From Rhizobium tumorigenes (GTDB lineage Bacteria > Pseudomonadota > Alphaproteobacteria > Rhizobiales > Rhizobiaceae): a stretch of 64,000 nt of DNA. Below, piece by piece: positions 1 through 64,000 of this stretch (positions are counted from its first letter, which is position 1; the number at the start of each line of letters is the position of its first letter). The stretch covers positions 2,232,001-2,296,000 of the forward strand of contig NZ_CP117255.1 in assembly GCF_003240565.2 (NCBI RefSeq), in the 5' to 3' direction. The notes beneath the pieces are model-generated. The model worked only from the letters and a program-made list of their open reading frames with translations, was not told where the DNA came from and made no database searches. A program made the position numbers and the translations under genes.

Positions 1-259
1 GCGGCCAATCGGAGGCGGGATCGACGACGACGGCCTCGAGCTTCTTGCCGAGAAGGCCGCCCTTCTTGTTCTGCTCGTCGATGAGCATCAGCATGGCATC
101 CTTGAGAGTAGTCTCGGAGATGGCCATGGTGCCGGAAAGCGAATGAAGAATGCCGACCTTGATCGTGTCGTCCGCAGCATAGGCGGCGCCGTTGAACAAA
201 GCCGACGTCGACAGGACGGTACCGATAACGGCACCCGTGACGTAGTTCTTGAAATTCAT
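1..259 (-). CDS. urtA: Urea ABC transporter substrate-binding protein, N-terminal part (cut by window edge)
   Basis: The first 86 codons are present and the rest lies outside the window. The start ATG (257-259 on the minus strand) is followed by a signal peptide ([13 protein letters not shown]..., probable cleavage after AAYA) and then the mature start [20 protein letters not shown], which is characteristic of UrtA/FmdD periplasmic binding proteins of the Leu/Ile/Val type. The segment with [20 protein letters not shown] continues the family pattern. The product should bind urea (or a short-chain amide) in the periplasm and deliver it to UrtBCDE, whose genes would be expected beyond the left edge. 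The gene is divergent from the permease-like sensor kinase at 474, which suggests that the kinase controls this transporter; that is inference. Confidence 0.88.
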
Positions 260-473
260 TGTTTTATCCCCTCTTCGAATTCGACAACACTGGCGAAAAC
301 CCGCCGTTAACTGTTGCTTGAGGGACTATGGTTTGGCGCGGGAGAAAACCGTATACGCAATTTGACGTAGGCGGTGGGCGAAACGTGCATCCTTTGCGTC
401 GCGCCGCTTTAAGGCCGGCGATGAACCGTGTTAGCTATCCTCACAGCAAATCGCAGAGGACGTCGACAAAGGC

Positions 474-3400
474 ATGGCCGCACGCCAACGCATCATTCCC
501 GTCAGGCGGGAGTATAATCGCTGGGTCGCCAACCAGACGCTCGAAGACTACGCGCTGCGCTTTACCGCCAAGAGCGCCCGGCAGTTTTCATCGCAGCGCA
601 TTTCGCAGACAGCCATCGGCGCCATCTCGTTCCTGGCGCTGGAGGCAATCGGCGGCGCCATCACGCTGTCATACGGCACCACCAACGCGTTCTATGCGAT
701 CATCGTCGCCAGTCTGGTGATGCTGGGCGTCGGGCTGCCGATCAGTCGCTACGCCATCCGCCACGGCGTCGATATCGACCTCCTGACCCGTGGTGCCAGC
801 TTCGGATACATCGGGTCGACCGTGACCTCGCTGATCTATGCCAGCTTCACCTTCATGCTGTTTGCCATCGAGGCGTCGATCATGTCCGGTGCGCTGGAGC
901 TGACGCTCGGGATACCGCTGTGGATCGGCTATATCATCAGCGCCTGCATGGTCATTCCGCTGGTGACCCACGGGGTCCGCCTGATCAGCCGTTTCCAGCT
1001 GCTCACCCAGCCCTTCTGGATCGTCCTCAATGTCCTGCCCTTCGTGTTCATTGCCTTTTCCGACTGGGAAAAATTCGATATCTGGCGGGCCTTTGCCGGC
1101 CTCGACCGGCCATCCTCTTCCGGCACCCTTGCTCCCTTCAACCTCATCGATTTCGGCGCCGCCTCGGCTGTCATCCTCGCCTTGATCTCGCAGATCGGCG
1201 AGCAGGCCGACTTCCTGCGCTTTCTGCCGCCGGAAGGCCATCGCAAGCTTCGCCACCGGCTGGCGATCTTTCTGGCCGGTCCCGGCTGGGTGATCATCGG
1301 CGCGCCGAAGCTGCTGGCCGGTTCGTTCCTCGTCGTGCTGACGCTGAGCGCCGGCGTTCCGGCCGACCGTGCCGCCGACCCGGCACAGATGTATCTCACA
1401 GCATTTGGCTACATGATCCCCTGGCACAATGCAGCGTTGCTGCTGATGGTCGCCTTCGTGATGGTCTCGCAGCTGAAGATCAACGTCATGAACGCCTATG
1501 CCGGCTCGCTGGCGTGGTCGAATTTCTTCTCGCGCCTGACCCATAGCCATCCCGGCCGCGTCATCTGGCTGGTGTTCAACGTCGCCATCGCGCTGCTACT
1601 GATGGAGCTTGGCATTTACCGGCTGCTGGAAGAGACGCTTGGCATCTTCTCGATCATCTCCATGGCCTGGCTCTGCACGATTTCGGCGGACCTGTTCATC
1701 AACAAGCCGCTCGGCCTCGCCCCAGAAGGCATCGAGTTCAAGCGCGCCCATCTCTACGACATTAACCCAGTCGGCCTTGGCGCCATGACCCTGTCGGCCG
1801 GCATCGCACTGACGGCGCATTTCGGCCTGTTCGGCGCGGTTGCCGCATCTCTTGCGCCCTACATCACCCTGATCGTAGCGCTGGTCGCCTCGCCTGCCAT
1901 CGCCTGGGCCACCAAGGGCAAGTTCTACCTCGCACGCAAGCCGCGTCAGAGCTGGAAGAACCTCACCGATATCACCTGCTCGATCTGCGAGCACCCGTTC
2001 GAGCCGGAGGACATGGCCTGGTGCCCCGCCTATGCGGCGCCGATCTGTTCGCTTTGCTGCTCGCTCGACAGCCGCTGTCACGACATGTGCAAGCCGAACG
2101 CCAATCTCAACGCCCAGATCGGCACCGTCGCCCGCGCCGTGCTGCCGGCGACGGTCATCGCCAAGCTCACCACGAGGCTTGGGCGCTACGGCATCGCGGT
2201 CGTACTGGCGCTCAGCGCCGTCGGCGTCATCCTCGCCCTCATCGCCCACCAGGTATCCTCCGCCTCGCCGGAGACGGCCGAAGTGGTCAACCGCACCATC
2301 CTGATCGTCTTCTTCGTCTTCGCCGTCATCGCTGGCATCGTCTGCTGGTTCTACGTGCTCGCCCATGACAGCCGCGTCGTTGCTGAAGAAGAGTCCTCTC
2401 GGCAGAATACCCTGCTGCTGAAGGAAATCGCCGCCCACAAGAAGACCGACGCTGCGCTGCAGACCGCCAAGGAAACAGCTGAAAGCGCCAACCGCGCCAA
2501 GAGCCGCTATGTCGTCGGCCTCAGCCACGAATTGCGCACCCCGCTCAACGCCGTGCTCGGCTACGCCCAGATCCTCGAGCGCGACGAAACGATACCCGCG
2601 CCGCGCCAATCCTCGATCCGCGTGATACGGCGCAGCGCCGAGCACCTGTCGGGGCTGATCGACGGCCTGCTCGATATTTCGAAAATCGAGGCCGGTCGCC
2701 TGCAGGTCTATTCGAACGAGATCAACATCCGCGATTTCCTCGACCAGATCATCGACATGTTTCGGCCGCAGGCACAGGCAAAAGGCCTCACCTTCATCCA
2801 TGAGCGCGCCGCCTCCCTGCCGGATTACGTCCGCACCGACGAGAAGCGGCTGCGGCAGATCCTCGTCAACCTGCTGTCCAACGCCATAAAGTTCACCGAC
2901 CGGGGAACGGTGCGCTTCGACGTCGGCTATCGTAGCCAGGTGGCCACATTCTCGCTTTCCGACACGGGACGCGGCATCGCCGAGAAGGATCTCGGACGCA
3001 TCTACGAGCCGTTCCAGCGTGGCGAGGCAGAAACCGTCCGGCCGATGCCAGGCCTCGGCCTAGGCCTGACCATCACCCAGCTCCTCACCAACACGCTGGG
3101 CGGCGAAATTTCCGTGACCAGCGAAAAGGATGTCGGATCGACCTTCAAGGTGCGGCTGATGCTGTCCGCCGTGCAGCGGCAGATGAAGCCCGTGCCGCAG
3201 GAGCGAAAGATCGTCGGCTATGACGGCTCGCGGCGGACGATCGTTGTCGTCGATGACAACGAGGATCACCGGGAGATGATGCGCGAGATTTTGGTGCCGC
3301 TCGATTTCGTTGTCCTGACCGCCGTCAGCGGCCCGGATTGCCTGACACTGATCGAAGGCATCAAGCCCGATCTTTTCCTTGTCGACATCTCGATGCCCGG

Positions 3401-3860
3401 CATGAACGGCTGGCAACTGGTGGCAAGGCTGCGCGAAAGCGGACAGGCGGGACCGATCCTTATGCTCTCGGCCAATATAGGCGATGGAACCGCCGGCAGG
3501 GAAAACAGCAGCGGCCACGACGACGCCATCAGCAAGCCGGTCGATATCCGGCAATTGCGCGACCGGCTGGCGCTGCATCTCGGCCTCAAATGGATCTATG
3601 CCGACACCGTTGCAGCCCCTGCCATCAAGGCACCGCTGCCAATGAAGAGCCCCGGCCTCGATCATATCGGAGAGTTGATAAGCCTTGCCGAAATCGGCTA
3701 TATCAGAGGCATTGAGGCAAAGCTTGCAGATCTCGCCAGGCTGCCCGAGAACCAGCCTTTCATCGATGCGCTGCGGGTCTATGTCCAGGCCTTCGATCTG
3801 ACCGGCTTTCTGGCATTCCTGCGTGAATTCGACATCGAAAAGGTAGAACCGATTGGCTGA
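474..3860 (+). CDS. Hybrid sensor histidine kinase with N-terminal NCS1-type permease domain
   Basis: 1128 residues. Residues about 20-480 form roughly 12 hydrophobic segments resembling purine/cytosine permeases of the NCS1 family. Residues 502-539 hold eight cysteines (C502, C505, C517, C525, C528, C529, C535, C539), a zinc-binding-like insert. Two more membrane segments follow (about 565-590 and 605-630), then a short coiled linker, a HisKA domain with H685 in SHELRTPLN, an HATPase domain with N-box NLLSNAIKF and G-box GLGLGL, a receiver domain with phospho-acceptor D971 in LVDISMPGMNGW, and a C-terminal helical tail. The family logic resembles CbrA, where a transporter-like domain feeds a kinase. 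It lies back to back with urtA and overlaps its response regulator by 8 bp, so a role in sensing urea, purines or pyrimidines at the membrane is inferred. Confidence 0.85.
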   Translation: MAARQRIIPVRREYNRWVANQTLEDYALRFTAKSARQFSSQRISQTAIGAISFLALEAIGGAITLSYGTTNAFYAIIVASLVMLGVGLPISRYAIRHGVDIDLLTRGASFGYIGSTVTSLIYASFTFMLFAIEASIMSGALELTLGIPLWIGYIISACMVIPLVTHGVRLISRFQLLTQPFWIVLNVLPFVFIAFSDWEKFDIWRAFAGLDRPSSSGTLAPFNLIDFGAASAVILALISQIGEQADFLRFLPPEGHRKLRHRLAIFLAGPGWVIIGAPKLLAGSFLVVLTLSAGVPADRAADPAQMYLTAFGYMIPWHNAALLLMVAFVMVSQLKINVMNAYAGSLAWSNFFSRLTHSHPGRVIWLVFNVAIALLLMELGIYRLLEETLGIFSIISMAWLCTISADLFINKPLGLAPEGIEFKRAHLYDINPVGLGAMTLSAGIALTAHFGLFGAVAASLAPYITLIVALVASPAIAWATKGKFYLARKPRQSWKNLTDITCSICEHPFEPEDMAWCPAYAAPICSLCCSLDSRCHDMCKPNANLNAQIGTVARAVLPATVIAKLTTRLGRYGIAVVLALSAVGVILALIAHQVSSASPETAEVVNRTILIVFFVFAVIAGIVCWFYVLAHDSRVVAEEESSRQNTLLLKEIAAHKKTDAALQTAKETAESANRAKSRYVVGLSHELRTPLNAVLGYAQILERDETIPAPRQSSIRVIRRSAEHLSGLIDGLLDISKIEAGRLQVYSNEINIRDFLDQIIDMFRPQAQAKGLTFIHERAASLPDYVRTDEKRLRQILVNLLSNAIKFTDRGTVRFDVGYRSQVATFSLSDTGRGIAEKDLGRIYEPFQRGEAETVRPMPGLGLGLTITQLLTNTLGGEISVTSEKDVGSTFKVRLMLSAVQRQMKPVPQERKIVGYDGSRRTIVVVDDNEDHREMMREILVPLDFVVLTAVSGPDCLTLIEGIKPDLFLVDISMPGMNGWQLVARLRESGQAGPILMLSANIGDGTAGRENSSGHDDAISKPVDIRQLRDRLALHLGLKWIYADTVAAPAIKAPLPMKSPGLDHIGELISLAEIGYIRGIEAKLADLARLPENQPFIDALRVYVQAFDLTGFLAFLREFDIEKVEPIG

Positions 3861-4776
3861 ACCCGCCCTGCCACGCGACATCGTTCTGCTCGTGGATGAC
3901 TCGCCGGAAGCCCTCGGATTTCTGACCGACGCCCTCGAACAATCGGGCTTTTCCGTCCTGATCGCCACTTCCGGTCCGGCGGCGCTCGCCATCGTCGAGC
4001 GCATCACGCCCGACCTTATCCTGCTCGATGCCGTGATGCCCGATATGGACGGTTTCGAAACCTGCCGCCGGCTAAAGGCGAATTCCGGCATTTCGCAGGT
4101 GCCGGTGATCTTCATGACGGGGCTGACCGAGACCGAGCACGTCGTCCACGCGCTGGAATCCGGTGGCGTCGATTACCTTACCAAGCCGATCAATATCGAC
4201 GAGCTGCGGGCCCGCATCCGCGTTCATCTGCGCAATGCCCGCTCGGCGCAAAGTGCCAGGGTGGCGCTCGATGCCGCCGGCCGGCACCTGCTCGCCGTCA
4301 GAGGCGATGGCAGCATCCACTGGTCGACGCCGCAGGCAACGCGATTGGTCAATGCCGCCACCGGCAGCGACGATGGCCTTGAGCTTGTCGTGGCTGAAAT
4401 CAGCAGCTTCATGCGAAAAGGCGGGCGCACCCTTCCCACTCGCGACAACGTTCTGTCCATCAGCCCCAACGGCCATGCAGCGCTGCAACTGGCCTTTCTC
4501 GGCACGATTGGTCCCGACGAGCACCTGTTCCGGCTGACCGCTGCACGGCAACATGCCGACGACAGCGTGCTGCGCCAGCATTTTTCCCTCACCCAGCGCG
4601 AATCCGAAGTGCTGCTGTGGATCGCCAAGGGCAAGGCCAACCGCGACATCGGCGAAATCCTCGGCCTTTCCGCCCGCACGGTGAACAAGCATCTGGAGCA
4701 GATCTACGTCAAGCTCGGCGTCGAGAACCGCGCCTCGGCAGCCGTCAAGGCGGCCCATGTGCTGCGCGAGATGTAG
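3853..4776 (+). CDS. Two-component response regulator, receiver plus LuxR-type HTH
   Basis: 307 residues. The start is TTG at 3853, inside the last codons of the kinase (overlap TTGGCTGA), so the two genes are probably translationally coupled. The receiver domain covers about residues 9-125 with the acidic pair D15/D16, phospho-acceptor D59 in LLDAVMPDMDGF and the conserved lysine in YLTKPINID. A middle region (about 130-235) has no domain I recognise. The C-terminus (about 240-307) is a LuxR/FixJ helix-turn-helix beginning FSLTQRESEVLLWIAKG with recognition helix SARTVNKHLEQIYVKLGV. It is the obvious phospho-transfer partner of the permease-kinase upstream and probably acts on the divergent urt promoter; the target is inference. 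Confidence 0.88.
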   Translation: MAEPALPRDIVLLVDDSPEALGFLTDALEQSGFSVLIATSGPAALAIVERITPDLILLDAVMPDMDGFETCRRLKANSGISQVPVIFMTGLTETEHVVHALESGGVDYLTKPINIDELRARIRVHLRNARSAQSARVALDAAGRHLLAVRGDGSIHWSTPQATRLVNAATGSDDGLELVVAEISSFMRKGGRTLPTRDNVLSISPNGHAALQLAFLGTIGPDEHLFRLTAARQHADDSVLRQHFSLTQRESEVLLWIAKGKANRDIGEILGLSARTVNKHLEQIYVKLGVENRASAAVKAAHVLREM

Positions 4777-4836
4777 CGACGTAGTCGATCGACCGCCGCT
4801 CATCCCTCGAAATCGTTGCTCGTGTAAAACGAAAGA

Positions 4837-4857
4837 AGCCCGGCCAATGGCCGGGCT
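4837..4857 (-). terminator. Intrinsic terminator of livK
   Basis: Perfect inverted repeat AGCCCGGCC-AAT-GGCCGGGCT. Read on the minus strand it is followed by a T-rich stretch (TTCTTTCGTTTTAC), and it lies about 30 bp past the livK stop. It also separates livK from the convergent response-regulator gene. Confidence 0.85.
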
Positions 4858-4885
4858 CCCAACTGATTGCCTACAACTTACAAGC

Positions 4886-6010
4886 TTACTTCACGTCCTG
4901 CGGGAAGTAGCTGATTTTGCCGTCAGGACCCTTCTTCCATTCGTACATGATGTAGCCTGGGATCTTCGGGTCGCCCTTGGCGTCGAACGAGATGTCGCCG
5001 AGAACGGTCGAGAACGGACCCTTTTCGTGCATGGCCTTGGCAACGGTTTCAGCGTCGACCGAGGCAGCAGCCTTGGCAGCGGCAGCGATCGTCTGAACGG
5101 CAGCATAGGAGTACAGCGTGTATGCTTCAGGGTTGAAGCCGGCAGCCTTGAACTTCGCAACGAGGTCCTTGTTGGCCGGGTTCAGTGTCGGATCGGGACC
5201 GAAGGTGTTCAGCGTGCCGATGACGGCGTCGCCAGCGATCGAAGCCAGTTCGTTCGAAACGATACCGTCGCCCGAAACGAGTGTGGCCTTGACGCCCTGG
5301 TCGGCAGCCTGGCGGATGATCAGGCCAGCTTCCGTGTGCAGCCCACCCCAATAGATGATCGAGACGCCGGCTTCCTTCATCTTGGCGATGAGGGCCGAGA
5401 AGTCCTTGTCGCCGACGTTGATGCCTTCGTACATGACTTCCGTCATACCGGCTGTGTTCAACGCCTTCTTGGTTTCATCGGCGAGACCCTGACCGTATGG
5501 GGTCTTGTCGTGAATGATGGCGATCTTCTTGTCCTTGAAATGGGCAGCAAGATAGGCGCCGGCAACGCCGCCCTGCTGGTCGTCGCGACCGCAGGTACGG
5601 AAGGTGTTCCACAGGCCGCGTTCCGTGAAGGTCGGGTTGGTCGCGGCAGGCGTGATTTCGAGAATTCCGTTTTCAGCATAGACCTCCGATGCCGGGATGG
5701 AAACGCCCGAGTTGAAGTGACCAACGACGTACTTGACGCCATCGGCAACGAACTTGTTGGCAACCGAGATGCCCTGCTTCGGGTCGGAAACGTCGTCGCC
5801 GAGTTCGATCTTGATCTTTTCGCCATTGATGCCGCCGGCAGCATTGATGTCTGCTGCGGCCTGTTCGGCACCCTTCTGGAGCTGTGCACCGAAGGCTGCG
5901 TTCGGACCGGTCAGGGGACCGCCGACGCCAATGATGATATCGGCCCATGCAGTACCGCTGAAAGCGACGAGCGCCGTCAGAGCCACTGCCGAAAGAAGAG
6001 ATTTCTTCAT
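4886..6010 (-). CDS. livK: Branched-chain amino-acid ABC transporter, periplasmic binding protein
   Basis: 374 residues starting at MKKSLLSAV, preceded by GGGAG seven bases upstream; an upstream in-frame start adds twelve residues without family support. A signal peptide ends at GTAWA, and the mature protein starts [20 protein letters not shown], the classic LivJ/LivK opening. The type I periplasmic binding fold continues to the C-terminus ([18 protein letters not shown], then [19 protein letters not shown]). It captures leucine, isoleucine, valine or related amino acids for the LivHMGF transporter encoded just upstream on the same strand. The 118 bp gap to the DUF6867 gene could hold its own promoter, which would fit the usual higher expression of binding proteins. 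A strong terminator follows. Confidence 0.93.
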
Positions 6011-6128
6011 ATTATTACTCCCAATTTTTGGGCGGGGACCGGTCAAGAACCCAACGCATTACCCACCATTGTCCGCGTCGGGGAAGCTGTTCCACTCCAG
6101 GCAATTCATGCCCAGTTTCAACGGGCTG

Positions 6129-6482
6129 TCAATGTTTGTCCTTCCACGAAAACGCGGAAGTCCGTTCGTACAGCCAGTAATAGTTGTTGACCATCTGATT
6201 GGTGCGGCGATAGCGGAAACCGGCCATCGAAACGATCAGAAGGACAACGAAATCGATGCCGAAATACAAGGCGCTGAGCATGGGCCCATCGAAGAGCGCA
6301 TGGTGCAGGAACTGCATCACCCACGCCAGGAGAAACGTATAGGCGATGACCAGGCCGTAGCCATCCCAGTTCTCGGCAACAGCCCTGCCGGCCCGCGACG
6401 CGGTCCACAGGCCGAGCAGCAAGACGAGGCCCCGGATGATCATCCGCACGCCGGTGTCGGGCTCGAAGAAAAGTCCCTGCAT
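6129..6482 (-). CDS. Small membrane protein of the liv operon (DUF6867-like)
   Basis: 117 residues with two or three hydrophobic segments (about 14-30, 45-62, 70-88) and a polar tail rich in aromatic and charged residues (MVNNYYWLYERTSAFSWKDKH). From memory, alphaproteobacterial liv operons carry a protein of this kind annotated DUF6867; I did not verify this. It sits between livF (23 bp upstream) and livK on the same strand. No enzymatic motif is visible. An accessory role at the LivHMGF complex in the inner membrane is inferred from context only. Confidence 0.72.
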   Translation of the reverse strand: MQGLFFEPDTGVRMIIRGLVLLLGLWTASRAGRAVAENWDGYGLVIAYTFLLAWVMQFLHHALFDGPMLSALYFGIDFVVLLIVSMAGFRYRRTNQMVNNYYWLYERTSAFSWKDKH

Positions 6483-6505
6483 ATTAAAGCTCCCCTTCTG
6501 TCGGC

Positions 6506-7234
6506 CTAATGCCGGCCGCCTTCGAGATAGGCCGCACGGACTTCCGGATTGGCAAGCAGTTCCCTGCCGGAACCGCTCATAGTCACCTTGCCGTTGACCA
6601 TCACATAGGCCCGATGCGAAAGCTTCAGGGCTGCGAATGCGTTCTGTTCGACGAGGAAAACCGTCAGGCCTTCCTTCTCGTTCAGCTGTTTGATCGTCTC
6701 GAATATGCCCTTTACGATCAGCGGCGCGAGACCGAGCGACGGTTCGTCCAGCAACAGCAGCTTAGGGCGGGCCATCAGCGCGCGGCCGATCGACAGCATC
6801 TGCTGCTCGCCACCCGACAGTGTCCCGCCGCGCTGCGCATGCCGCTCCTTGAGGCGTGGAAACATCGTGAAAATCTTCTCGACGTCTTCCTTGAAGTATT
6901 TGAGATCGTCCAGGCCCGCGCCCATCTGGAGGTTTTCCATGACGGTCATGCGCGGAAAGATGCGACGACCTTCCGGTGACTGGGCGATGCGCAGCCGGGC
7001 GATCTCGTGCATCGGCAGCTTGGTGATGTCGCGGCCTTCGTAGATGATCGAGCCGGAGCGCGCCTGCGGACTGCCGCAGATGGTCATCATCAGCGTCGAT
7101 TTGCCGGCACCGTTGGCACCGATCAGGCTGACGATTTCGCCGCTGTTGACGTGAACGTCGACGCCGGCGAGCGCGCGGATATTGCCGTAGTAGGTTTCGA
7201 CGTTCTGGACGTGAAGCAAGGGTTGGGTTGTCAT
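6506..7234 (-). CDS. livF: Branched-chain amino-acid ABC transporter ATPase LivF
   Basis: 242 residues, normal LivF length. Walker A is GANGAGKS (residues 39-46), the signature is LSGGEQQML and Walker B is LLLDEPSLGLAP, followed by the H-loop region. Together with LivG it forms the cytoplasmic ATPase pair that powers uptake through LivHM. The start lies 1 bp after the livG stop, which suggests coupled translation. Confidence 0.95.
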   Translation of the reverse strand: MTTQPLLHVQNVETYYGNIRALAGVDVHVNSGEIVSLIGANGAGKSTLMMTICGSPQARSGSIIYEGRDITKLPMHEIARLRIAQSPEGRRIFPRMTVMENLQMGAGLDDLKYFKEDVEKIFTMFPRLKERHAQRGGTLSGGEQQMLSIGRALMARPKLLLLDEPSLGLAPLIVKGIFETIKQLNEKEGLTVFLVEQNAFAALKLSHRAYVMVNGKVTMSGSGRELLANPEVRAAYLEGGRH

Positions 7235-7235
7235 G

Positions 7236-8099
7236 TTACTGGGCGCCCCCTTCGAGGTGCTCGACTTCGGCGATCACGTCTTCCAATTCGTCGTCCTCGA
7301 CGCCGAGATAGGCGGCAATCACCCTCGGGTCGTTCTTGACGTGGTCAGGCGTACCGTCGGAAATCTTCTGGCCATATTCGAGAACGATGACGTGGTCGGA
7401 AATCTCCATCACCACGGACATGTCATGCTCGATCAGCAGGATTGACGTCCCGGTTTCGGCGCGGATGGCGCGCAGCAATGCGTTCAGCACCGCCGATTCC
7501 CGCGGGTTCAGACCGGCGGCAGGTTCATCGAGGCAGAGTAGCTCCGGCTCGGTGCACATGGCACGGGCGATTTCCAGACGACGCTGGGCGCCGTAGGGCA
7601 GATCGCCTGCGGGATCGTCGGCACGTTCGATCAGATCGGCCTTCTCCAGCCAGAAGCGGGCCAGTTCGATGGCCTTCTTGGCTTCCCGGCTGTATCCGCC
7701 GATGCCGAGCAGGCCGAGGATTGTGTAGCCGGAAGCCTTCATCAGCTTGTTGTGTTGCGCCACCAGAAGGTTTTCCAGCACCGTCAGGCCGGAAAACAAC
7801 CTGATATTCTGGAACGTGCGGGCGACCTTGGCTTCGCGGGTGATGCGGAAATCCGGCAGCCGCTCGAGCTGGAAGGTCTTCCCGCTCTTCTGGTTCATGG
7901 TGATCATCCCCATCGTCGGCTTGTAGAAGCCGGTGATGCAGTTGAACACGGTGGTCTTGCCGGCACCGTTAGGGCCGATGAGAGCTGTGATATTGCCGCG
8001 CTTGGCCTCGAAGGAGAAGTCGTTGATGGCCATCAGGCCGCCGAACTTCATCGAAAGGTGCTCGACCTTGAGAAGCGTGTCGCTGGACAGGGTGTTCAT
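7236..8099 (-). CDS. livG: Branched-chain amino-acid ABC transporter ATPase LivG
   Basis: 287 residues. Walker A is GPNGAGKT, the signature is the LivG-typical LPYGAQRRLEIARA rather than LSGGQ, and Walker B is LLCLDEPAAGLNP. The C-terminal extension with a run of acidic residues (GVEDDELEDVIAEVEHLEG) is longer than in E. coli LivG. The ATG overlaps the livM stop (ATGA, 8096-8099), so translation is probably coupled. It partners LivF on the cytoplasmic side of the transporter. Confidence 0.94.
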   Translation of the reverse strand: MNTLSSDTLLKVEHLSMKFGGLMAINDFSFEAKRGNITALIGPNGAGKTTVFNCITGFYKPTMGMITMNQKSGKTFQLERLPDFRITREAKVARTFQNIRLFSGLTVLENLLVAQHNKLMKASGYTILGLLGIGGYSREAKKAIELARFWLEKADLIERADDPAGDLPYGAQRRLEIARAMCTEPELLCLDEPAAGLNPRESAVLNALLRAIRAETGTSILLIEHDMSVVMEISDHVIVLEYGQKISDGTPDHVKNDPRVIAAYLGVEDDELEDVIAEVEHLEGGAQ

Positions 8100-9490
8100 C
8101 AGCCGTGTCCCTCCTTGGTAAAGCTGCCGGAAACTGACTTGCTTTCCTTCAGGAAAGCCGTCGGCGAGCGAGACCCGACAAAACCACGCGGCTTGAAGAG
8201 CATCACGATCACCATGGCCAGCCCGAACAGCAGCATGCGGTAGAGTTCAGGGGTGAAATCGGGGCCGAAGATCGCTTTCAGGAAGTCCAGTTCGCGCAGG
8301 ATTTCCGTGCCGCCGACCATAACGACGGCAGCGATGGCAATCCCGGTCAGCGATCCCATGCCGCCAAGGACGACGATGGCAAGGATGACGGCCGATTCCA
8401 GGAACACGAAGGATTCCGGCGAGACGAAGCCCTGGCGCGCGGCGAAGAAAGATCCGGCGAAGCCACCGAACATCGCACCTGTCGCAAATGCCGTCAGCTT
8501 GGTCGTCACGGTGTTGATACCGAGCGAGCGGCAGGCGATTTCGTCTTCGCGCAGCGCTTCCCAGGCACGGCCGATCGGCATGCGACGCAGGCGTATGGTG
8601 ACATAGGCGGTCAGCATGCAGAGCGCCAGGATCAGGTAGAACAGGAAGATCTTGTAGTAAGCCGACGACATCGGCAGGTCGAACATCTTGGCAAAACCGG
8701 TCGACGTCGCGTCGAACTTGATGCCGAATAGCGTCGCCTTCGGGATACCGGAGATACCGAACGTTCCCTTGGTCACCTCGGTCCAGTTGATCAGCACCAG
8801 GCGAATGATTTCACCGAAGGCAAGCGTCACGATTGCGAGGTAATCGCCACGCAAGCGCAGAACCGGGAAACCCAGGATGACGCCCCACAAGGCGGCGAAG
8901 ATACCCGACAGTGGCAGCAGCAGCCAGAAGGACAGGCCGAAATGGGTCGAGAGCAGAGCGTAGGAGTAGGCCCCGACGGCGTAGAATGCCACGTAGCCAA
9001 GGTCCAGCAGACCGGCAAGGCCGACAACGATGTTGAGACCCCAGGCAAGCATGACGTAGATGAGGATCTGGATGCCGAAGTTGTCGACGTAGAGCAGCGA
9101 GCCCTGCGCGCCCACGAGGCCGACGACGATCATCGGATAGAGGATCATCAGAACGAGGGCAGCCTTGAGAAAGTGCTTTTGAAGAAAGGTCTTTTCCGTC
9201 GATATCGCGAGTTCGCCGGCGCGCGCCTTGCTGAGCTTGCGCTCGTCCAGGTGTGGGCGGAGGAAGACGATAACGGCGAAGCGGCCGACGGCGGCGATGG
9301 CGACGAATATCGCCAGCAAGCCCCAACGCTGGACGATGATCAGCTCGTTGTGGATGTTCTGGTCGGTCTTCAGGCCGATATAGAGAACGAACATGCCGAA
9401 CGAGATGAGGGCAGCAAAAAAGGCTTCGATGAGGCCTCTCCGGATCAGGCCCGAGGAGGTCTTGCCGGTATCGGTGATCGCATTTGCCAT
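8099..9490 (-). CDS. livM: Branched-chain amino-acid ABC transporter permease LivM
   Basis: 463 residues with about ten hydrophobic segments. The first roughly 120 residues, with two membrane spans around residues 20-42 and 50-70 and a charged stretch, are an extension beyond the core LivM domain, which starts near YVDNFGIQILIYVMLAWGLN. The family signature region AWEALREDEIACRSLGINTVTTKLTAFATGAMFGGFAGSFFA is present; it contacts the ATPases through the EAA-like loop. Forms the inner-membrane channel with LivH, whose gene ends 4 bp upstream. Confidence 0.93.
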   Translation of the reverse strand: MANAITDTGKTSSGLIRRGLIEAFFAALISFGMFVLYIGLKTDQNIHNELIIVQRWGLLAIFVAIAAVGRFAVIVFLRPHLDERKLSKARAGELAISTEKTFLQKHFLKAALVLMILYPMIVVGLVGAQGSLLYVDNFGIQILIYVMLAWGLNIVVGLAGLLDLGYVAFYAVGAYSYALLSTHFGLSFWLLLPLSGIFAALWGVILGFPVLRLRGDYLAIVTLAFGEIIRLVLINWTEVTKGTFGISGIPKATLFGIKFDATSTGFAKMFDLPMSSAYYKIFLFYLILALCMLTAYVTIRLRRMPIGRAWEALREDEIACRSLGINTVTTKLTAFATGAMFGGFAGSFFAARQGFVSPESFVFLESAVILAIVVLGGMGSLTGIAIAAVVMVGGTEILRELDFLKAIFGPDFTPELYRMLLFGLAMVIVMLFKPRGFVGSRSPTAFLKESKSVSGSFTKEGHG

Positions 9491-9494
9491 ATTA

Positions 9495-10397
9495 TTAAAC
9501 CTTCTCGACTTCAGGCCGTCCGAGGATACCAGTCGGCTTGAAGATCAGCACGAAGGCCAGGATCGCAAAGGTTGCAACGTCTTTGTATGCGATGGTGAAG
9601 TAGGCAGACCATAGCGACTCGATGAGGCCGATGAGCACCCCACCGAGCACAGCGCCGGGAAGGGAACCGATACCGCCGAGAACCGCCGCGGTGAAAGCCT
9701 TGACACCGGGGGTGAAGCCATCGGTGAACGAGGCCACGCCATAGTACATCAGGTACATGGTGCCGGCGACGGCAGCGAGCGCTGCGCCCATGATAAAGGT
9801 AATCGAAATCGTCTGGTCGACGTTGATGCCGAGCAGCGCCGCCATTTTTCGGTCTTGTTCGGTGGCGCGCTGGGCACGCCCGAGCGCTGTGAACTTGACG
9901 ATGTACCAGAACACAGCCAGCAGCACCGCAGTGATGATCAGGATGATGATCTGCTTCAGCGAGACGGAGATGCCACCAATGGTATAGACGTCACGTACCA
10001 GCGAGGGGATCGGCTTGTTGCGCGGGCCCTGAGCAACCTGGATGAAATTCGACAAAGTAATGGACATGCCGATCGCGGTAATCAGCGGCGCCAGCCGGAA
10101 CGATCCGCGCAGTGGCCTGTATGCGACACGCTCGATCACCCAGTTCCAAAGGCTGACGACCAGCATGGCGACAACCATCATGATCAGCAAAATAACCGCC
10201 ACCGGCAGGCCGATGAAGATGGATGTCAGCACTAGATAGACTATGAGGGCAGCAAACCCGCCGAGCATGAAAACGTCGCCATGGGCAAAATTGATCATGC
10301 CGACAATGCCGTAAACCATCGTATAGCCGATGGCGATGAGGCCATAGATGGACCCAAGAGTCAGCCCGTTAAGGAGCTGCTGGATAAAGTACTCCAT
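9495..10397 (-). CDS. livH: Branched-chain amino-acid ABC transporter permease LivH
   Basis: 300 residues, about eight membrane segments. The N-terminus QQLLNGLTLGSIYGLIAIGYTMVYGIVGMINFAHGDVFMLG and the motif RATEQDRKMAALLGINVDQTI are diagnostic of LivH. It is the first gene of the livH-M-G-F-DUF6867-livK cluster on the minus strand, so the operon promoter should lie in 10398-10660. It pairs with LivM to form the translocation pore. Confidence 0.94.
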   Translation of the reverse strand: MEYFIQQLLNGLTLGSIYGLIAIGYTMVYGIVGMINFAHGDVFMLGGFAALIVYLVLTSIFIGLPVAVILLIMMVVAMLVVSLWNWVIERVAYRPLRGSFRLAPLITAIGMSITLSNFIQVAQGPRNKPIPSLVRDVYTIGGISVSLKQIIILIITAVLLAVFWYIVKFTALGRAQRATEQDRKMAALLGINVDQTISITFIMGAALAAVAGTMYLMYYGVASFTDGFTPGVKAFTAAVLGGIGSLPGAVLGGVLIGLIESLWSAYFTIAYKDVATFAILAFVLIFKPTGILGRPEVEKV

Positions 10398-10704
10398 ATA
10401 TCTCTTTCCCCTGGACGCGAATTTTTCTCGCGTCTCTTATTGGTTAACGTTTGCCTCCAAAAGAGGCATCCATTCCCCAAAATCCATAGCGCTTTCGGCG
10501 CGAATGTGAAGACAAAAATACAGTACGTTGATAATTTCTTTTCAGAAAATGAGTGATTGACGCATTTTAATCCACAGGATGATCAAAAAAAGCACGCTCG
10601 GGCTGAAAAATAATCGATAATGCGCGTAAAAACATTTTAGGCTGAAAATATTCAAACAGAAACGGGCCCCGCGAGGCCCGTTCGATAACAAAGGTCATTG
10701 GGGA
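10398..10704. other. Intergenic region before livH and after the demethylase gene
   Basis: 307 bp without a gene. It must hold the livH operon promoter, read on the minus strand, and a terminator for the flavoprotein gene (10661-10682). The section 10500-10660 is AT-rich relative to its surroundings. I could not assign a specific regulator site. Confidence 0.6.
10661..10682 (-). terminator. Intrinsic terminator after the DMGDH-like gene
   Basis: Inverted repeat AACGGGCC-CCGCGA-GGCCCGTT, followed on the minus strand by a T-rich tract (TCTGTTTGAATATTTT). It begins 22 bp past the stop of the 808-residue flavoprotein gene. Confidence 0.8.
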
Positions 10705-13131
10705 TCAGGAGCGCATGCGGGAGCCGTCAACGTCGAACAGCGGCTCGGCCTGAAGGCTCGCCGGCAGCAGTTCGCCGAGCAATTCGATTGACCAGCCCAC
10801 TGCCTCATCGGCGATTTCCTTGGGAACGTAGCCAAGTGCAACCGAGACACCGGAGCCATGGGCAAACCCGCCCGATGTCACCCAACCCTTCACCTCCCCC
10901 TGGTAATAGATCGGCTCGTCGCCGATGACGTCAGCGTCCTTGGCCGAAAGAATGAAGGTTTTCAGCCGCATAGAGCCGCCCTCCGCCTTTTCCCTGGCCG
11001 CCGCCTGCTTGCCGACGAAATCGGCGCCCTTCGACAGAGCCACGAAGCGACCGAGGCCTGCCTCGTAAGGTCCGTAGAGCGGCCGGTATTCTCGCGACCA
11101 GCTTCCATAGGATTTTTCGAGACGCAGCGCATTGAGGGCGCGAAGTCCGAACAGCCTGATGCCGTATTCTTCTCCGGCCTGCATGATGAGATCGAAAAGA
11201 TAGCTCTGGTACTCCGGCTTCATCCAGAGCTCGAAGCCGAGATCGCCGGTATACGAGACGCGACCGACGATCGCCGGCGCCATTCCGATATCCATCCGTC
11301 GTGTTTGCATGAACGGGAACGCCGCATCGGAAAGATCCTGGTGGGTGAGCTTTTCCAGAAGCTTGCGAGCATTGGGACCGGCAATCGACAATCCGAGCAG
11401 GGAAAGGCCGAGCGCCTTCAGTTCGACGGAGCCATCCTTCGGCAGGTGATCCTCGAACCAGCGCATATGGTAGGATTCGGCAACGCCGGAGCCTATCAGC
11501 AGGAAATCCCCCTCCCCGAGCTTGGCAAGCGTGAAATCGCCGATCAGCTTGCCGTCGTCCTTCAGCATCGGCGCCAGCGTCATGCGGCCGATAGCGGGTA
11601 TGCGGCAGGTGAGCAGCCCGTCTAGCCAGCCTTCGGCACCCGCTCCAGTGACCGTATACTTGGCAAATCCCGAGGTCTCCATCAGGCCGACGCTTTCGCG
11701 CACCGCCTTGGCCTCGGCGCCGACCACGTCGAAATCGTTGGAGCGGCGCCAGGAAAAAGCGTCCTCCTCGCCTGCAGGCGCAAACCACAGTGCCTGTTCA
11801 AGTCCATAGTAAGCACCGAACACGCCGCCGGCAGCTTTCAGCTTGTCGTAGATCGGCGTCGTCAGCAGCGGCCGGCCGGCGGGCAACTCTTCGTTCGGAT
11901 AGCGGATCGAGAAGCGGCGTTGGTAGTTTTCGCGCACCTTGGCATTGGTATAGGCAAGCGTCGCGTAATCGCCGTAGCGAGAGACATCCATGGCAAAGAC
12001 ATCAAAACCCGGATCGCCGTAGATCATCCAGTTGGCAAGCGCCAGACCGACGCCGCCCCCTTGGCTGAAGCCGGCCATCACGGCGCAGGCCGACCAGTAG
12101 TTGGTCATGCCGCGCACCGGACCGACCAGCGGATTGCCATCCGGCGAGAAGGTGAAGGGACCGTTGATGATCTTCTTGATGCCGGCATTGTTGAAGGCCG
12201 GGAAATGCCGGAAGCCGACTTCAAGCTCGGGCGTGATCCGCTCGATGTCCTCGGCCAGCAGCTCATGGCCGAAATCCCAGGGCGTATTCAGCGGCGACCA
12301 CGGCCGACAGGCTTTTTCATAAGTGCCCATCAGCATCCCCTGCCGCTCCTGGCGGAGATAGATCTCGCCATCGAAATCGACGCAGTGCATCAGCTCCTTG
12401 CCGGTCGCGGCATTGAAGTCGGTGACTTCCTTCATGTCCTCGGTAATGAGGTACATGTGCTCCATGGCGAGAACCGGCAGCTCGATGCCAACCATGCGCC
12501 CGACTTCACGAGCCCAGAGGCCACCGCAATTGACGACATGCTCGGCGATGATCTCGCCCTGGTTTGTAATCACTCGCCAGCAGCCGTCCTCGCGCTGAAC
12601 GAGATCTTCCACCTTGGTGTGCAGGTAGATGTCAGCCCCATTTTTCTTGGCCGATTTGGCATAGGCATGCGTCGTGCCGTAGGGGTCCAGATGACCTTCG
12701 ACCGGATCGTAGAGCGCACCGACGAACTGGTCGGGGTCGAGAAGCGGCATCATCTCGTGCGCCTCTTTCGGCGACAGCAATGTCGCCTCGAGCCCGTTGT
12801 AGCGACCCTTGGCAAGGATGGACTTCAGCCAGTCGAACCGCTGCGGCGTTGCCGCCAGCATCAGGCCGGAGGTCATATGCAGGCCGATGTCCTGGCCGGA
12901 ATACTCCTGGATTTCCTTGTAGAGTTCGACCGTGTATTTCTGCAACTTGGCGACATTCGGATCACCGTTGATCGTGTGCATGCCGCCGGCCGCATGCCAG
13001 GTCGAGCCGGATGTCAGCTCCGAGCGCTCCAGCAGAACCACGTCGGTCCAGCCGAATTTCGTCAGATGGTAGAGGACCGAACATCCGACGACACCGCCGC
13101 CGATGACGACGACCTTCGTATGGCTTTTCAT
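10705..13131 (-). CDS. FAD-dependent dimethylglycine/sarcosine dehydrogenase-like protein with GcvT domain
   Basis: 808 residues starting at MKSHTKVVVIGGG; GGAG sits eight bases upstream and the longer frame has no family support. The N-terminal DAO-type FAD domain has the dinucleotide motif GGGVVGCS (residues 9-16) and the segment SGSTWHAAGG, whose histidine corresponds to the covalent FAD attachment site in dimethylglycine dehydrogenases. The C-terminal half (about 430-808) is an aminomethyltransferase/GcvT-type folate-binding module. The expected reaction is oxidative N-demethylation of a methylated glycine, passing the methyl as formaldehyde or methylene-tetrahydrofolate. It lies 233 bp after soxG on the same strand, so it could join the sarcosine pathway, but it may have its own promoter. 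The exact substrate is not determined by sequence. Confidence 0.82.
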   Translation of the reverse strand: MKSHTKVVVIGGGVVGCSVLYHLTKFGWTDVVLLERSELTSGSTWHAAGGMHTINGDPNVAKLQKYTVELYKEIQEYSGQDIGLHMTSGLMLAATPQRFDWLKSILAKGRYNGLEATLLSPKEAHEMMPLLDPDQFVGALYDPVEGHLDPYGTTHAYAKSAKKNGADIYLHTKVEDLVQREDGCWRVITNQGEIIAEHVVNCGGLWAREVGRMVGIELPVLAMEHMYLITEDMKEVTDFNAATGKELMHCVDFDGEIYLRQERQGMLMGTYEKACRPWSPLNTPWDFGHELLAEDIERITPELEVGFRHFPAFNNAGIKKIINGPFTFSPDGNPLVGPVRGMTNYWSACAVMAGFSQGGGVGLALANWMIYGDPGFDVFAMDVSRYGDYATLAYTNAKVRENYQRRFSIRYPNEELPAGRPLLTTPIYDKLKAAGGVFGAYYGLEQALWFAPAGEEDAFSWRRSNDFDVVGAEAKAVRESVGLMETSGFAKYTVTGAGAEGWLDGLLTCRIPAIGRMTLAPMLKDDGKLIGDFTLAKLGEGDFLLIGSGVAESYHMRWFEDHLPKDGSVELKALGLSLLGLSIAGPNARKLLEKLTHQDLSDAAFPFMQTRRMDIGMAPAIVGRVSYTGDLGFELWMKPEYQSYLFDLIMQAGEEYGIRLFGLRALNALRLEKSYGSWSREYRPLYGPYEAGLGRFVALSKGADFVGKQAAAREKAEGGSMRLKTFILSAKDADVIGDEPIYYQGEVKGWVTSGGFAHGSGVSVALGYVPKEIADEAVGWSIELLGELLPASLQAEPLFDVDGSRMRS

Positions 13132-13364
13132 GGATAATCTCCGGTTGCATGCGCCTGCGGGTAGCGCAATCGAAACAGTCTGGAATGGGTTGGCGTTCGA
13201 TGCCGGGGAAAGGGTGTTCGGCAAGGCAATCCCCGCCGAAAAACTCCCTTCGATCCGTCGAATTGACGATCAGCCTAGAGGCAAAATTTCAGGCCACATA
13301 GCCCGAACTGCGAAGCAGATACTTCCATTTGCGACATGCAGATTGTCCTCATCGCGCCATGATC

Positions 13365-13919
13365 CTAGTCTGCGAAACCAGCCGTCAGGTTGAATTCGCG
13401 ACCCATCTCCAGCACCTCGTCGAAGACCGTTCCCGCGAAGGAGCGCATCACCGCAATCTCGAACGTATCGGCCCCGGTACGGGCCAAGTTGGCGCTGACA
13501 TGGCAGCAGAGCATGGCGCCCGACTGGCCGTCGGCAAAGACGTCGCGATGCAGATCGACCGGCACGCATTTGGCGAGGATAGCGCGGACATTCGGCCCCG
13601 AGAGACGCAGCAGCGTCCGTCCGTCGCTCTGCTCGAAAAACGACAGCCGTGCCGCGTCGAGCATGGAGAGATCCCGCGCCAGGCTTTCGGCACCCAGTGC
13701 CTCGGAAATCACCAGCCATTCGCCCGGCCCGACGCTGCGCACCGACACATCCTGCATTGCGCGCAGCGCCGCCAGCGCCCAGGCCTCATGGCCTGTATGC
13801 GCGAGAACGGAAAAGATGGCTGCGTGGCGGATGATCGACAGGTGATCGGCGCTTGGCTGCGAATGGAAGCCGGCAATCCGATCTTCCAGGATATGGCGGT
13901 TGGTGAATGCGACGCTCAT
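13365..13919 (-). CDS. soxG: Sarcosine oxidase gamma subunit
   Basis: 184 residues starting at MSVAFTNRHILEDRIAGF; a much longer frame upstream overlaps soxA and is rejected. It is a small GcvT-related protein with the family pattern GPGEWLVISE and GRTLLRLSGPNVRAILAK near the middle. It is the structural gamma subunit of heterotetrameric sarcosine oxidase, contacting the folate domain of SoxA. Its start lies 10 bp past the soxA stop, and it is the last gene of the soxBDAG operon. Confidence 0.88.
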   Translation of the reverse strand: MSVAFTNRHILEDRIAGFHSQPSADHLSIIRHAAIFSVLAHTGHEAWALAALRAMQDVSVRSVGPGEWLVISEALGAESLARDLSMLDAARLSFFEQSDGRTLLRLSGPNVRAILAKCVPVDLHRDVFADGQSGAMLCCHVSANLARTGADTFEIAVMRSFAGTVFDEVLEMGREFNLTAGFAD

Positions 13920-13929
13920 GGCCCGCTCC

Positions 13930-16887
13930 TCAAACATGCAGTTTCTGGGCGTCCGGATCGACGAATACCGGACTGCAGACCTCGGCCAGGAACTCCTCTC
14001 CGCGCAGCCGATCCCACACCAGCACCTTTTCCCCAATCCGCTCGCGCCCTGATTTGAGCATGGCAAGCGCGATGGAATGACCGAGCACCGGTGAGAAGCA
14101 GGCCGATGAGACATGCCCCTGGTCGTGGGCTGTCGACGGCGCAGCGCCTTCCTTGAGGATATGCGCGCCGGCCTTGATTTCCTTGTCATGGTCGATCGGC
14201 TTCAGGCCAACGAGCTGGCCACGGTCCGCTGCCGTCAGCCCGAAGCGGGTCGACAGTCGCTTGCCGATGAAGTCTGCCTTTTGCGTCGACAGCATCCGCC
14301 CGAGACCGACGTCGTCGGGCGTAGTACGGCCATCGAGTTCATTGTGGGTGACATGCCCCTTCTCTATGCGCAGCACATTCAGAGCCTCGACGCCGTAGGC
14401 GCAGATATCGTGTGCCTTGCCCGCTTCCATCACCGCATCCGCCACCGCCTCGCCGAAACCTGCCGGCACAGCCAGCTCGAAGGCGAGTTCGCCGGAAAAC
14501 GAAATCCGGAACAGCCGCCCCTTCAGTCCGCCTTTGAGCGTCACGCTGGCTGCGGCCAGGAACGGAAATGCCTCGTTGGAAATATCGTCCTCGATCACTT
14601 GCTCCAGCACCATTCGGGCTTTCGGACCTGCAACCGACATCTGCGCCCACTGGTCCGACGAAGACACGAAGCGCACGTCGAGATCTGGCCAGAGAACCTG
14701 CGCACAGAATTCCATGTGGGTCATAACTTCGCCGGCATAGGCCGTCGTCGTGGTGACGAAGAAGTGGTTTTCGGCGAGCCGGCTGGTCGTGCCATCGTCG
14801 TAGACAAAACCGTCTTCGCGCAGCATCAGACCATAGCGCGCCTTGCCGACCGGAAGCTTGAGAAAGGCGTTGCTGTAGATCCGGTTCAGGAACTCTGCCG
14901 CATCCTTGCCGAACACCTCGATCTTGCCGAGCGTCGAGACATCGCAGATGCCGACATTGGCGCGAACGTTGAGCACTTCGCGATCGACGCTTTCACGCCA
15001 GGTCTTTTCGTCGCCCCTCGGAAACCAAGATGAGCGGTACCAGGCACCAGCCTCGACAAAGATTGCGCCGTTCTTCTTCGCCCAGCCGTGCAGCGGCGAT
15101 TGCCGCACGGGCCGCGCATGTTTTGCACGCGCAGTCCCCGCCATGGCACCGAAGGAAACCGGTGTGTAGAACGGCCGGAAGGTCGTCGTTCCAACCGCTG
15201 CCGGGCTGACGCCGCGCATTCCGGCGATGATGCCGACCGCGTTGACGTTACCGAGCTTGCCCTGATCGGTCGCCATGCCGTTGGTGGTGTAGCGCTTTGC
15301 ATGCTCGACATGGCCAAAACCTTCGCGGAGCGCGAGGCCCATATCCTTGGCATGCACATCGTTCTGGAAGTCGATGAATGCCTTGTCCCGGGCGCCGGGC
15401 ACATGCCAGGCGGCGGCGAAAGACGGATCGTACTCGCCCTCAACCTCGGGCAAGTCATGGCCCTGAACGCTGAAGCCCAGACTTGCTATGACGGCGGCAG
15501 CCTTCGCCGCACCGTCGGAGAGGCAACCGGCGACGCTGTCGATACCGCCGGCAGATCCGGCCACCACTAGCCCACCTGTATCCTCCGGCGCCATGAATGC
15601 CTGTCGCTCGTCAGACCAGACGGGCTTGGCGCCGCGCTGGCAGGCGAGATGGATGATCGGCGACCAGCCGCCGGACATCGCCAGCGCATCGCAGCCGATG
15701 AACTCGTCCAGTCCACCACGATCGGCAAGCAGACCCTCGATCCGGTATTTGCCCTTGGTGGCAACGACCGTGCCACCATGGATAACGCGCACGCCGTTCG
15801 GCGCGACATCCGATGTCCCCGGGCGGGTGTCAATGATCGCGGCGATCTCGACTCCTGCGGCGATCAGGTCGTGCGCCGTGCGATAACCGGAGCCACCATT
15901 GGTGAACACGGCGACCTTCTGGCCGATGGCAACACCGTAGCGGTTGAGATAACTGCGCGCAGCCCCAGCCATCATCACCCCCGGCCGGTCGTTGCCGCCG
16001 AAAACCAGCGGCCGCTCCTCGGCGCCGGTGGCGACGATGGCGCGCTTGGCAATAATTCGCCACAGCCGCTCCACCGGCCGATCCGTCGATGGCATGGCGA
16101 TGTGCTTCTGCACCTTCTCGACTGCGCCGAAAACATTGTCGTCGTACCAGCCGAAAACCGTCGTGCGCGGCATCAGCGTGACGTTGGGGAAGCCTGCTAG
16201 TTCGTCGAGCACGGTCTTGGCAAAAGCATCGGCGCTGATCCCGCCGATGGCGAGCTTTTCCGACAGCAGCGAGCCGCCGAGACGAAAGCCTTCGTCGGCA
16301 AGGATGACCCGCAGTCCGGCGCGGGCCGCAGTACGGGCCGCCATCAGGCCAGTCGGCCCGGCGCCGACCACCAGCAGGTCGCAATGGGCCCAGGATTTCT
16401 CGTATCGATCTGGATCGGCCTGCATTACGGCGCGGCCGAGGCCTGCGGCCTTGCGGATGATTGGCTCGTAGACCTTTTCCCAGAAGGCCGCCGGCCACAT
16501 GAAGGTCTTGTAGTAGAAACCAGCCCCGAGGAAGGGCGACAGCAAGCTGTTGAGCGAGCCGATATCGTGCTTCAGCGACGGCCAGCGATTCTGGCTGACC
16601 GCATCGAGCCCCTGGTAGAGTTCGGCAACCGTAGCGCGCGTATTGGGCTCGGTGCGGCCACCCTTGCCAATGGTCACCAGCGCGTTCGGCTCGGCCGATC
16701 CCGCCGTGACGATGCCGCGAGGACGATGATATTTGAAACTGCGGCCGACCAGCATCTGGTCGTTGGCCAGCAGTGCGGAGGCGAGCGTATCGCCACCCAG
16801 CCCCTGCAGGCGCTTGCCGTCGAAGGTGAAACCGAGGGAGGTGCCGCGATCGACAAGACCGCCGGTGGAAACGCGATAGGCCGTCAT
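13930..16887 (-). CDS. soxA: Sarcosine oxidase alpha subunit
   Basis: 985 residues, normal SoxA length, starting MTAYRVSTGGLVDRG. The order is: a 2Fe-2S-like fold without the cysteines (about 1-100), an NAD-binding pyridine nucleotide-disulphide oxidoreductase module with LLVVGAGPTGLMAARTAARAG (near 165-185), and a C-terminal GcvT/aminomethyltransferase half from about 580. It converts sarcosine, with SoxB, to glycine and passes the methyl to tetrahydrofolate. The start overlaps the soxD stop (ATGA at 16884-16887), indicating coupled translation. Confidence 0.94.
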   Translation of the reverse strand: MTAYRVSTGGLVDRGTSLGFTFDGKRLQGLGGDTLASALLANDQMLVGRSFKYHRPRGIVTAGSAEPNALVTIGKGGRTEPNTRATVAELYQGLDAVSQNRWPSLKHDIGSLNSLLSPFLGAGFYYKTFMWPAAFWEKVYEPIIRKAAGLGRAVMQADPDRYEKSWAHCDLLVVGAGPTGLMAARTAARAGLRVILADEGFRLGGSLLSEKLAIGGISADAFAKTVLDELAGFPNVTLMPRTTVFGWYDDNVFGAVEKVQKHIAMPSTDRPVERLWRIIAKRAIVATGAEERPLVFGGNDRPGVMMAGAARSYLNRYGVAIGQKVAVFTNGGSGYRTAHDLIAAGVEIAAIIDTRPGTSDVAPNGVRVIHGGTVVATKGKYRIEGLLADRGGLDEFIGCDALAMSGGWSPIIHLACQRGAKPVWSDERQAFMAPEDTGGLVVAGSAGGIDSVAGCLSDGAAKAAAVIASLGFSVQGHDLPEVEGEYDPSFAAAWHVPGARDKAFIDFQNDVHAKDMGLALREGFGHVEHAKRYTTNGMATDQGKLGNVNAVGIIAGMRGVSPAAVGTTTFRPFYTPVSFGAMAGTARAKHARPVRQSPLHGWAKKNGAIFVEAGAWYRSSWFPRGDEKTWRESVDREVLNVRANVGICDVSTLGKIEVFGKDAAEFLNRIYSNAFLKLPVGKARYGLMLREDGFVYDDGTTSRLAENHFFVTTTTAYAGEVMTHMEFCAQVLWPDLDVRFVSSSDQWAQMSVAGPKARMVLEQVIEDDISNEAFPFLAAASVTLKGGLKGRLFRISFSGELAFELAVPAGFGEAVADAVMEAGKAHDICAYGVEALNVLRIEKGHVTHNELDGRTTPDDVGLGRMLSTQKADFIGKRLSTRFGLTAADRGQLVGLKPIDHDKEIKAGAHILKEGAAPSTAHDQGHVSSACFSPVLGHSIALAMLKSGRERIGEKVLVWDRLRGEEFLAEVCSPVFVDPDAQKLHV

Positions 16888-17162
16888 TCCACGCCCTCCC
16901 GCACAGCATCGGCGACATCCGTCACGGAAAACACCTCGTGCGTGACGTTGCTGCGCTCGACCACCAGCCAGCGGCGGCAGCCGGAGGCGTGGTGCCAGTG
17001 TTCGCGGTAGCGACCGCGTGGATTGTCGCGAATATAGACGTAGCGGTGCCACGCGTCGTCGGATGCCGTGGGCGATGGGCGCGACACCGATGCGTCGCCG
17101 CGGATCGCAAATTCTTCCTTCGGGCGGATGCCGCAATGCGGGCAGTGTATCAAGCTTGCCAT
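16884..17162 (-). CDS. soxD: Sarcosine oxidase delta subunit
   Basis: 92 residues. It opens MASLIHCPHCGIRPKEEF, and HWHHASGCRRWLVVERS follows; the two N-terminal cysteines with the later histidine and cysteine match the zinc site of SoxD. The small size and position between soxB and soxA fit the canonical soxBDAG order. The gap to soxB is 12 bp. Confidence 0.93.
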   Translation of the reverse strand: MASLIHCPHCGIRPKEEFAIRGDASVSRPSPTASDDAWHRYVYIRDNPRGRYREHWHHASGCRRWLVVERSNVTHEVFSVTDVADAVREGVE

Positions 17163-17174
17163 TATCTCATGCCC

Positions 17175-18425
17175 TCAATGCAGGTTCGGCTGCGGGCCCT
17201 TGCCGCCTTCGTCGATCTCGAAACCATGGGCGAAGCGGTCGAGCCGCAAAAACCGGCTGACGTCGTGGGTCTCGTTCCGGGCGATCAGATGCGCAAAGCA
17301 GAAGCCGGAAGCCGGCGTCGCCTTGAACCCACCGTAGCACCAGCCGCAGTTCAGATAGAGATTGTCGATCGGCGTCCGATCGATGATCGGCGAACCGTCC
17401 ATGCTCATGTCCATGATCCCGCCCCAGGCGCGCAGCACCCGCACGCGCGACAGCCCGGGGATGAGAGAGACCCCCTCCTCCAGCGTGTGCTCGACCGTCG
17501 CCAGGTTGCCACGCTGGGCATAGGAACTGTAGCCGTCGATATCGGCGCCGAACACCAGCCCGCCCTTATCCGACTGCGAGATATAGAAGTGACCCGCACC
17601 ATAGGTGATGACATTGTCGATCACCGGCTTCAGCCCCTCGGTCACGAAAGCCTGCAGCACATGGCTTTCGATCGGCAGGTCGAGATCGGCCATGCGACCG
17701 AGCGTCGAGGTATTGCCGGCAGCAGCCAGTGCCAGCTTGTTGCAGCCGATGAAGCCGCGCGTCGTTTCGACCCCGGTGACCTGACCGTTTTCCCGCCGGA
17801 TGCCGGTCACTTCGCATTGCTGGATCAGATCGACCCCGCGCGTATCGGCGCCCCGCGCATAGCCCCAGGCAACCGCGTCATGGCGGGCCGTTCCGCCACG
17901 CTTCTGCAGCAGACCACCGAGGATGGGGAAGCGGGCATGATCGTAGTTCAGGTATGGCATCATCTTGCGGACCTGCTCGCGGTCGAGCAACTCTGCATCG
18001 ACGCCGTGCATCCGCATCGCATTGCCGCGCCGCGCATAGGCGTCGCGCTGGCCGTCCGAATGGAACAGGTTGACGATGCCGCGTTGGGAGACCATGGCAT
18101 TGTAGTTGAAGTCCTGCTCCAGACCTTCCCACAACTTCATGGAAAGCTCATAAAACGGCTCGTTGCCTGGCAGCAGGTAGTTCGAACGGATGATGGTCGT
18201 GTTGCGACCGACATTGCCGGAGCCGATATAGCTCTTCTCCAGCACGGCGACATTGGTGATGCCATGCTCCTTGGCGAGATAATAGGCCGTCGCCAGCCCA
18301 TGCCCGCCACCGCCGACGATGATCACGTCGTAATGCGGCTTCGGCTCTGGCGTCCGCCAGACCGGCTTCCAGTCACGGTTGCCGGTAAATGCCTGCTTCA
18401 AGATGTTGAGTGCTGAATAACGCAT
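17175..18425 (-). CDS. soxB: Sarcosine oxidase beta subunit
   Basis: 416 residues starting MRYSALNILKQAFTGNRDW, the usual SoxB N-terminus; a longer frame exists but lacks family similarity. The FAD dinucleotide motif VGGGGHGLATAYYLA is at about residues 37-51. The segment GGTARHDAVAWGYARG contains the histidine that in Corynebacterium SoxB carries the covalent FMN (family knowledge, from memory). It oxidises sarcosine and hands electrons on to oxygen. First gene of the operon; its promoter should lie in 18426-18748. Confidence 0.93.
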   Translation of the reverse strand: MRYSALNILKQAFTGNRDWKPVWRTPEPKPHYDVIIVGGGGHGLATAYYLAKEHGITNVAVLEKSYIGSGNVGRNTTIIRSNYLLPGNEPFYELSMKLWEGLEQDFNYNAMVSQRGIVNLFHSDGQRDAYARRGNAMRMHGVDAELLDREQVRKMMPYLNYDHARFPILGGLLQKRGGTARHDAVAWGYARGADTRGVDLIQQCEVTGIRRENGQVTGVETTRGFIGCNKLALAAAGNTSTLGRMADLDLPIESHVLQAFVTEGLKPVIDNVITYGAGHFYISQSDKGGLVFGADIDGYSSYAQRGNLATVEHTLEEGVSLIPGLSRVRVLRAWGGIMDMSMDGSPIIDRTPIDNLYLNCGWCYGGFKATPASGFCFAHLIARNETHDVSRFLRLDRFAHGFEIDEGGKGPQPNLH

Positions 18426-18748
18426 GCGATGTCCCAAACTCGATCCCGTCAGACATTCGCACATGCAGCAAAAACAACAAGCCTCCGAAGGACCTAAAAT
18501 TCGCTGATAAGGACCTCGCACCTTTTCCAGTGGCACATGCGAGAAGTGCGTTGGTCAGGTCGCTTTCGCGGAACACCTTAGACCTCACCCCGCCCGCCGG
18601 AATTCGAAGATTTCAACAGTAAGATATTGCGCAGGCAACCGCGCCGCACTTGTGGAAAATCAGCATTGTGACGCGAATTTCACATTACCGCTTACCAATC
18701 CCCAGCGCCTTGAAGTAAACGACAGATCACTGAAATTGGTATCGTGTC
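18426..18748. other. Intergenic region between soxB and the polysaccharide deacetylase gene
   Basis: 323 bp between divergent genes, so it should carry both promoters. I recognised no repeat, RNA or operator with confidence. Short frames here have no family resemblance. Confidence 0.5.
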
Positions 18749-19480
18749 ATGAATACTGTCGTAACCGGCGATAAGGCGAGCCATCGGAGCTTCCCGATAC
18801 TCATGTATCATCATATCGCCGATGCTCCGCCGCGCGGGGTGGGGTCGCGATATATGTTCGTCAGCAAGCGGCGTTTTCGAAGCCAGATGCAGGCTCTGAA
18901 ACTGCTTGGCTATACCGGCTGCTCGATGGCGGAACTGGGCCTCTACATGTCGGGCGAAAAGAAGGGCAAGGCGGTCGGCATCACCTTCGACGACGGTTAC
19001 CGCAATGTTCATCACAATGCCCTGCCGGTTCTGGCCGAGTTCGGCTTTACCTCCACCACCTATTTCGTCAGCCGTCAGGTCGGCGGCTACAACAAGTGGG
19101 ACGAAGGGCGGATGCCCGTCGACCCTTGCATGACGAAAGAGGAACTGCGGGAATGGATGGCTGGCGGCCAGGAGGTAGGTGCCCACACCCTCGATCACGC
19201 CCGTTTGGGTGTGCTCGGCGAGGCCGAGGCACGCGAGCAGATGGCAGGCAGCAAGGCCGAGCTCGAGGATATCAGCGGCAGCGCGGTGACGGCTTTCAGC
19301 TACCCGTTCGGAAGCCACAATGATCTTGTCGTGGCGATTGCACGAGACAGCGGCTTCCTGACGGCGACGACCACCATCAAAGGCAAGGCAAATGCCATAT
19401 TGGACCAGATGCGTCTGCCACGCGTCACAGTGCGCCGGAAGGATATCGTTCCTAAATTTCTCTGGAGCCGGATTCTGTAA
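18749..19480 (+). CDS. Polysaccharide deacetylase (NodB-fold) family protein
   Basis: 243 residues with no obvious signal peptide. Motif 1 is ITFDDGY (catalytic and metal aspartates D81, D82) and motif 2 is AHTLDHARL, whose two histidines complete the metal site. FSYPFGSHND corresponds to the SYPxG motif 3. The N-terminal FPILMYHHIADAPPRG block is common in carbohydrate esterase family 4 proteins of cell-surface glycan loci. It probably removes acetyl groups from a surface polysaccharide or intermediate. Its last 29 bp overlap the 3-prime end of the convergent glycosyltransferase gene, so the two are linked spatially though not in one transcript. Confidence 0.85.
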   Translation: MNTVVTGDKASHRSFPILMYHHIADAPPRGVGSRYMFVSKRRFRSQMQALKLLGYTGCSMAELGLYMSGEKKGKAVGITFDDGYRNVHHNALPVLAEFGFTSTTYFVSRQVGGYNKWDEGRMPVDPCMTKEELREWMAGGQEVGAHTLDHARLGVLGEAEAREQMAGSKAELEDISGSAVTAFSYPFGSHNDLVVAIARDSGFLTATTTIKGKANAILDQMRLPRVTVRRKDIVPKFLWSRIL

Positions 19481-20297
19481 CGAGCCGGATTTCAGGCGCG
19501 TCATTCGCCTCGGGCGCGGTGCCGGTCCAATAGGACTGGCCCGCAACCACTTGCTTCACGATATTGCGCTCTTTCCTCCAGCTCCGGCCGATATCTTCGA
19601 TGTAATAAGCATCTATCTCGCCGACGATAAGGTTGCGATATTGCGCTGCATAGCGTTCCAGCGACCGGTTGACCCCCCGGCAAAATTGCTTTTCCGGATC
19701 GAGAGCGAAGTCCATCAGTTCGGCAGACCGGTGAGCGAAGGATCCCCTGAGAAAGGATGGCCCTGTCAGAAACGTCGGCTTCTTCTGGCCGATAGAGCAT
19801 TTGATGCCAATCAGCCGGAAATGCTTGAGGGCGTAGCAGAACGACCCGTTTTTACGGACATCCCATCGCTTGTTGGCATGATTGAAGCTGATCTGCCCGA
19901 TCCACGGGTAGTCTACGAAGGCATGCAGGTGATCCGGGCGGACCGGACGATTGAGAAGCCAGTCGTCCTCCAGATGGAGGATGACATCGGTTGAACTGGC
20001 CAGCCAATTGCTGGCGACAGCCTTCGCGAAATTCGGCCGCTCTGGAAGAGAGATCAAGGCATTCGGATCGTACTGGCGAATGATGGCAATGCACCTCTCC
20101 TGATCCGCCACGCTCCCGAACAGCGGATCGATATTTGCGATGATCCTGCGTATCCTGAAGGCACTGAACAGATTTGCGTGGAAAGACCGAAGTGTCCGCT
20201 CCAGCAATTCAGGGCGACGCGTTGCAACAATACAGACGTCGATCCACTTCAATTCTGCCGGCATAAAAGAAGTATTGTACTCTTCCTGCTGATACAT
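19452..20297 (-). CDS. GT-A type glycosyltransferase-like protein
   Basis: 281 residues if translation starts at MYQQEEYNTSFMPAELKW (ATG at 20297). A TTG at 20381 or the internal MPAELKW are alternatives, and no start has a strong ribosome-binding site. The N-terminal beta-strand IDVCIVATRRPELLERTLRSF and the acidic motif VILHLEDDWLL at the DXD position are typical of GT-A family 2-like enzymes. It probably transfers a sugar to a surface glycan, consistent with the deacetylase beside it. The upstream 360 bp are strikingly AT-rich, and the gene opening shares this composition, which suggests horizontal acquisition. Confidence 0.72.
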   Translation of the reverse strand: MYQQEEYNTSFMPAELKWIDVCIVATRRPELLERTLRSFHANLFSAFRIRRIIANIDPLFGSVADQERCIAIIRQYDPNALISLPERPNFAKAVASNWLASSTDVILHLEDDWLLNRPVRPDHLHAFVDYPWIGQISFNHANKRWDVRKNGSFCYALKHFRLIGIKCSIGQKKPTFLTGPSFLRGSFAHRSAELMDFALDPEKQFCRGVNRSLERYAAQYRNLIVGEIDAYYIEDIGRSWRKERNIVKQVVAGQSYWTGTAPEANDAPEIRLVTESGSREI

Positions 20298-20659
20298 TTT
20301 TGCATTTCTCGTAAATCGCAATAAAATTTTCTTATTCCATACATCGCAGAGTTGAAACGAGAATTCAGAATTGCGATACAAGACAGTTATATTCTAAAAT
20401 TTAAAATTACAGAAATCAAATGATGATCTGAAGTTTACTCATATATTCTGTAATTTTTTTTGTCATATTCTTGTAGAAAATCTGAAATTAAGTTTCGCCT
20501 CATAAAGTAAAAACAATAAAGTATTACGGGATAGTGAAGTCAACCTGATTTTTACTCATGGTTTCGACGAAGGGATCTCACTCGCCCATAGCGGGTCGAT
20601 GCTGCTGCCGCCCAAACACTCCCTTGGCACCGAGACGAAGGATGGCATAAAAGAAGATC
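20298..20659. other. AT-rich intergenic region between glycosyltransferase and cysQ
   Basis: 362 bp between divergent genes, with many A/T runs in a GC-rich genome. It holds the long hairpin at 20403-20457. No gene is supported here. It is either a promoter region of transferred DNA or the site of a small RNA. Confidence 0.6.
20403..20457. repeat. 12-bp inverted repeat with a T-run, terminator- or small-RNA-like
   Basis: Perfect arms AAAATTACAGAA (20403-20414) and TTCTGTAATTTT (20446-20457) enclose a 31-base loop; the plus strand continues with further T residues. A terminator-like structure between two divergent genes is out of place. Confidence 0.6.
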
Positions 20660-21454
20660 ATGCTTACTGTATTTGAAAAGGCCGCGTTGGAAGCGGGTGA
20701 GGCAATTCTGGCCGTCTACCGCTCCGCACATGCGGTGACACAGAAACTCGACCTGTCGCCCGTCACCGTTGCGGATGAGCGGGCGGAGGTCATCATCCTT
20801 GCCCATCTTGCAGCGGCTTTTCCGGACATCCCCGTCATCGCAGAGGAGGCAGTCGCTGCCGGCTACAGTCCGGCAACCGGCACGACGCCGTTCTTTTTAG
20901 TCGATCCGCTCGACGGCACGCGCGAATTCATCGAGCATCGCGACGAATTCACCGTCAACATCGCCTATATCGTCGATGGTCAACCTGTTGCAGGCATCGT
21001 CTATGCCCCTGCCCTCGGCGTCGCCTTTACGGGCGAAGACGGCGTGGCTGAAAAGCTGATGGTGGATGCCGATTTCACGATCGCCAGCCGGGCGCCGATC
21101 ACCGCGCGCCAAGCTGGTGAAACGCTGACGGGGCTCGCCAGCCGCTGCAACGGCAACGACCGTACCGACGATTTTCTCTCCGACAATGCCGTCAGTGCCT
21201 GCACGATGATCGGCTCATCGCTGAAATTCTGCCTGCTCGCCGAAGGCAAGGCCGACGTTTATCCGCGTTTTGCAAGAACTATGGAATGGGACACGGCTGC
21301 CGGCGATGCCGTGCTTCGGGCTGCCGGAGGCACGACGGTGACCCTCGACGGCAAACCACTCAGCTATGGCAAGCGAAACCAGCCGACCGACAGCGACTTC
21401 GCCAACCCCGACTTCATCTCATGGGGTGCACGGAACACAGTTTCCGGGGGATAA
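20660..21454 (+). CDS. cysQ: 3'(2'),5'-bisphosphate nucleotidase CysQ
   Basis: 264 residues, normal length for the inositol-monophosphatase-like CysQ family. Metal and phosphate motifs are visible: EEA (about residues 72-74), DPLDGTREF (about 83-91) and WDTAAGDAVLRAAGG near the C-terminus. It hydrolyses 3-prime-phosphoadenosine-5-prime-phosphate left from sulfate assimilation or sulfotransfer, in the cytoplasm or at the inner membrane. In rhizobia cysQ genes often lie near surface polysaccharide genes, consistent with the neighbours here. The gene stands alone on its strand. Confidence 0.9.
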   Translation: MLTVFEKAALEAGEAILAVYRSAHAVTQKLDLSPVTVADERAEVIILAHLAAAFPDIPVIAEEAVAAGYSPATGTTPFFLVDPLDGTREFIEHRDEFTVNIAYIVDGQPVAGIVYAPALGVAFTGEDGVAEKLMVDADFTIASRAPITARQAGETLTGLASRCNGNDRTDDFLSDNAVSACTMIGSSLKFCLLAEGKADVYPRFARTMEWDTAAGDAVLRAAGGTTVTLDGKPLSYGKRNQPTDSDFANPDFISWGARNTVSGG

Positions 21455-21590
21455 ACCGTCAGGAAAATCCAGCAGAAACAACGCCGACTACCGTTTTTCA
21501 TCCCCGCACTCTCCATCGGCTTTAAACTCGACGGTGAATGACGCCGGCGAGCTGACCTGAAAGCTCCGGCCCACACCGCGGGAGATGCCA

Positions 21591-22631
21591 ATGTCAGACC
21601 AGACCGCCAACCTGTCCCTGCCCTATATCCTACCATCCCAGGCTCAAAAGCACGTCACCCATAACGAAACGCTGCAGCGGCTGGATGCCATCGTCCAGCT
21701 CGCCATCACCGCAACCCGTTCATCGCCGCCGCCCGACCCCATCAGCGAGGGCGACTGCTATCTCGTCGCCTCGGAGGCGACAGGCATCTGGTCAGGCAAA
21801 TCGGCACAGCTGGCTTTCAGGCAGGACGGAGCCTGGATTTTCCTGCAGCCGCGCACCGGCTGGCGCGCCTGGTTCAAGGTCGACAACCGACTTCGCGTCC
21901 TTGAAGACAGCATCTGGAGCGAGATGAGCCTTCCGTCCGAGGGCACGATGTCGGCGCTCGGCATCAATGCGTCTGCCGATGCCACCAACCGCCTCACCGT
22001 CAGCGCAGCTGCGACGCTGTTCAACAATGCCGGCAACGGCCACCAGATCAAGGTCAACAAGAACTCCTCTGGCGACACTGCCTCGCTGCTCTTCCAGACC
22101 GGCTGGTCTGGGCGCGCGGAAATGGGACTGGCGGGCAACGACAGTTTCTCCATCAAGGTCAGCCCGGACGGTGGGACATGGCAGACCGGGCTGTCGGTGT
22201 CGCCGCAGGGCATCGTCGACATGCCGCAACAACCGGCCGCGCGTGCATCGCTCGCCGTCGGCGCGCTGACACCGTCGAGCGGCAGCCAGACCGGCTTTAC
22301 CCAGCTGAGCGCCGCACGTGGCGGCTTCGCACTCGGCGCCAGCCTCGGTGGCAGCCTCGGCAATCGCCTCGTGGTGCCGGCCGCAGGTCTCTATCTCCTA
22401 TCATTGAGCGCAAGCATCCTCACTTCCGGTGAGCATTCCGTCAGCCTTGTCGCCAACGGCACCACCACCCTCGCCACCGCCAGTGCCGCGGCGAGCAGCA
22501 ATCCCTTTCGCCACAGCGGCGTGGGACTGGCGGGCCTTAATGCCGGCGATCTGCTCACATTGCTTCATTCCGGCACGGCGCAATACGATTTCGGTGCCGG
22601 TAAAACGGAGATAGCCATAGTCCGGCTTTGA
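21591..22631 (+). CDS. DUF2793 domain protein
   Basis: 346 residues from the ATG at 21591, which has GGGAG at good distance; an ATG two codons earlier is too close to it. The N-terminal part (about 5-110) has the DUF2793 pattern NLSLPYILPSQAQKHVTHNETLQRLDAIVQLA and later GDCYLVAS and WSGKSAQLAFRQDGAW. The remainder is a beta-rich, serine/glycine/alanine-rich region ending in a jelly-roll-like segment with YLLSLSASILTSGEHSVSLVANG. The family is common in tail-like or surface-exposed proteins of alphaproteobacterial phages, but no other phage gene lies nearby. Function unknown. Confidence 0.75.
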   Translation: MSDQTANLSLPYILPSQAQKHVTHNETLQRLDAIVQLAITATRSSPPPDPISEGDCYLVASEATGIWSGKSAQLAFRQDGAWIFLQPRTGWRAWFKVDNRLRVLEDSIWSEMSLPSEGTMSALGINASADATNRLTVSAAATLFNNAGNGHQIKVNKNSSGDTASLLFQTGWSGRAEMGLAGNDSFSIKVSPDGGTWQTGLSVSPQGIVDMPQQPAARASLAVGALTPSSGSQTGFTQLSAARGGFALGASLGGSLGNRLVVPAAGLYLLSLSASILTSGEHSVSLVANGTTTLATASAAASSNPFRHSGVGLAGLNAGDLLTLLHSGTAQYDFGAGKTEIAIVRL

Positions 22632-23053
22632 GAAATTAACGGAGAGGCCGGCAGATCCAAAAACTGCCGGCCGATGGCTCGGCTGGTACCGAACACATGC
22701 CTCGACCTCGCCTCCGCACCGGAAAGCAGGCTCAACGATCCACCGGTTTGCGCCAATCTCTGAGAGATCAGCCGGATGCCATTGAAAAAATACAAAATAA
22801 TTTCGGCTGTTCGCTGCGGCCTAAAACCACAAAATACTGAATTAGCGACTTAAAAGAAATCCCGCGAATCAGCCAGTTTCCGCGCAAACGTAAGGACTTG
22901 GCTGCAGTCCGCGGCCATTGGAACGCCGCTGCAAATCACCTGCGAGCCACACTCCGTAAAATTGTTATCAAAGTGTTACTGAGGGCTTAGTCAATTTTTA
23001 AATGTGGCGAGATACAGTCCTGGAAGTGGTCTTGAGTGTGTGTAGAGAGTCCA
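22632..23053. other. Intergenic region before sciP
   Basis: 422 bp. The left end holds a GC-rich hairpin after the DUF2793 gene (22646-22672). The rest should contain the sciP promoter; one GANTC site (GAATC near 22866) is present. No gene is supported. Confidence 0.5.
22646..22672 (+). terminator. Hairpin after the DUF2793 gene
   Basis: Inverted repeat GGCCGGCAG-(9)-CTGCCGGCC located 15 bp after the stop codon. No T-run follows, so termination by this element alone is uncertain. Confidence 0.5.
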
Positions 23054-23329
23054 ATGACCGAAATGATACGTCCCCGGGTGAAATACGTCATCGGCCCCGA
23101 TGGCAGCCCCCTTACGATTGCTGACCTGCCACCGCCCAATACGCGGCGCTGGGTCATCCGCCGTAAAGCAGAGGTTGTCGCGGCTGTGCGCGGTGGCCTG
23201 TTGAGCCTGGAAGAAGCCTGTGACCGTTATACGCTGACGGTCGAGGAGTTCCTGTCTTGGCAGTCCTCCATCAGCAGCCACGGTCTTGCCGGCCTGCGCA
23301 CCACGCGCATCCAGCAATATCGCCACTGA
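23054..23329 (+). CDS. sciP: SciP, small CtrA inhibitory protein (DUF1153)
   Basis: 91 residues from the ATG at 23054, preceded by GAGAG; an upstream GTG adds six residues without support. The sequence contains YVIGPDGSPLTIADLPPPN and TRRWVIRRKAEVVAAVRGGL, followed by a helix-turn-helix (LSLEEACDRYTLTVEEFLSW) and the ending RTTRIQQYRH. This is the DUF1153 protein known in Caulobacter as SciP, which binds CtrA and DNA and represses CtrA-activated genes in the swarmer phase. It sits 1.5 kb from ctrA. A gap of 25 bp separates it from the convergent pqiA-like gene. Confidence 0.92.
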   Translation: MTEMIRPRVKYVIGPDGSPLTIADLPPPNTRRWVIRRKAEVVAAVRGGLLSLEEACDRYTLTVEEFLSWQSSISSHGLAGLRTTRIQQYRH

Positions 23330-23354
23330 CGCGATAACCTGATCTTCGCAAAAC

Positions 23355-23825
23355 CTATTTTTTCGGGCCCGATCCATTCCTCAGGAGGAAATGGAGGAGG
23401 CCCGAAATTATTGTCGAGCCCGCGTAAAACCAGAGACCGGGCTGCGTGAAAGCGCTCGCGAGACCACTGGTCTTGGCAGCCGCGATAACAACAGCCACCA
23501 GCATCACATCCATCATCGACCAGCGCGAAAGTTGCGGGACGACCCGCTCGAAAAATGCTGCGCCTCCGCCCCTGCCATCGCTCGGCAGGGCCTCCATCGC
23601 CAGGGCCACGAGCTTCACGATCGGCAACCCGATCGACACCACCGCCACGACCGCCGAAAGCACACCGTTGCCGCTCTGCCAGAGCGATGCGACGATGCCA
23701 AGCAACGACGGAGTGTCGCTGAAAAAGTAGAGCCGGTCGAAACGCACCAGCGGCAAGACCAGGCCCAAGGCCAGGAAAAACGGCGCCGCAATCAGGAGAA
23801 CGGCCCTGACGCTCCTGATATCCAT
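23355..23825 (-). CDS. PqiA-like (paraquat-inducible protein A) membrane protein
   Basis: 156 residues from MDIRSVRAVLLIA, preceded by GGAGG; a 193-residue frame begins earlier without family support. Four hydrophobic segments (about 8-28, 45-67, 98-118, 128-148) and the pattern GLPIVKLVALAMEALP resemble one half of PqiA. Full-length PqiA has two such units; this is a single-domain form. The role may be in envelope lipid transport or membrane stress, but there is no pqiB or mce gene here, so function is open. Confidence 0.72.
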   Translation of the reverse strand: MDIRSVRAVLLIAAPFFLALGLVLPLVRFDRLYFFSDTPSLLGIVASLWQSGNGVLSAVVAVVSIGLPIVKLVALAMEALPSDGRGGGAAFFERVVPQLSRWSMMDVMLVAVVIAAAKTSGLASAFTQPGLWFYAGSTIISGLLHFLLRNGSGPKK

Positions 23826-24004
23826 GACCCGATCCCTCCAAGACGATGCTGCGGGTGCAGCGATAGCCTGAAGCCGGCATGGGGCGCAACGGTACCCGAA
23901 ATGGCGAACGGTCGGAAAACACCAAAAACCGTGCATGGCTGGCCAACAGGCCAGTCATGCACGGCTCTTCGCGGTAACTTTCGCAAACCCCAGCGAAGAT
24001 GCGA

Positions 24005-24355
24005 TCAGGCGCGGGCTCTCGCCCCACCGTCACGCTCTTCCAGCGCTGCCGCCTTGGCATACTCGGCCTGCATCTCTTCGAGAGTGCTTTCCAAGGCCTC
24101 CTCCTGCGTCCGCAGTTCCCGGATCGAGACCTGCAGGTTGTCCGCACGCTGCCGCGCGGCCTTGGCAAAAGTCGGATAGGCAAAGTGGTTCGGGTCCGTA
24201 ATTCCGGACTTTTTCTCTTCCAAGACGATCTGGCTTTCCAGATCCTTGGTCATCCTGTCGAATTCCGCTGTCATCATTTGCAACTGCTGCAACTGGCGAC
24301 GTTTTTCGTTTACCTGGAACTCTTTCAGACGGACTAGGCTCTCACGTGACTTCAT
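24005..24355 (-). CDS. fliJ: Flagellar export protein FliJ
   Basis: 116 residues starting MKSRESLVRLKEFQVNEKRRQ; GGGAG lies eight bases before this ATG and only two before the ATG two codons upstream. The protein is almost entirely alpha-helical coiled coil with heptad-spaced leucine/methionine, as in FliJ, the chaperone escort and regulator of the FliI ATPase in flagellar type III export. The divergent position relative to ctrA fits CtrA control of flagellar genes. The rest of the flagellar cluster is not in this window. Confidence 0.78.
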   Translation of the reverse strand: MKSRESLVRLKEFQVNEKRRQLQQLQMMTAEFDRMTKDLESQIVLEEKKSGITDPNHFAYPTFAKAARQRADNLQVSIRELRTQEEALESTLEEMQAEYAKAAALEERDGGARARA

Positions 24356-24794
24356 ACGCATTACTCCCGTGATGAGAGACCCCGGATCTCTACACATTAC
24401 CCGCCCACCTCGATTTGAATCGCAATGGGACAAAAAAATTCCGGCGGCGTTAACAAAAAGCTACCTCTGGTAACCTTTCGTTTACGGGCATCGTTAATGA
24501 TAGGCCCTATCATTTAAGGGTCGGTAAATACCTCGGACGAAATCGAAACAAAGGCATTATCGATTCAAAAGAATCAGTTGGCTTATTTTCTTAATGTAGA
24601 AGTTAAGAAAATCGGAATGCTGATTTACGTGGAAAATCAGGGAAGTGAGAAAAATATTTAATAAAGTCGATACAGCTTGCCAGATGGAATCAGAATTTGT
24701 TAACCATTCCGTGGCAGCTTTCAAATCAGGCAGTGGTTGAATCGGTATCGCGTAGGAGGCTTTCGACCTTTCGGCGGCGGTAAAGGGGAATATT
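24356..24794. promoter_or_regulatory. ctrA / fliJ divergent regulatory region with GANTC and TTAA sites
   Basis: 439 bp, AT-rich. Five GANTC (CcrM methylation) sites are at 24417, 24562, 24571, 24687 and 24741. TTAA-type CtrA half-sites include TTAACCAT at 24700-24707, TTAA-N8-TTAA at 24591-24606 and TTAA at both ends of a palindrome at 24494-24517 (TGATAGG-C-CCTATCA inside). The ctrA ribosome-binding site AAGGGGA lies just before the ATG at 24795. Methylation- and CtrA-dependent promoters are known for ctrA in Caulobacter; the equivalence here is inference. Confidence 0.65.
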
Positions 24795-25496
24795 ATGCGG
24801 GTTCTACTCATTGAAGACGACAGCGCGACAGCGCAGAGCATCGAATTGATGCTTAAATCGGAGAGCTTCAACGTCTACACGACCGACCTCGGTGAAGAGG
24901 GCGTGGATCTTGGCAAGCTGTATGACTATGATATCATTCTACTCGATTTGAACCTTCCAGACATGTCTGGCTACGAAGTTCTTCGTACGCTGCGTCTGTC
25001 GAAGGTCAAGACACCGATCCTCATCCTTTCCGGCATGGCCGGCATCGAGGACAAGGTTCGCGGTCTCGGCTTCGGTGCCGACGATTACATGACAAAGCCT
25101 TTTCACAAGGACGAACTGGTTGCTCGCATTCATGCGATCGTCCGTCGCTCCAAGGGTCACGCCCAGTCGGTCATCTCGACGGGCGAACTGATCGTCAACC
25201 TCGACGCCAAGACCGTCGAAGTCGGCGGCCAGCGCGTCCACCTGACCGGCAAGGAATACCAGATGCTGGAGCTTCTTTCGCTCCGCAAGGGTACGACGCT
25301 TACCAAGGAAATGTTCCTGAACCACCTTTATGGCGGCATGGACGAACCGGAACTGAAGATCATCGACGTTTTCATCTGCAAGCTTCGCAAGAAGCTCGCC
25401 AATGCGGCCGGCGGTGCGAACTACATCGAAACAGTCTGGGGCCGCGGCTATGTGCTGCGCGAACCGGAAAGCAGCAGCTACGCCGAAAGCGCCTGA
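24795..25496 (+). CDS. ctrA: Cell-cycle response regulator CtrA
   Basis: 233 residues, OmpR-type. The receiver domain opens [20 protein letters not shown] with acidic residues E7/D8/D9, phospho-acceptor D51 in [13 protein letters not shown] and the conserved lysine in [24 protein letters not shown]. The winged-helix output (about 125-225) includes [37 protein letters not shown]. This is near-invariant alphaproteobacterial CtrA, which activates flagellar, chemotaxis and division genes and silences replication origins. It ends AESA, with a terminal alanine as in ClpXP-degraded CtrA. Phosphate should come through CckA and ChpT, the latter encoded 600 bp away. A strong terminator follows. Confidence 0.97.
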
Positions 25497-25530
25497 GCTA
25501 CCCGACGGAACCCGACCACTGCCACCTATC

Positions 25531-25564
25531 AAAAATCCCGCCTCGGCAACGAAGCGGGATTTTT
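25531..25564. terminator. Intrinsic terminator after ctrA
   Basis: Inverted repeat AAAAATCCCGC-(12)-GCGGGATTTTT with a T-run on both strands, 35 bp after the ctrA stop. It can also end transcription of the convergent receiver gene. Confidence 0.9.
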
Positions 25565-25613
25565 AGTGGCAATCGTTCGGGCGAAGCAGATCGGAAACTT
25601 GCGTGCCTGATCG

Positions 25614-25976
25614 TCAGGCGGCGATGGCGCGGTTGCCGAACACGGCAGTCAGGATCTTGCGGTCGAATGGCTTCAGCAGGAAATCGGTCGCCCCTGCCCG
25701 CTTGCCGGCCATCAGCTTCTTGAGATCGGCTTCGACGACGCAGTAGTAGATCTTGACGTCCTTGCCCTCCGGCATGGCGCGGATCGCGGCGATAAGCTCG
25801 AGCGCGCCGTCCATGCCAGCATCGACGATCATATAGTGCGGAATACCGGATTCGAAGCGGCTTAGCGCTTCGTGCGCGTTCGATGCCTCGCTAACGAGGA
25901 AATCGAGTTCGGACAGGATGCGCATGCCGACCTTGCGCACGACGTCGGATGTGTCGGCTATCATGAACCGCTGCAT
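25614..25976 (-). CDS. Single-domain response regulator with atypical acid pocket
   Basis: 120 residues starting MQRFMIADTSDVVRKVGMR, with AAGGAG upstream; a TTG two codons earlier is less likely. It is a stand-alone receiver: phospho-acceptor aspartate in HYMIVDAGMDG and conserved lysine in DFLLKPFDRKIL. The acidic pair normally found after strand 1 (DD or ED) appears here as A-D-T, so only one acid is present. There is no output domain. It lies between ctrA and chpT, 110 bp after chpT on the same strand, so it may accept phosphate from ChpT or act in the same relay, but it is not a clear CpdR or DivK by sequence. Confidence 0.78.
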   Translation of the reverse strand: MQRFMIADTSDVVRKVGMRILSELDFLVSEASNAHEALSRFESGIPHYMIVDAGMDGALELIAAIRAMPEGKDVKIYYCVVEADLKKLMAGKRAGATDFLLKPFDRKILTAVFGNRAIAA

Positions 25977-26086
25977 GGGCAACTCCTTTGCATCGAACCA
26001 CTGTCCAAGGAACGCGTCTTCGGGAAAGACGATAGTGGCTCGACGCTAAAGAAATCGTTACTTTCCCCCGTTAGCGCAACGCAGGG

Positions 26087-26734
26087 TTAAGCGGCCCGCA
26101 TTTCTACGACGTAGGTTATCTCTTCGGCGGTTGCCGTATAGGTGATGTCCATGCCGCTCTCGTCGGCCAGCAGCACGGTGTAATAGGGCTGCACGGAGTG
26201 GGCATCGATCGCTTCCTCGATGACACCATTGCAGATCTCGGCAAATTTTGCCGGAACGCGCATCAGCTTGCCCTTGACGACAAGTGTGAACTTCGCGTCG
26301 AATTCGGGATTTTCGAGCGTCACTTCGATCGTACCACCGCGCGGGATGGACGCATAGGCGACCAGGAACAGGTTGAGAAGCAGCTTGACCCGGTTCTTGG
26401 CGACAATCGCCCGCGGTCCGTTCCAGACGACAGTTGCCTTCTTCTCGGCCTCGGCAAAGTCCTTGGCGGCGCGCTCGGCTTCGCCCGTATCGATGGAAGC
26501 ACCGACAGACCCGGATGCACCGAAAGCGATGCGCGCGAACTTCAGCCGTACGGAGGCATTCAGCGCGCTCGTGCGGATGAGATCCATGGCATCCGCATCA
26601 GCGCCACCCTCGTCCAGCAGTTCCAGTCCGTTGTTGATGGCGCCGACGGGCGAAATGACATCGTGGCAAACGCGGCTGCACAGGAGCGCGGCCAGATCCG
26701 TCCCATTCAAAGTCAGATTCGGATTTCTTGACAT
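26087..26734 (-). CDS. chpT: Histidine phosphotransferase ChpT
   Basis: 215 residues. The motif LLCSRVCHDVISPVGAINNGLELLDEG carries the phospho-accepting histidine (H24) in the ChpT family context. The remainder is a degenerate HATPase-like domain (VKLLLNLFLVAYASIPRGGTIEVTLE) without ATP-binding G boxes, as expected. ChpT relays phosphate from the CckA hybrid kinase to CtrA and CpdR. Proximity to ctrA, sciP and the single receiver makes this a compact cell-cycle block. It is divergent from the eipA gene. Confidence 0.94.
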   Translation of the reverse strand: MSRNPNLTLNGTDLAALLCSRVCHDVISPVGAINNGLELLDEGGADADAMDLIRTSALNASVRLKFARIAFGASGSVGASIDTGEAERAAKDFAEAEKKATVVWNGPRAIVAKNRVKLLLNLFLVAYASIPRGGTIEVTLENPEFDAKFTLVVKGKLMRVPAKFAEICNGVIEEAIDAHSVQPYYTVLLADESGMDITYTATAEEITYVVEMRAA

Positions 26735-26846
26735 TCATTGTCTCCTGTATGCCGGGCGAGGTTTCATGACCTGAGATTGCCACGGCAAGTTTGCACGGGG
26801 ATTACCAGTTTCGGCATCTGTTGCGCCATAAAGACACCATATTTGG

Positions 26847-26861
26847 TAAACCGATTGTTAA
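26847..26861. promoter_or_regulatory. Possible CtrA box before eipA
   Basis: TAAA-N7-TTAA, one base off the TTAA-N7-TTAA consensus, 71 bp before the eipA ATG and 113 bp before the chpT start. Proposed from the spacing and from the reported CtrA control of eipA in Brucella, recalled and not checked. Confidence 0.35.
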
Positions 26862-26931
26862 GAGGATCAACGCAAAATGCGGCCATCGTCGGGCGCATGC
26901 TTTGCGCCCACTGAGATGAACGGATGAGCCT

Positions 26932-27525
26932 ATGCGCAATCAAATCCTACGCAGACTATTCGGCCTCGGAATGGTGGCTGCGTTCGCCGCCCTCGTCAGT
27001 GTTTCCTTGCCCATGCGCGCGGCGGAAGCAGCGCCCAATAGCGGCCAGTACACCGTTCAGGAGATCATCGACGCCGGCCATTCTTTCTTCGGCTCCACCA
27101 GCGGCGGCCTTGCCAAGGTTGTCGAGACCGCCTTTGAGCGCTACGGCCTGCCGAACGGCTATATCCTCGGACAGGAGGGCTCCGGCGCCTTCATCGCCGG
27201 CCTGACCTATGGCGAGGGCCAGCTCAACACCAAGAACGCAGGCGAGCACCCGCTGTACTGGCAGGGTCCTTCGCTCGGCTTCGACTATGGCGGCCAGGGC
27301 ACCCGCGTCATGATGCTGGTCTATAACCTTGCCAATACCGAAGCCATCTACACCCGCTTCGGAGGCATCAGCGGACAGGCATTCGTTATCGCCGGCGTCG
27401 GCATGACCGCGCTGAAAAACAACAACATCGTCGTCGTGCCGATCCGCACCGGTATCGGCGCCCGTCTCGGCCTCAACCTCGGCTATCTCAAGGTCACGCC
27501 GCAACCGACCTGGAACCCGTTCTGA
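26932..27525 (+). CDS. eipA: EipA-type periplasmic protein (DUF1134)
   Basis: 197 residues. A signal peptide runs to about residue 33 (MRAAEA). The mature protein has the DUF1134 pattern QYTVQEIIDAGHSFFGSTSGGLAKVVE and the long glycine-rich beta region SLGFDYGGQGTRVMMLVYNL ending LNLGYLKVTPQPTWNPF. In Brucella, EipA is a periplasmic barrel-like protein needed for envelope integrity under stress and is under CtrA control (literature from memory). The location next to chpT and ctrA agrees. Gene name transferred by homology. Confidence 0.85.
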   Translation: MRNQILRRLFGLGMVAAFAALVSVSLPMRAAEAAPNSGQYTVQEIIDAGHSFFGSTSGGLAKVVETAFERYGLPNGYILGQEGSGAFIAGLTYGEGQLNTKNAGEHPLYWQGPSLGFDYGGQGTRVMMLVYNLANTEAIYTRFGGISGQAFVIAGVGMTALKNNNIVVVPIRTGIGARLGLNLGYLKVTPQPTWNPF

Positions 27526-27641
27526 CCGGGCGACCCCTACCGCGATATTGACTGCGCACAGACATGAAGCTTGCCCGATGGCAGGCTTCCTGCTTAATTT
27601 CCACCTCCGCTCTATGCCCAAGTACAGGTGATTGCCGCGCC

Positions 27642-28832
27642 GTGATACAATTTGCGCTACTGTTCGGTTTAGGCTTTCTGACGGCGGTGATCCTCGTATG
27701 CATGGTGGCGCCCGCCATCCATCGCCGCATCGTCCACTTCACGGAAAAGCGCCTGCGCGCCACGATGCCCCTGAGCGCCCAGGAAGTACGTGCCCAAAAA
27801 GACATGGCACGGGCACTCTATGCCGCAGAAAATGCCAAGACCGAGCAGGCCCTCTCCCGGCAGCGGGAAAAGAGCATCGCTCTTCAAATCGCGCAGGAAG
27901 TTGTAAAAAAGGAAGCCGGGCGGCTGGCGACGGAAAACGAACAGCTACACGCCCAGATCAACGATATGAGCGTGGAGGCGAGCGACTTGCGGGCACGCCT
28001 GCGCCGCGAGGAGAGCAGCATCAGCCAGTTGCGGTCGTCCTTGCGCATTTCCGAGCTGGCCCATGCAGAGAAGGAAGCGGATCTCGACAGCCTGCGTAAA
28101 CGCATCGACAGGATGGCGGTCGACGCGGACAACACGAAGATCGACCTTGCCGCGCGCGAAGCAGAGATCGAGAACCTGCGTGTCCGCTTCAATGGTCTTC
28201 GCACCGAAAGGGATGCGGCGCGCAGTGAGCTCGAGACCTTTACGAGGCGCGCAACCGAAGCCGAGATGCGTCTCGGCGAGGAGCAGAACAAGGTGACCCG
28301 GCTCGAGGAAAAACTAAGCCGCGAAGTCGCATCCAACGCCGACCAGCAAAACCTTATCGCGCGCCGGGTCGAAGAAGTGACGCGCCTCAAACAGAAACTG
28401 AAGATGGCAACGATCGACGCCAGGGAAGCCGCGAAGTCGTCGAGAGGTGCTGCAGGACCGGCGAAAGTGACCGCAGCCGATGGGACGAAAACCGTGAAAT
28501 CCACCAGTAGCGCAACCGCTGACACTGACACCGTTGCTGATGACGCAGAACCCGCTTTGGGAACCGACATCGCGGTGCTCGCCGACGACGCCCGCAATCG
28601 CAGCACGGCCCTCTCGGACAGGCTGCTCAAATCCCGCTCGACCGCCCAGGATGGGGCTCTGCGCGAAGAGATCGCCACCATTGCCGCCAGCATGGTAGCG
28701 CTTACGGCGCTTACCGAGGGCAAGCAGTCGCCCATCCATGCCTTGCTCGAGAAAAATGGAGAGAGCGACAGCGGCGACCGCAGGAGCCTTGCCGATCGCG
28801 CCTCCGAACTGCTCGAGAAACCGTCGCTCTAG
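27642..28832 (+). CDS. Membrane-anchored coiled-coil protein of unknown function
   Basis: 396 residues from a GTG start (VIQFALLFGLGFLTAVILVCMVAP); the longer frame from 27564 lacks a plausible N-terminus. One membrane segment at residues 1-22 is followed by HRRIVHFTEKRLRATMPLSAQEVRAQKDMARA, a block I associate with a conserved rhizobial hypothetical family. A long charged coiled coil spans about 40-265, then a low-complexity linker rich in T/A/D, and a short helical C-terminus. It may act as a cytoplasmic scaffold tethered to the inner membrane. Its stop overlaps the TrmH-like gene on the other strand by 4 bp. Confidence 0.72.
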   Translation: MIQFALLFGLGFLTAVILVCMVAPAIHRRIVHFTEKRLRATMPLSAQEVRAQKDMARALYAAENAKTEQALSRQREKSIALQIAQEVVKKEAGRLATENEQLHAQINDMSVEASDLRARLRREESSISQLRSSLRISELAHAEKEADLDSLRKRIDRMAVDADNTKIDLAAREAEIENLRVRFNGLRTERDAARSELETFTRRATEAEMRLGEEQNKVTRLEEKLSREVASNADQQNLIARRVEEVTRLKQKLKMATIDAREAAKSSRGAAGPAKVTAADGTKTVKSTSSATADTDTVADDAEPALGTDIAVLADDARNRSTALSDRLLKSRSTAQDGALREEIATIAASMVALTALTEGKQSPIHALLEKNGESDSGDRRSLADRASELLEKPSL

Positions 28833-29659
28833 ATCCGCCCGGCCGACGATGCCATTGCATACAGCGCAATGCCGGTGGCCGTCGCCACATTGAGGCTGTC
28901 CAGCCCCGGCGCCTGCGGAATGCGCGCGGTCCGGAAGCGCGACAGGATGGACCGAGGCAATCCCTGCCCTTCCGTACCCACCACCAAGGCCAGCCGCTCC
29001 GATGGCGGCACAACGGCAATCGACGTTTCGCCGCGTGGCGAAAGCCCCCAGATGGCAAAGCCACGGGCATCGAGCGCGTCGAGAATGGCAAGATTGGAGC
29101 CGGCCCGACAATAGGGCAAGGTCAGCACCGAGCCAACCGAGACCCGCACTGCCTTGCGATAGAGCGGGTCGCAACTCGTCTCGTCCAGAAGAATACCGTC
29201 GGCACCGAAGGCCGCAGCATTGCGAAACATCGAACCGACATTGTCATGATTGGAAATGCCGCACCCGACCAGCAGCAGGGTCGATTTCGGCAGACTGTCG
29301 ATGAAGGCAACCGTATCGTCCGTGAGCACACGGCGCCCGAGCGCCAGGACACCACGATGCAGATGGAAGCCGACGATGGCATCGAGCACCGGCGCCTCCG
29401 CCACGTAGACCGGCACATCACGCGGCAGCGCCGCGATCATGTCGGCAAGTCCCGCCGCTCGGTTGCGCAGCAACAGCACCTTTTCAGCGACGAAGCCGCG
29501 CTCGGCCCGGTGCGCCTCGGCCAGAAGCCGCAGCACCACGGTTCCCTCGGCAATGAAGCGGCTTTCACGGCCGGTCAGGTCGCGCTCGCGGATATCGCGG
29601 AATTCGGCGATGCGCGGATCGTCGGCATCCGCGATGATGGTCAGCCGGTCCTCGCTCAT
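28829..29659 (-). CDS. TrmH/SpoU-family RNA methyltransferase
   Basis: 276 residues from MSEDRLTIIADADDPRIAEF; the much longer frame upstream runs through the rluD antisense strand and is rejected. The N-terminal substrate-binding domain includes FIAEGTVVLRLLAEA. The SPOUT knot domain has the three family motifs NHDNVGSMFRNAAAFGADG, LALVVGTEGQGLP and LNVATATGIALYAM. It methylates the 2-prime-O ribose of a tRNA or rRNA nucleotide using S-adenosylmethionine; the target is not clear from sequence. It is probably co-transcribed with the small membrane protein 11 bp upstream. Confidence 0.87.
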   Translation of the reverse strand: MSEDRLTIIADADDPRIAEFRDIRERDLTGRESRFIAEGTVVLRLLAEAHRAERGFVAEKVLLLRNRAAGLADMIAALPRDVPVYVAEAPVLDAIVGFHLHRGVLALGRRVLTDDTVAFIDSLPKSTLLLVGCGISNHDNVGSMFRNAAAFGADGILLDETSCDPLYRKAVRVSVGSVLTLPYCRAGSNLAILDALDARGFAIWGLSPRGETSIAVVPPSERLALVVGTEGQGLPRSILSRFRTARIPQAPGLDSLNVATATGIALYAMASSAGRI

Positions 29660-29670
29660 CGGGCTATCCG

Positions 29671-30045
29671 TCAGGGCGTCGGCAGCGAGACGGTCGAGAC
29701 GATGCGGCCAACGCCGTAGTCGAACACGATCGCCTGTCGCTGGCCGGCCATGGTCACGCCGTAAAACAGCATCTGGTTGCCGGAGAGACTGACCGACTGC
29801 ACAGAAAAGCCCGCCGGCAGCGCCACCGAGGACGAAACCGGAGCATCCGAAGGCACGCCGCTCGTCGCAACAGCCTTGGCCGCCGGCCGCATCGCCTTGT
29901 AGACAATGGCACCGAACACCGCCATAAGGCTCACCACCATGACGGCACCCGAGACGATCATCAGCCGTACCATCTTGCGCCGCACATTTTCCATTGCCGG
30001 ATCGAGAGGCTTTTCGTCCTGGTCGTCTGGCTTGAGACTTGTCAT
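29671..30045 (-). CDS. Small single-pass membrane protein (DUF6476-like)
   Basis: 124 residues. The cytoplasmic opening KPLDPAMENVRRKMVRLMIVSGAVMV leads into one transmembrane helix (about 25-50), followed by a periplasmic domain of about 70 residues with beta-strand character ending FDYGVGRIVSTVSLPTP. I associate this pattern with an alphaproteobacterial family annotated DUF6476, from memory. It is upstream of the RNA methyltransferase gene on the same strand and divergent from rluD with only 38 bp between. Function unknown. Confidence 0.65.
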   Translation of the reverse strand: MTSLKPDDQDEKPLDPAMENVRRKMVRLMIVSGAVMVVSLMAVFGAIVYKAMRPAAKAVATSGVPSDAPVSSSVALPAGFSVQSVSLSGNQMLFYGVTMAGQRQAIVFDYGVGRIVSTVSLPTP

Positions 30046-30083
30046 GAATACGTCCTGTTCTTGATCTCGCCGGAGAGAAGCGT

Positions 30084-31109
30084 TTGAACGACCCCTTTAA
30101 AGAAGCCGATGCCATTAGCAAAGTGCTGATCGCCGACGAAGCCGCAGAAGGCCGCCTCGATGCCTGGTTGACCGCGCAACTCGGCGACGACATTTCGCGC
30201 AGTCGCGTCAAGGTGCTGATCAAGGAAGGGGCTGTGCTGCGCAACGGCGAACCGATGACCGATCCGCAGCGCAAGGTCCGACCGGGCGAGCGTTTCGAGA
30301 TCACCATGCCGGAACCGGAAGATCCGACACCCCAGGGCGAGGACATTCCGCTCGACGTGCTCTACGAAGACAGCGACCTCATCGTCATCTCCAAGCCCGC
30401 TGGCCTCGTCGTTCATCCCGGCGCCGGCAACTGGACCGGGACGCTGGTCAACGCCCTCATCCATCACTGCGGCGACACCCTGTCTGGCATCGGCGGCGTC
30501 CGCCGTCCCGGCATCGTCCACCGCCTCGACAAGGACACCACCGGTGTCATGGTCGTCGCCAAGAACGACATCGCGCACCGCCACCTGTCGGCGCAGTTTG
30601 CCGATCACGGTCGGACGATGCCGCTTGAACGCGCCTACCGCGCCATCGTTTGGGGCCGGCCGCGCCAGCTCAACGGAACGATCGATGCGCCGCTCGGCCG
30701 TTCGACGGGCGACCGCACGAAACGCGCCGTTCAAAAGCCTGACCGCGAGGATTCCGACGAGGCGATCACCCATTACACCGTGCTCGAACGCTTCCACGAG
30801 CAGCCGGATGCGACGGCGCTAGCCGCGTTTGTGGATTGCCGCCTCGAAACCGGCCGCACCCACCAGATCCGCGTTCACATGGCCCATATCGGTCATCCGC
30901 TGCTCGGCGACACAGTGTATGGCGCCGGTTTCCGCACCAAGGCGAACCTTTTGGCGGATGAACGCAAGGACATCGTCACCCGCTTCCCGCGCCAGGCGCT
31001 GCATGCGTACCTGCTCCAGTTCGAACATCCACGCACCGGCGAAATCCTGCATTTCGAAGCCGCTCTGCCCGACGATATGCTGGAGCTGGCCGAGGCTCTC
31101 CGCAAATAG
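30084..31109 (+). CDS. rluD: Pseudouridine synthase RluD (RluA family)
   Basis: 341 residues. The start is TTG at 30084 with GGAGAG at suitable distance; no better ATG lies nearby. An S4 RNA-binding domain occupies about residues 20-75. The catalytic domain has PGIVHRLDKDTTGVMVVAK with catalytic D149, and the family motifs LVVHPGAGN and CRLETGRTHQIRVHMAHIGHPLLGD. It isomerises uridines in large-subunit rRNA (helix 69 sites in E. coli). It is followed by rpoH; this rluD-rpoH order is usual in rhizobia. Confidence 0.9.
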   Translation: MNDPFKEADAISKVLIADEAAEGRLDAWLTAQLGDDISRSRVKVLIKEGAVLRNGEPMTDPQRKVRPGERFEITMPEPEDPTPQGEDIPLDVLYEDSDLIVISKPAGLVVHPGAGNWTGTLVNALIHHCGDTLSGIGGVRRPGIVHRLDKDTTGVMVVAKNDIAHRHLSAQFADHGRTMPLERAYRAIVWGRPRQLNGTIDAPLGRSTGDRTKRAVQKPDREDSDEAITHYTVLERFHEQPDATALAAFVDCRLETGRTHQIRVHMAHIGHPLLGDTVYGAGFRTKANLLADERKDIVTRFPRQALHAYLLQFEHPRTGEILHFEAALPDDMLELAEALRK

Positions 31110-31265
31110 TGCATGGATCTGGACATCCGACCGCGCAGAGCTTATAAACGCGTTGATTGTTCAAGATCTTCGCCAGCATGCCGGTTATGCGCTGGATAAT
31201 TTCGAAATCGCCAATAATAATTGGCCTTTGGTGCATCTCACAGGTCACACATGCGTGACACAGTT

Positions 31266-31294
31266 CTTGAATCCCAGTTTCGTCATACTTATTT
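31266..31294 (+). promoter_or_regulatory. Heat-shock (sigma-32 type) promoter of rpoH
   Basis: CTTG (31266-31269), 18 bases, then CTTATTT (31288-31294). This matches the alphaproteobacterial heat-shock consensus CTTG-N17/18-CYTATNT. It predicts a start site near 31302 and a leader of about 100 bases to the rpoH ATG. The leader contains a small hairpin CGCCAT-(5)-ATGGCG at 31348-31364. Confidence 0.6.
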
Positions 31295-31401
31295 ATAACT
31301 AGACTTAGTGCGGGGTCTGCCAGAACCGCACGTGCTGGCCCGCTTTTCGCCATGTTGAATGGCGTATCGAAGGGGCTGGTTTCCAACAAGGAGGGTGCTT
31401 C

Positions 31402-32310
31402 ATGGCCCGCAATAACTTGCCATCCATTACCGCCGGCGAGACCGGCCTCAATCGCTATCTTGACGAGATCCGCAAGTTCCCGATGCTGGAACCGCAGGAA
31501 GAGTACATGCTCGCCAAGCGTTATGCCGAGCACGCCGACCGTCAGGCAGCCCATAGGCTTGTCACAAGCCATCTTCGTCTGGTGGCGAAGATTGCCATGG
31601 GCTATCGCGGCTACGGCCTGCCGATCGGCGAAGTCGTGTCCGAAGGCAACGTCGGCCTTATGCAGGCCGTCAAGAAGTTCGATCCGGAACGCGGCTTCCG
31701 TCTGGCCACCTACGCCATGTGGTGGATCAAGGCCTCGATCCAGGAGTACATTCTGCGCTCGTGGTCACTTGTGAAGATGGGGACGACCGCCAACCAGAAG
31801 CGGCTGTTCTTCAACCTTCGCCGCCTCAAGGGCAAGATCCAGGCGATCGACGAAGGCGACCTAAAGCCTCACCAGGTGACCGAGATTGCCACGACGCTGA
31901 AAGTGTCCGAGGAGGAGGTCATCTCGATGAACCGCCGCCTTTCGGGCGACGCATCGCTGAATGCGCCGATCAAGGCTGCGGAAGGCGAAGGCGGCCAGTG
32001 GCAGGATTGGCTGGTGGACAACCACGAGAGCCAGGAAGCGGTACTGATCGAACAGGACGAACTCGAGACACGTCGCAACATGTTGGCCCGCGCAATGAGC
32101 GTGCTCAACGACCGCGAACGCCGTATCTTCGAGGCTCGCCGCTTGTCCGAAGATGCCGTGACCTTGGAAGACCTGTCGTCCGAATTCGACATCAGCCGCG
32201 AACGTGTCCGCCAGATCGAAGTGCGCGCCTTTGAAAAGGTCCAGGAGGCTGTCCGCAAGGACGCCCTCGACCGCGCCAAGGGCCTGCGCGTCGTGGAAGC
32301 GACAGCATAA
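31402..32310 (+). CDS. rpoH: RNA polymerase heat-shock sigma factor RpoH
   Basis: 302 residues with AAGGAGG eight bases before the ATG. Region 2 is very well preserved: HRLVTSHLRLVAKIAMGYRGYGLP, then EGNVGLMQAVKKFDPERGFRLATYAMWWIKASIQEYILRSW. The RpoH box QKRLFFNLRRLKGKI follows, and region 4 is present at DRERRIFEARRLSEDAVTLEDLSSEFDISRERVRQIEVRAFEKVQ. It directs transcription of chaperone and protease genes after heat stress. The promoter upstream looks heat-shock-type, implying auto-activation. Confidence 0.95.
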   Translation: MARNNLPSITAGETGLNRYLDEIRKFPMLEPQEEYMLAKRYAEHADRQAAHRLVTSHLRLVAKIAMGYRGYGLPIGEVVSEGNVGLMQAVKKFDPERGFRLATYAMWWIKASIQEYILRSWSLVKMGTTANQKRLFFNLRRLKGKIQAIDEGDLKPHQVTEIATTLKVSEEEVISMNRRLSGDASLNAPIKAAEGEGGQWQDWLVDNHESQEAVLIEQDELETRRNMLARAMSVLNDRERRIFEARRLSEDAVTLEDLSSEFDISRERVRQIEVRAFEKVQEAVRKDALDRAKGLRVVEATA

Positions 32311-32336
32311 CCATCCGGTCCGCAGACCGGATGGTT
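32309..32336. terminator. First hairpin after rpoH
   Basis: Perfect 12-bp inverted repeat AACCATCCGGTC-CGCA-GACCGGATGGTT beginning within the rpoH stop codon. It may help protect the transcript end or assist termination. Confidence 0.7.
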
Positions 32337-32344
32337 GAAACTGA

Positions 32345-32374
32345 AAAAGGCGGGCCCGTTCGGACCCGCCTTTT
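32345..32374. terminator. Bidirectional terminator between rpoH and the proline-rich membrane protein
   Basis: AAAAGGCGGG-(10)-CCCGCCTTTT with T-runs on both strands, placed between two convergent genes. Confidence 0.9.
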
Positions 32375-32398
32375 CTGTATCGCTTGGAAATCCGTTCG

Positions 32399-34789
32399 TT
32401 ACTGGCCGCTAGGACCGGCAATGGCGGCCCATTCGCCGATTACCTTGTTGAAGGCGTCCGTGCCGGTCGTGCCCTTGTCCATGGTCAAGAGGGCGCGACG
32501 GCCGTTGCGGTAGGTGATCGGAATGTCGATCCAGTTGCGGTTGCGCAAGAGGTCAAGATTGGTCTTGCGGGCATCCGGGAAGTCGTTCAGCGCCACCATG
32601 TGGAAATCGTCTGTGATCTTGGCCGGCACACCGATCAGCGCATCGCCACGATCCTGCTCGGTCGCCTTCATCGCCACGCGCTGGACGCTGTCGATGGCGC
32701 CGCCTTCGAAGTTCGGCGGCAGCGAGAAGACCAGTTCGATCAGATGGCTGGCCGGCAGCGACGGGTCGCTGTTGCGCTTGAACGTCACCAGCGCGGTCAT
32801 GCCACGCTCAGGCACGTTGATGCTGCCCTGGACAGTCGGAGATGGCTTGCCATCGTCGCCCTTGTCCTCATGGACGCTCCAAGTCACCGTACCTTCGATC
32901 GCGGTCGGCGACGTCTGGCCAAGACGTTCTTCGTACAAGAACATCTTCTCACCCGTGCCGACAGTCGCCGTCTGCGTCGCTGCCGGCGGCGTAGCCGTCG
33001 GAACCATCGCGGTCGGCTGTGCGGGGGCCGGCGCAGGCGCAGCAGCTGTCGGCGCAGGCGTCGGAGCCTGTGCCGGCGGCGCGGATGCGGGAGCCGGTAC
33101 GGATGGATTGGCAGCAGCCGCAGCCGGTGGCGGCGTCGCAGCTGCAACATTCTGCTGGGCGATGGACTTGCCCTCGGCGGCGACCGGTCCACCTGGGACA
33201 GGAGGCACGCCTGCATCCACCTCGCTGCCATCCGCCATCAGGCGCTGGGTAAATTTGCTGTTGACGGTGTTGCCGTCGTCAACCGGTGGAGTTTCCGGCG
33301 TCGTCGGCTTAGTGGCGACAGGCGTGGTCGCTGCCGGTGTTGCGGTCTTGTCTGCAACCGTTGCATTTTTCGGTGCGGAACTCACCAGTCCGGCGACCAT
33401 CTCGTTGAGCGCGGTACGGTTCATCCAGGCGGCATAACCCCCGCCGGCGACAACAGCGACACCAGCCAGAGTAAGGAGAATACCTGCGACACCAAAGCGG
33501 CGGCGCTTCGGCTCCATGCGGTAGCTCTTGCCCTGAAGCCCAGCGACACTGACCTGCCCCAGATCCGACGGTACCGAATCGCTGAAATCGGTTTCGGCGG
33601 CGAATTTCTCGTAACCGGAAAGCTCCTTGATCTCGTTCCAGCCGTCCGACTGCCCGGGTTGAGCGGCAGGTTTGGCCACCTTTCCGTGGACATCGGCAAA
33701 CAGGTCGACATCGTCAAAATCACCGGCAGGCGTCGGCGGGACCTGCTTGACAGGAGCAGCCTCTGCAACGGGAGCAGATTTTACCGGCGGCAGATCGTCG
33801 AACGTCGCAGCTTCCCAGGCGACGTGTTCGGCGGCATCCCGCATGCGGGCGGCGGGATGTTCTTCAGCCGCAAAGCCCACATCCGGCGGATAGTGAACGG
33901 GAATAGCCGTTGGTGCCGGCTGTCCGCCCGGAGCCGGCGCTGGCCACTCATGATGCGGCGCGCCAGCGTCCTCTGGTTCCGGGGTTGCGGTTTTCGCCCA
34001 GACGTCGTCGAAATGGCCGGCATTGTCCGAATGAGCGGGATCGCTATGGGTCTCGGTGATGCCGTAGCCGGTGTGGTCGGCCGCATCCAGATCCGGCGCC
34101 GGCTCGTGGACCTCGCGTGGGACCTCGTCGACGGAAGAGGAGTGATATGCCTCCGGCTCCGGCTGCCATTCGGCATGCACGGGCTCCACGGCAACCGGCT
34201 CGACCTGCTCACGATAACGCTCGTGCTCGGGCGCTTCGTAAACGGCCTCCAGCGCTTCCAGAGGCTGCGGCTCTTTATCCGCCTGCCATTCATCTTCGGC
34301 GCGCCAATTATCGTCGACGGTCGGAGAGGTGTCCGGATGAGCACTCTCTTCTAAGTGGTGCACCTCGGCAACCGCGACGGGCGCCGGTTCCTCGATATCT
34401 ACAGGCTCTTCATGTATCGCTGCTGCCGGCTCTGACTGCACCGCCGGTACTGGTACTGGTACTGGCTCTGGCTCTGGAACATGCTCCGCCACCGGTTCCG
34501 GCTGCTGATAGGCCTCGGCCGGCTGGGCGTGAAATTCCTCCGCAGCAGCTTCCTCGGCGATTGCAGGCGGCACTCCGGCTTCGGCATGCTCTGCCTCGAC
34601 GTCGCGAATGGCGGCTTCGAGTTTCTCGAGCTGGCGCTGCAGCATCGTCTCCGGCGGTCGCGGCTTCATGCTTTCCAGCTGGCGCTGTACGGCACCGCGA
34701 GCGCGGGCATAAACTTTCACCCGCATTTCGGGTGTATTGTCGGACAAGCCATCTACGGCACGTCGGATGACTGCTACAAAATCCGCCAT
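32399..34789 (-). CDS. Long proline/acid-rich single-pass membrane protein
   Basis: 796 residues. The opening MADFVAVIRRAVDGLSDNTPEMRVKVYARARGAVQRQLESM is a helical domain followed by a glutamate/proline-rich disordered region (about 75-410). Then comes a positively charged strip (RMEPKRRRFG), one membrane segment (about residues 441-460), a second disordered alanine/proline/threonine region (about 480-640) and a folded C-terminal domain (about 650-796) with YEERLGQTSPTAIEGTVTW and DRGDALIGVPAKITDDFHMVAL. A cytoplasmic N-part and periplasmic C-part are inferred. I recognise no enzyme. The repeats in the disordered part (PEPEPVPVPVPAV) are low complexity, not ordered units. Confidence 0.75.
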   Translation of the reverse strand: MADFVAVIRRAVDGLSDNTPEMRVKVYARARGAVQRQLESMKPRPPETMLQRQLEKLEAAIRDVEAEHAEAGVPPAIAEEAAAEEFHAQPAEAYQQPEPVAEHVPEPEPVPVPVPAVQSEPAAAIHEEPVDIEEPAPVAVAEVHHLEESAHPDTSPTVDDNWRAEDEWQADKEPQPLEALEAVYEAPEHERYREQVEPVAVEPVHAEWQPEPEAYHSSSVDEVPREVHEPAPDLDAADHTGYGITETHSDPAHSDNAGHFDDVWAKTATPEPEDAGAPHHEWPAPAPGGQPAPTAIPVHYPPDVGFAAEEHPAARMRDAAEHVAWEAATFDDLPPVKSAPVAEAAPVKQVPPTPAGDFDDVDLFADVHGKVAKPAAQPGQSDGWNEIKELSGYEKFAAETDFSDSVPSDLGQVSVAGLQGKSYRMEPKRRRFGVAGILLTLAGVAVVAGGGYAAWMNRTALNEMVAGLVSSAPKNATVADKTATPAATTPVATKPTTPETPPVDDGNTVNSKFTQRLMADGSEVDAGVPPVPGGPVAAEGKSIAQQNVAAATPPPAAAAANPSVPAPASAPPAQAPTPAPTAAAPAPAPAQPTAMVPTATPPAATQTATVGTGEKMFLYEERLGQTSPTAIEGTVTWSVHEDKGDDGKPSPTVQGSINVPERGMTALVTFKRNSDPSLPASHLIELVFSLPPNFEGGAIDSVQRVAMKATEQDRGDALIGVPAKITDDFHMVALNDFPDARKTNLDLLRNRNWIDIPITYRNGRRALLTMDKGTTGTDAFNKVIGEWAAIAGPSGQ

Positions 34790-34849
34790 CAGTACTTTCT
34801 CGTGATGTCCAGCAGTAAGGCCGAACAGCGTTTTATCGTTGGCGCGACA

Positions 34850-36148
34850 TTAATCCTCAAACGGATCAGTCACAAGTATGGTGTCGTCGCGCTCCGGGCT
34901 GGTCGAAAGAAGCGCTACCGGGGCACCGATCAGCTCTTCAACCTGTCGCACATATTTGATTGCCTGAGCTGGCAGGTCGGCCCATTTGCGGGCGCCGACG
35001 GTCGATTCTTTCCAACCCTCGAGCGTAATATAAACCGGCTCGACCCGGGCTTGCGCACCCTGGCTTGCCGGCAGGTGGTCGATCTGCACGCCGTCGAGCA
35101 TGTAACCGACGCAGATCTTCAGTTCTTCCAGTCCATCCAGCACGTCTAGCTTGGTCAGAGCGATGCCGGTAATGCCGTTGGTGGCGACCGACTGGCGCAC
35201 CAGCGCCGCGTCGAACCAGCCACATCGACGTTTACGCCCGGTAACTGTGCCGAATTCATGACCTTTCTCACCGAGAAACTGGCCAATCTCGTCTGTCAGC
35301 TCCGTCGGGAACGGCCCTTCGCCAACGCGGGTGGTGTAGGCCTTGGTGATGCCGAGGATATAACCGAGCGATCCCGGCCCCATGCCGGAACCGGCCGACG
35401 CCTGCCCTGCAACGGTGTTCGACGATGTCACGAAGGGATAGGTGCCGTGGTCGATATCGAGCAGTGACCCCTGTGCGCCCTCGAACAGGATACGCGCACC
35501 CCGGCGACGCTCCTTGTCGAGAAGAAGCCAGACGGTCTCGCGGAACGGCAGCACACGGTCGGCGACCGATGTCAGTTCTTCCATGATGGTCTCATGGCTG
35601 ACCTCGGCAACACCGAGACCGCGACGTAGCGCGTTGTGGTGCGTCAGGATACGGTCGACCTTGGCCGGGAGGCTTTCGAGATCGGCAAGATCCATGAAGC
35701 GGATCGACCGGCGGCCGACCTTGTCTTCGTAGGCAGGGCCGATGCCGCGACGTGTGGTCCCGATCTTGGTGCCGCTGTTGCTGGCAGCATCTTCGCGCAG
35801 CGCATCGAGTTCGCGGTGCAGCGACAGGATCAATGTGGCATTATCGGCAACGCGCAGGTTTTCAGGGGTGATCTTGACGCCCTGGACCGCGAGCCTGTCG
35901 ATTTCGGCCAGCAGCGCATGCGGATCGACGACGACGCCATTGCCGATGACGCCCATCTTGCCCGGCCGCACGACGCCGGAAGGCAGCAGCGACAGCTTGT
36001 AGCTGATGCCGTCGATGACGAGTGTATGGCCGGCATTGTGGCCGCCCTGGAAGCGGACAACGATGTCCGCGCGCTCCGAAAGCCAGTCGACAATCTTGCC
36101 CTTGCCTTCGTCACCCCATTGCGAACCGATCACGACCACGTTCGTCAT
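34850..36148 (-). CDS. purA: Adenylosuccinate synthetase
   Basis: 432 residues, normal length, starting [21 protein letters not shown]. The P-loop-like GDEGKGK with catalytic aspartate (D13) and the NAGHT motif with catalytic histidine near residue 41 are present, as are [21 protein letters not shown] and the C-terminal [12 protein letters not shown] and GVQIDHLPA. It converts IMP and aspartate to adenylosuccinate with GTP, the first committed step to AMP. The longer frame upstream adds non-family residues and is not used. Confidence 0.97.
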
Positions 36149-36380
36149 TTGTCTCTTCCTGCTTCCTGCGCAAAGATGCGCCTTGCCCAAACCCGCGCAT
36201 CTATAAAGCGTTGCTTTTCGGAAAGCGACCCCGTTGTCGGCGGAGATCGCGCTTTTGCAGGGCAAATCAAGCGGAACGACAACAGCCGGCTAGCGACCTC
36301 GCCGTGTCTTTGGCCAGTGAGGGGGATGACGGGACCGACGGAACTCTGGAACAGGGCTTGAAGCTGGGGAACGGTTCCGC

Positions 36381-37073
36381 TCACGCAACCTTGCGGAACG
36401 GACCGGCCTGCGAGGTCTGCAGCCCCAGTGCATGCAGCATTTCGGCAAGTTTTACGGCCGCAGCCACACCGTCGACCACGGGCACGCCGTGTTCGAGGCT
36501 AAGCTGCCGGGCAAGATCCGCCATGCCGGCGCAACCAAGCACGATGGCATCGGCATCGTCCGTCGCCAATGCGGTTGCAATCTCGAGGGAGATGGTGCGA
36601 CAGGCATCGGAGCCTTCACGCTCGAGTTCCAGCACCGGCACTTCGGAAGCCCTCACCCGGGCACATCGGAGACTGAAACCGTAGGCACGAACATTGTCCT
36701 CGATGACAGGCACCGACACGGACAGCGTCGTCACGACGCTAAATTTCGACGCAACCAGCGTGGCTGCATGAAAGGCCGCCTCGCCGATGCCGATCACCGG
36801 CCGCGCAGTTCGCCTGCGCGCCTCGTAGAGCCCGGTATCGTCGAAGCAGGCGATGATGACGGCGTCGAAATCCTCGACGTTGGACCGCTCGATTTCATAA
36901 AGCAGCCCAGGCAAGGCCGCCTCACCGTCCTCCGGTCCCTGAATGCTGACGGGGCCGATGACGGGATTGCGGGCAACGACTTCCGTCCCCGGGCTTGCAA
37001 CCGCTCGCGCCGCGATGCCGATCTTGTCCGTCATCGAGGCCGTCGTGTTCGGGTTGATCACCAGGATCCGCAT
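36381..37073 (-). CDS. Aspartate/glutamate/hydantoin racemase family protein
   Basis: 230 residues from MRILVINPNTTASMTDKIG, a typical hydantoin-racemase opening. Two catalytic-type cysteines are visible in AVIIACFDDTGLYEARR and AIVLGCAGMADLARQL. The fold-typical segment VGIGEAAFHAA-like (PVIGIGEAAFHAATLVASKFSVVTT is split in the middle here) supports the family. The expected action is racemisation of a 5-substituted hydantoin or allantoin, or another acidic substrate. It starts 4 bp after the stop of the ABC permease gene on the same strand, so it is part of that operon and likely acts on the imported compound. Confidence 0.84.
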   Translation of the reverse strand: MRILVINPNTTASMTDKIGIAARAVASPGTEVVARNPVIGPVSIQGPEDGEAALPGLLYEIERSNVEDFDAVIIACFDDTGLYEARRRTARPVIGIGEAAFHAATLVASKFSVVTTLSVSVPVIEDNVRAYGFSLRCARVRASEVPVLELEREGSDACRTISLEIATALATDDADAIVLGCAGMADLARQLSLEHGVPVVDGVAAAVKLAEMLHALGLQTSQAGPFRKVA

Positions 37074-37077
37074 GCGC

Positions 37078-37920
37078 TCAGACCCCCTTGCCGGCATCCG
37101 AACCCACGGCAGCGCGCCGCCGGCTGACATACATGCCGATGCCGACGCAGGAGAGGATGATGGTGAAGGAAAACAGCGTCGTCACCGTGCCGAGCGCATA
37201 GAGAACCGGCGTGGTGACATTGGTGGTCATCCCATAGATCTCCAGCGGCAGCGTATTGAACGAGCCCGACGTCATCAGCGTCCGGGCAAACTCGTCGTAG
37301 GACAGCGAGAAGCCAAACAGCCCGACGCCGATCAGGCTGGGCGCGATCATCGGCAGCACGACATGGCGGAACGTCTGCCAGGAGTTGGCGCCGAGGTCGC
37401 GCGCCGCTTCCTCATACGATGGCGAAAAACGGTTGAAGACGGCAAACATGATCAGCACACCGAACGGCAGCGTCCAGGTCAGGTGTGCGCCGAAGGCCGA
37501 GGAGTACCAGGCAGGCGCAAATCCGAATTGCTGGAAGACGACGCCGATGCCGAGCGAGATAATGATCGACGGCACCACGAGGCTGGCGACCGTCCCATAG
37601 AACACGAGCGAGGCGCCACGGAACTTGCGCCGGAAGGCAAGGCCAGCCAGCAGCGACACTACCACAGTCACAACCATCACCATAAGGCCGAGCAGGAAGG
37701 ACCGCTGGAAAGCGGCGCCGAAATCGCCGACCGACTGCTTTTCGAACAGGTTTGCAAACCAGTGGAACGACACGCCGTTGAGCGGAAATGTCAGCCCGCC
37801 GTCGGGACCCTGAAAGGACAGGATGAAGATTGCCGAAAACGGCCCGTAGAGGAACAACACGAACAGGATGAAGAAGGCGGTGAGCACGTAGAACTCGAGA
37901 GGGCGTTTGTCGGCGTTCAT
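37078..37920 (-). CDS. ABC transporter permease (PotC-like)
   Basis: 280 residues from MNADKRPLEFYVLTAFF. Six hydrophobic segments and the cytoplasmic EAA-type motif EEAARDLGANSWQTFRHVVLP identify a binding-protein-dependent inner-membrane permease of the spermidine/putrescine type. It starts 1 bp after the stop of the partner permease gene. With it, the ATPase at 40450 and the binding protein at 39122, it completes one transporter. Confidence 0.9.
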   Translation of the reverse strand: MNADKRPLEFYVLTAFFILFVLFLYGPFSAIFILSFQGPDGGLTFPLNGVSFHWFANLFEKQSVGDFGAAFQRSFLLGLMVMVVTVVVSLLAGLAFRRKFRGASLVFYGTVASLVVPSIIISLGIGVVFQQFGFAPAWYSSAFGAHLTWTLPFGVLIMFAVFNRFSPSYEEAARDLGANSWQTFRHVVLPMIAPSLIGVGLFGFSLSYDEFARTLMTSGSFNTLPLEIYGMTTNVTTPVLYALGTVTTLFSFTIILSCVGIGMYVSRRRAAVGSDAGKGV

Positions 37921-37921
37921 C

Positions 37922-38821
37922 TCAAAGCTCCTTGCGGATATCGACGACGCGCAGGATGGCGGCAACCATCAGCAGCACGAGGACCAGCAGCACCACGGCG
38001 TTGGCGGCAGCGGCCGGATACTGCAGCAACGACATCTGGTTCTTCATCATCAGCGCCACCGAGGCGCTCTGGCCGCCGGACATCACCTGCACGGTGGAGA
38101 AGTCCGCCATGACCAGCGTCACCACGAAAATCGAGCCGATGGCGATGCCGGGCTTGGCGAGCGGGATCACGACGTTCCAGAGGATCTGCCAGCCGGTCGC
38201 CCCGGCATCGCGGGCCGCTTCGAACAGCGAGCGATCGATCCGCATCAGCGTGTTGAAGATCGGCGTCACCATGAACAGCGTGTAGAGATGGACCATGGCG
38301 AGCACCACGGCGAAATCGGAATAGAGCAGCCACTCGATGGGCTTTGGAATGATACCGGCACTGATCAGCGCCGAATTGATCAGCCCGTTTCGCCCGAGCA
38401 CCGGGATCCAGGAGATCATGCGGATGATGTTGGACGTCAGGAACGGTACCGTGCAGATGAGAAACAGCACCATCTGCGTCGATGGCTTGCGTATATGGAA
38501 CGCGAGGTAATAGGCGACCCAGAACCCGATGAACAGGGTGATCGCCCAGACGATCAGCATGAATTCGATGGTGTGGAGATAGGTCTTCCAGGTGACCCAC
38601 GATTCAAGACTGTCCGAATAGTTGGTAAGCAACATCGCCGGATAGATGCCGGCAAAATCATAGTCCCAGAAACTGACGACAGCGATCATCAGGATCGGAA
38701 GGATGAAAAAGAAGCCGAGAATGGCAAGCAGCGGCAGCGCCTGGAGATAGGACACGAGACCGAGCGGTATCGTCAGGCTGCGTTTCAGCGGTTTGCCCGC
38801 CTGTGTCGTTGCTGATGCCAT
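37922..38821 (-). CDS. ABC transporter permease (PotB-like)
   Basis: 299 residues from MASATTQAGKPLKRSLTIPLG; GGAG lies eight bases before this ATG, and an upstream GTG adds three residues. Six hydrophobic segments and the EAA motif FEAARDAGATGWQILWNVVIPLAKPG are present. It forms the pore with the PotC-like permease. The 300 bp between it and the binding-protein gene contain a RIME-like repeat, so it may be transcribed as a separate unit or after processing. Confidence 0.9.
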   Translation of the reverse strand: MASATTQAGKPLKRSLTIPLGLVSYLQALPLLAILGFFFILPILMIAVVSFWDYDFAGIYPAMLLTNYSDSLESWVTWKTYLHTIEFMLIVWAITLFIGFWVAYYLAFHIRKPSTQMVLFLICTVPFLTSNIIRMISWIPVLGRNGLINSALISAGIIPKPIEWLLYSDFAVVLAMVHLYTLFMVTPIFNTLMRIDRSLFEAARDAGATGWQILWNVVIPLAKPGIAIGSIFVVTLVMADFSTVQVMSGGQSASVALMMKNQMSLLQYPAAAANAVVLLVLVLLMVAAILRVVDIRKEL

Positions 38822-38876
38822 GAAGTGCACTCCGCCAGAGATAGTTTTTTCGTGTTGGTCGCGGCAACCTATCCAA

Positions 38877-39013
38877 CCTCATCCCTGTGCTCGTCACAGG
38901 GATCCAGCCACGGCGCGTCTGCGCCGTGAATGACCCTTGCCGTCAAGCGGCGGAGTCCTTCGCGCCCACAGACGTGGTCGCACTGGATTCCTGTGACGAG
39001 CACAGGAATGAGG
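38877..39013. repeat. RIME-like rhizobial palindromic intergenic element
   Basis: 137 bp flanked by 31-bp inverted arms with 29 matches (38877-38907 and 38983-39013). Each arm is itself a small hairpin, CCTGTG-CTCGT-CACAGG type. An inner palindrome CACGGCGC-GTCT-GCGCCGTG is at 38909-38928. The arrangement resembles mosaic intergenic elements recalled from Rhizobium and Agrobacterium. It lies within the transporter operon, between the permease and binding-protein genes. Confidence 0.75.
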
Positions 39014-39121
39014 GAGGAGAGTGTAGTGCCAAACCCGCCTTATCAGTTCGAGGGGGCATGGAACCTGAATGCCCCCTCCTTTCATGCAGCCTTCTCCCCC
39101 AAGGGGAGGTGAAAAGGTGCC

Positions 39122-40420
39122 TTACGCAGCGATGAATTCGTTCCAGCGCTTTACCATGTAGCGGTCTTCGTCCATGACCGAGTTCCAGCAGGCGACGTGG
39201 CCCATGCGTTCTTCGAACGACCCGCCGTCGCGGACTGCGCCGGCCTTTTCCATGACCTTGCCTTCAGGCGACATGATATCGCCCTGTGCCGGCTTGCCCT
39301 CGATCCAGTAGCCCCACTCGTCGGCTGTCATGAAATTCTTGGCGGTATCCATGCAGGCGGAGTAGTAGCCTTGGCGGTTGAGGTAGCCGCCGACCCAGCC
39401 GGACGTGTACCAGTTGATGTACTCGTAGGCCGCGTCGAGCTCGGCGCCCTTCAGGTGCTTGGCAAGGCCGAGACCGCCACCCCATGAGCGATAGCCTTCC
39501 TTCAGCGGCTGGAACTTGCAGGCGATGCCCTTGGAGCGCACCGCGGCAACGGCCGGCGACCACATCGACTGGATGACGACTTCGCCCGATGCCATCAGGT
39601 TGACGCTCTCGTCGAAGGACTTCCAGAAAGCGCGGAACTGGCCGGCCTGCTTGGTCTTGATCAGGAAGTCGATCGTCTTGTCGATCTCCGCCTTGGTCAT
39701 GTTGCCCTTGTCGGCATATTTCAGCTGGCCGGAGGCTTCCATGATCATGGCAGCGTCCATGATCCCGATCGAGGGGATGTTGAGGATCGCCGTCTTGCCC
39801 TTGAAGGCAGGATCGAGGATGTCGGCCCAGGAAGTGATGTCGCGACCGACGAGGTCCGGCCGGATACCGAGCGTGTCGGCATTGTAGATGGTCGGAACCA
39901 TCGTCATCCATTCCGTCGGCGTCTTCGAGAACTTCTTGGAGTCCTGGCTGTCGACGAAGCCAACCGTGTGCGGCGCCGTGCCCTGGGCGATGACGCTGTC
40001 CGGCTTCAGCTTGCCGTCGATGAAGAGCGGTACGATCTTGTCGTAGTACTTCAGCTTCTTGGTGTTCATCGGCTGCATCACGCCGGCCGGGTAGACCTTC
40101 TTGGCGATCCAGTATTCGATATCGGCGATGTCGTAGGAGTTCGGCTGGGTGACGGCGCGCTGGGCGGCAGCGTCGGAATCCGTTGCCGTCATCTGCAGCG
40201 TGATGCCGAGGTCGGCCTTGCACTTGTCGGCAATGGCGTTGAGGTTCGATACGCCGGTGCCGAACTGGCGCAGCGTGATCGGGTTCTGAGCCCAGATTGT
40301 CGGGAAACCGGTAACGAGGCCGGAGCCGACGACGGCGCCGAGCCCGGCAGCGCCGGTCTTCAGGAGATTACGGCGGGAAATACCCTTGGCCGGCTTGGTA
40401 GACTTTGTGTCCTTGGTCAT
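39122..40420 (-). CDS. ABC transporter substrate-binding protein with Tat signal (Pot-like)
   Basis: 432 residues. The N-terminus carries a twin-arginine signal (KGISRRNLLKTGAAGLG) followed by a hydrophobic stretch and WAQNPITLRQFG, so export as a folded protein is expected. The mature part has the type II periplasmic binding pattern of spermidine/putrescine-type proteins, including NADTLGIRPDLV and TSWADILDPAFKGK. The ligand is not evident; the linked racemase and deaminase suggest a nitrogen ring compound. Ends 300 bp before the permease gene and begins 29 bp after the ATPase stop. Confidence 0.88.
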   Translation of the reverse strand: MTKDTKSTKPAKGISRRNLLKTGAAGLGAVVGSGLVTGFPTIWAQNPITLRQFGTGVSNLNAIADKCKADLGITLQMTATDSDAAAQRAVTQPNSYDIADIEYWIAKKVYPAGVMQPMNTKKLKYYDKIVPLFIDGKLKPDSVIAQGTAPHTVGFVDSQDSKKFSKTPTEWMTMVPTIYNADTLGIRPDLVGRDITSWADILDPAFKGKTAILNIPSIGIMDAAMIMEASGQLKYADKGNMTKAEIDKTIDFLIKTKQAGQFRAFWKSFDESVNLMASGEVVIQSMWSPAVAAVRSKGIACKFQPLKEGYRSWGGGLGLAKHLKGAELDAAYEYINWYTSGWVGGYLNRQGYYSACMDTAKNFMTADEWGYWIEGKPAQGDIMSPEGKVMEKAGAVRDGGSFEERMGHVACWNSVMDEDRYMVKRWNEFIAA

Positions 40421-40449
40421 GCTCAGTTCCCCTTCAGGTGGTTGATGGA

Positions 40450-41526
40450 TCAGGCGCGGCCGAGGAGGACTGCATCCTCCAGGGCCCAGCTCAGTGACAG
40501 TGCATCGCCGACCGAAACCGGCTTGGCGAAATAATCGGTGTCGCGAATGATCGCGGTGAAGTCTTCGCTGCCGGCGCCGATAACGGTGATTTTCACGGTT
40601 GCGCCGCGATATTCGACGTTGGAAACGATGCCATTGAAGCCAAGCCCCTTTTGCGATGGCTCTGCGAGGCGAACCCGGTCCGTGCGGATACCGATATCCA
40701 CAGGCGCGCCGACTTCCGTCTGGCCGCGAACGGAAAATGTCTGGCCCTCAGGCGCTTCCAGCGTCACGACGCCGTCCTGGCTATGGGTTGCGCGACCTGA
40801 GAGAACATTGTGATCGCCCATAAAGCGAGCAACGAAGGCGGTGGCGGGCCGCTCGAAGACCTCGCGCGCAGAGGCTGCCTGCTCGATGCGGCCGTTGTTC
40901 ATCACCACGATCAGGTCCGAGAGGGCCATCGCCTCTTCCTGGCTATGGGTGACATGGACGAAGGTGATGCCCAGCGTCTTCTGCAGCTTCTTTAACTCGG
41001 CACGCATGCGAATTTTCAGGAACGGATCGAGCGCCGACAACGGCTCGTCGAGCAGCAACGCTTCCGGATCGGTGATCAATGCGCGAGCCAGCGCCACACG
41101 CTGCTGCTGGCCGCCGGAGAGTTGCGCCGGACGCCGGGTAGCGTAAGGCTCCATCTGCATCAGCGTCAGCATCTCGAGCGCCTTGGCCTGACGCGCCTGC
41201 TTGTCGACGCCCTTCATCTTCAGGCTGAAAGCGACGTTGTCGATGAGATCGAGATGCGGAAATAGCGCGTAGCTCTGGAACATCATCGCCGTGCCGCGCT
41301 CGGCCGGACGGGCGTGGGTGATCTGGCTTTCGGAAAGAACGACATCGCCGCCGGAAACACTTTCATGGCCGGCCGCCATGCGAAGAGTCGAAGACTTGCC
41401 GCAGCCCGACGGACCCAGCAGGCAGCAATAGGTGCCAGCCGGCACTTTCAGATCGATCGCGTCGACGGCAACCGTGCCACCGTAACGCTTGGTCAGCCTG
41501 ATAAGTTCTAGATCGCCCTTAGCCAT
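40450..41526 (-). CDS. ABC transporter ATPase (PotA-like)
   Basis: 358 residues from MAKGDLELIRLTKRYGG, with GAGGGG upstream; five extra residues from an earlier codon are unlikely. Walker A GPSGCGKS, signature LSGGQQQRVALARAL and Walker B LLLDEPLSALDP are present, followed by a C-terminal TOBE domain (about 270-358). It powers the Pot-like permease pair. First gene of the operon, divergent from the GntR regulator with the palindromes at 41646-41677 and 41705-41714 between. Confidence 0.93.
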   Translation of the reverse strand: MAKGDLELIRLTKRYGGTVAVDAIDLKVPAGTYCCLLGPSGCGKSSTLRMAAGHESVSGGDVVLSESQITHARPAERGTAMMFQSYALFPHLDLIDNVAFSLKMKGVDKQARQAKALEMLTLMQMEPYATRRPAQLSGGQQQRVALARALITDPEALLLDEPLSALDPFLKIRMRAELKKLQKTLGITFVHVTHSQEEAMALSDLIVVMNNGRIEQAASAREVFERPATAFVARFMGDHNVLSGRATHSQDGVVTLEAPEGQTFSVRGQTEVGAPVDIGIRTDRVRLAEPSQKGLGFNGIVSNVEYRGATVKITVIGAGSEDFTAIIRDTDYFAKPVSVGDALSLSWALEDAVLLGRA

Positions 41527-41645
41527 CGGCCCCTCTTCCACTTCTTCACAGAAAAAGGGATTGCAAGGCCCATGCCAAATCTTAAATATTGATTAACATA
41601 TTGAAATCATTGAATTCGAAGATAAGCAGCCAAGCGTAGCATCGG

Positions 41646-41677
41646 GAATCTGCCCATTTATTAGATGCGGCAGATTC
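41646..41677. repeat. Inverted repeat in the Pot-like/GntR divergent promoter
   Basis: Perfect 9-bp arms GAATCTGCC and GGCAGATTC with a 14-bp spacer, 120 bp upstream of the ATPase start. It could be a second operator for the GntR protein or for another regulator. Confidence 0.5.
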
Positions 41678-41704
41678 AGCAGATGCACACAACGTAAGCA
41701 AATA

Positions 41705-41714
41705 TTGTATACAA
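41705..41714. promoter_or_regulatory. Candidate GntR/FCD operator
   Basis: The 10-bp palindrome TTGTATACAA lies 75 bp before the GntR start, in the divergent region. Palindromes of the form NTGTATACAN are common operators of FadR-subfamily regulators, which is family knowledge; binding here is inferred. Confidence 0.55.
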
Positions 41715-41789
41715 AACTCACATGGTATTGGACGCAATAATCAGTTATGCTCTCGGCCAAGATCAATACTCGGATTTCGGCACCGCGCC

Positions 41790-42497
41790 ATGTTTGAAAG
41801 ATCCATCAGGGCCAGAGCGGCGGGGCAACCGCCCGTGCAACAGTCGCCGGTTTATCTCGGCATTCGCAGTGCCATTCTCGGCCACAGCGTGGCGCCCGGA
41901 ATGAAGCTGCCGGAAGACGAGTTGGCCGAGATCTACTCTGTCAGCCGCACCGTGATACGCGCAGCCCTGCAGGCACTGGCGCTCGACCATCTCGTGACGC
42001 TCGAAGTCAATCGCGGCGCTTTCGTCGCCAAGCCGACACGGCTGGAGGCCCGGGAGGTTTTCGAGGCCCGTGCGTTGCTGGAGCCGAAAGTCGCCGCCAT
42101 GGCTGCCGAGATCGCCAAGCCGGCCGACATCGTCCTGCTGCAGCGCCACATCGCCGAGGAACATGCGGCGGTCGCCGCCGGGCGGGACGGCGAAGCGGTC
42201 CAGCTCTCCGGCCAGTTCCATGTGGCCATCGCCGAAATTGCCAATCATTCTATCTACATAGACTTCGTCCGCAGGCTTTGCTCACGCTCATCGCTGATCG
42301 TCGCCCTCTACTGGCGCCGCCGCGACGCCATCTGCGAGCACCACGCTCACCATGCGCTGGTCAATGCGATCGCCAGCAACAAGCCAAAGGACGCGTCCGA
42401 GTTGATGGTCAGCCATCTCGTCGACCTGTTTTCGGGCCTCGATTTGTCAGAGCGCGAGCCCGGTTCCCGCCGCCTCGCGGAGATCCTTAAGGCGTGA
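41790..42497 (+). CDS. GntR-family regulator with FCD domain
   Basis: 235 residues. A winged helix occupies about 15-80, with the recognition segment LPEDELAEIYSVSRTVIRAALQALALDHLVTLEVNRGAFVA split by a turn. The FCD ligand domain (about 90-215) has metal-type residues in FHVAIAEIANH and EHHAHHALVNAI. It probably represses the divergent ABC operon and perhaps the convergent deaminase gene, releasing when the transported compound or a breakdown product binds. Ends 16 bp before the convergent deaminase stop. Confidence 0.9.
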   Translation: MFERSIRARAAGQPPVQQSPVYLGIRSAILGHSVAPGMKLPEDELAEIYSVSRTVIRAALQALALDHLVTLEVNRGAFVAKPTRLEAREVFEARALLEPKVAAMAAEIAKPADIVLLQRHIAEEHAAVAAGRDGEAVQLSGQFHVAIAEIANHSIYIDFVRRLCSRSSLIVALYWRRRDAICEHHAHHALVNAIASNKPKDASELMVSHLVDLFSGLDLSEREPGSRRLAEILKA

Positions 42498-42513
42498 CCG
42501 ACACTGCTTCGCT

Positions 42514-43812
42514 TCAATGCTCGCTGGCAACCGGCGCGTAGGCAGCAGGATCGACGAAATCGGGCCGCCCGTCGAGCGACACCCTCGCGCCTCTCGCGGG
42601 CGTCTCGCTGATCACCTTGCCACGACGCACGACGAACAAACGCGTTGCGCGCAGCCGGATTGCCTCGATCGGGTCTTTCGCCTGCAGCACCACCAGATCG
42701 CCGTTGCAGCCGACATCGAGACCATAGCCTTCCAGCCCCATCAGTTTGGCGGGATTTCTGGTGACCGCGTCGAAACAGAACCGCATTGCCTCGCGAGCCG
42801 ACAGCTGCCCGACATGCAGGCCCATATGCGCGACATCGAGCATGTCGCCGCTGCCGAGCGAATACCACGGGTCCATGCAGCAATCCTGGCCGAAGGCGAT
42901 GTTGATGCCGTGCTCGCGCATCTCCTTCACCCGTGTCATGCCACGCCGCTTCGGGTAGCTGTCGTGGCGCCCCTGCAGCATTATGTTGATCAGCGGGTTG
43001 GCGACCACCTGAACATCCGCCTCGGCTATCAGCGGCAGCAGCTTCGACACGTAATAATTGTCCATCGAATGCATCGAAGTCAGGTGTGAGCCGGTCGCGC
43101 GGCCTTGCAGTCCCAGCCGCTGCGTCTCACAGGCAAGCGTCTCGATATGCCGCGAAAGCGGATCGTCCGTTTCGTCGCAATGCAGGTCGACGCGCAGGCC
43201 CCGCCTCGCAGCAATCTCGCAAAGCGCCCGCACCGAACGCGCGCCGTCTTCCATCGTCCGCTCGAAATGCGGAATGCCTCCAACGAGGTCGACACCGAGA
43301 TCCAGCGCCCGCTCAAGATTGGCGGCAGCCGTCGGCGAACGGTAATATCCATCCTGCGGAAAGGCGACGAGTTGCAAATCGAGATAGGGCGCGACCGCCT
43401 TCTTCACATGTAGCAGCGCCTCGACAGCCAGAAGCCGGTCGTCGCAGATATCGACATGGGTCCGCACCGCGAGCAGCCCTTGCGATACAGCGAGGTCGCA
43501 ATAGCGCAATGCCCGCTCGACCACCGCCTCCTGCGTCAGCAACGGCTTCAGTTCGCCCCACAGCGCGATGCCTTCGAGGAGTGTACCGGACGTATTCAAG
43601 CGCGGCAGGCCGAGCGACAGGGTGGCATCCATGTGAAAATGGCAATCCACGAAAGGGCTCGAGACCAGCTGGCCTCCGGCATCGATTTCGCGCCTGGCGT
43701 TCGCAGCGATCTTCGGTTCGATTGCAGCGATCCTGCCGCCGGCGATGCCGATGTCGATTTCCGTGCGGCCATCCGCAAGCGTTGCGTTTCGGATGAGTAG
43801 ATCGAACGTCAT
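42514..43812 (-). CDS. Cytosine-deaminase-like amidohydrolase
   Basis: 432 residues, close to E. coli CodA throughout. Metal ligands are present: HxH in VDCHFHMDATLSLG, histidine plus glutamate in VDLHCDETDD, and histidine in GSHLTSMHSMDN. The aspartate is kept in INIAFGQDCCMDPWYSLGSGDML, but E. coli has GHDDVFDPWY there (recalled), so the residue before the catalytic aspartate is glutamine and the one after is cysteine. Since the latter position contacts the base in CodA, the natural substrate may be a different amino-pyrimidine, amino-purine or related ring. It is in the same neighbourhood as the racemase and Pot-like transporter. Confidence 0.85.
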   Translation of the reverse strand: MTFDLLIRNATLADGRTEIDIGIAGGRIAAIEPKIAANARREIDAGGQLVSSPFVDCHFHMDATLSLGLPRLNTSGTLLEGIALWGELKPLLTQEAVVERALRYCDLAVSQGLLAVRTHVDICDDRLLAVEALLHVKKAVAPYLDLQLVAFPQDGYYRSPTAAANLERALDLGVDLVGGIPHFERTMEDGARSVRALCEIAARRGLRVDLHCDETDDPLSRHIETLACETQRLGLQGRATGSHLTSMHSMDNYYVSKLLPLIAEADVQVVANPLINIMLQGRHDSYPKRRGMTRVKEMREHGINIAFGQDCCMDPWYSLGSGDMLDVAHMGLHVGQLSAREAMRFCFDAVTRNPAKLMGLEGYGLDVGCNGDLVVLQAKDPIEAIRLRATRLFVVRRGKVISETPARGARVSLDGRPDFVDPAAYAPVASEH

Positions 43813-44088
43813 GAACCGGCCCCTTGCTCGACAGGCGCTGCGCCTGCGCGTGACGGATTTTTAGCATGCCGACACCACATGCCAACCGCTGAATGCGCGG
43901 AACAACATGGACGGGCTGTATTTTTTTCACACGAGAGTCAAAGCCAAGCGACGCCTCCGAGCTATAGGCGGCGGCGGAAACGCTGTGTATAAGCGCAGGC
44001 AATCAACTGCTCCTGAAAGCCGGGACCGCTCTAGCACGCTCCCGAAGCGTTGACCGGGTGCGCCCGGCGCCATCACGAAGGACCTGAC

Positions 44089-45093
44089 ATGCGCTACCTG
44101 ATCACCGGCACCGGTGGCTTCATCGGATTCCATCTCGCCAAGCGACTGCTTGACGAAGGCAATTTCGTTGTCGGCTTCGACGGCATGACTCCGTATTACG
44201 ATGTCGCGTTGAAGGAAAAGCGGCACGCTATCCTCGCGCGCTCGAACGGCTTCAAGCCGGTCATCGCCATGCTGGAGGACAAGGCGGCGCTTGATCGGGC
44301 TGCCGAGCTGGCAGAGCCTGACGTCATCGTCCACCTCGCCGCCCAGGCCGGTGTTCGCTACAGCCTCGAAAATCCGAAATCCTATGTCGATTCCAACGTC
44401 ACCGGCTCGTTCAACATTCTCGAACTCGCCCGCGCCATCAAGCCGAAGCATGTCCTGCTTGCCTCGACCTCATCGGTCTACGGCGCCAACGAGAAGATGC
44501 CGTTTGCCGAAAGCGACAAGGCCGACGAGCAGATGACGATCTACGCCGCGACGAAGAAAAGCATGGAGCTGATGGCCCACAGCTACGCCCATCTCTTCGA
44601 CATCCCGACAACAGCATTCCGCTTCTTCACCGTCTACGGCCCCTGGGGCCGGCCGGACATGGCGCTGTTCAAGTTCGTCGACGCCATTAGGAACGATCGC
44701 CCGCTCGATATCTATGGCGAAGGCCGGATGAGCCGCGACTTCACCTATATCGACGACCTCGTCGAAGGCATCGTCCGCCTGATCGCGGTACCACCAGCGG
44801 AGGCGAACCGCATCGTCTCCGATACCGTCATCGATTCGCTGTCGAGCACCGCTCCCTTCCGGATCGTCAACATCGGCGGCGGCGCACCGGTCGAGCTGAT
44901 GCACTACGTCGAGACGATAGAGGCGGCACTTGGCAAGAAGGGCATCCGCAACATGCTGCCGATGCAGCCGGGCGACGTGCATCATACCTACGCAGAACCC
45001 GGCCTGCTCGTCGCCCTGACCGGCTACAAGCCGGAGCTGGGCGTCGAGGAAGGTGTCAGGCGGTTCGTCAAATGGTATCTCGAAAACTACTGA
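44089..45093 (+). CDS. lpsL: UDP-glucuronate 4-epimerase-like NAD-dependent epimerase
   Basis: 334 residues from the ATG at 44089; a longer frame starts 39 bp earlier without support. The Rossmann motif GTGGFIG (residues 7-13), the SDR tyrosine/lysine pair in YAATKKS and the conserved serine region STSSVYGAN are present. The block [24 protein letters not shown] matches the UDP-glucuronate epimerase subgroup. It makes UDP-galacturonate for lipopolysaccharide core or capsule. The name lpsL is used as in Sinorhizobium, by homology. Confidence 0.86.
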
Positions 45094-45096
45094 GGG

Positions 45097-45633
45097 TCAG
45101 CCGGCCGTGTGATAATTTCGGTCGAAATAGACGAGGCCCTGCCCGCCATCGCGCCGACGGATCGCCTCGACTTCGCACATCAGCACTTCGTGGGTACCGA
45201 CCTCTGCGCGCTGGGCGATCCGGCAGTCGAACGACACGAGCGCGTCCTCGAGCGCCGGCGAGCCGGTGACCAGTTCCGACCACTCGGCAGCTGCAAAGCG
45301 CTCGGCAACCGGCGTCTTGCCGCCGAAGAGGCGCGACAGATCCTGATGGCTTTCCGACAGGACATTGACGCAGAGCACGCCATTGGCAGCGACAGCCGGA
45401 TAGACGGAGGCATTGCGGTTCAGGCACACCAGAAGCGTCGGCGGGCTGTCCGTGACGCTGCAAACTGCAGTCGCGGCAAATCCGGCGAGACCTCCCGGAC
45501 CGTTGCTGGTGACGATATTGACGGCTGCCGCCATGCGCGCCATGGCATCGCGGAAAGTGAGCCGCAGCGCTTCGGCATCAGCCACGGGTATCTTCTGGTC
45601 GGTGGCTGCAGACGTTTTCATGTTCATCCCCAT
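45097..45633 (-). CDS. Flavin reductase family protein (RutF/HpaC-like)
   Basis: 178 residues for the longest ATG start; ATGs at 45627 and 45621 are also possible, and the last has the best-placed purine-rich site. The FMN-binding split-barrel pattern is present: [38 protein letters not shown], then [16 protein letters not shown]. It reduces FMN or FAD with NAD(P)H to feed a two-component monooxygenase. No partner oxygenase lies adjacent. The gene is convergent with lpsL with only 3 bp between. Confidence 0.85.
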
Positions 45634-45821
45634 AATTTCATGCGGCAGGTGCTGTCCCGGGCCGCAAACTAGACGCCGGACCAGTGCGTCTCAAGCAAAA
45701 GCATTTCGCCCGACGGCGGGCAAGAGACAATACATTCCCCCAAATCGGCTATCGTCAACCGCCTACTTCGAAAAATGTTGCGATGCACAATGTCGATGAC
45801 GGCTTTGACGCCTTCCAGTTC

Positions 45822-46718
45822 TCAGCCTGGATTGACGACCATCGGCACCCGGTTGCGCCGGACCTCCGTGAAAATATGGCCGAACAATGCGACAAGCACG
45901 ATCGGTCCGCCGATCATCGTCGCGCTCGATGGCGTCTCGCTGAAGAATATCCACACCCACAGCGGCGTCAACGGCACCTCGAGCGCGGTCAGCAGGCTGG
46001 CATCGGCAGCGGGAATAAGACGGGATCCGAATGTATAGAGGCTTAGCCCGAGCGCATTCTGGAGCAATCCGAAGGCGACGATCAACCCGGCATCGCTCGC
46101 CGAGACAGACGATGGCGATGCGAACCAGAAACACACCAGCGAGCACAGCCACCCGGATGCAGCCATGGCCGGCAACATCGGCACGTCGCGGTGGCGGCGC
46201 ATGACGACTGCAAGTCCGGCCACCATCAGCGTCATGATCGCCGCAAGGGCGCGCCCGAACCAGCCTCCGCCACCGGCGCTATTGCCCGTCAGCATCACCA
46301 GGACCCCGGCCAGCGCCACTCCGGCAGCAACCATCGTCGCGACACTGGGGCGCTCGTGGATATACAGGAAGGCGACGCCGGCGGTGATGAAGGGCACCGT
46401 GGCGTAGATCACCATCGAATCGGCGACGGAGGTGTAATAGATGGAGCCGATGCCGCTAATCATCGCGGCAGTCGACAAAAACATTGCGGCAAACGACGGT
46501 CCGCGCATGGCCCCGATGATCCGCCAGGCGCCACCACGTTCGATGAACAGGAAAAGCAGGAATACCCCGCCGCCCGAGACGATGCCACGATAGAAAAGGA
46601 TGGTCATCAGATCGGCGTGGATTGCCCGCATGAACAGCCCTGCCGACGACCAGGCCAGCGCAGAAAGCGCCACATAGAGGACGCCCAGGCGATATTGGCT
46701 CTGCTCGGCAAGCGTCAC
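45822..46718 (-). CDS. EamA/DMT-family exporter
   Basis: 298 residues from a GTG start, with GGGGGAA upstream. Ten hydrophobic segments in two EamA repeats are visible; the second contains LSLYTFGSRLIPAADASLLTALEVPLTPLWVWIFFSE, the usual late-repeat signature. It probably exports an amino acid, nucleoside or other small metabolite through the inner membrane. It stands alone on its strand, so the substrate cannot be guessed from context. Confidence 0.87.
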   Translation of the reverse strand: MTLAEQSQYRLGVLYVALSALAWSSAGLFMRAIHADLMTILFYRGIVSGGGVFLLFLFIERGGAWRIIGAMRGPSFAAMFLSTAAMISGIGSIYYTSVADSMVIYATVPFITAGVAFLYIHERPSVATMVAAGVALAGVLVMLTGNSAGGGGWFGRALAAIMTLMVAGLAVVMRRHRDVPMLPAMAASGWLCSLVCFWFASPSSVSASDAGLIVAFGLLQNALGLSLYTFGSRLIPAADASLLTALEVPLTPLWVWIFFSETPSSATMIGGPIVLVALFGHIFTEVRRNRVPMVVNPG

Positions 46719-46911
46719 GACGATTCCCCCTGGACTTGAAGGCTGACCATTAGCGAGCTAGGCAACCACCTGCAAGCAGGCGTTGCGCCCTTTGGGATAA
46801 CGGAACACATAACGGCGATTGGTGGCCCAACCGCCACTGGTGGCCGCCGTTCTCCTCCATGTCCACGCAAGGCTTTTCATGGTCTTATCGGCAGCGATTC
46901 GGGAGATTGGT

Positions 46912-47340
46912 ATGAATGCTTTGATGGCTGGGCTTTTGGCATGTGGCTGCGTCAGCCTGATCGACGCTCCCCTCTGGCCGCCTGCCAGCGACTACATCAA
47001 CGCCGCCGTCGATTGCCGCCAGAGCAGCAATGCGACAGGGTGTGAAAGCGCACGCAAAAGCTGGACCGGCGATTTCAACGATGCAATTGCCGGCAAAAAT
47101 GAGGCGCAAACCACTATCGCCACGTGCTTCAGCACCGGTTGCGATGGCGCGATCAGGCCCGACCCAATGCTCGGCTGCGCCTGGCGGAAGGTGGCGATGA
47201 GGGCAGCCCACGGGCAGGCCGACGCACGCGACGCAGCAGGCCTGAAGCAATATTGCAGCCAGCCCTATCTAGACGTGGCCGGCCAGCACGCGGCCGACGA
47301 AGAGGCCCTCGCCCTCCAGCAAATGTTGAGCGCAAAGTAG
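46912..47340 (+). CDS. Small cysteine-rich exported protein, function unknown
   Basis: 142 residues from the ATG at 46912 with GGGAG well placed; the longer frame is rejected. The N-terminus MNALMAGLLACGC could be a short lipoprotein signal (LLAC). The rest has seven further cysteines, with TCFSTGCDGAIRPDPMLGCAWRKV as the core, reminiscent of Sel1-like or cysteine-rich periplasmic proteins. Disulphide bonding in the periplasm is likely. I do not recognise a function. Confidence 0.6.
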   Translation: MNALMAGLLACGCVSLIDAPLWPPASDYINAAVDCRQSSNATGCESARKSWTGDFNDAIAGKNEAQTTIATCFSTGCDGAIRPDPMLGCAWRKVAMRAAHGQADARDAAGLKQYCSQPYLDVAGQHAADEEALALQQMLSAK

Positions 47341-47397
47341 ACGTGGCTCGCGCCGGCGCAACGTCCTCGGACGGCCGCGCCGGATCGCAGACCTCAT

Positions 47398-48006
47398 TCA
47401 GGCATAGGCTGCAAGCAGCGTCCGCACCGCTTCGATCTCGTTTGGCCGGATATCGTGACCGCCCAGATGCCATTCGAGCGTCACATCCGCCTTCTGGCGG
47501 GCAAAGTAATCCGCAAGCGCCTTCGTCAGGGAGACCGGTGCAATCGGGTCTCGCTCGCCGGCCGTGATCAGTACCTTCGAGCCCGCCAGACCGGTATTGT
47601 CGCGCGGTTCGAACGGCATCAGTGGATGCATCAGAATAGAGGCGTCGAAAAGGTCGCCTTCCTCGATCAGGACATTGGCAAGGATATTGGCCCCATTCGA
47701 AAAGCCGAGGCCGATAACCGCCGACGCCTTGTGCTCATCCGCCAGGCTTTTGACGAAGCCAACCATCTTCGCCGTCGCCCGGGCAAGATCGTCCATGTCG
47801 TAGACGCCCTCGCCGGTGCGGCGAAAAAAGCGGGCAGCGCCATGTTCGGCGACGTCGCCGCGCGGCGAGACGATGGTCGCCTCCGGCAGCAACTGGCTGG
47901 CAAAGTCGAAAAACTGGTTCTCATCGCCGCCTGTACCGTGAAAGACGAAGAATATCGGCTTCCCCGGCGCACCGGCTCGCAGCCGGTGCACATATGTCGA
48001 TGTCAT
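47398..48006 (-). CDS. MhqD-like alpha/beta hydrolase (carboxylesterase)
   Basis: 202 residues from MTSTYVHRLRAG, with GGAGGT upstream. The oxyanion segment FVFHGTGGDENQFF, nucleophile elbow GLGFSNGANIL, acid in ITAGERDPIAPV and histidine in LGGHDIRPNE form a complete triad. It resembles the phospholipase/carboxylesterase family that includes Bacillus MhqD. It lies 14 bp after the dioxygenase gene on the same strand, which reproduces an mhqO-mhqD pair and implies work on quinone or catechol breakdown. Confidence 0.87.
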   Translation of the reverse strand: MTSTYVHRLRAGAPGKPIFFVFHGTGGDENQFFDFASQLLPEATIVSPRGDVAEHGAARFFRRTGEGVYDMDDLARATAKMVGFVKSLADEHKASAVIGLGFSNGANILANVLIEEGDLFDASILMHPLMPFEPRDNTGLAGSKVLITAGERDPIAPVSLTKALADYFARQKADVTLEWHLGGHDIRPNEIEAVRTLLAAYA

Positions 48007-48020
48007 AATGACCTCCTGCC

Positions 48021-48953
48021 TCAAGCGTCGAGTGGCTCGAGATGTTCTTCAAGCAATGAGCGCAGATGGGCATGCTGCGGTGGCAGCTTCAGTGCCTCGC
48101 CGAGATGTGCAGTATCCTCGTCACGATCGAAGCCAGGTTCGTTGGTGGCAATCTCGAACAGGACGCCGCCCGGCGTGCGGAAGTAGATCGCCCAGAAGTA
48201 GTCGCGATCGATGACCGGCGTCACCTGATGGCCGGTATCCATCAGCAGTTTGCGCACTTCGAGTTGCTTGGCGCGGTTTTCGACCGAAAAGGCTACGTGG
48301 TGGACCGACCCTGCCCCCGGCAGCGAACGGGCGATGTTCGGCATGGTTTCGAGATCGATGAAATCGGCACCGTTGCCGCCCGGGATGACCAGCCGCTTTG
48401 TGCCCTCATGGGTATCGGCAACCTGATAACCCATGTATCGCAGCAGTTCGTCCGTCGCACCGTCGTCGTGCAGGCGCATCGACACCGAGTGAAAGCCGCG
48501 AATGGCATGATCGGCCTCGATGCCTCCATGCAGCCATGGCTGGCGAAGATCGTCCCGGACCTCGACAAGCGCAAGGTCGTCACCATCGGGACCTGCAAAG
48601 TGCAGGCGCTTCTGGCCGAAGGATTCATCGGCCTTCAGACCGCCGATGCCCTGCGCTGCGAGACGATCCGTCCAGAAACCGAGCGAACCTTCGGGAACCG
48701 AGAACACCGTGGTACCGACCTCGCCTGTACCGGGACGGCCTCGCGCCATCTTCGGGAACGGAAAATAGGTCATTACGGAGCCGGGCGCGCCGACTTCATC
48801 ACCGTAGTAAAGATGATACACATCCGGCGCGTCGAAATTGACAGTCTTCTTGACGCGGCGAAGGCCCAGCGTCTGCGTGAAGAACTTGTTGTTGGTGCGG
48901 GCATCCTCTGCCATCGATGTGACGTGGTGGAGGCCTTTGATCTGGTCAAGCAT
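48021..48953 (-). CDS. MhqO-like ring-cleaving dioxygenase (VOC family)
   Basis: 310 residues with two vicinal-oxygen-chelate modules. Metal-type residues include the histidines in IKGLHHVTSMAED and SVHHVAFSVENR and the glutamate in VLFEIATNEPGF. This organisation matches Bacillus MhqO, which protects against methylhydroquinone and catechol compounds. It is the first gene of the pair with the esterase. The palindromes at 48974-48990 and 49064-49091 lie upstream and are plausible operators. Confidence 0.88.
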   Translation of the reverse strand: MLDQIKGLHHVTSMAEDARTNNKFFTQTLGLRRVKKTVNFDAPDVYHLYYGDEVGAPGSVMTYFPFPKMARGRPGTGEVGTTVFSVPEGSLGFWTDRLAAQGIGGLKADESFGQKRLHFAGPDGDDLALVEVRDDLRQPWLHGGIEADHAIRGFHSVSMRLHDDGATDELLRYMGYQVADTHEGTKRLVIPGGNGADFIDLETMPNIARSLPGAGSVHHVAFSVENRAKQLEVRKLLMDTGHQVTPVIDRDYFWAIYFRTPGGVLFEIATNEPGFDRDEDTAHLGEALKLPPQHAHLRSLLEEHLEPLDA

Positions 48954-48973
48954 GTCAAACCCCTTTGTTCTGC

Positions 48974-48990
48974 CCGGTCGTATCGACCGG
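48974..48990. repeat. Short inverted repeat in the mhqO-like leader
   Basis: CCGGTCG-TAT-CGACCGG, perfect 7-bp arms, 21 bp before the dioxygenase ATG. It could be a hairpin in the leader or an operator. Confidence 0.5.
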
Positions 48991-49063
48991 TTCCATGGGG
49001 TGAAGATGGTCGCTGTCAGGCTTTTGCGATAGACCGCAAGACCCGGACGGATTGTCTCCAGAT

Positions 49064-49091
49064 CGTGAACGATCTATCGATGTCGTTCACG
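49064..49091. promoter_or_regulatory. Candidate operator upstream of the mhqO-like gene
   Basis: Perfect 9-bp arms CGTGAACGA and TCGTTCACG separated by 10 bp, centred about 125 bp before the dioxygenase start. The size and spacing suit a dimeric regulator. The nearest candidate is the ArsR-type protein encoded immediately upstream. Confidence 0.55.
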
Positions 49092-49199
49092 TAAGCGATT
49101 GAGGGCAAATCCAAACCGCAGTCTGCGACAGTGTCCTTCAATGAAACGCTTGCATCTCGAGACCCGCAGCTTCTGATGATCGAGGCGCTCCGCTCTCGC

Positions 49200-49586
49200 C
49201 TATTTCCCCTCGACCTCTTTATCGCGCTGGCAACAGATTTCGGCGATGGTTTTCACCATCTGGACTGTGTGCGGACATGTGAGCGAGTAGCGGACGTTCT
49301 TGCCGCAGCGGTGGCTGCGAACGATGTTGTTGTCGCGAAGGATCGTCAGGTGACGCGAGACGCCAACCGGAGTTTCATTCAGCTCACGCATCAGATCGCG
49401 GACGGAATGCTCGCTTTCGAGCAACAAAAACAGGATGTGCAGACGATGGCGGTTTGCCATGATCCCGAGAAAATCGGATTGCGCTGCAGCCGCCCGCTGC
49501 ACGTCTTCACCGTATATGCCGAAATCCTCGCCCCCCGACGCTACCACCAAGAAATTCGCCCCCAAATTCCGCCCCCGGAATTTCAA
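49200..49586 (-). CDS. ArsR-family winged-helix regulator
   Basis: 128 residues if TTG at 49586 is used; a TTG/GTG near 49547-49550 following a GGGGG tract is equally plausible and would remove about 13 residues. The core FLGIMANRHRLHILFLLLESEHSVRDLMRELNETPVGVSRHLTILRDNNIV is a clear ArsR helix-turn-helix. One cysteine lies in HRCGKN, and a further one (TCPH) and a pair (ICCQ) lie near the C-terminus; these could sense metal, thiol or electrophilic compounds. It lies upstream of the dioxygenase-esterase pair on the same strand. AT-rich DNA (49600-49690) precedes it. Confidence 0.84.
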   Translation of the reverse strand: MKFRGRNLGANFLVVASGGEDFGIYGEDVQRAAAAQSDFLGIMANRHRLHILFLLLESEHSVRDLMRELNETPVGVSRHLTILRDNNIVRSHRCGKNVRYSLTCPHTVQMVKTIAEICCQRDKEVEGK

Positions 49587-49788
49587 ACTATTGCTGCCGT
49601 TCCACTTCTATTCTCTATGATTACAGGAAAAAGGGAAATTGGCCGTAAAATAATAATATTTTGATTTATATCTATGTTTTATATTTGCATGAAAGTACTT
49701 GGCTGCATATCGGGACACGTGCGCACACAATCCAGCCAAAGGAATACAGAACTGTAGCAGCCATGCCGGCTACACTTCCATCAAATCC

Positions 49789-50496
49789 CTAGGCCTGAGC
49801 GACACCTGGATTTTCGGGAAGTGCCCAGTCGATGGGCGTGCGACCGTATTTCTCAATATAGGCGTTGGCTTGCGAGAACGGCCTCGATCCGAGAAATCCG
49901 CTATGGGCCGACAGCGGCGACGGATGGGCGGACTTCAGCACCAGATGGCGAGATGTGTCGACGAATGCGGCTTTCTTCTGCGCATAGGCACCCCACAGAA
50001 TGAAGACGACATGCTCGCATTGATCGTTGACGGCCCGGATCACGGCATCGGAAAACCGCTCCCACCCCTTGCCCTGATGGGACGCGGCGCGCGCTTCCTC
50101 GACGGTCAGCACGCTGTTCAGCAAAAGCACGCCCTGCTGTGCCCAGCTTTCGAGAAATCCGTGGCGGGCCGGTGGAATGCCGAGGTCGGCCTGCATCTCC
50201 TTGTAGATGTTAACCAGCGACGGCGGGGTGCGGACGCCCGGACGGACGCTGAAGCAGAGCCCGTGCGCCTGCCCGAGGCCGTGGTATGGATCCTGACCGA
50301 GGATCACCACCTTGACATCATGCAGGGGCGTAAGATCGAGCGCGCGGAAATATTCGGGCCCGCGCGGAAAGATCGTCTTTCCGCTTTGCTTTTCCTCGAG
50401 CAGGAAGGCCTTGAGCTTCTCCATGTAGGGGCTGGAAAACTCCGCCGACAGCGCATTTTTCCAGCTTTCCTCCAGCTTCACTCCCGTCTCCGGCAT
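49789..50496 (-). CDS. ung: Uracil-DNA glycosylase
   Basis: 235 residues, normal length. The water-activating loop [18 protein letters not shown] carries catalytic D69; the leucine intercalation loop HPSPLSAH and the segment [31 protein letters not shown] are all present. Family 1 UDG removes uracil from DNA to start base-excision repair. It has no operon partners and its start, [16 protein letters not shown], is preceded by GGGTGAA. Confidence 0.96.
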
Positions 50497-50588
50497 TCAC
50501 CCTGCTCCTGCTTCGGCATTCACCGTGATGGCCAAAAGCTGCCCAAGTCAACAAAATGAAGCCGGAGATGTCCGTAAAGCCACAGCCT

Positions 50589-53030
50589 TTACGCCTTGAT
50601 GCGAGCCATGTGGGGGTCGTAGAGCGGCTTCAGCGAGACAGCACAGGGAACGCGCCGCATCGCGACGTCGAGCGTATAGCGCCCCGACATGACAAAATCG
50701 GCGCTGACCCCGGCAGCGTTGCGGACATAACCGTAGCCGATCGGCCGGTCGATGGTATATCCGAAGCCGCCGCTCGACAGCCACCCGACGCGTTCGCCAT
50801 CGCGATAGATGGTTTCCCGTCCGAGCAGCACCGTATCGCGGTCCTCCGGCACGAAACAGGCTAGCATCTTCTTGACGCCGGACCCGCGCTGCGCTTCGAT
50901 GGCCGCCCGTCCCCTGAAATCTGCGTTTTTCTTTACGGCCCAGCCGAGCCCGGCTTCGATCGGCGTGTGGTCGGGGCCGATATCGGCACCCCAGGCTCTA
51001 TAACCCTTTTCCAGCCGGCAGCTTTCGATCGCCCGGTATCCGGCGTTGACCAGATGATGCGCGGCACCTGCCGTCATCAGTGCATCGTAGACCGCCCCGG
51101 CATTTTCCACTGGCACATGCAACTCGAAGCCGAGTTCACCGACATAGGTGATGCGCAGCGCCCGCACAGGTGCACCGGCGATACCGATGGTACGCACCTG
51201 GCCAAACGGAAATGCCGCATTCGAGACATCGGCGCGGGTCACCTGCTCGAGCACGGCGCGCGATTGCGGCCCCATCAGCGACAGCACGGAATAGCCCGAT
51301 GTCACCTCCACGAGTTCTGCCTGCAGACCCTTGGGGATATTGCGGCTGATCCAGTCGAAGTCGTGAGTGGCGAAGCCGGTACCGGTGGTGATGTAGTATT
51401 CGTCGTCTGCCAGGCGAGCGACCGTCAGATCGCATTCGATGCCGCCCCGGTCGTTGAGCATCTGGGTGTAGATCAGCGATCCGACCGGCCTCGCCACGTC
51501 GTTGGAGGCGATCCAGGTGAGCGCCGCTTCGGCATCCCTCCCCTTCAGCACGAATTTCGCAAACGACGTCTGGTCGAAGATGACGACGGATTCGCGCACG
51601 GCCTTGTGTTCGCGGCCAACGGCATGAAACCAGTTCTGCCGACCGTAGGTGTAGATATCGCGGGGCTCCTCCCCGGCAAAAAGGTCGGCAAACCAGTTCG
51701 GCCGCTCCCAGCCGAGCTTTTCTCCGAAGCAGGCCCCTTGCGCCTTCAGGCGATCATAGAGCGGCGATTTGCGACAGGGACGTCCGCTCGCATGTTCCTC
51801 GAATGGCCAGGCCATGGTGTAGTGCTTGCCATAGGCCTCCAGCGTCCGGCTGCGCACCCAGTCGGTGTCGAAATGCGGGCGACCGAAGCGGCGGATGTCG
51901 ACAGGCCATAGGTCGTAGGGAGGCTGCCCCTTCGAGACCCATTCCGCCAGAGCCATGCCGGCACCACCGGCAGATGCAATGCCGAAAGCATTGAAGCCGG
52001 CGCCGACGAAGAAGTTACGCAGCTCAGGCGCCTCACCGAGGATGAAGTTGCCATCCGGCGTAAAACTTTCCGGGCCATTTAAAAGTTGCTTGATACCAGC
52101 CGTTTCCAGCGCCGGAACGCGGGCGAGTGCCTGCTCCATGATCGGCCCGAAATGATCGAAATTGGAATCGAGCAGCGAGAAATGGAAATCCTTCGGTATG
52201 CCGTCGACTGCCCAGGCGATCGGGTTGGGCTCGTAGCCACCCATGACGAGACCGCCGACCTCCTCCTTGTAGTAGGTGAGCCTGTCCGGGTCGCGTAGCG
52301 TCGGCAGGTTCGAGGGCACACCGAAGGATTCGGTGATGACATATTGGTGCTCGACCGAGACAAGGGGCACGTTGACCCCGAAGCGCGCCGCGAAATCCCG
52401 CGTCCACTGGCCAGCGCAGACGACGACCCGCTCGCACTCGATCCGCCCGCGATCGGTGAGGACGGCGCGGATCCGCCCCTTGTCGATCTCGATGTCGAGG
52501 ACTTCCGTATCCTCGAAGATCGCAGCGCCCGCCATGCGCGCGCCCCGCGCCAGCGCCTGGGTGATATCGGATGGGTTCGCCTGGCCGTCGGTTGGAAGGT
52601 AGGCTGCACCGATGAGGTCGTCGACCTGCATCAGCGGCCAGAGCGACAGCGCCTCCGATGGCGTCAGCAACTGCATGTCGAGACCGAACGACTGGGCGGT
52701 CGTTGCCTGGCGCTTGACTTCGATCCAGCGCTCTTCGTTGCAGGCAAGGCGAAGGCCGCCATTCATCTTCCAGCCGGTCGCAAGACCCGTCTCCGACTCC
52801 AGCCGCTTGTATAGATCGACGGAATAGCCGAGCAGCTGGGTGATGTTGGCGCTGGAGCGCAACTGGCCGACCAACCCAGCCGCATGAAACGTCGTCCCGG
52901 ACGTCAGCTTGCGGCGCTCGAGAAGAACGGTATCCGTCCAGCCGAGCTTGGCGAGGTGATAGGCGGTCGAGCAGCCGATAATGCCGCCGCCGATGACGAC
53001 TGCTTTTGCTGTCCTGGGCAGTTCCTTCAT
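50589..53030 (-). CDS. FAD-dependent sarcosine/dimethylglycine dehydrogenase-like protein with GcvT domain
   Basis: 813 residues starting MKELPRTAKAVVIGGGIIGCS. A DAO-type FAD domain comes first, with the segment TSGTTFHAAGLVGQL whose histidine matches the covalent FAD site of sarcosine and dimethylglycine dehydrogenases. From about residue 430 the GcvT-like folate domain follows (YGRQNWFHAVGREHKAVRESVVIFDQTSFAKF is its entry). It probably demethylates an N-methylated amine or amino acid. Its ATG overlaps the stop of the choline-kinase-like gene (ATGA), suggesting that both act on related compounds. It is a distant paralogue of the protein at 10705. Confidence 0.83.
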   Translation of the reverse strand: MKELPRTAKAVVIGGGIIGCSTAYHLAKLGWTDTVLLERRKLTSGTTFHAAGLVGQLRSSANITQLLGYSVDLYKRLESETGLATGWKMNGGLRLACNEERWIEVKRQATTAQSFGLDMQLLTPSEALSLWPLMQVDDLIGAAYLPTDGQANPSDITQALARGARMAGAAIFEDTEVLDIEIDKGRIRAVLTDRGRIECERVVVCAGQWTRDFAARFGVNVPLVSVEHQYVITESFGVPSNLPTLRDPDRLTYYKEEVGGLVMGGYEPNPIAWAVDGIPKDFHFSLLDSNFDHFGPIMEQALARVPALETAGIKQLLNGPESFTPDGNFILGEAPELRNFFVGAGFNAFGIASAGGAGMALAEWVSKGQPPYDLWPVDIRRFGRPHFDTDWVRSRTLEAYGKHYTMAWPFEEHASGRPCRKSPLYDRLKAQGACFGEKLGWERPNWFADLFAGEEPRDIYTYGRQNWFHAVGREHKAVRESVVIFDQTSFAKFVLKGRDAEAALTWIASNDVARPVGSLIYTQMLNDRGGIECDLTVARLADDEYYITTGTGFATHDFDWISRNIPKGLQAELVEVTSGYSVLSLMGPQSRAVLEQVTRADVSNAAFPFGQVRTIGIAGAPVRALRITYVGELGFELHVPVENAGAVYDALMTAGAAHHLVNAGYRAIESCRLEKGYRAWGADIGPDHTPIEAGLGWAVKKNADFRGRAAIEAQRGSGVKKMLACFVPEDRDTVLLGRETIYRDGERVGWLSSGGFGYTIDRPIGYGYVRNAAGVSADFVMSGRYTLDVAMRRVPCAVSLKPLYDPHMARIKA

Positions 53031-53911
53031 CGACGTTCCTCGATATCAAACAGGTCGTAGGCGCGCTCGAACCGCGCCATGTTTTCGGCGGTATAGGCGA
53101 CGTAGTCGAACTCTATCGTGGAATAGGTTTCGGACACCATGCTCCAGAGCGTTTCGCGCAACAGGGACGCACATTTCATCGCCTCGTAGCGGCGCTTCAA
53201 TCCTCTTTCACCGACGCCGTCGTGGTAGATGTCCAGCATGGCGGCCTCCTGATCGGCAGAAAATCCGGCATTGGAGGCAAGCCCGCCCAGATCGAACAAC
53301 GGCGTGTTGAAGCCGGCATAGTCCCAGTCGATAAGCCAAAGCCGATGACCGTCGTCGAGAAAATTGCTGGCCAGCAGGTCGTTATGGCAGAAGACGATGT
53401 CAAACGGTCCCGCCGCCTTCTCCAGCCTCCCCATCTTTTCCAGCAATCCCGGCAGCAGGGGCTCGTAACGGCTCCCGATATCCCGGAGCGTCGATGCGTA
53501 GTCGGCAATGATATGAAACGACCAGAACATCCCGGCAGCACCACGCAGGTGGCCGCCGACCCTGCGATGGGCATCACGCACCAGCAGCACGACACGCTCC
53601 AGCATATCCGGCCGCCCGAGCGCCTCGGCCGACAGCGCCGGCGCGTCGATGTAGTCGAGCACGAGAATGCCGGGCTCATGATAGACGACATCGGGAGACA
53701 AGCTGGCAGCATGGGCAGCCCGGCTGGCCGCCAGTTCGTTGGCACGGACGATATGATGAACCGGAATATCGGAGCCGAGACGCACGACGCGGCGCCGCGA
53801 ACCGTCCCGTACGAGATAGTTGCGGTTGGTGATGCCGCCGGTCAGGGCAGCGATCTCGATTGGCCCATGCCAGATATCGAGCGCGCGAATACGATCCTCG
53901 GGCTTGTCGAT
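53027..53911 (-). CDS. Choline/ethanolamine-kinase-like phosphotransferase with apparent AUC start
   Basis: 294 residues if counted from an ATC codon at 53911. Family similarity begins there: IDKPEDRIRALDIWHG, then the N-lobe motif ALTGGITNRNYLVRDG, which kinases of this type need for ATP binding. Between the preceding in-frame stop and the GTG at 53785 there is no ATG, GTG or TTG in frame. GGGAG lies 10 bases before the ATC. An ATG at 53928 is in another frame and soon ends. Catalytic motifs are intact: Brenner loop FCHNDLLASNFL and metal motif LIDWDYAG. If only the GTG is used, the N-lobe is lost. It overlaps the flavoprotein start by 4 bp. Confidence 0.72.
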   Translation of the reverse strand: MDKPEDRIRALDIWHGPIEIAALTGGITNRNYLVRDGSRRRVVRLGSDIPVHHIVRANELAASRAAHAASLSPDVVYHEPGILVLDYIDAPALSAEALGRPDMLERVVLLVRDAHRRVGGHLRGAAGMFWSFHIIADYASTLRDIGSRYEPLLPGLLEKMGRLEKAAGPFDIVFCHNDLLASNFLDDGHRLWLIDWDYAGFNTPLFDLGGLASNAGFSADQEAAMLDIYHDGVGERGLKRRYEAMKCASLLRETLWSMVSETYSTIEFDYVAYTAENMARFERAYDLFDIEERR

Positions 53912-54031
53912 AGTGCCGGTTCTCCCATTGCAGAAGATCTGACCCGAAATTTCGTCACAATTGCCGGACTGTCAAGGATAATGCCGGAAAATCAAGCATT
54001 CCGGCCAATTTGGAGCCGCACCGCACGCGTC

Positions 54032-54937
54032 TCAAGATGCGCTGGCTCGAGGTGTAACAACGCTGCACATCTGTTCCAGCGCGATGGACGCCTTGCTGGC
54101 GTGCCGCTCCTTGTGGCGCAGCAGGCGAAAACTGCGGGCCGGTAGCTCGAAGCCCGCCTTCACCAAAAGCCCCTGTTGCAGATAGAGACTGGCCGAGACG
54201 CTGGAAATCGCCGCCGCGCAGGCGCCTGCCTGCACGGCCGATAGAACCGCTTCGTTGGATGGGAAGACCAGCGCGACCTGCATGTCCTGCGGCGAAATTC
54301 CGAAACCCCGCATTGCCTCCTCGAAGGCCGAGCGGGTGCCCGACCCTTTCTCGCGCATCACCCAGAGACTGTCGGCCACGAGGTTGGCTGCTGACAGCGT
54401 CCGGCCATCCGCCCACGGGTGGTCCGGCGCCACCACCACCGATAGCGCATCGCTTGCAACAACGACGGACGACAGTTCCGGTGCGTCGATTTCGCCCTCC
54501 ACCAGCCCGAGTTCCGCCTCGCCGGCGATGACTGCATCCGCGACGGTGCGGGTATTGCCGATGGTCAGGCTGAGATCGATGCCGGGATAGGCCTGGTGGA
54601 AGCGCATCATGACCGGCGGCAACCAGTAGCTGGCGATGGTCTGGCTAGCGTAGAGATCGAGTTGGCCGCGCTGCAGTCCGCCGAGCTCCGACAGCATCAG
54701 TTCGGCCGCGCGCACGCGCGCCAGTGTCGCCCGCGCCTCGTTCAAAAACACCCGTCCCGTCTGCGTCAGCTCGATCCGTCGCCCGACGCGATGAAACAGT
54801 TCCACGCCGTAGAACGCCTCGAGGTTCTTGATCGAGGCGCTGACGGCTGAGGGCGTCAGACGTATGGCTTGCGCGGCCCGGGTGAGGTGCTCCCGCTCGG
54901 CAACGGCAACGAAGATGGCAAGCTGTTCAAACGTCAT
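54032..54937 (-). CDS. LysR-family regulator
   Basis: 301 residues from MTFEQLAIFVAVAEREHL; two upstream ATGs (54958, 54970) would place codons over the palindrome at 54946-54964. The winged helix has HLTRAAQAIRLTPSAVSASIKNLEAFYGVELFHRVGR. The effector domain follows from about residue 90. It is divergent from the YeiH-type exporter gene, the arrangement seen for yeiE-yeiH and similar LysR-UPF0324 pairs. Regulation of that exporter is the most likely role; effect on the downstream kinase/demethylase genes is possible. Confidence 0.9.
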   Translation of the reverse strand: MTFEQLAIFVAVAEREHLTRAAQAIRLTPSAVSASIKNLEAFYGVELFHRVGRRIELTQTGRVFLNEARATLARVRAAELMLSELGGLQRGQLDLYASQTIASYWLPPVMMRFHQAYPGIDLSLTIGNTRTVADAVIAGEAELGLVEGEIDAPELSSVVVASDALSVVVAPDHPWADGRTLSAANLVADSLWVMREKGSGTRSAFEEAMRGFGISPQDMQVALVFPSNEAVLSAVQAGACAAAISSVSASLYLQQGLLVKAGFELPARSFRLLRHKERHASKASIALEQMCSVVTPRASAS

Positions 54938-54945
54938 TGGCCAAC

Positions 54946-54964
54946 CGTTCGTTTTCATCGAACG
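54946..54964. promoter_or_regulatory. Candidate LysR operator
   Basis: CGTTCG-N7-CGAACG, perfect 6-bp arms, located 9 bp before the chosen LysR start and 76 bp before the YeiH-type gene. The location suits both autoregulation and control of the divergent gene. Confidence 0.5.
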
Positions 54965-55039
54965 AAACATGCCATAATATTCGATAGAAATCTACAACGC
55001 GCTGTAGGACACTTCGGGCACCAAACCAGAAGGTGACCC

Positions 55040-56053
55040 ATGTCTATAGCCTTGCGCTCACGTCACATTTTGCCAGGATTGGCACTTTGTCTTGCCGTCG
55101 CACTGGCTGCAGTGGCGGTCGAAAAGCTTGAGGTTGTGATGCTTGGTGGCCGATGGATCGAAGGTCTCATCCTGGCGATCGGCTTCGGCATCGCCGTTCG
55201 AACCGCATTGCCGCAGATGCCCTCGATGCGCGCGGGTATTGATTTCAGCGCCAAGATCCTGCTGGAAGTGGCGATCGTGCTGCTGGGCGCATCGATCAGC
55301 CTGTCGGCGATCCGGGGTGCTGGGTTACCGTTGATCGGCGCGATTGCCGGGGTGGTCCTGCTGTCGATAGCCATCAGCTACGCCATCGGTCGCCTGCTGG
55401 GCCTTCCGGGCAAGCTGGCGACGTTGATCGCCTGCGGCAATGCCATCTGTGGCAACTCCGCCATCGTCGCCGTTGCGCCGGTCATCGAGGCCGATGCCGA
55501 GGAAATCACTGCCGCACTGGCCTTCACCGCCGTGCTTGGCGTTTTCGCGGTGTTCCTGCTGCCGGTGCTGTTCGTCAGGGCGGGTCTCAGCCCGTCGCAA
55601 TACGGCGTCCTTGCCGGCTTGACGGTCTATGCCGTGCCTCAGGTGCTGGCTGCGACGGCACCTGCAGGCTTGCTGGCCGTCCAGACGGGCACGTTGGTCA
55701 AGCTCGTGCGCGTGCTGATGCTCGGCCCCGTCATCGTCATGATCGGAACGATGATGAAGGGCGTGAAGACGGAACTCCCGGCACAGCACCACTCCATCGT
55801 GCCGTGGTTCATCGTCGGCTTCGTGCTGATGATGGGCTTGCGCTCGTTCGGCCTCATCCCGGAGGTCGCCCTTTTGCCGATGACGTTCGTCGCCAACACG
55901 CTGACGGTGGTCGCCATGGCAGCGCTGGGATTGTCGGTGGACATTCGGGTTGTCGGCCACGCCGGTGGCCGGGTGATCGCGGCAGCGACGCTATCGTTGC
56001 TTGTTCTCGGCGGGCTGAGCTGGATCGTCATTGCCGTTTTGCAGATCCAGTAG
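55040..56053 (+). CDS. YeiH-family (UPF0324) putative sulfate exporter
   Basis: 337 residues with about ten membrane helices. The characteristic block GKLATLIACGNAICGNSAIVAVAPVIEADAEEITAALAFTAVLG and the second motif FVRAGLSPSQYGVLAGLTVYAVPQVLAA define the family. The proposed substrates in the family are sulfate or similar anions, but this is not established; E. coli YeiH is uncharacterised in detail. ATG at 55040 follows AAGGTGACCC. Transcribed alone, divergent from its LysR partner. Confidence 0.88.
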   Translation: MSIALRSRHILPGLALCLAVALAAVAVEKLEVVMLGGRWIEGLILAIGFGIAVRTALPQMPSMRAGIDFSAKILLEVAIVLLGASISLSAIRGAGLPLIGAIAGVVLLSIAISYAIGRLLGLPGKLATLIACGNAICGNSAIVAVAPVIEADAEEITAALAFTAVLGVFAVFLLPVLFVRAGLSPSQYGVLAGLTVYAVPQVLAATAPAGLLAVQTGTLVKLVRVLMLGPVIVMIGTMMKGVKTELPAQHHSIVPWFIVGFVLMMGLRSFGLIPEVALLPMTFVANTLTVVAMAALGLSVDIRVVGHAGGRVIAAATLSLLVLGGLSWIVIAVLQIQ

Positions 56054-56075
56054 AACGCCTGCGGCTACAGCTGGT

Positions 56076-57881
56076 CTACGCGCTGTCTGCCGGCATCTGT
56101 GACAGCAGCGTGAAGATGTCGGCCGCCGGGCTCGGATAGCCGAGAGCAAAACCCTGCAGCCCGTCGCAGCCGACCTCTCCCAGCACCCGGGCATGCTCCT
56201 CGGATTCGACACCCTCGGCAATAACTTCGACATTCAATGTCTTGGCAATCTCCACGATCGACGCCACAAGGCGTCGCTGCTCTTCCGACACGGTAATGTT
56301 GGTGACGAGCTGGCGATCGATCTTCAGCCGCTTCGGCCGCAAGCTGACCAGCCCGATCAACGACGCATGCCCCGACCCGAAATCGTCGATCTCGATATCG
56401 ACACCCAGCGTCTTCAGACCCGCGATATTCGAGACGACGATATCATCGCAATCATCGAGGAAAATCGTTTCAACCAGCTCGAAAACGATAGATTCCGGCG
56501 GGATATCGAGCCTGTTCAATTTCTGGATCAGTTGCGGGTCGTTGAGCCGTTTGGCAGACACATTGACCGCAATGCGCGGCGGCACGATACCTTCCGCCCG
56601 CCATCGTCCGTAGTCAGCAAGGGCCTGCTCCAGAACCGCGGCATCAATTTCGGCTTCCAGACCGTATTCCTGGGCAACCTTGAGGAAGGTCCCCGGAAGC
56701 ATCAGGCCATGCACGGGATGCTTCCAGCGCGCCAGGGCCTCGAGGCCAAAGATGCGCCGCGTGCGCGCATCCACCTGCACCTGGTAATAGGGGATGATTT
56801 CGTGGCGCTGCAATGCAAGCTTGAGGTCGCCGGCCAATTGCCTTTTGCCCAGCAGATCGGATTGCAGCTTTGCACTGAAAAACTGCACCCTGTTGCGACC
56901 AAGTTTCTTCGCCTGGTAAAGCGCCAGATCGGATTCCGCCAGAATATTCCCGGCCTTTGAAGTCATATTCCACGCGATACCGACCGAGGCATTCGTCTGC
57001 ACGACGCCGGCTGCGAAAGGGACATCGGCGCGCAGCGCAGAGAGGGCGCGGTCGGCCAGCGTCTCCAGCACGCCGGCCTCGGCCACGTTGGTCAGCAGGA
57101 CTACGAATTCGTCGCCTCCGATGCGGGCAACCATGCTCGCTCCGGAAACGGCGCCGGAAAGACGCGCGGCGGTGGCCTTCAGCATGGCGTCGCCAGCCGC
57201 ATGCCCGAGCTTGTCGTTGATCTCCTTGAAGCGGTCGAGATCGATATGAATGACGGCGAGGCTCTCGACCGTCGGATCGCCCAACAGCTCGGCAAGCCGG
57301 CGGTCAAAATAGCGGCGATTGGGCAAGCCGGTGAGATAATCATGGTTGGCAGCGTGCTCGACCAGCCCTTTGCTGCGCTCCACCGCGACCGCCCTCGCCT
57401 CTGCCACAGACTTTTGTTCCGCCAGTTCGCGGGTCAGGATGACGTCGGCGGTGACGTCCCACTCGGCGCCGATGATCGACACAGAGCCCTCGGGCCCCTC
57501 GTAGAAACGTGCGCTCGAGCGGATGTGGCGCGTCTGGCCGTCGGCAAGAATGATGCGAAAATGGGAGTTGTATCGGCCTCTGGAGGCCACAGCTAAATCG
57601 AATTCGGCAGAGGCTCTGTCTCGGTCGTCGGGATGAAGCGCGTTTAGCCAGATGTCACCGGTTACCCTGCCCAACATGCCGGTCCCGTAGAGCCGGTGCA
57701 TGGAGAGGTCCCAGACCATGCTGTCATCCCGGAGATCGTGCTCCCACACACCAATTTGCGACGTCTCCAGCGCCAGCTCCAACCTCCTCACGAGATCCTG
57801 GAACTCCTGCTCTGTCCGACCCGCATCGATAGATGGTTCTGCGATCTCCGCTCCTCCCGACGCCAAGGCAATGCGACACAC
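56076..57881 (-). CDS. PAS-GGDEF-EAL c-di-GMP turnover protein
   Basis: 601 residues from a GTG. A PAS domain occupies about 35-150 (IGVWEHDLRDDSMVWDLSMHRLYG), then a GGDEF domain (about 180-335) with intact RIGGDEFVVLL, and an EAL domain (about 350-595) with intact FGLEALARWKHP and metal-site motifs NVSAKRLND, FELVETIFLDD, IEIDDFGSGH, KIDRQLV and EGVES. Both halves look catalytically competent, so it may make or degrade cyclic di-GMP depending on the PAS signal. No membrane segment is seen, so it should be cytoplasmic. It is isolated between yeiH and the efflux operon. Confidence 0.92.
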   Translation of the reverse strand: MCRIALASGGAEIAEPSIDAGRTEQEFQDLVRRLELALETSQIGVWEHDLRDDSMVWDLSMHRLYGTGMLGRVTGDIWLNALHPDDRDRASAEFDLAVASRGRYNSHFRIILADGQTRHIRSSARFYEGPEGSVSIIGAEWDVTADVILTRELAEQKSVAEARAVAVERSKGLVEHAANHDYLTGLPNRRYFDRRLAELLGDPTVESLAVIHIDLDRFKEINDKLGHAAGDAMLKATAARLSGAVSGASMVARIGGDEFVVLLTNVAEAGVLETLADRALSALRADVPFAAGVVQTNASVGIAWNMTSKAGNILAESDLALYQAKKLGRNRVQFFSAKLQSDLLGKRQLAGDLKLALQRHEIIPYYQVQVDARTRRIFGLEALARWKHPVHGLMLPGTFLKVAQEYGLEAEIDAAVLEQALADYGRWRAEGIVPPRIAVNVSAKRLNDPQLIQKLNRLDIPPESIVFELVETIFLDDCDDIVVSNIAGLKTLGVDIEIDDFGSGHASLIGLVSLRPKRLKIDRQLVTNITVSEEQRRLVASIVEIAKTLNVEVIAEGVESEEHARVLGEVGCDGLQGFALGYPSPAADIFTLLSQMPADSA

Positions 57882-58034
57882 CCTGCCAACCTCAGATCAC
57901 GTCGCCTTGCTTTAGCCAATGTTAATAAACATCAGAAACGCGGGCGTCTACCTTTGTGATGCATTGGATGAGCAAAGCCACGGCATTCCGTGCCTTGGAC
58001 CTCTTGCGAAGATATATCTTATTCCCGAAACAAC

Positions 58035-58064
58035 AATGGGCGGACCCTTGCGGATCCGCCCATT
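58035..58064 (-). terminator. Intrinsic terminator of the efflux operon
   Basis: AATGGGCGGA-(10)-TCCGCCCATT, followed on the minus strand by a T-rich stretch (GTTGTTTCGG). It lies 39 bp past the RND gene stop. Confidence 0.8.
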
Positions 58065-58103
58065 CCGTCTGTCCGGGGAGGTCAAGCGCCGAACAGGCAA
58101 CTT

Positions 58104-61100
58104 CTATTCGGCAGCAATCCGGATGATCTCGGCGTTATGCTCCTCGTGCTGCTTAAGCGGACGGTTGCCCGACAGCTTGCGGATCAGCACGTAGAACACT
58201 GGCGTCATGAAGATGCCGAAGAACGTCACGCCGATCATGCCGGAGAACACTGCCACGCCCATGGCCGCGCGCATCTCGGCGCCGGCACCTGTCGAGGTGA
58301 TCAGAGGGACGACGCCCATGATGAAGGCCATCGATGTCATCAGGATCGGCCGCAGCCGCAAACGGCTGGCTTCCATGGCAGCCTGTACAGGCGTCCTGCC
58401 GGCAAACTCGAGTTCGCGGGCAAATTCGACGATCAGGATGGCGTTCTTCGCCGATAGCCCAACCAGCACCATCAACCCGATCTGGGTGAAGATGTTGTTG
58501 TCGCCTCCCATCAGCCAGACCCCGGTCAGCGCCGCAAAGACCCCCATAGGGACAATCATGACGATCGCCAGCGGCAGTGCGAGGCTTTCGTACTGTGCGG
58601 CCAGCACGAGGTAGACGAGCAGCAAGGCCAGCGGGAAAATGATCAGTCCGGAATTTCCGGCGATGATCTGCTGATAGGTCAGGTCGGTCCACTCGTAGCC
58701 GATGCCTTTTGGCAGAGTATCTGCCGCAATCCGCTCGACTGCTGCCTGCGCCTGGCCGGATGAAAACCCGGGTGCCGCGCCGCCGTTGATATCGGCAGCC
58801 AGGAAGCCGTTGTAGCGCGTCGTCCGCTCAGGCCCGGTGCTGGCCTCGACCTTCAGCAACGCCGAAAGCGGGATCATCTGCCCTGTCGACGAGCGCACCT
58901 TCAACTGCCCGATATCGCCGGGATGAGCCCGAAACTTGGCATCCGCCTGTATTCGGACGCTATAGGTACGTCCGAAAGCGTTGAAGTCGTTGACGTAGAG
59001 CGAGCCGAGATAGATCTGCAGCGTATCGAAGACATCCGTCACCGAGACACCCAGCTGCTCTGCCTTGGCGCGATCGAGGTCGGCGTAAAGCTGAGGCACG
59101 TTGATCTGGAAGCTCGAGAACAGACCCGCAAGCTCAGGCGCCTGATAGGCCTTGGCCAGAAACGCCTTGTTGGCTTCGTCGAGGGCCTGGTAGCCAAGTC
59201 CAGCCTTGTCCTCGAGCTGCAGCTTGAAGCCGCCGGTGGTGCCGAGGCCCTGGACGGGCGGCGGCGGGAACATGGCGATGAACGCTTCCTGGATGCCGCC
59301 GAACTTCTTGTTCAGCTGCATGGCGATGGCGCCGCTCGACAGATCGGGTGTCGTACGCTCCTCGAACGGCTTCAGCTTGACGAAGATGACGCCGGCATTC
59401 GAGGAGTTGGTGAACCCGTTGATCGACAGGCCGGGGAAAGCGATCGAATGCTCGACGCCCGGCTCCTTCATGGCGATCTCGCTCATCCGCTCGATGACAT
59501 TCTGCGTCCGGTCAAGGCTGGCGGCATCCGGCAGCTGGGCAAAGCCGATCAGATACTGTTTATCCTGGGCAGGCACGAACCCGCCCGGCACCGCCTGGAA
59601 CAGAAAGTAGGTGGCGCCGATCAGGGCGAGATAGACGACCATGACGACGCTCTTCATCGACAGGATGCCGCCGACCCCACGGCCATAGCCGTTCGAACCG
59701 CGCTGGAAGACAGTATTGAAGCCACGGAAGAACCAGCCAAGGCCCTTGTCCATCACCCGCGTCAGCCAGTCCTTCGGGGCATGGTGGTCCCGCAGCAGCA
59801 GCGATGCCAGAGCCGGAGACAGCGTCAGCGAGTTGAAAGCCGAAATGACCGTGGAAATGGCGATTGTCAGCGCGAACTGCCGATAGAATTGGCCGGACAG
59901 GCCCGAGATGAAGGCAAGCGGCACGAACACCGCGACCAGCACCAGGGCGATAGCAACGATCGGGCCGGAGACTTCCTTCATCGCCCGGTAGGTAGCGTCC
60001 CTCGGAGATAGGCCGTTCTCGATGTTGCGCTCGACGTTTTCTACCACGACGATGGCGTCGTCGACGACGATACCGATGGCCAGCACCAGCCCGAACAGGC
60101 TGAGGGCATTGATCGAGAAGCCGAACATGTACATGACGCCGAAGGTACCGATGATCGACACCGGCACTGCCACCAGCGGAATGATCGACGCACGCCATGT
60201 CTGCAGGAACAGGATGACGACAACGACGACCAGCGCGATGGCTTCGAGCAGGGTATGGACGACCTTGTCGATCGAGGTGCGGACAAACTCGGTGGTGTCG
60301 TAGACGATCTCGTATTTCACGCCGTCAGGCATCGCCTGCTGCAGCTCGTTCATGGTCTTGTGGACCTCGTCCGAGATGGTAATGGCGTTGGAGCCGGGTG
60401 CCTGGAAAACCGGGATGGCGACAGCGGACTTGCCGTCGAGCAGCGAGCGCAGCGAATAATCGGATGCACCGAGCTCGACGCGGGCGACATCGCGCAGGCG
60501 GGTGATCTCGCCGTTGGTACCGCTCTTGACGATGATGTTGCCGAATTCCTCCGGCGTCTGCAGGCGGCCCTGCGCATTGACATTGAGCTGCACGTCGATG
60601 CCGGTAAGGTTCGGAGACGCGCCGATGACGCCGGCGGCAGCCTGTACGTTCTGCGCCCGGATGGCGTTGGCAATATCGTCGGCCGCAAGCCCGCGTTCAG
60701 CGGTCTTCTGCGGGTCGACCCAGACGCGCATGGCATAGTCGCCGGACCCGAAGATCTCGACCTGGCCAACGCCCTGGATGCGCGCCAGCCGATCCTTTAC
60801 GTTAAGGACCGCATAGTTGCGCAAGTATGTGATGTCGTAGCGATTATCCGGCGACACCAGATGCACGACCATCATCAGGTCGGGCGAACTCTTGACGGTG
60901 TTGATACCGAGATCGCGGACGTTCTGCGGCAGCCGCGGCTCGGCCTGCGAAACGCGGTTCTGCACCAGCTGCTGCGCCTTGTCCGGGTCGGTGCCGAGCT
61001 TGAAGGTCACTGTCAGCGTCATCAGGCCGTTGGATGTGGCCTGGCTGGACATGTAGAGCATGCCCTCGACGCCGTTGATCTGCTCTTCGATCGGCGTTGC

Positions 61101-61289
61101 CACCGTCTCGGATATGACCTTCGGATTGGCACCCGGATATTGCGCGGTGACGACAATCGATGGCGGCACGACTTCCGGATATTCCGAAATCGGCAGCAGT
61201 CCCATGCCGATCAATCCTCCAACGAGGATCAGGACCGACAGCACGCCGGCAAACACCGGTCGGTCGACGAAAAAGCGAGACATGTTCAT
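58104..61289 (-). CDS. RND efflux pump inner-membrane transporter (BepE/MexB-like)
   Basis: 1061 residues from MNMSRFFVDRPVFAGVLSVL, with GGAGAGG eight bases upstream. Twelve membrane helices and two large periplasmic loops are arranged as in hydrophobe/amphiphile efflux RND proteins. The proton-relay aspartate pair is in ALSLFGLVLAIGIVVDDAIVVVENVERNIENG. The motif GPIVAIALVLVAVFVPLAFISGLSGQFYRQFALTIAISTVISAF matches MexB/AcrB TM5-6. It exports dyes, detergents or flavonoids by proton antiport with the adaptor gene 126 bp upstream. The outer-membrane partner is not in the window. Confidence 0.93.
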   Translation of the reverse strand: MNMSRFFVDRPVFAGVLSVLILVGGLIGMGLLPISEYPEVVPPSIVVTAQYPGANPKVISETVATPIEEQINGVEGMLYMSSQATSNGLMTLTVTFKLGTDPDKAQQLVQNRVSQAEPRLPQNVRDLGINTVKSSPDLMMVVHLVSPDNRYDITYLRNYAVLNVKDRLARIQGVGQVEIFGSGDYAMRVWVDPQKTAERGLAADDIANAIRAQNVQAAAGVIGASPNLTGIDVQLNVNAQGRLQTPEEFGNIIVKSGTNGEITRLRDVARVELGASDYSLRSLLDGKSAVAIPVFQAPGSNAITISDEVHKTMNELQQAMPDGVKYEIVYDTTEFVRTSIDKVVHTLLEAIALVVVVVILFLQTWRASIIPLVAVPVSIIGTFGVMYMFGFSINALSLFGLVLAIGIVVDDAIVVVENVERNIENGLSPRDATYRAMKEVSGPIVAIALVLVAVFVPLAFISGLSGQFYRQFALTIAISTVISAFNSLTLSPALASLLLRDHHAPKDWLTRVMDKGLGWFFRGFNTVFQRGSNGYGRGVGGILSMKSVVMVVYLALIGATYFLFQAVPGGFVPAQDKQYLIGFAQLPDAASLDRTQNVIERMSEIAMKEPGVEHSIAFPGLSINGFTNSSNAGVIFVKLKPFEERTTPDLSSGAIAMQLNKKFGGIQEAFIAMFPPPPVQGLGTTGGFKLQLEDKAGLGYQALDEANKAFLAKAYQAPELAGLFSSFQINVPQLYADLDRAKAEQLGVSVTDVFDTLQIYLGSLYVNDFNAFGRTYSVRIQADAKFRAHPGDIGQLKVRSSTGQMIPLSALLKVEASTGPERTTRYNGFLAADINGGAAPGFSSGQAQAAVERIAADTLPKGIGYEWTDLTYQQIIAGNSGLIIFPLALLLVYLVLAAQYESLALPLAIVMIVPMGVFAALTGVWLMGGDNNIFTQIGLMVLVGLSAKNAILIVEFARELEFAGRTPVQAAMEASRLRLRPILMTSMAFIMGVVPLITSTGAGAEMRAAMGVAVFSGMIGVTFFGIFMTPVFYVLIRKLSGNRPLKQHEEHNAEIIRIAAE

Positions 61290-61415
61290 GATGTGGCCCT
61301 CTCCAGGGATAACGGTGGACGCACTGCGCAGGACCACGCGGCAACTCCGCCGCAGGTCTCATGCCATTTGCAATTTTTAACCGACCGGGAGGCCCCCTCC
61401 CGGTCTTGAAGGCGC

Positions 61416-62618
61416 CTACTTCGAAGCGGCGACCTTCTGCTCGGGCTTCTGTTCAGGCTGCGGATCGACCAGTGCACCCGGGCGCACCCGCTGCAGGCCG
61501 TTGACGACGATCCGGTCGCCGACCTTGAGGCCCGATTCGACGATACGCTGGCCGTCATTGAGATCACCGAGCGTCACCTGCCGATAGACGAGCTTGTTGT
61601 CGGCGCCGACAAGAAACACGAACTTCTTGTCCTGATCGGTGCCCACGGCCCTGTCGTTGATGACGATCTTGTTTTCAGACTTCGGCTGGCCCATTCGCAC
61701 CCGAACGAACTGCCCGGGGATGAGATGGCCGCCCGGATTGGCAAAGACGGCGCGCACGCCGATGGTGCCGCTGGCAGTATCGACCTCGTTGCCGATCAGT
61801 TGCAGCTTGCCGGTGATCGGCGTGCCGCTGTCGCGTGTCGTACCGATCTCAACCGGGATCTGCTCGACCGGCGGCGCAACGCCGTCATTGGCCGTGAGCT
61901 GTCCGAGGGCACTGGTCACGGCCTGCTCGTCTGCATTGAAGCTGGCATAGATCGGATCGACCGAAACCAGCGTCGTCAGCGCCGGAGACGCCGAGCCGGC
62001 AGCGACGAGGTTGCCGGCGGTAACCTCAAGCTTGCCGACACGACCAGCTATCGGTGCGCGGACCTGCGTGTAGTCGAGGTTGAGCTGGGCGGTCTGCAGG
62101 GCTGCCTGGGCCGCCTGGACATTCGCCTGCGCTTCTGAATAGGCGCTCGCCCTGGTGTCGAGGTCGCTCTGCGAAATCGTCTTGTTGTCGGAAAGGCGAC
62201 GACCGCGGTCGAGTTCGAGCTTGGCAAGATCGACGCGCGAAGCGGCGGCTTCGACCTGCGCCTTTGCCTGGGCAACGGCTGCCTGATAGGGCGCCGGATC
62301 GATGGTCAGCAACAGGTCGCCAGGCTTTACCAGTGCTCCTTCGCGGAAGTTGACCGACTGGATGGCACCCGCGACGCGCGGACGGATGGACACCCGTTCG
62401 ATCGCTTCAAGCCGTCCGGAAAACTCCTCCCACGCCGTCACGTCTGCAGCTGCAACGGTGGCGACGGTCACGGGAACGGCCGCCGGCGCCGCTGCCTTGG
62501 CAGGCTCGCTGGCAACCGCGCCACGTGGCAGGTCTAGATAGAAGGCTGCTCCGGAAACCGATGCAGCAAGGCTTATGCCGGCGCCCCACAGGGCCCAGCG
62601 CTTGTCTTTGGTTGTCAT
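61416..62618 (-). CDS. RND efflux periplasmic adaptor (BepD/MexA-like)
   Basis: 400 residues. The N-terminal anchor (about residues 8-28) has no lipobox cysteine. The biotinyl-lipoyl domain halves are visible (GRLEAIERVSIRPRVAGAIQSVNFREGALVKPGDLLLTID and LDYTQVRAPIAGRVGKLEVTAGNLV), framing an alpha-hairpin (about 110-175). It bridges the inner-membrane pump and an outer-membrane channel. It lies between the hydrolase gene (59 bp upstream) and the pump gene (126 bp downstream), all on one strand. Confidence 0.93.
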   Translation of the reverse strand: MTTKDKRWALWGAGISLAASVSGAAFYLDLPRGAVASEPAKAAAPAAVPVTVATVAAADVTAWEEFSGRLEAIERVSIRPRVAGAIQSVNFREGALVKPGDLLLTIDPAPYQAAVAQAKAQVEAAASRVDLAKLELDRGRRLSDNKTISQSDLDTRASAYSEAQANVQAAQAALQTAQLNLDYTQVRAPIAGRVGKLEVTAGNLVAAGSASPALTTLVSVDPIYASFNADEQAVTSALGQLTANDGVAPPVEQIPVEIGTTRDSGTPITGKLQLIGNEVDTASGTIGVRAVFANPGGHLIPGQFVRVRMGQPKSENKIVINDRAVGTDQDKKFVFLVGADNKLVYRQVTLGDLNDGQRIVESGLKVGDRIVVNGLQRVRPGALVDPQPEQKPEQKVAASK

Positions 62619-62677
62619 TGCATTCTCTCCTTTTCAGCCCCGGCTTGGGATCCCGGGCTGCAGATCACTGGCTTCAA

Positions 62678-63487
62678 TCAGCCAGGCCGAACACGAATAT
62701 CGTCTATGAAACTCTTGAAACTCTTGCAGATATCACCCTGCCAGGTTTGCTCGTCGGTCGATTGCCCGCCATAAATTCTTGCCCAGCCCATACCGGCGGG
62801 CAGGATGCGCTGCTGGACAGAAACACCTGCCTTTTCCAGCAATTTACCGTATTCCACGCTCTCGTCGCGCAACGGATCGTCCTCTGCCGTCAACAGCAAG
62901 GTCGGCGCCACGCCCGAGAGCCGCGAACAGAACCGCGGCGCGGCATAGGGATGACACACACCACCGAGGAAACCCAGATAGTGGTTCCAGCCCTCGCTCC
63001 AGCGTTCACGCATCCCGCTCCTGTCGGCGCACTGAAACGACTTGCTGCCCATGAACGGGTCTAGCAGAGGCGAGATCAGCACCTGGCCGTCGAGCATCCC
63101 AGGCATCTGGTCGCGCGCCTTCAGGGCAACGCCAGCTGCAAGGTTTCCGCCCGACTCTTCGCCGGCAACAAGTAAAAGCGACTTCTTGCCACCTAGCTCG
63201 CGCTTGCGGGCAAGATATTCCAATACGCCGTAGGCATATTCGAGCGACTTCGGAAAACCGTTGTCGGTCGGCCCACTGCAATCCGCATCGACGACGATGG
63301 CTCCGGCATCTGCCAGGCACTCCGCGACGGGACGACCAACATAGACCGCTTTGTCCAGAAAGGCGCCACCGTGAAGATATAGCACGACCGGCGCTGTCTT
63401 GTCGTCAAGCGAGTCACAGAACACACGCGCAGAAACCGGACCTGTGGCCACGCCTTCCAACACAACTTCCTTAAACGGGGCACGCAT
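62678..63487 (-). CDS. HSL-family alpha/beta hydrolase lacking an evident catalytic histidine
   Basis: 269 residues from MRAPFKEVVLEGVATG, with GGGAG upstream. The oxyanion motif VLYLHGGAFLDK and nucleophile elbow VAGEESGGNLAAG (S112) are present, and an acid is available in TAEDDPLRDE. In this family the catalytic histidine normally follows in a HGF-like motif about 30 residues later, but the C-terminal 70 residues here contain no histidine (PAGMGWARIYGG stands at the place). The enzyme may be inactive, use another residue, or bind ligands only. It precedes the efflux adaptor gene by 59 bp and probably shares its promoter. Confidence 0.78.
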   Translation of the reverse strand: MRAPFKEVVLEGVATGPVSARVFCDSLDDKTAPVVLYLHGGAFLDKAVYVGRPVAECLADAGAIVVDADCSGPTDNGFPKSLEYAYGVLEYLARKRELGGKKSLLLVAGEESGGNLAAGVALKARDQMPGMLDGQVLISPLLDPFMGSKSFQCADRSGMRERWSEGWNHYLGFLGGVCHPYAAPRFCSRLSGVAPTLLLTAEDDPLRDESVEYGKLLEKAGVSVQQRILPAGMGWARIYGGQSTDEQTWQGDICKSFKSFIDDIRVRPG

Positions 63488-63657
63488 CGAGGGCTCCCAA
63501 CTGAGTGGATCGACCAAACGAGATCAATTCCGCCTCATCTCTTGGGTGGAACATATTGTTATTCCGTTTTACAGATAAGTCCCCTATATTCGATCAGACT
63601 ATTCACGATCTCGAACAATGAGCTGTTTTCCATAAACCGGCTCAGGATGATTACAGG

Positions 63658-64000
63658 ATGGATCAGCTTTCCGCCATGCGCGCTTTCGCCCGTGTTGTCG
63701 AAACCGGCAATTTCACGCGCGCAGCCACGACCCTGTCGATGCCGAAGGCGACGGTAACGACACTCATTCAGGGGCTCGAACAGCACCTGCACACGAAATT
63801 GCTGAACCGCACGACCCGCCGTGTCATGGTGACTACCGACGGCGCCCTCTATTACGAGCGCGCGATCCAGATCCTTTCGGAAATCGAGGAGCTCGACGGC
63901 AGCGTCAGCAATTCGCAAAGCCTGCCGAGCGGCCGGCTGCGAGTCGAAATGGCCGGCGCCTTCGCCGACGAGATTGTCATCCCGGCGCTGTGCGACTTCC
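63658..64000 (+). CDS. LysR-family regulator, N-terminal part (cut by window edge)
   Basis: The first 114 codons are present from the ATG at 63658 (preceded by a CAGG-type weak site). MDQLSAMRAFARVVETGNFTRAA begins a typical LysR winged helix, and MPKATVTTLIQGLEQHLHTKLLNRTTRRVMVTTDG is the recognition and wing part; the effector domain begins at SGRLRVEMAGAF. It is divergent from the hydrolase-efflux operon with 170 bp between, so it is the likely regulator of that operon. Confidence 0.88.
   Translation, partial: MDQLSAMRAFARVVETGNFTRAATTLSMPKATVTTLIQGLEQHLHTKLLNRTTRRVMVTTDGALYYERAIQILSEIEELDGSVSNSQSLPSGRLRVEMAGAFADEIVIPALCDF

What the first reader, a model, noticed from the sequence alone, without database searches (positions are those of the whole stretch)
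260..4776. Permease-like sensor kinase placed back to back with the urea transporter genes
The kinase has a complete NCS1-type permease domain as its input half, and its gene pair sits divergent from urtA. A transporter-derived sensor for urea, purine or pyrimidine nitrogen would be a separate class from CbrA, whose input half is a sodium-solute symporter. Domain order and gene order are seen; the ligand is inferred.
Basis: partly seen in the sequence, partly recalled or inferred. Interest (0 to 1): 0.75.

Follow-up and report, generated by a model that had tools for sequence, protein, structure and literature searches.

The report
Permease-derived sensor kinase guarding urea operon
Soil bacteria appear to have turned a nucleobase-type membrane transporter into the sensing half of a signalling kinase, which sits beside, and very probably switches on, the genes for taking up urea or formamide; no function has been tested in the laboratory yet.

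Summary

Linkage is strong: 78 of 80 named loci have a divergent urtA within 10 kb and 80 of 80 the regulator. More distant relatives mostly face a urt-like operon with formamidase, or lie near urease. A 16-bp inverted repeat, TACGN8CGTA (window 354-369), is exact in 45 of 46 urt-type and 30 of 38 urt-like intergenic regions. Where urtA and kinase are apart it lies upstream of urtA in 45 of 49. It is absent upstream of urtA in 76 of 76 sampled genomes without the kinase.

Best reading: a transporter-derived receptor for urea or short amides whose regulator binds this operator and activates urt. Purine or pyrimidine ligands are disfavoured. Ligand, direction of control and transport are inferred. 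My searches found no description; the S. meliloti orthologue SMb20609 is called uncharacterised.

The parts
1..259 (-). 5' part of urtA (first 86 codons); urtA continues, followed by urtBCDE and, further on, ureC on the same strand, upstream of the window (locus L005)
   Evidence: TIGR03407/3409/3408/3411/3410 all over cut-off; UreC at L005:8093-9790
354..369 (.). proposed operator TACGCAATTTGACGTA (inverted repeat TACG-N8-CGTA) in the urtA promoter region
474..3860 (+). hybrid sensor histidine kinase, 1128 aa, with permease-fold input half
591..1913 (+). NCS1-fold (LeuT-type) domain, residues about 40-480
   Evidence: AlphaFold2 model and CodB/Mhp1 matches; bridge through stand-alone permease L192
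1971..2096 (+). linker module, residues about 500-541, with 8 invariant cysteines (502, 505, 517, 525, 528, 529, 535, 539); possibly a cross-brace zinc finger
   Evidence: 147 of 147 sequences keep each of the eight; weak RING/PHD/FYVE/C1-like matches, none significant
2190..2351 (+). two further hydrophobic helices (about 573-591 and 608-626) between the cysteine module and the kinase
   Evidence: hydropathy and model helices
2499..2696 (+). HisKA; phospho-acceptor His685
   Evidence: His685 147 of 147
2835..3164 (+). HATPase_c
3240..3569 (+). receiver domain of the kinase; Asp971
   Evidence: Asp971 in 145 of 147, gap in 2
3853..4776 (+). response regulator, REC plus LuxR-type (GerE) DNA-binding domain; 8-bp overlap with the kinase gene
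   Evidence: present behind the kinase in 80 of 80 named loci

Best explanation
A transporter fold of the NCS1 class has become the receptor of a hybrid histidine kinase. The ligand, most likely urea in the urt-linked branch and formamide or a similar short amide in the formamidase-linked branch, binds the old substrate pocket and shifts the fold between its states. The shift is passed through an eight-cysteine (probably zinc-binding) module and a two-helix membrane hairpin to the DHp helix. His685 is phosphorylated, phosphate passes through Asp971 and on to the partner regulator, and the regulator binds TACGTC-N4-GACGTA about 100 bp upstream of urtA and activates urtABCDE. Shown: domain architecture, predicted fold, conserved gene pairing, and an operator-like repeat that co-occurs with the kinase-regulator pair and tracks urtA. 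Inferred: that the partner regulator binds the repeat, the sign of control, the ligand, the relay route.
Against: No ligand, binding, phosphotransfer or expression data. The pattern was chosen after reading about a dozen intergenic sequences, so alone is partly circular. Many loci are close relatives, so counts are not independent. Kinase loci without the repeat exist: L106, L165, L168, L172 at urtA, 8 of 38 urt-like regions, 4 of 23 linked genes, and the Azospirillum and Thioclava plasmid copies. L103, L104 and L108 show no urt, formamidase or urease in about 10 kb each side. The urease-linked loci lack the repeat within 400 bp of the kinase. The repeat is not rare by itself: a 17-base form has matches in 40 of 61 family genomes, at counts like or below its reversed control, so position, not presence, carries the argument. 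The kinase-less control is of true urtA for the 46 checked by identity; urt-like operons without the kinase were not tested as such.
Confidence: 0.65

Rival explanations
1. The permease half senses a nucleobase, hydantoin or allantoin, as NCS1 transporters carry, and urea uptake is switched on as a downstream part of purine or pyrimidine nitrogen use.
For: Nearest solved folds carry cytosine and hydantoin; one Azospirillum plasmid copy without urt has xanthine dehydrogenase-family genes next door.
Against: CodB's stacking Trp108 aligns with residue 129, which is Leu or Phe and never Trp in 147 sequences (Leu in 86 of 86 near urt-type, Phe in 39 of 39 urt-like-type), and Phe204 aligns with 237/238, aromatic in none of 147, whereas PMC9379551 (passages) calls both aromatics conserved across NCS1. 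Partner operons are urt, urt-like with formamidase, and urease.
Confidence: 0.1
2. The permease half is mainly a membrane anchor or flux gauge, and the real input is metal, redox state or intracellular nitrogen read by the eight-cysteine module or the kinase core.
For: All eight cysteines are invariant in 147 of 147 sequences; in S. meliloti the kinase gene is under PhaR, a carbon-storage regulator (PMC12542648, passages).
Against: The permease half is itself strongly conserved (59% mean column identity in A1, 17 sequences), with many invariant positions, which an anchor would not need.
Confidence: 0.15
3. The repeat belongs to another nitrogen regulator, and the kinase pair controls something else.
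For: The repeat follows urtA rather than the kinase, so their link is by co-occurrence only.
Against: 0 of 76 sampled urtA promoters in genomes without the kinase carry it, and only 2 of 20 non-adjacent urtA promoters in genomes with the kinase do.
Confidence: 0.08

Closest known systems
SLC5/STAC sensor kinases (CbrA, CrbS, RpuS)
   Same: LeuT-fold transporter fused to a histidine kinase; CrbR is of the LuxR family; promoter repeats needed for induction, in RpuS/R at the neighbouring mctP operon (passages)
   Different: Input half is NCS1-fold, not SLC5; coupler is an eight-cysteine module plus two helices instead of STAC; predicted target is urea/formamide uptake
Amt-type ammonium sensor kinase Ks-Amt5 (PMC5764959, abstract read)
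   Same: Nutrient transporter recruited as the input half of a histidine kinase
   Different: Amt fold (recalled, not compared here); ammonium
NCS1 transporters CodB and Mhp1
   Different: No Pfam hit; stacking aromatics not kept in the alignment; fused kinase
UrtABCDE urea ABC transporter and the formamidase-linked urt-like system (FmdDEF-type, name recalled)
   Same: The neighbouring operons
   Different: These are the proposed targets, not the sensor

Membership tests
NCS1 permease family (PF02133) | Match over the Pfam cut-off | tested here: not met
   No hit at E 10; 0 matches in own genome
NCS1 permease family (PF02133) | NCS1 / LeuT fold | tested here: met
NCS1 permease family (PF02133) | Homology by sequence | tested here: met
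   27% over 486 columns with the L192 permease, which hits PF02133 at 36.4 bits
NCS1 permease family (PF02133) | Two aromatics that sandwich the substrate | tested here: not met
   TM6 position aromatic in 0 of 147; TM3 position Leu or Phe, never Trp; by sequence alignment only
NCS1 permease family (PF02133) | Na2 site hydroxyls | tested here: inconclusive
   Lys335-Ile336 or Val338-Met339 (Thr339 in 39 of 39 urt-like-type) depending on the gap in helix 8
NCS1 permease family (PF02133) | Transport activity | not testable with these tools
   needs uptake assay
SLC5/STAC sensor kinases | SLC5 (SSF) and STAC domains by Pfam | tested here: not met
   Neither appears
SLC5/STAC sensor kinases | Transporter-type input fused to HisKA/HATPase | tested here: met
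Hybrid two-component kinase | HisKA, HATPase, REC with phospho-acceptors | tested here: met
   His685 147/147, Asp971 145/147 with 2 gaps
Cross-brace zinc finger (RING/FYVE/C1-like) | Fold match | tested here: inconclusive

The most novel reading that the evidence does not exclude
A further class of transporter-derived sensor kinase: an NCS1-fold receptor for urea or formamide that no longer transports, coupled to the kinase through an undescribed eight-cysteine zinc module, with one conserved operator and almost a single-operon regulon, moved between formamidase, urt and urease operons and carried on conjugative plasmids.
Probability: 0.4. Interest if true: 0.86.

Novelty: new variant of a known kind. 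Interest (0 to 1): 0.74.

Why it matters
My searches listed no paper that by title or abstract start describes a urea-sensing two-component system of this kind (the listed papers were not read). Here is a widespread candidate: 56 of 398 genomes of a phylum sample match at E 1e-10, of which four (G349, G367, G408, G551) only by weak or fragment hits. It has a predicted ligand class, DNA site and target, all testable in S. meliloti. It would also add another LeuT-fold lineage that became a receptor, next to SLC5, and so help to show how a transport cycle is turned into a signal.

Tried and rejected
Auto-regulation of the kinase by the repeat: not supported, it is upstream of the kinase in 3 of 49 loci where urtA is apart. 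Genome-wide rarity as evidence: dropped. TACGYN6RCGTA is at 2 places in the own genome against 32 per strand for the reversed pattern, but the 17-base form has 2 matches there against 3 and 6 for its control, and matches in 40 of 61 family genomes. Second site of the genome (C1:3058439): no clear promoter context. Sequence-only search of the permease half against PDB: spurious hits only. Na2 mapping: left open. Consensus sigma-70 promoter in 200-520: none found. Literature searches with no paper holding the terms asked. Searches listed 6, 1, 1 and 6 papers, seen as listings only. PMC11109136 (passages) gave nothing on NCS1.

The 64 unnamed loci leave out G167 (same genus as G039; kinase next to UrtA by coordinates) and the fragment G408; L192-L195 were fetched but not counted (stand-alone permeases or weak hits). 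In one search I took 76 kinase-less genomes, not all; one stretch (L281) is 583 bp; G637 entered twice. Two of the 20 'not adjacent' genes (L217, L289) lie about 9 kb from the kinase. In one search one kinase-less locus (L202) has the pattern elsewhere in its 4 kb. The tree used 86 of 147 sequences.

Full report
What is there. Window 474-3860 (+) encodes a 1128-residue hybrid histidine kinase and 3853-4776 (+) its LuxR-type response regulator. Upstream, on the other strand, a gene starts at 259 and runs off the window; in the genome it is urtA, followed by urtB, C, D and E, all over their NCBIfam cut-offs, with urease ureC further on. The operon on the far side (4886-10397) is a branched-chain amino acid (Liv-type) system.

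Pocket. In a MAFFT alignment with CodB, CodB Trp108 falls on residue 129 and Phe204 on 238 (237 if shifted by one). Residue 129 is Leu in 86 of 86 near urt-type sequences, Phe in 39 of 39 urt-like-type, Phe in 3 and Leu in 1 of 4 distant urt-type, and Phe in 14 and Leu in 4 of 18 others. Residues 237 and 238 are aromatic in none of 147. The CodB paper (PMC9379551, passages read) describes the two aromatics as conserved across NCS1. Their loss fits a small non-aromatic ligand. Residue 339, in helix 8, also separates the branches: Met in 86 of 86, Thr in 39 of 39, and Ala in 3 of the 4 distant urt-type (Thr in the fourth). Of 470 columns five separate the two large groups with a score that rounds to 1.0, two of them being 129 and 339. 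These are alignment inferences.

Linkage. Of 80 named loci (best 80 of 551), 78 have a divergent UrtA within the fetched 10 kb, 40 of them within 700 bp, and 80 have the regulator. The two without are L068, whose contig ends 770 bp upstream of the kinase, and L082. Of 64 loci from class and phylum samples, 48 have a divergent UrtA-like gene: 9 at 60% identity or more and 39 at about 40%. 37 of those 39 also show a formamidase gene (family NF045496), as do two loci without a UrtA-like gene, L185 and L186. Nine further loci (L169, L173, L174, L177, L179, L187, L188, L189, L190) hold urease ureC. L103, L104 and L108 show none of these; L150 and L191 are cut by contig ends. In the class sample 12 of 12 kinase genomes have UrtA over the cut-off against 41 of 190 overall; 9 of those 12 have it next to the kinase. 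In the order sample 29 of 30 kinase genomes have UrtA at E 1e-60, against 69 of 120 without the kinase, and 28 of 30 have it divergent and within 4 kb, by my reading of the coordinates. A quick tree of 86 sequences needs 4 changes for the urt-type label against 25.0 in shuffles, so the partner operon has changed more than once; the tree is rooted at the midpoint for drawing only and has open forks.

Operator. Reading the intergenic regions showed a shared inverted repeat, TACG-N8-CGTA. It is exact in 45 of 46 urt-type and 30 of 38 urt-like regions of up to 700 bp; dinucleotide shuffles give means of 0.04 and 0.06. Because the pattern was chosen from some of these sequences, I tested it elsewhere. 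Of 66 loci where urtA lies more than 700 bp from the kinase or is absent, 49 have a UrtA; the repeat is upstream of UrtA in 45 of 49 and upstream of the kinase in 3 of the same 49. As a control I scanned upstream of urtA in 76 sampled genomes without the kinase: 0. A recheck found 0 of 46 by UrtA position and 0 of 30 in the fetched stretches; one of the 46 has the pattern elsewhere in its 4 kb. For urtA genes of kinase-bearing genomes that are not the one beside the kinase: 2 of 20, both from one genus with unusual cores. Beside the kinase: 20 of 24 rows, 19 of 23 distinct genes, 18 of the 21 not used before. Against: the 17-base form ATACGYN6RCGTA has matches in 40 of 61 family genomes, at counts like or below its reversed control, so presence alone means little; position does. 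Two plasmid copies of the kinase (Azospirillum L320, Thioclava L321) have no repeat in 24 kb. In the urt-type regions the repeat centre lies 97-104 bp upstream of the start of the UrtA match in 29 of 45.

How it probably works. Ligand binding in the old substrate pocket shifts the transporter fold, the cysteine module and helix hairpin relay it, the kinase phosphorylates its regulator, and the regulator activates urtABCDE at the operator. This follows the logic shown for the SLC5/STAC kinases CrbS/R and RpuS/R, where promoter repeats are needed for induction of acetate genes and of the neighbouring mctP operon (PMC5715377 and PMC9100948, passages read), and for the ammonium sensor Ks-Amt5 (PMC5764959, abstract). 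Here each relay step is inferred.

What is known. The S. meliloti orthologue is SMb20609: the PhaR site that PMC12542648 places at pSymB 1622073, 95 bp upstream of that gene, lies 95 bp upstream of the orthologue's start. The paper (passages read) calls the kinase functionally uncharacterised, reports PhaR binding to its promoter, and lists UreA and UreB in the same regulatory module. The CbrA preprint PMC13022988 has no occurrence of NCS1 or purine in its main text. Searches for an NCS1-type kinase or a kinase for urt listed nothing on point; the papers that searches listed were not read, and the library holds only open papers.

Verdict. A real, widespread and, as far as I could search, undescribed class of transporter-derived sensor kinase with a predicted target site. 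New variant of a known kind.

Noticed in passing
L319:4463-13935 (Klebsiella plasmid): The same arrangement (kinase divergent from a urt-like operon with formamidase) lies on a conjugative Klebsiella plasmid, with one copy of the repeat in 24 kb; 338 of 506 plasmid records matching the cysteine module are Klebsiella, of which I looked at one.
   Followed up: partly
L185:6254-8911 and L186:6275-8959: A variant kinase (885-894 aa) without its own receiver (Pfam run on the L186 copy), followed in L186 by a separate receiver-plus-kinase gene, near a formamidase gene.
   Followed up: partly
L188, L190 and seven other loci: Kinase copies near urease ureC without a divergent urtA; the repeat is absent within 400 bp of these kinases.
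   Followed up: partly
window 4886-10397: Liv-type operon with a small DUF6867 protein between the binding protein and LivF, also found behind the regulator in many of the named Rhizobiaceae loci.
   Followed up: no
window 10705-13224: FAD oxidoreductase fused to a GcvT-like folate domain.
   Followed up: no
L192:4881-6374: Stand-alone NCS1 permease related to the sensor half, with a distant UrtA-like binding-protein gene about 1.8 kb further on.
   Followed up: no
whole genome G000: TACGYN6RCGTA has 2 sites while the reversed pattern has 32 per strand; whether it is avoided or this is base composition was not tested.
   Followed up: no
L074 and L075: Two matching copies of the locus on one metagenome contig, duplication or assembly error.
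   Followed up: no
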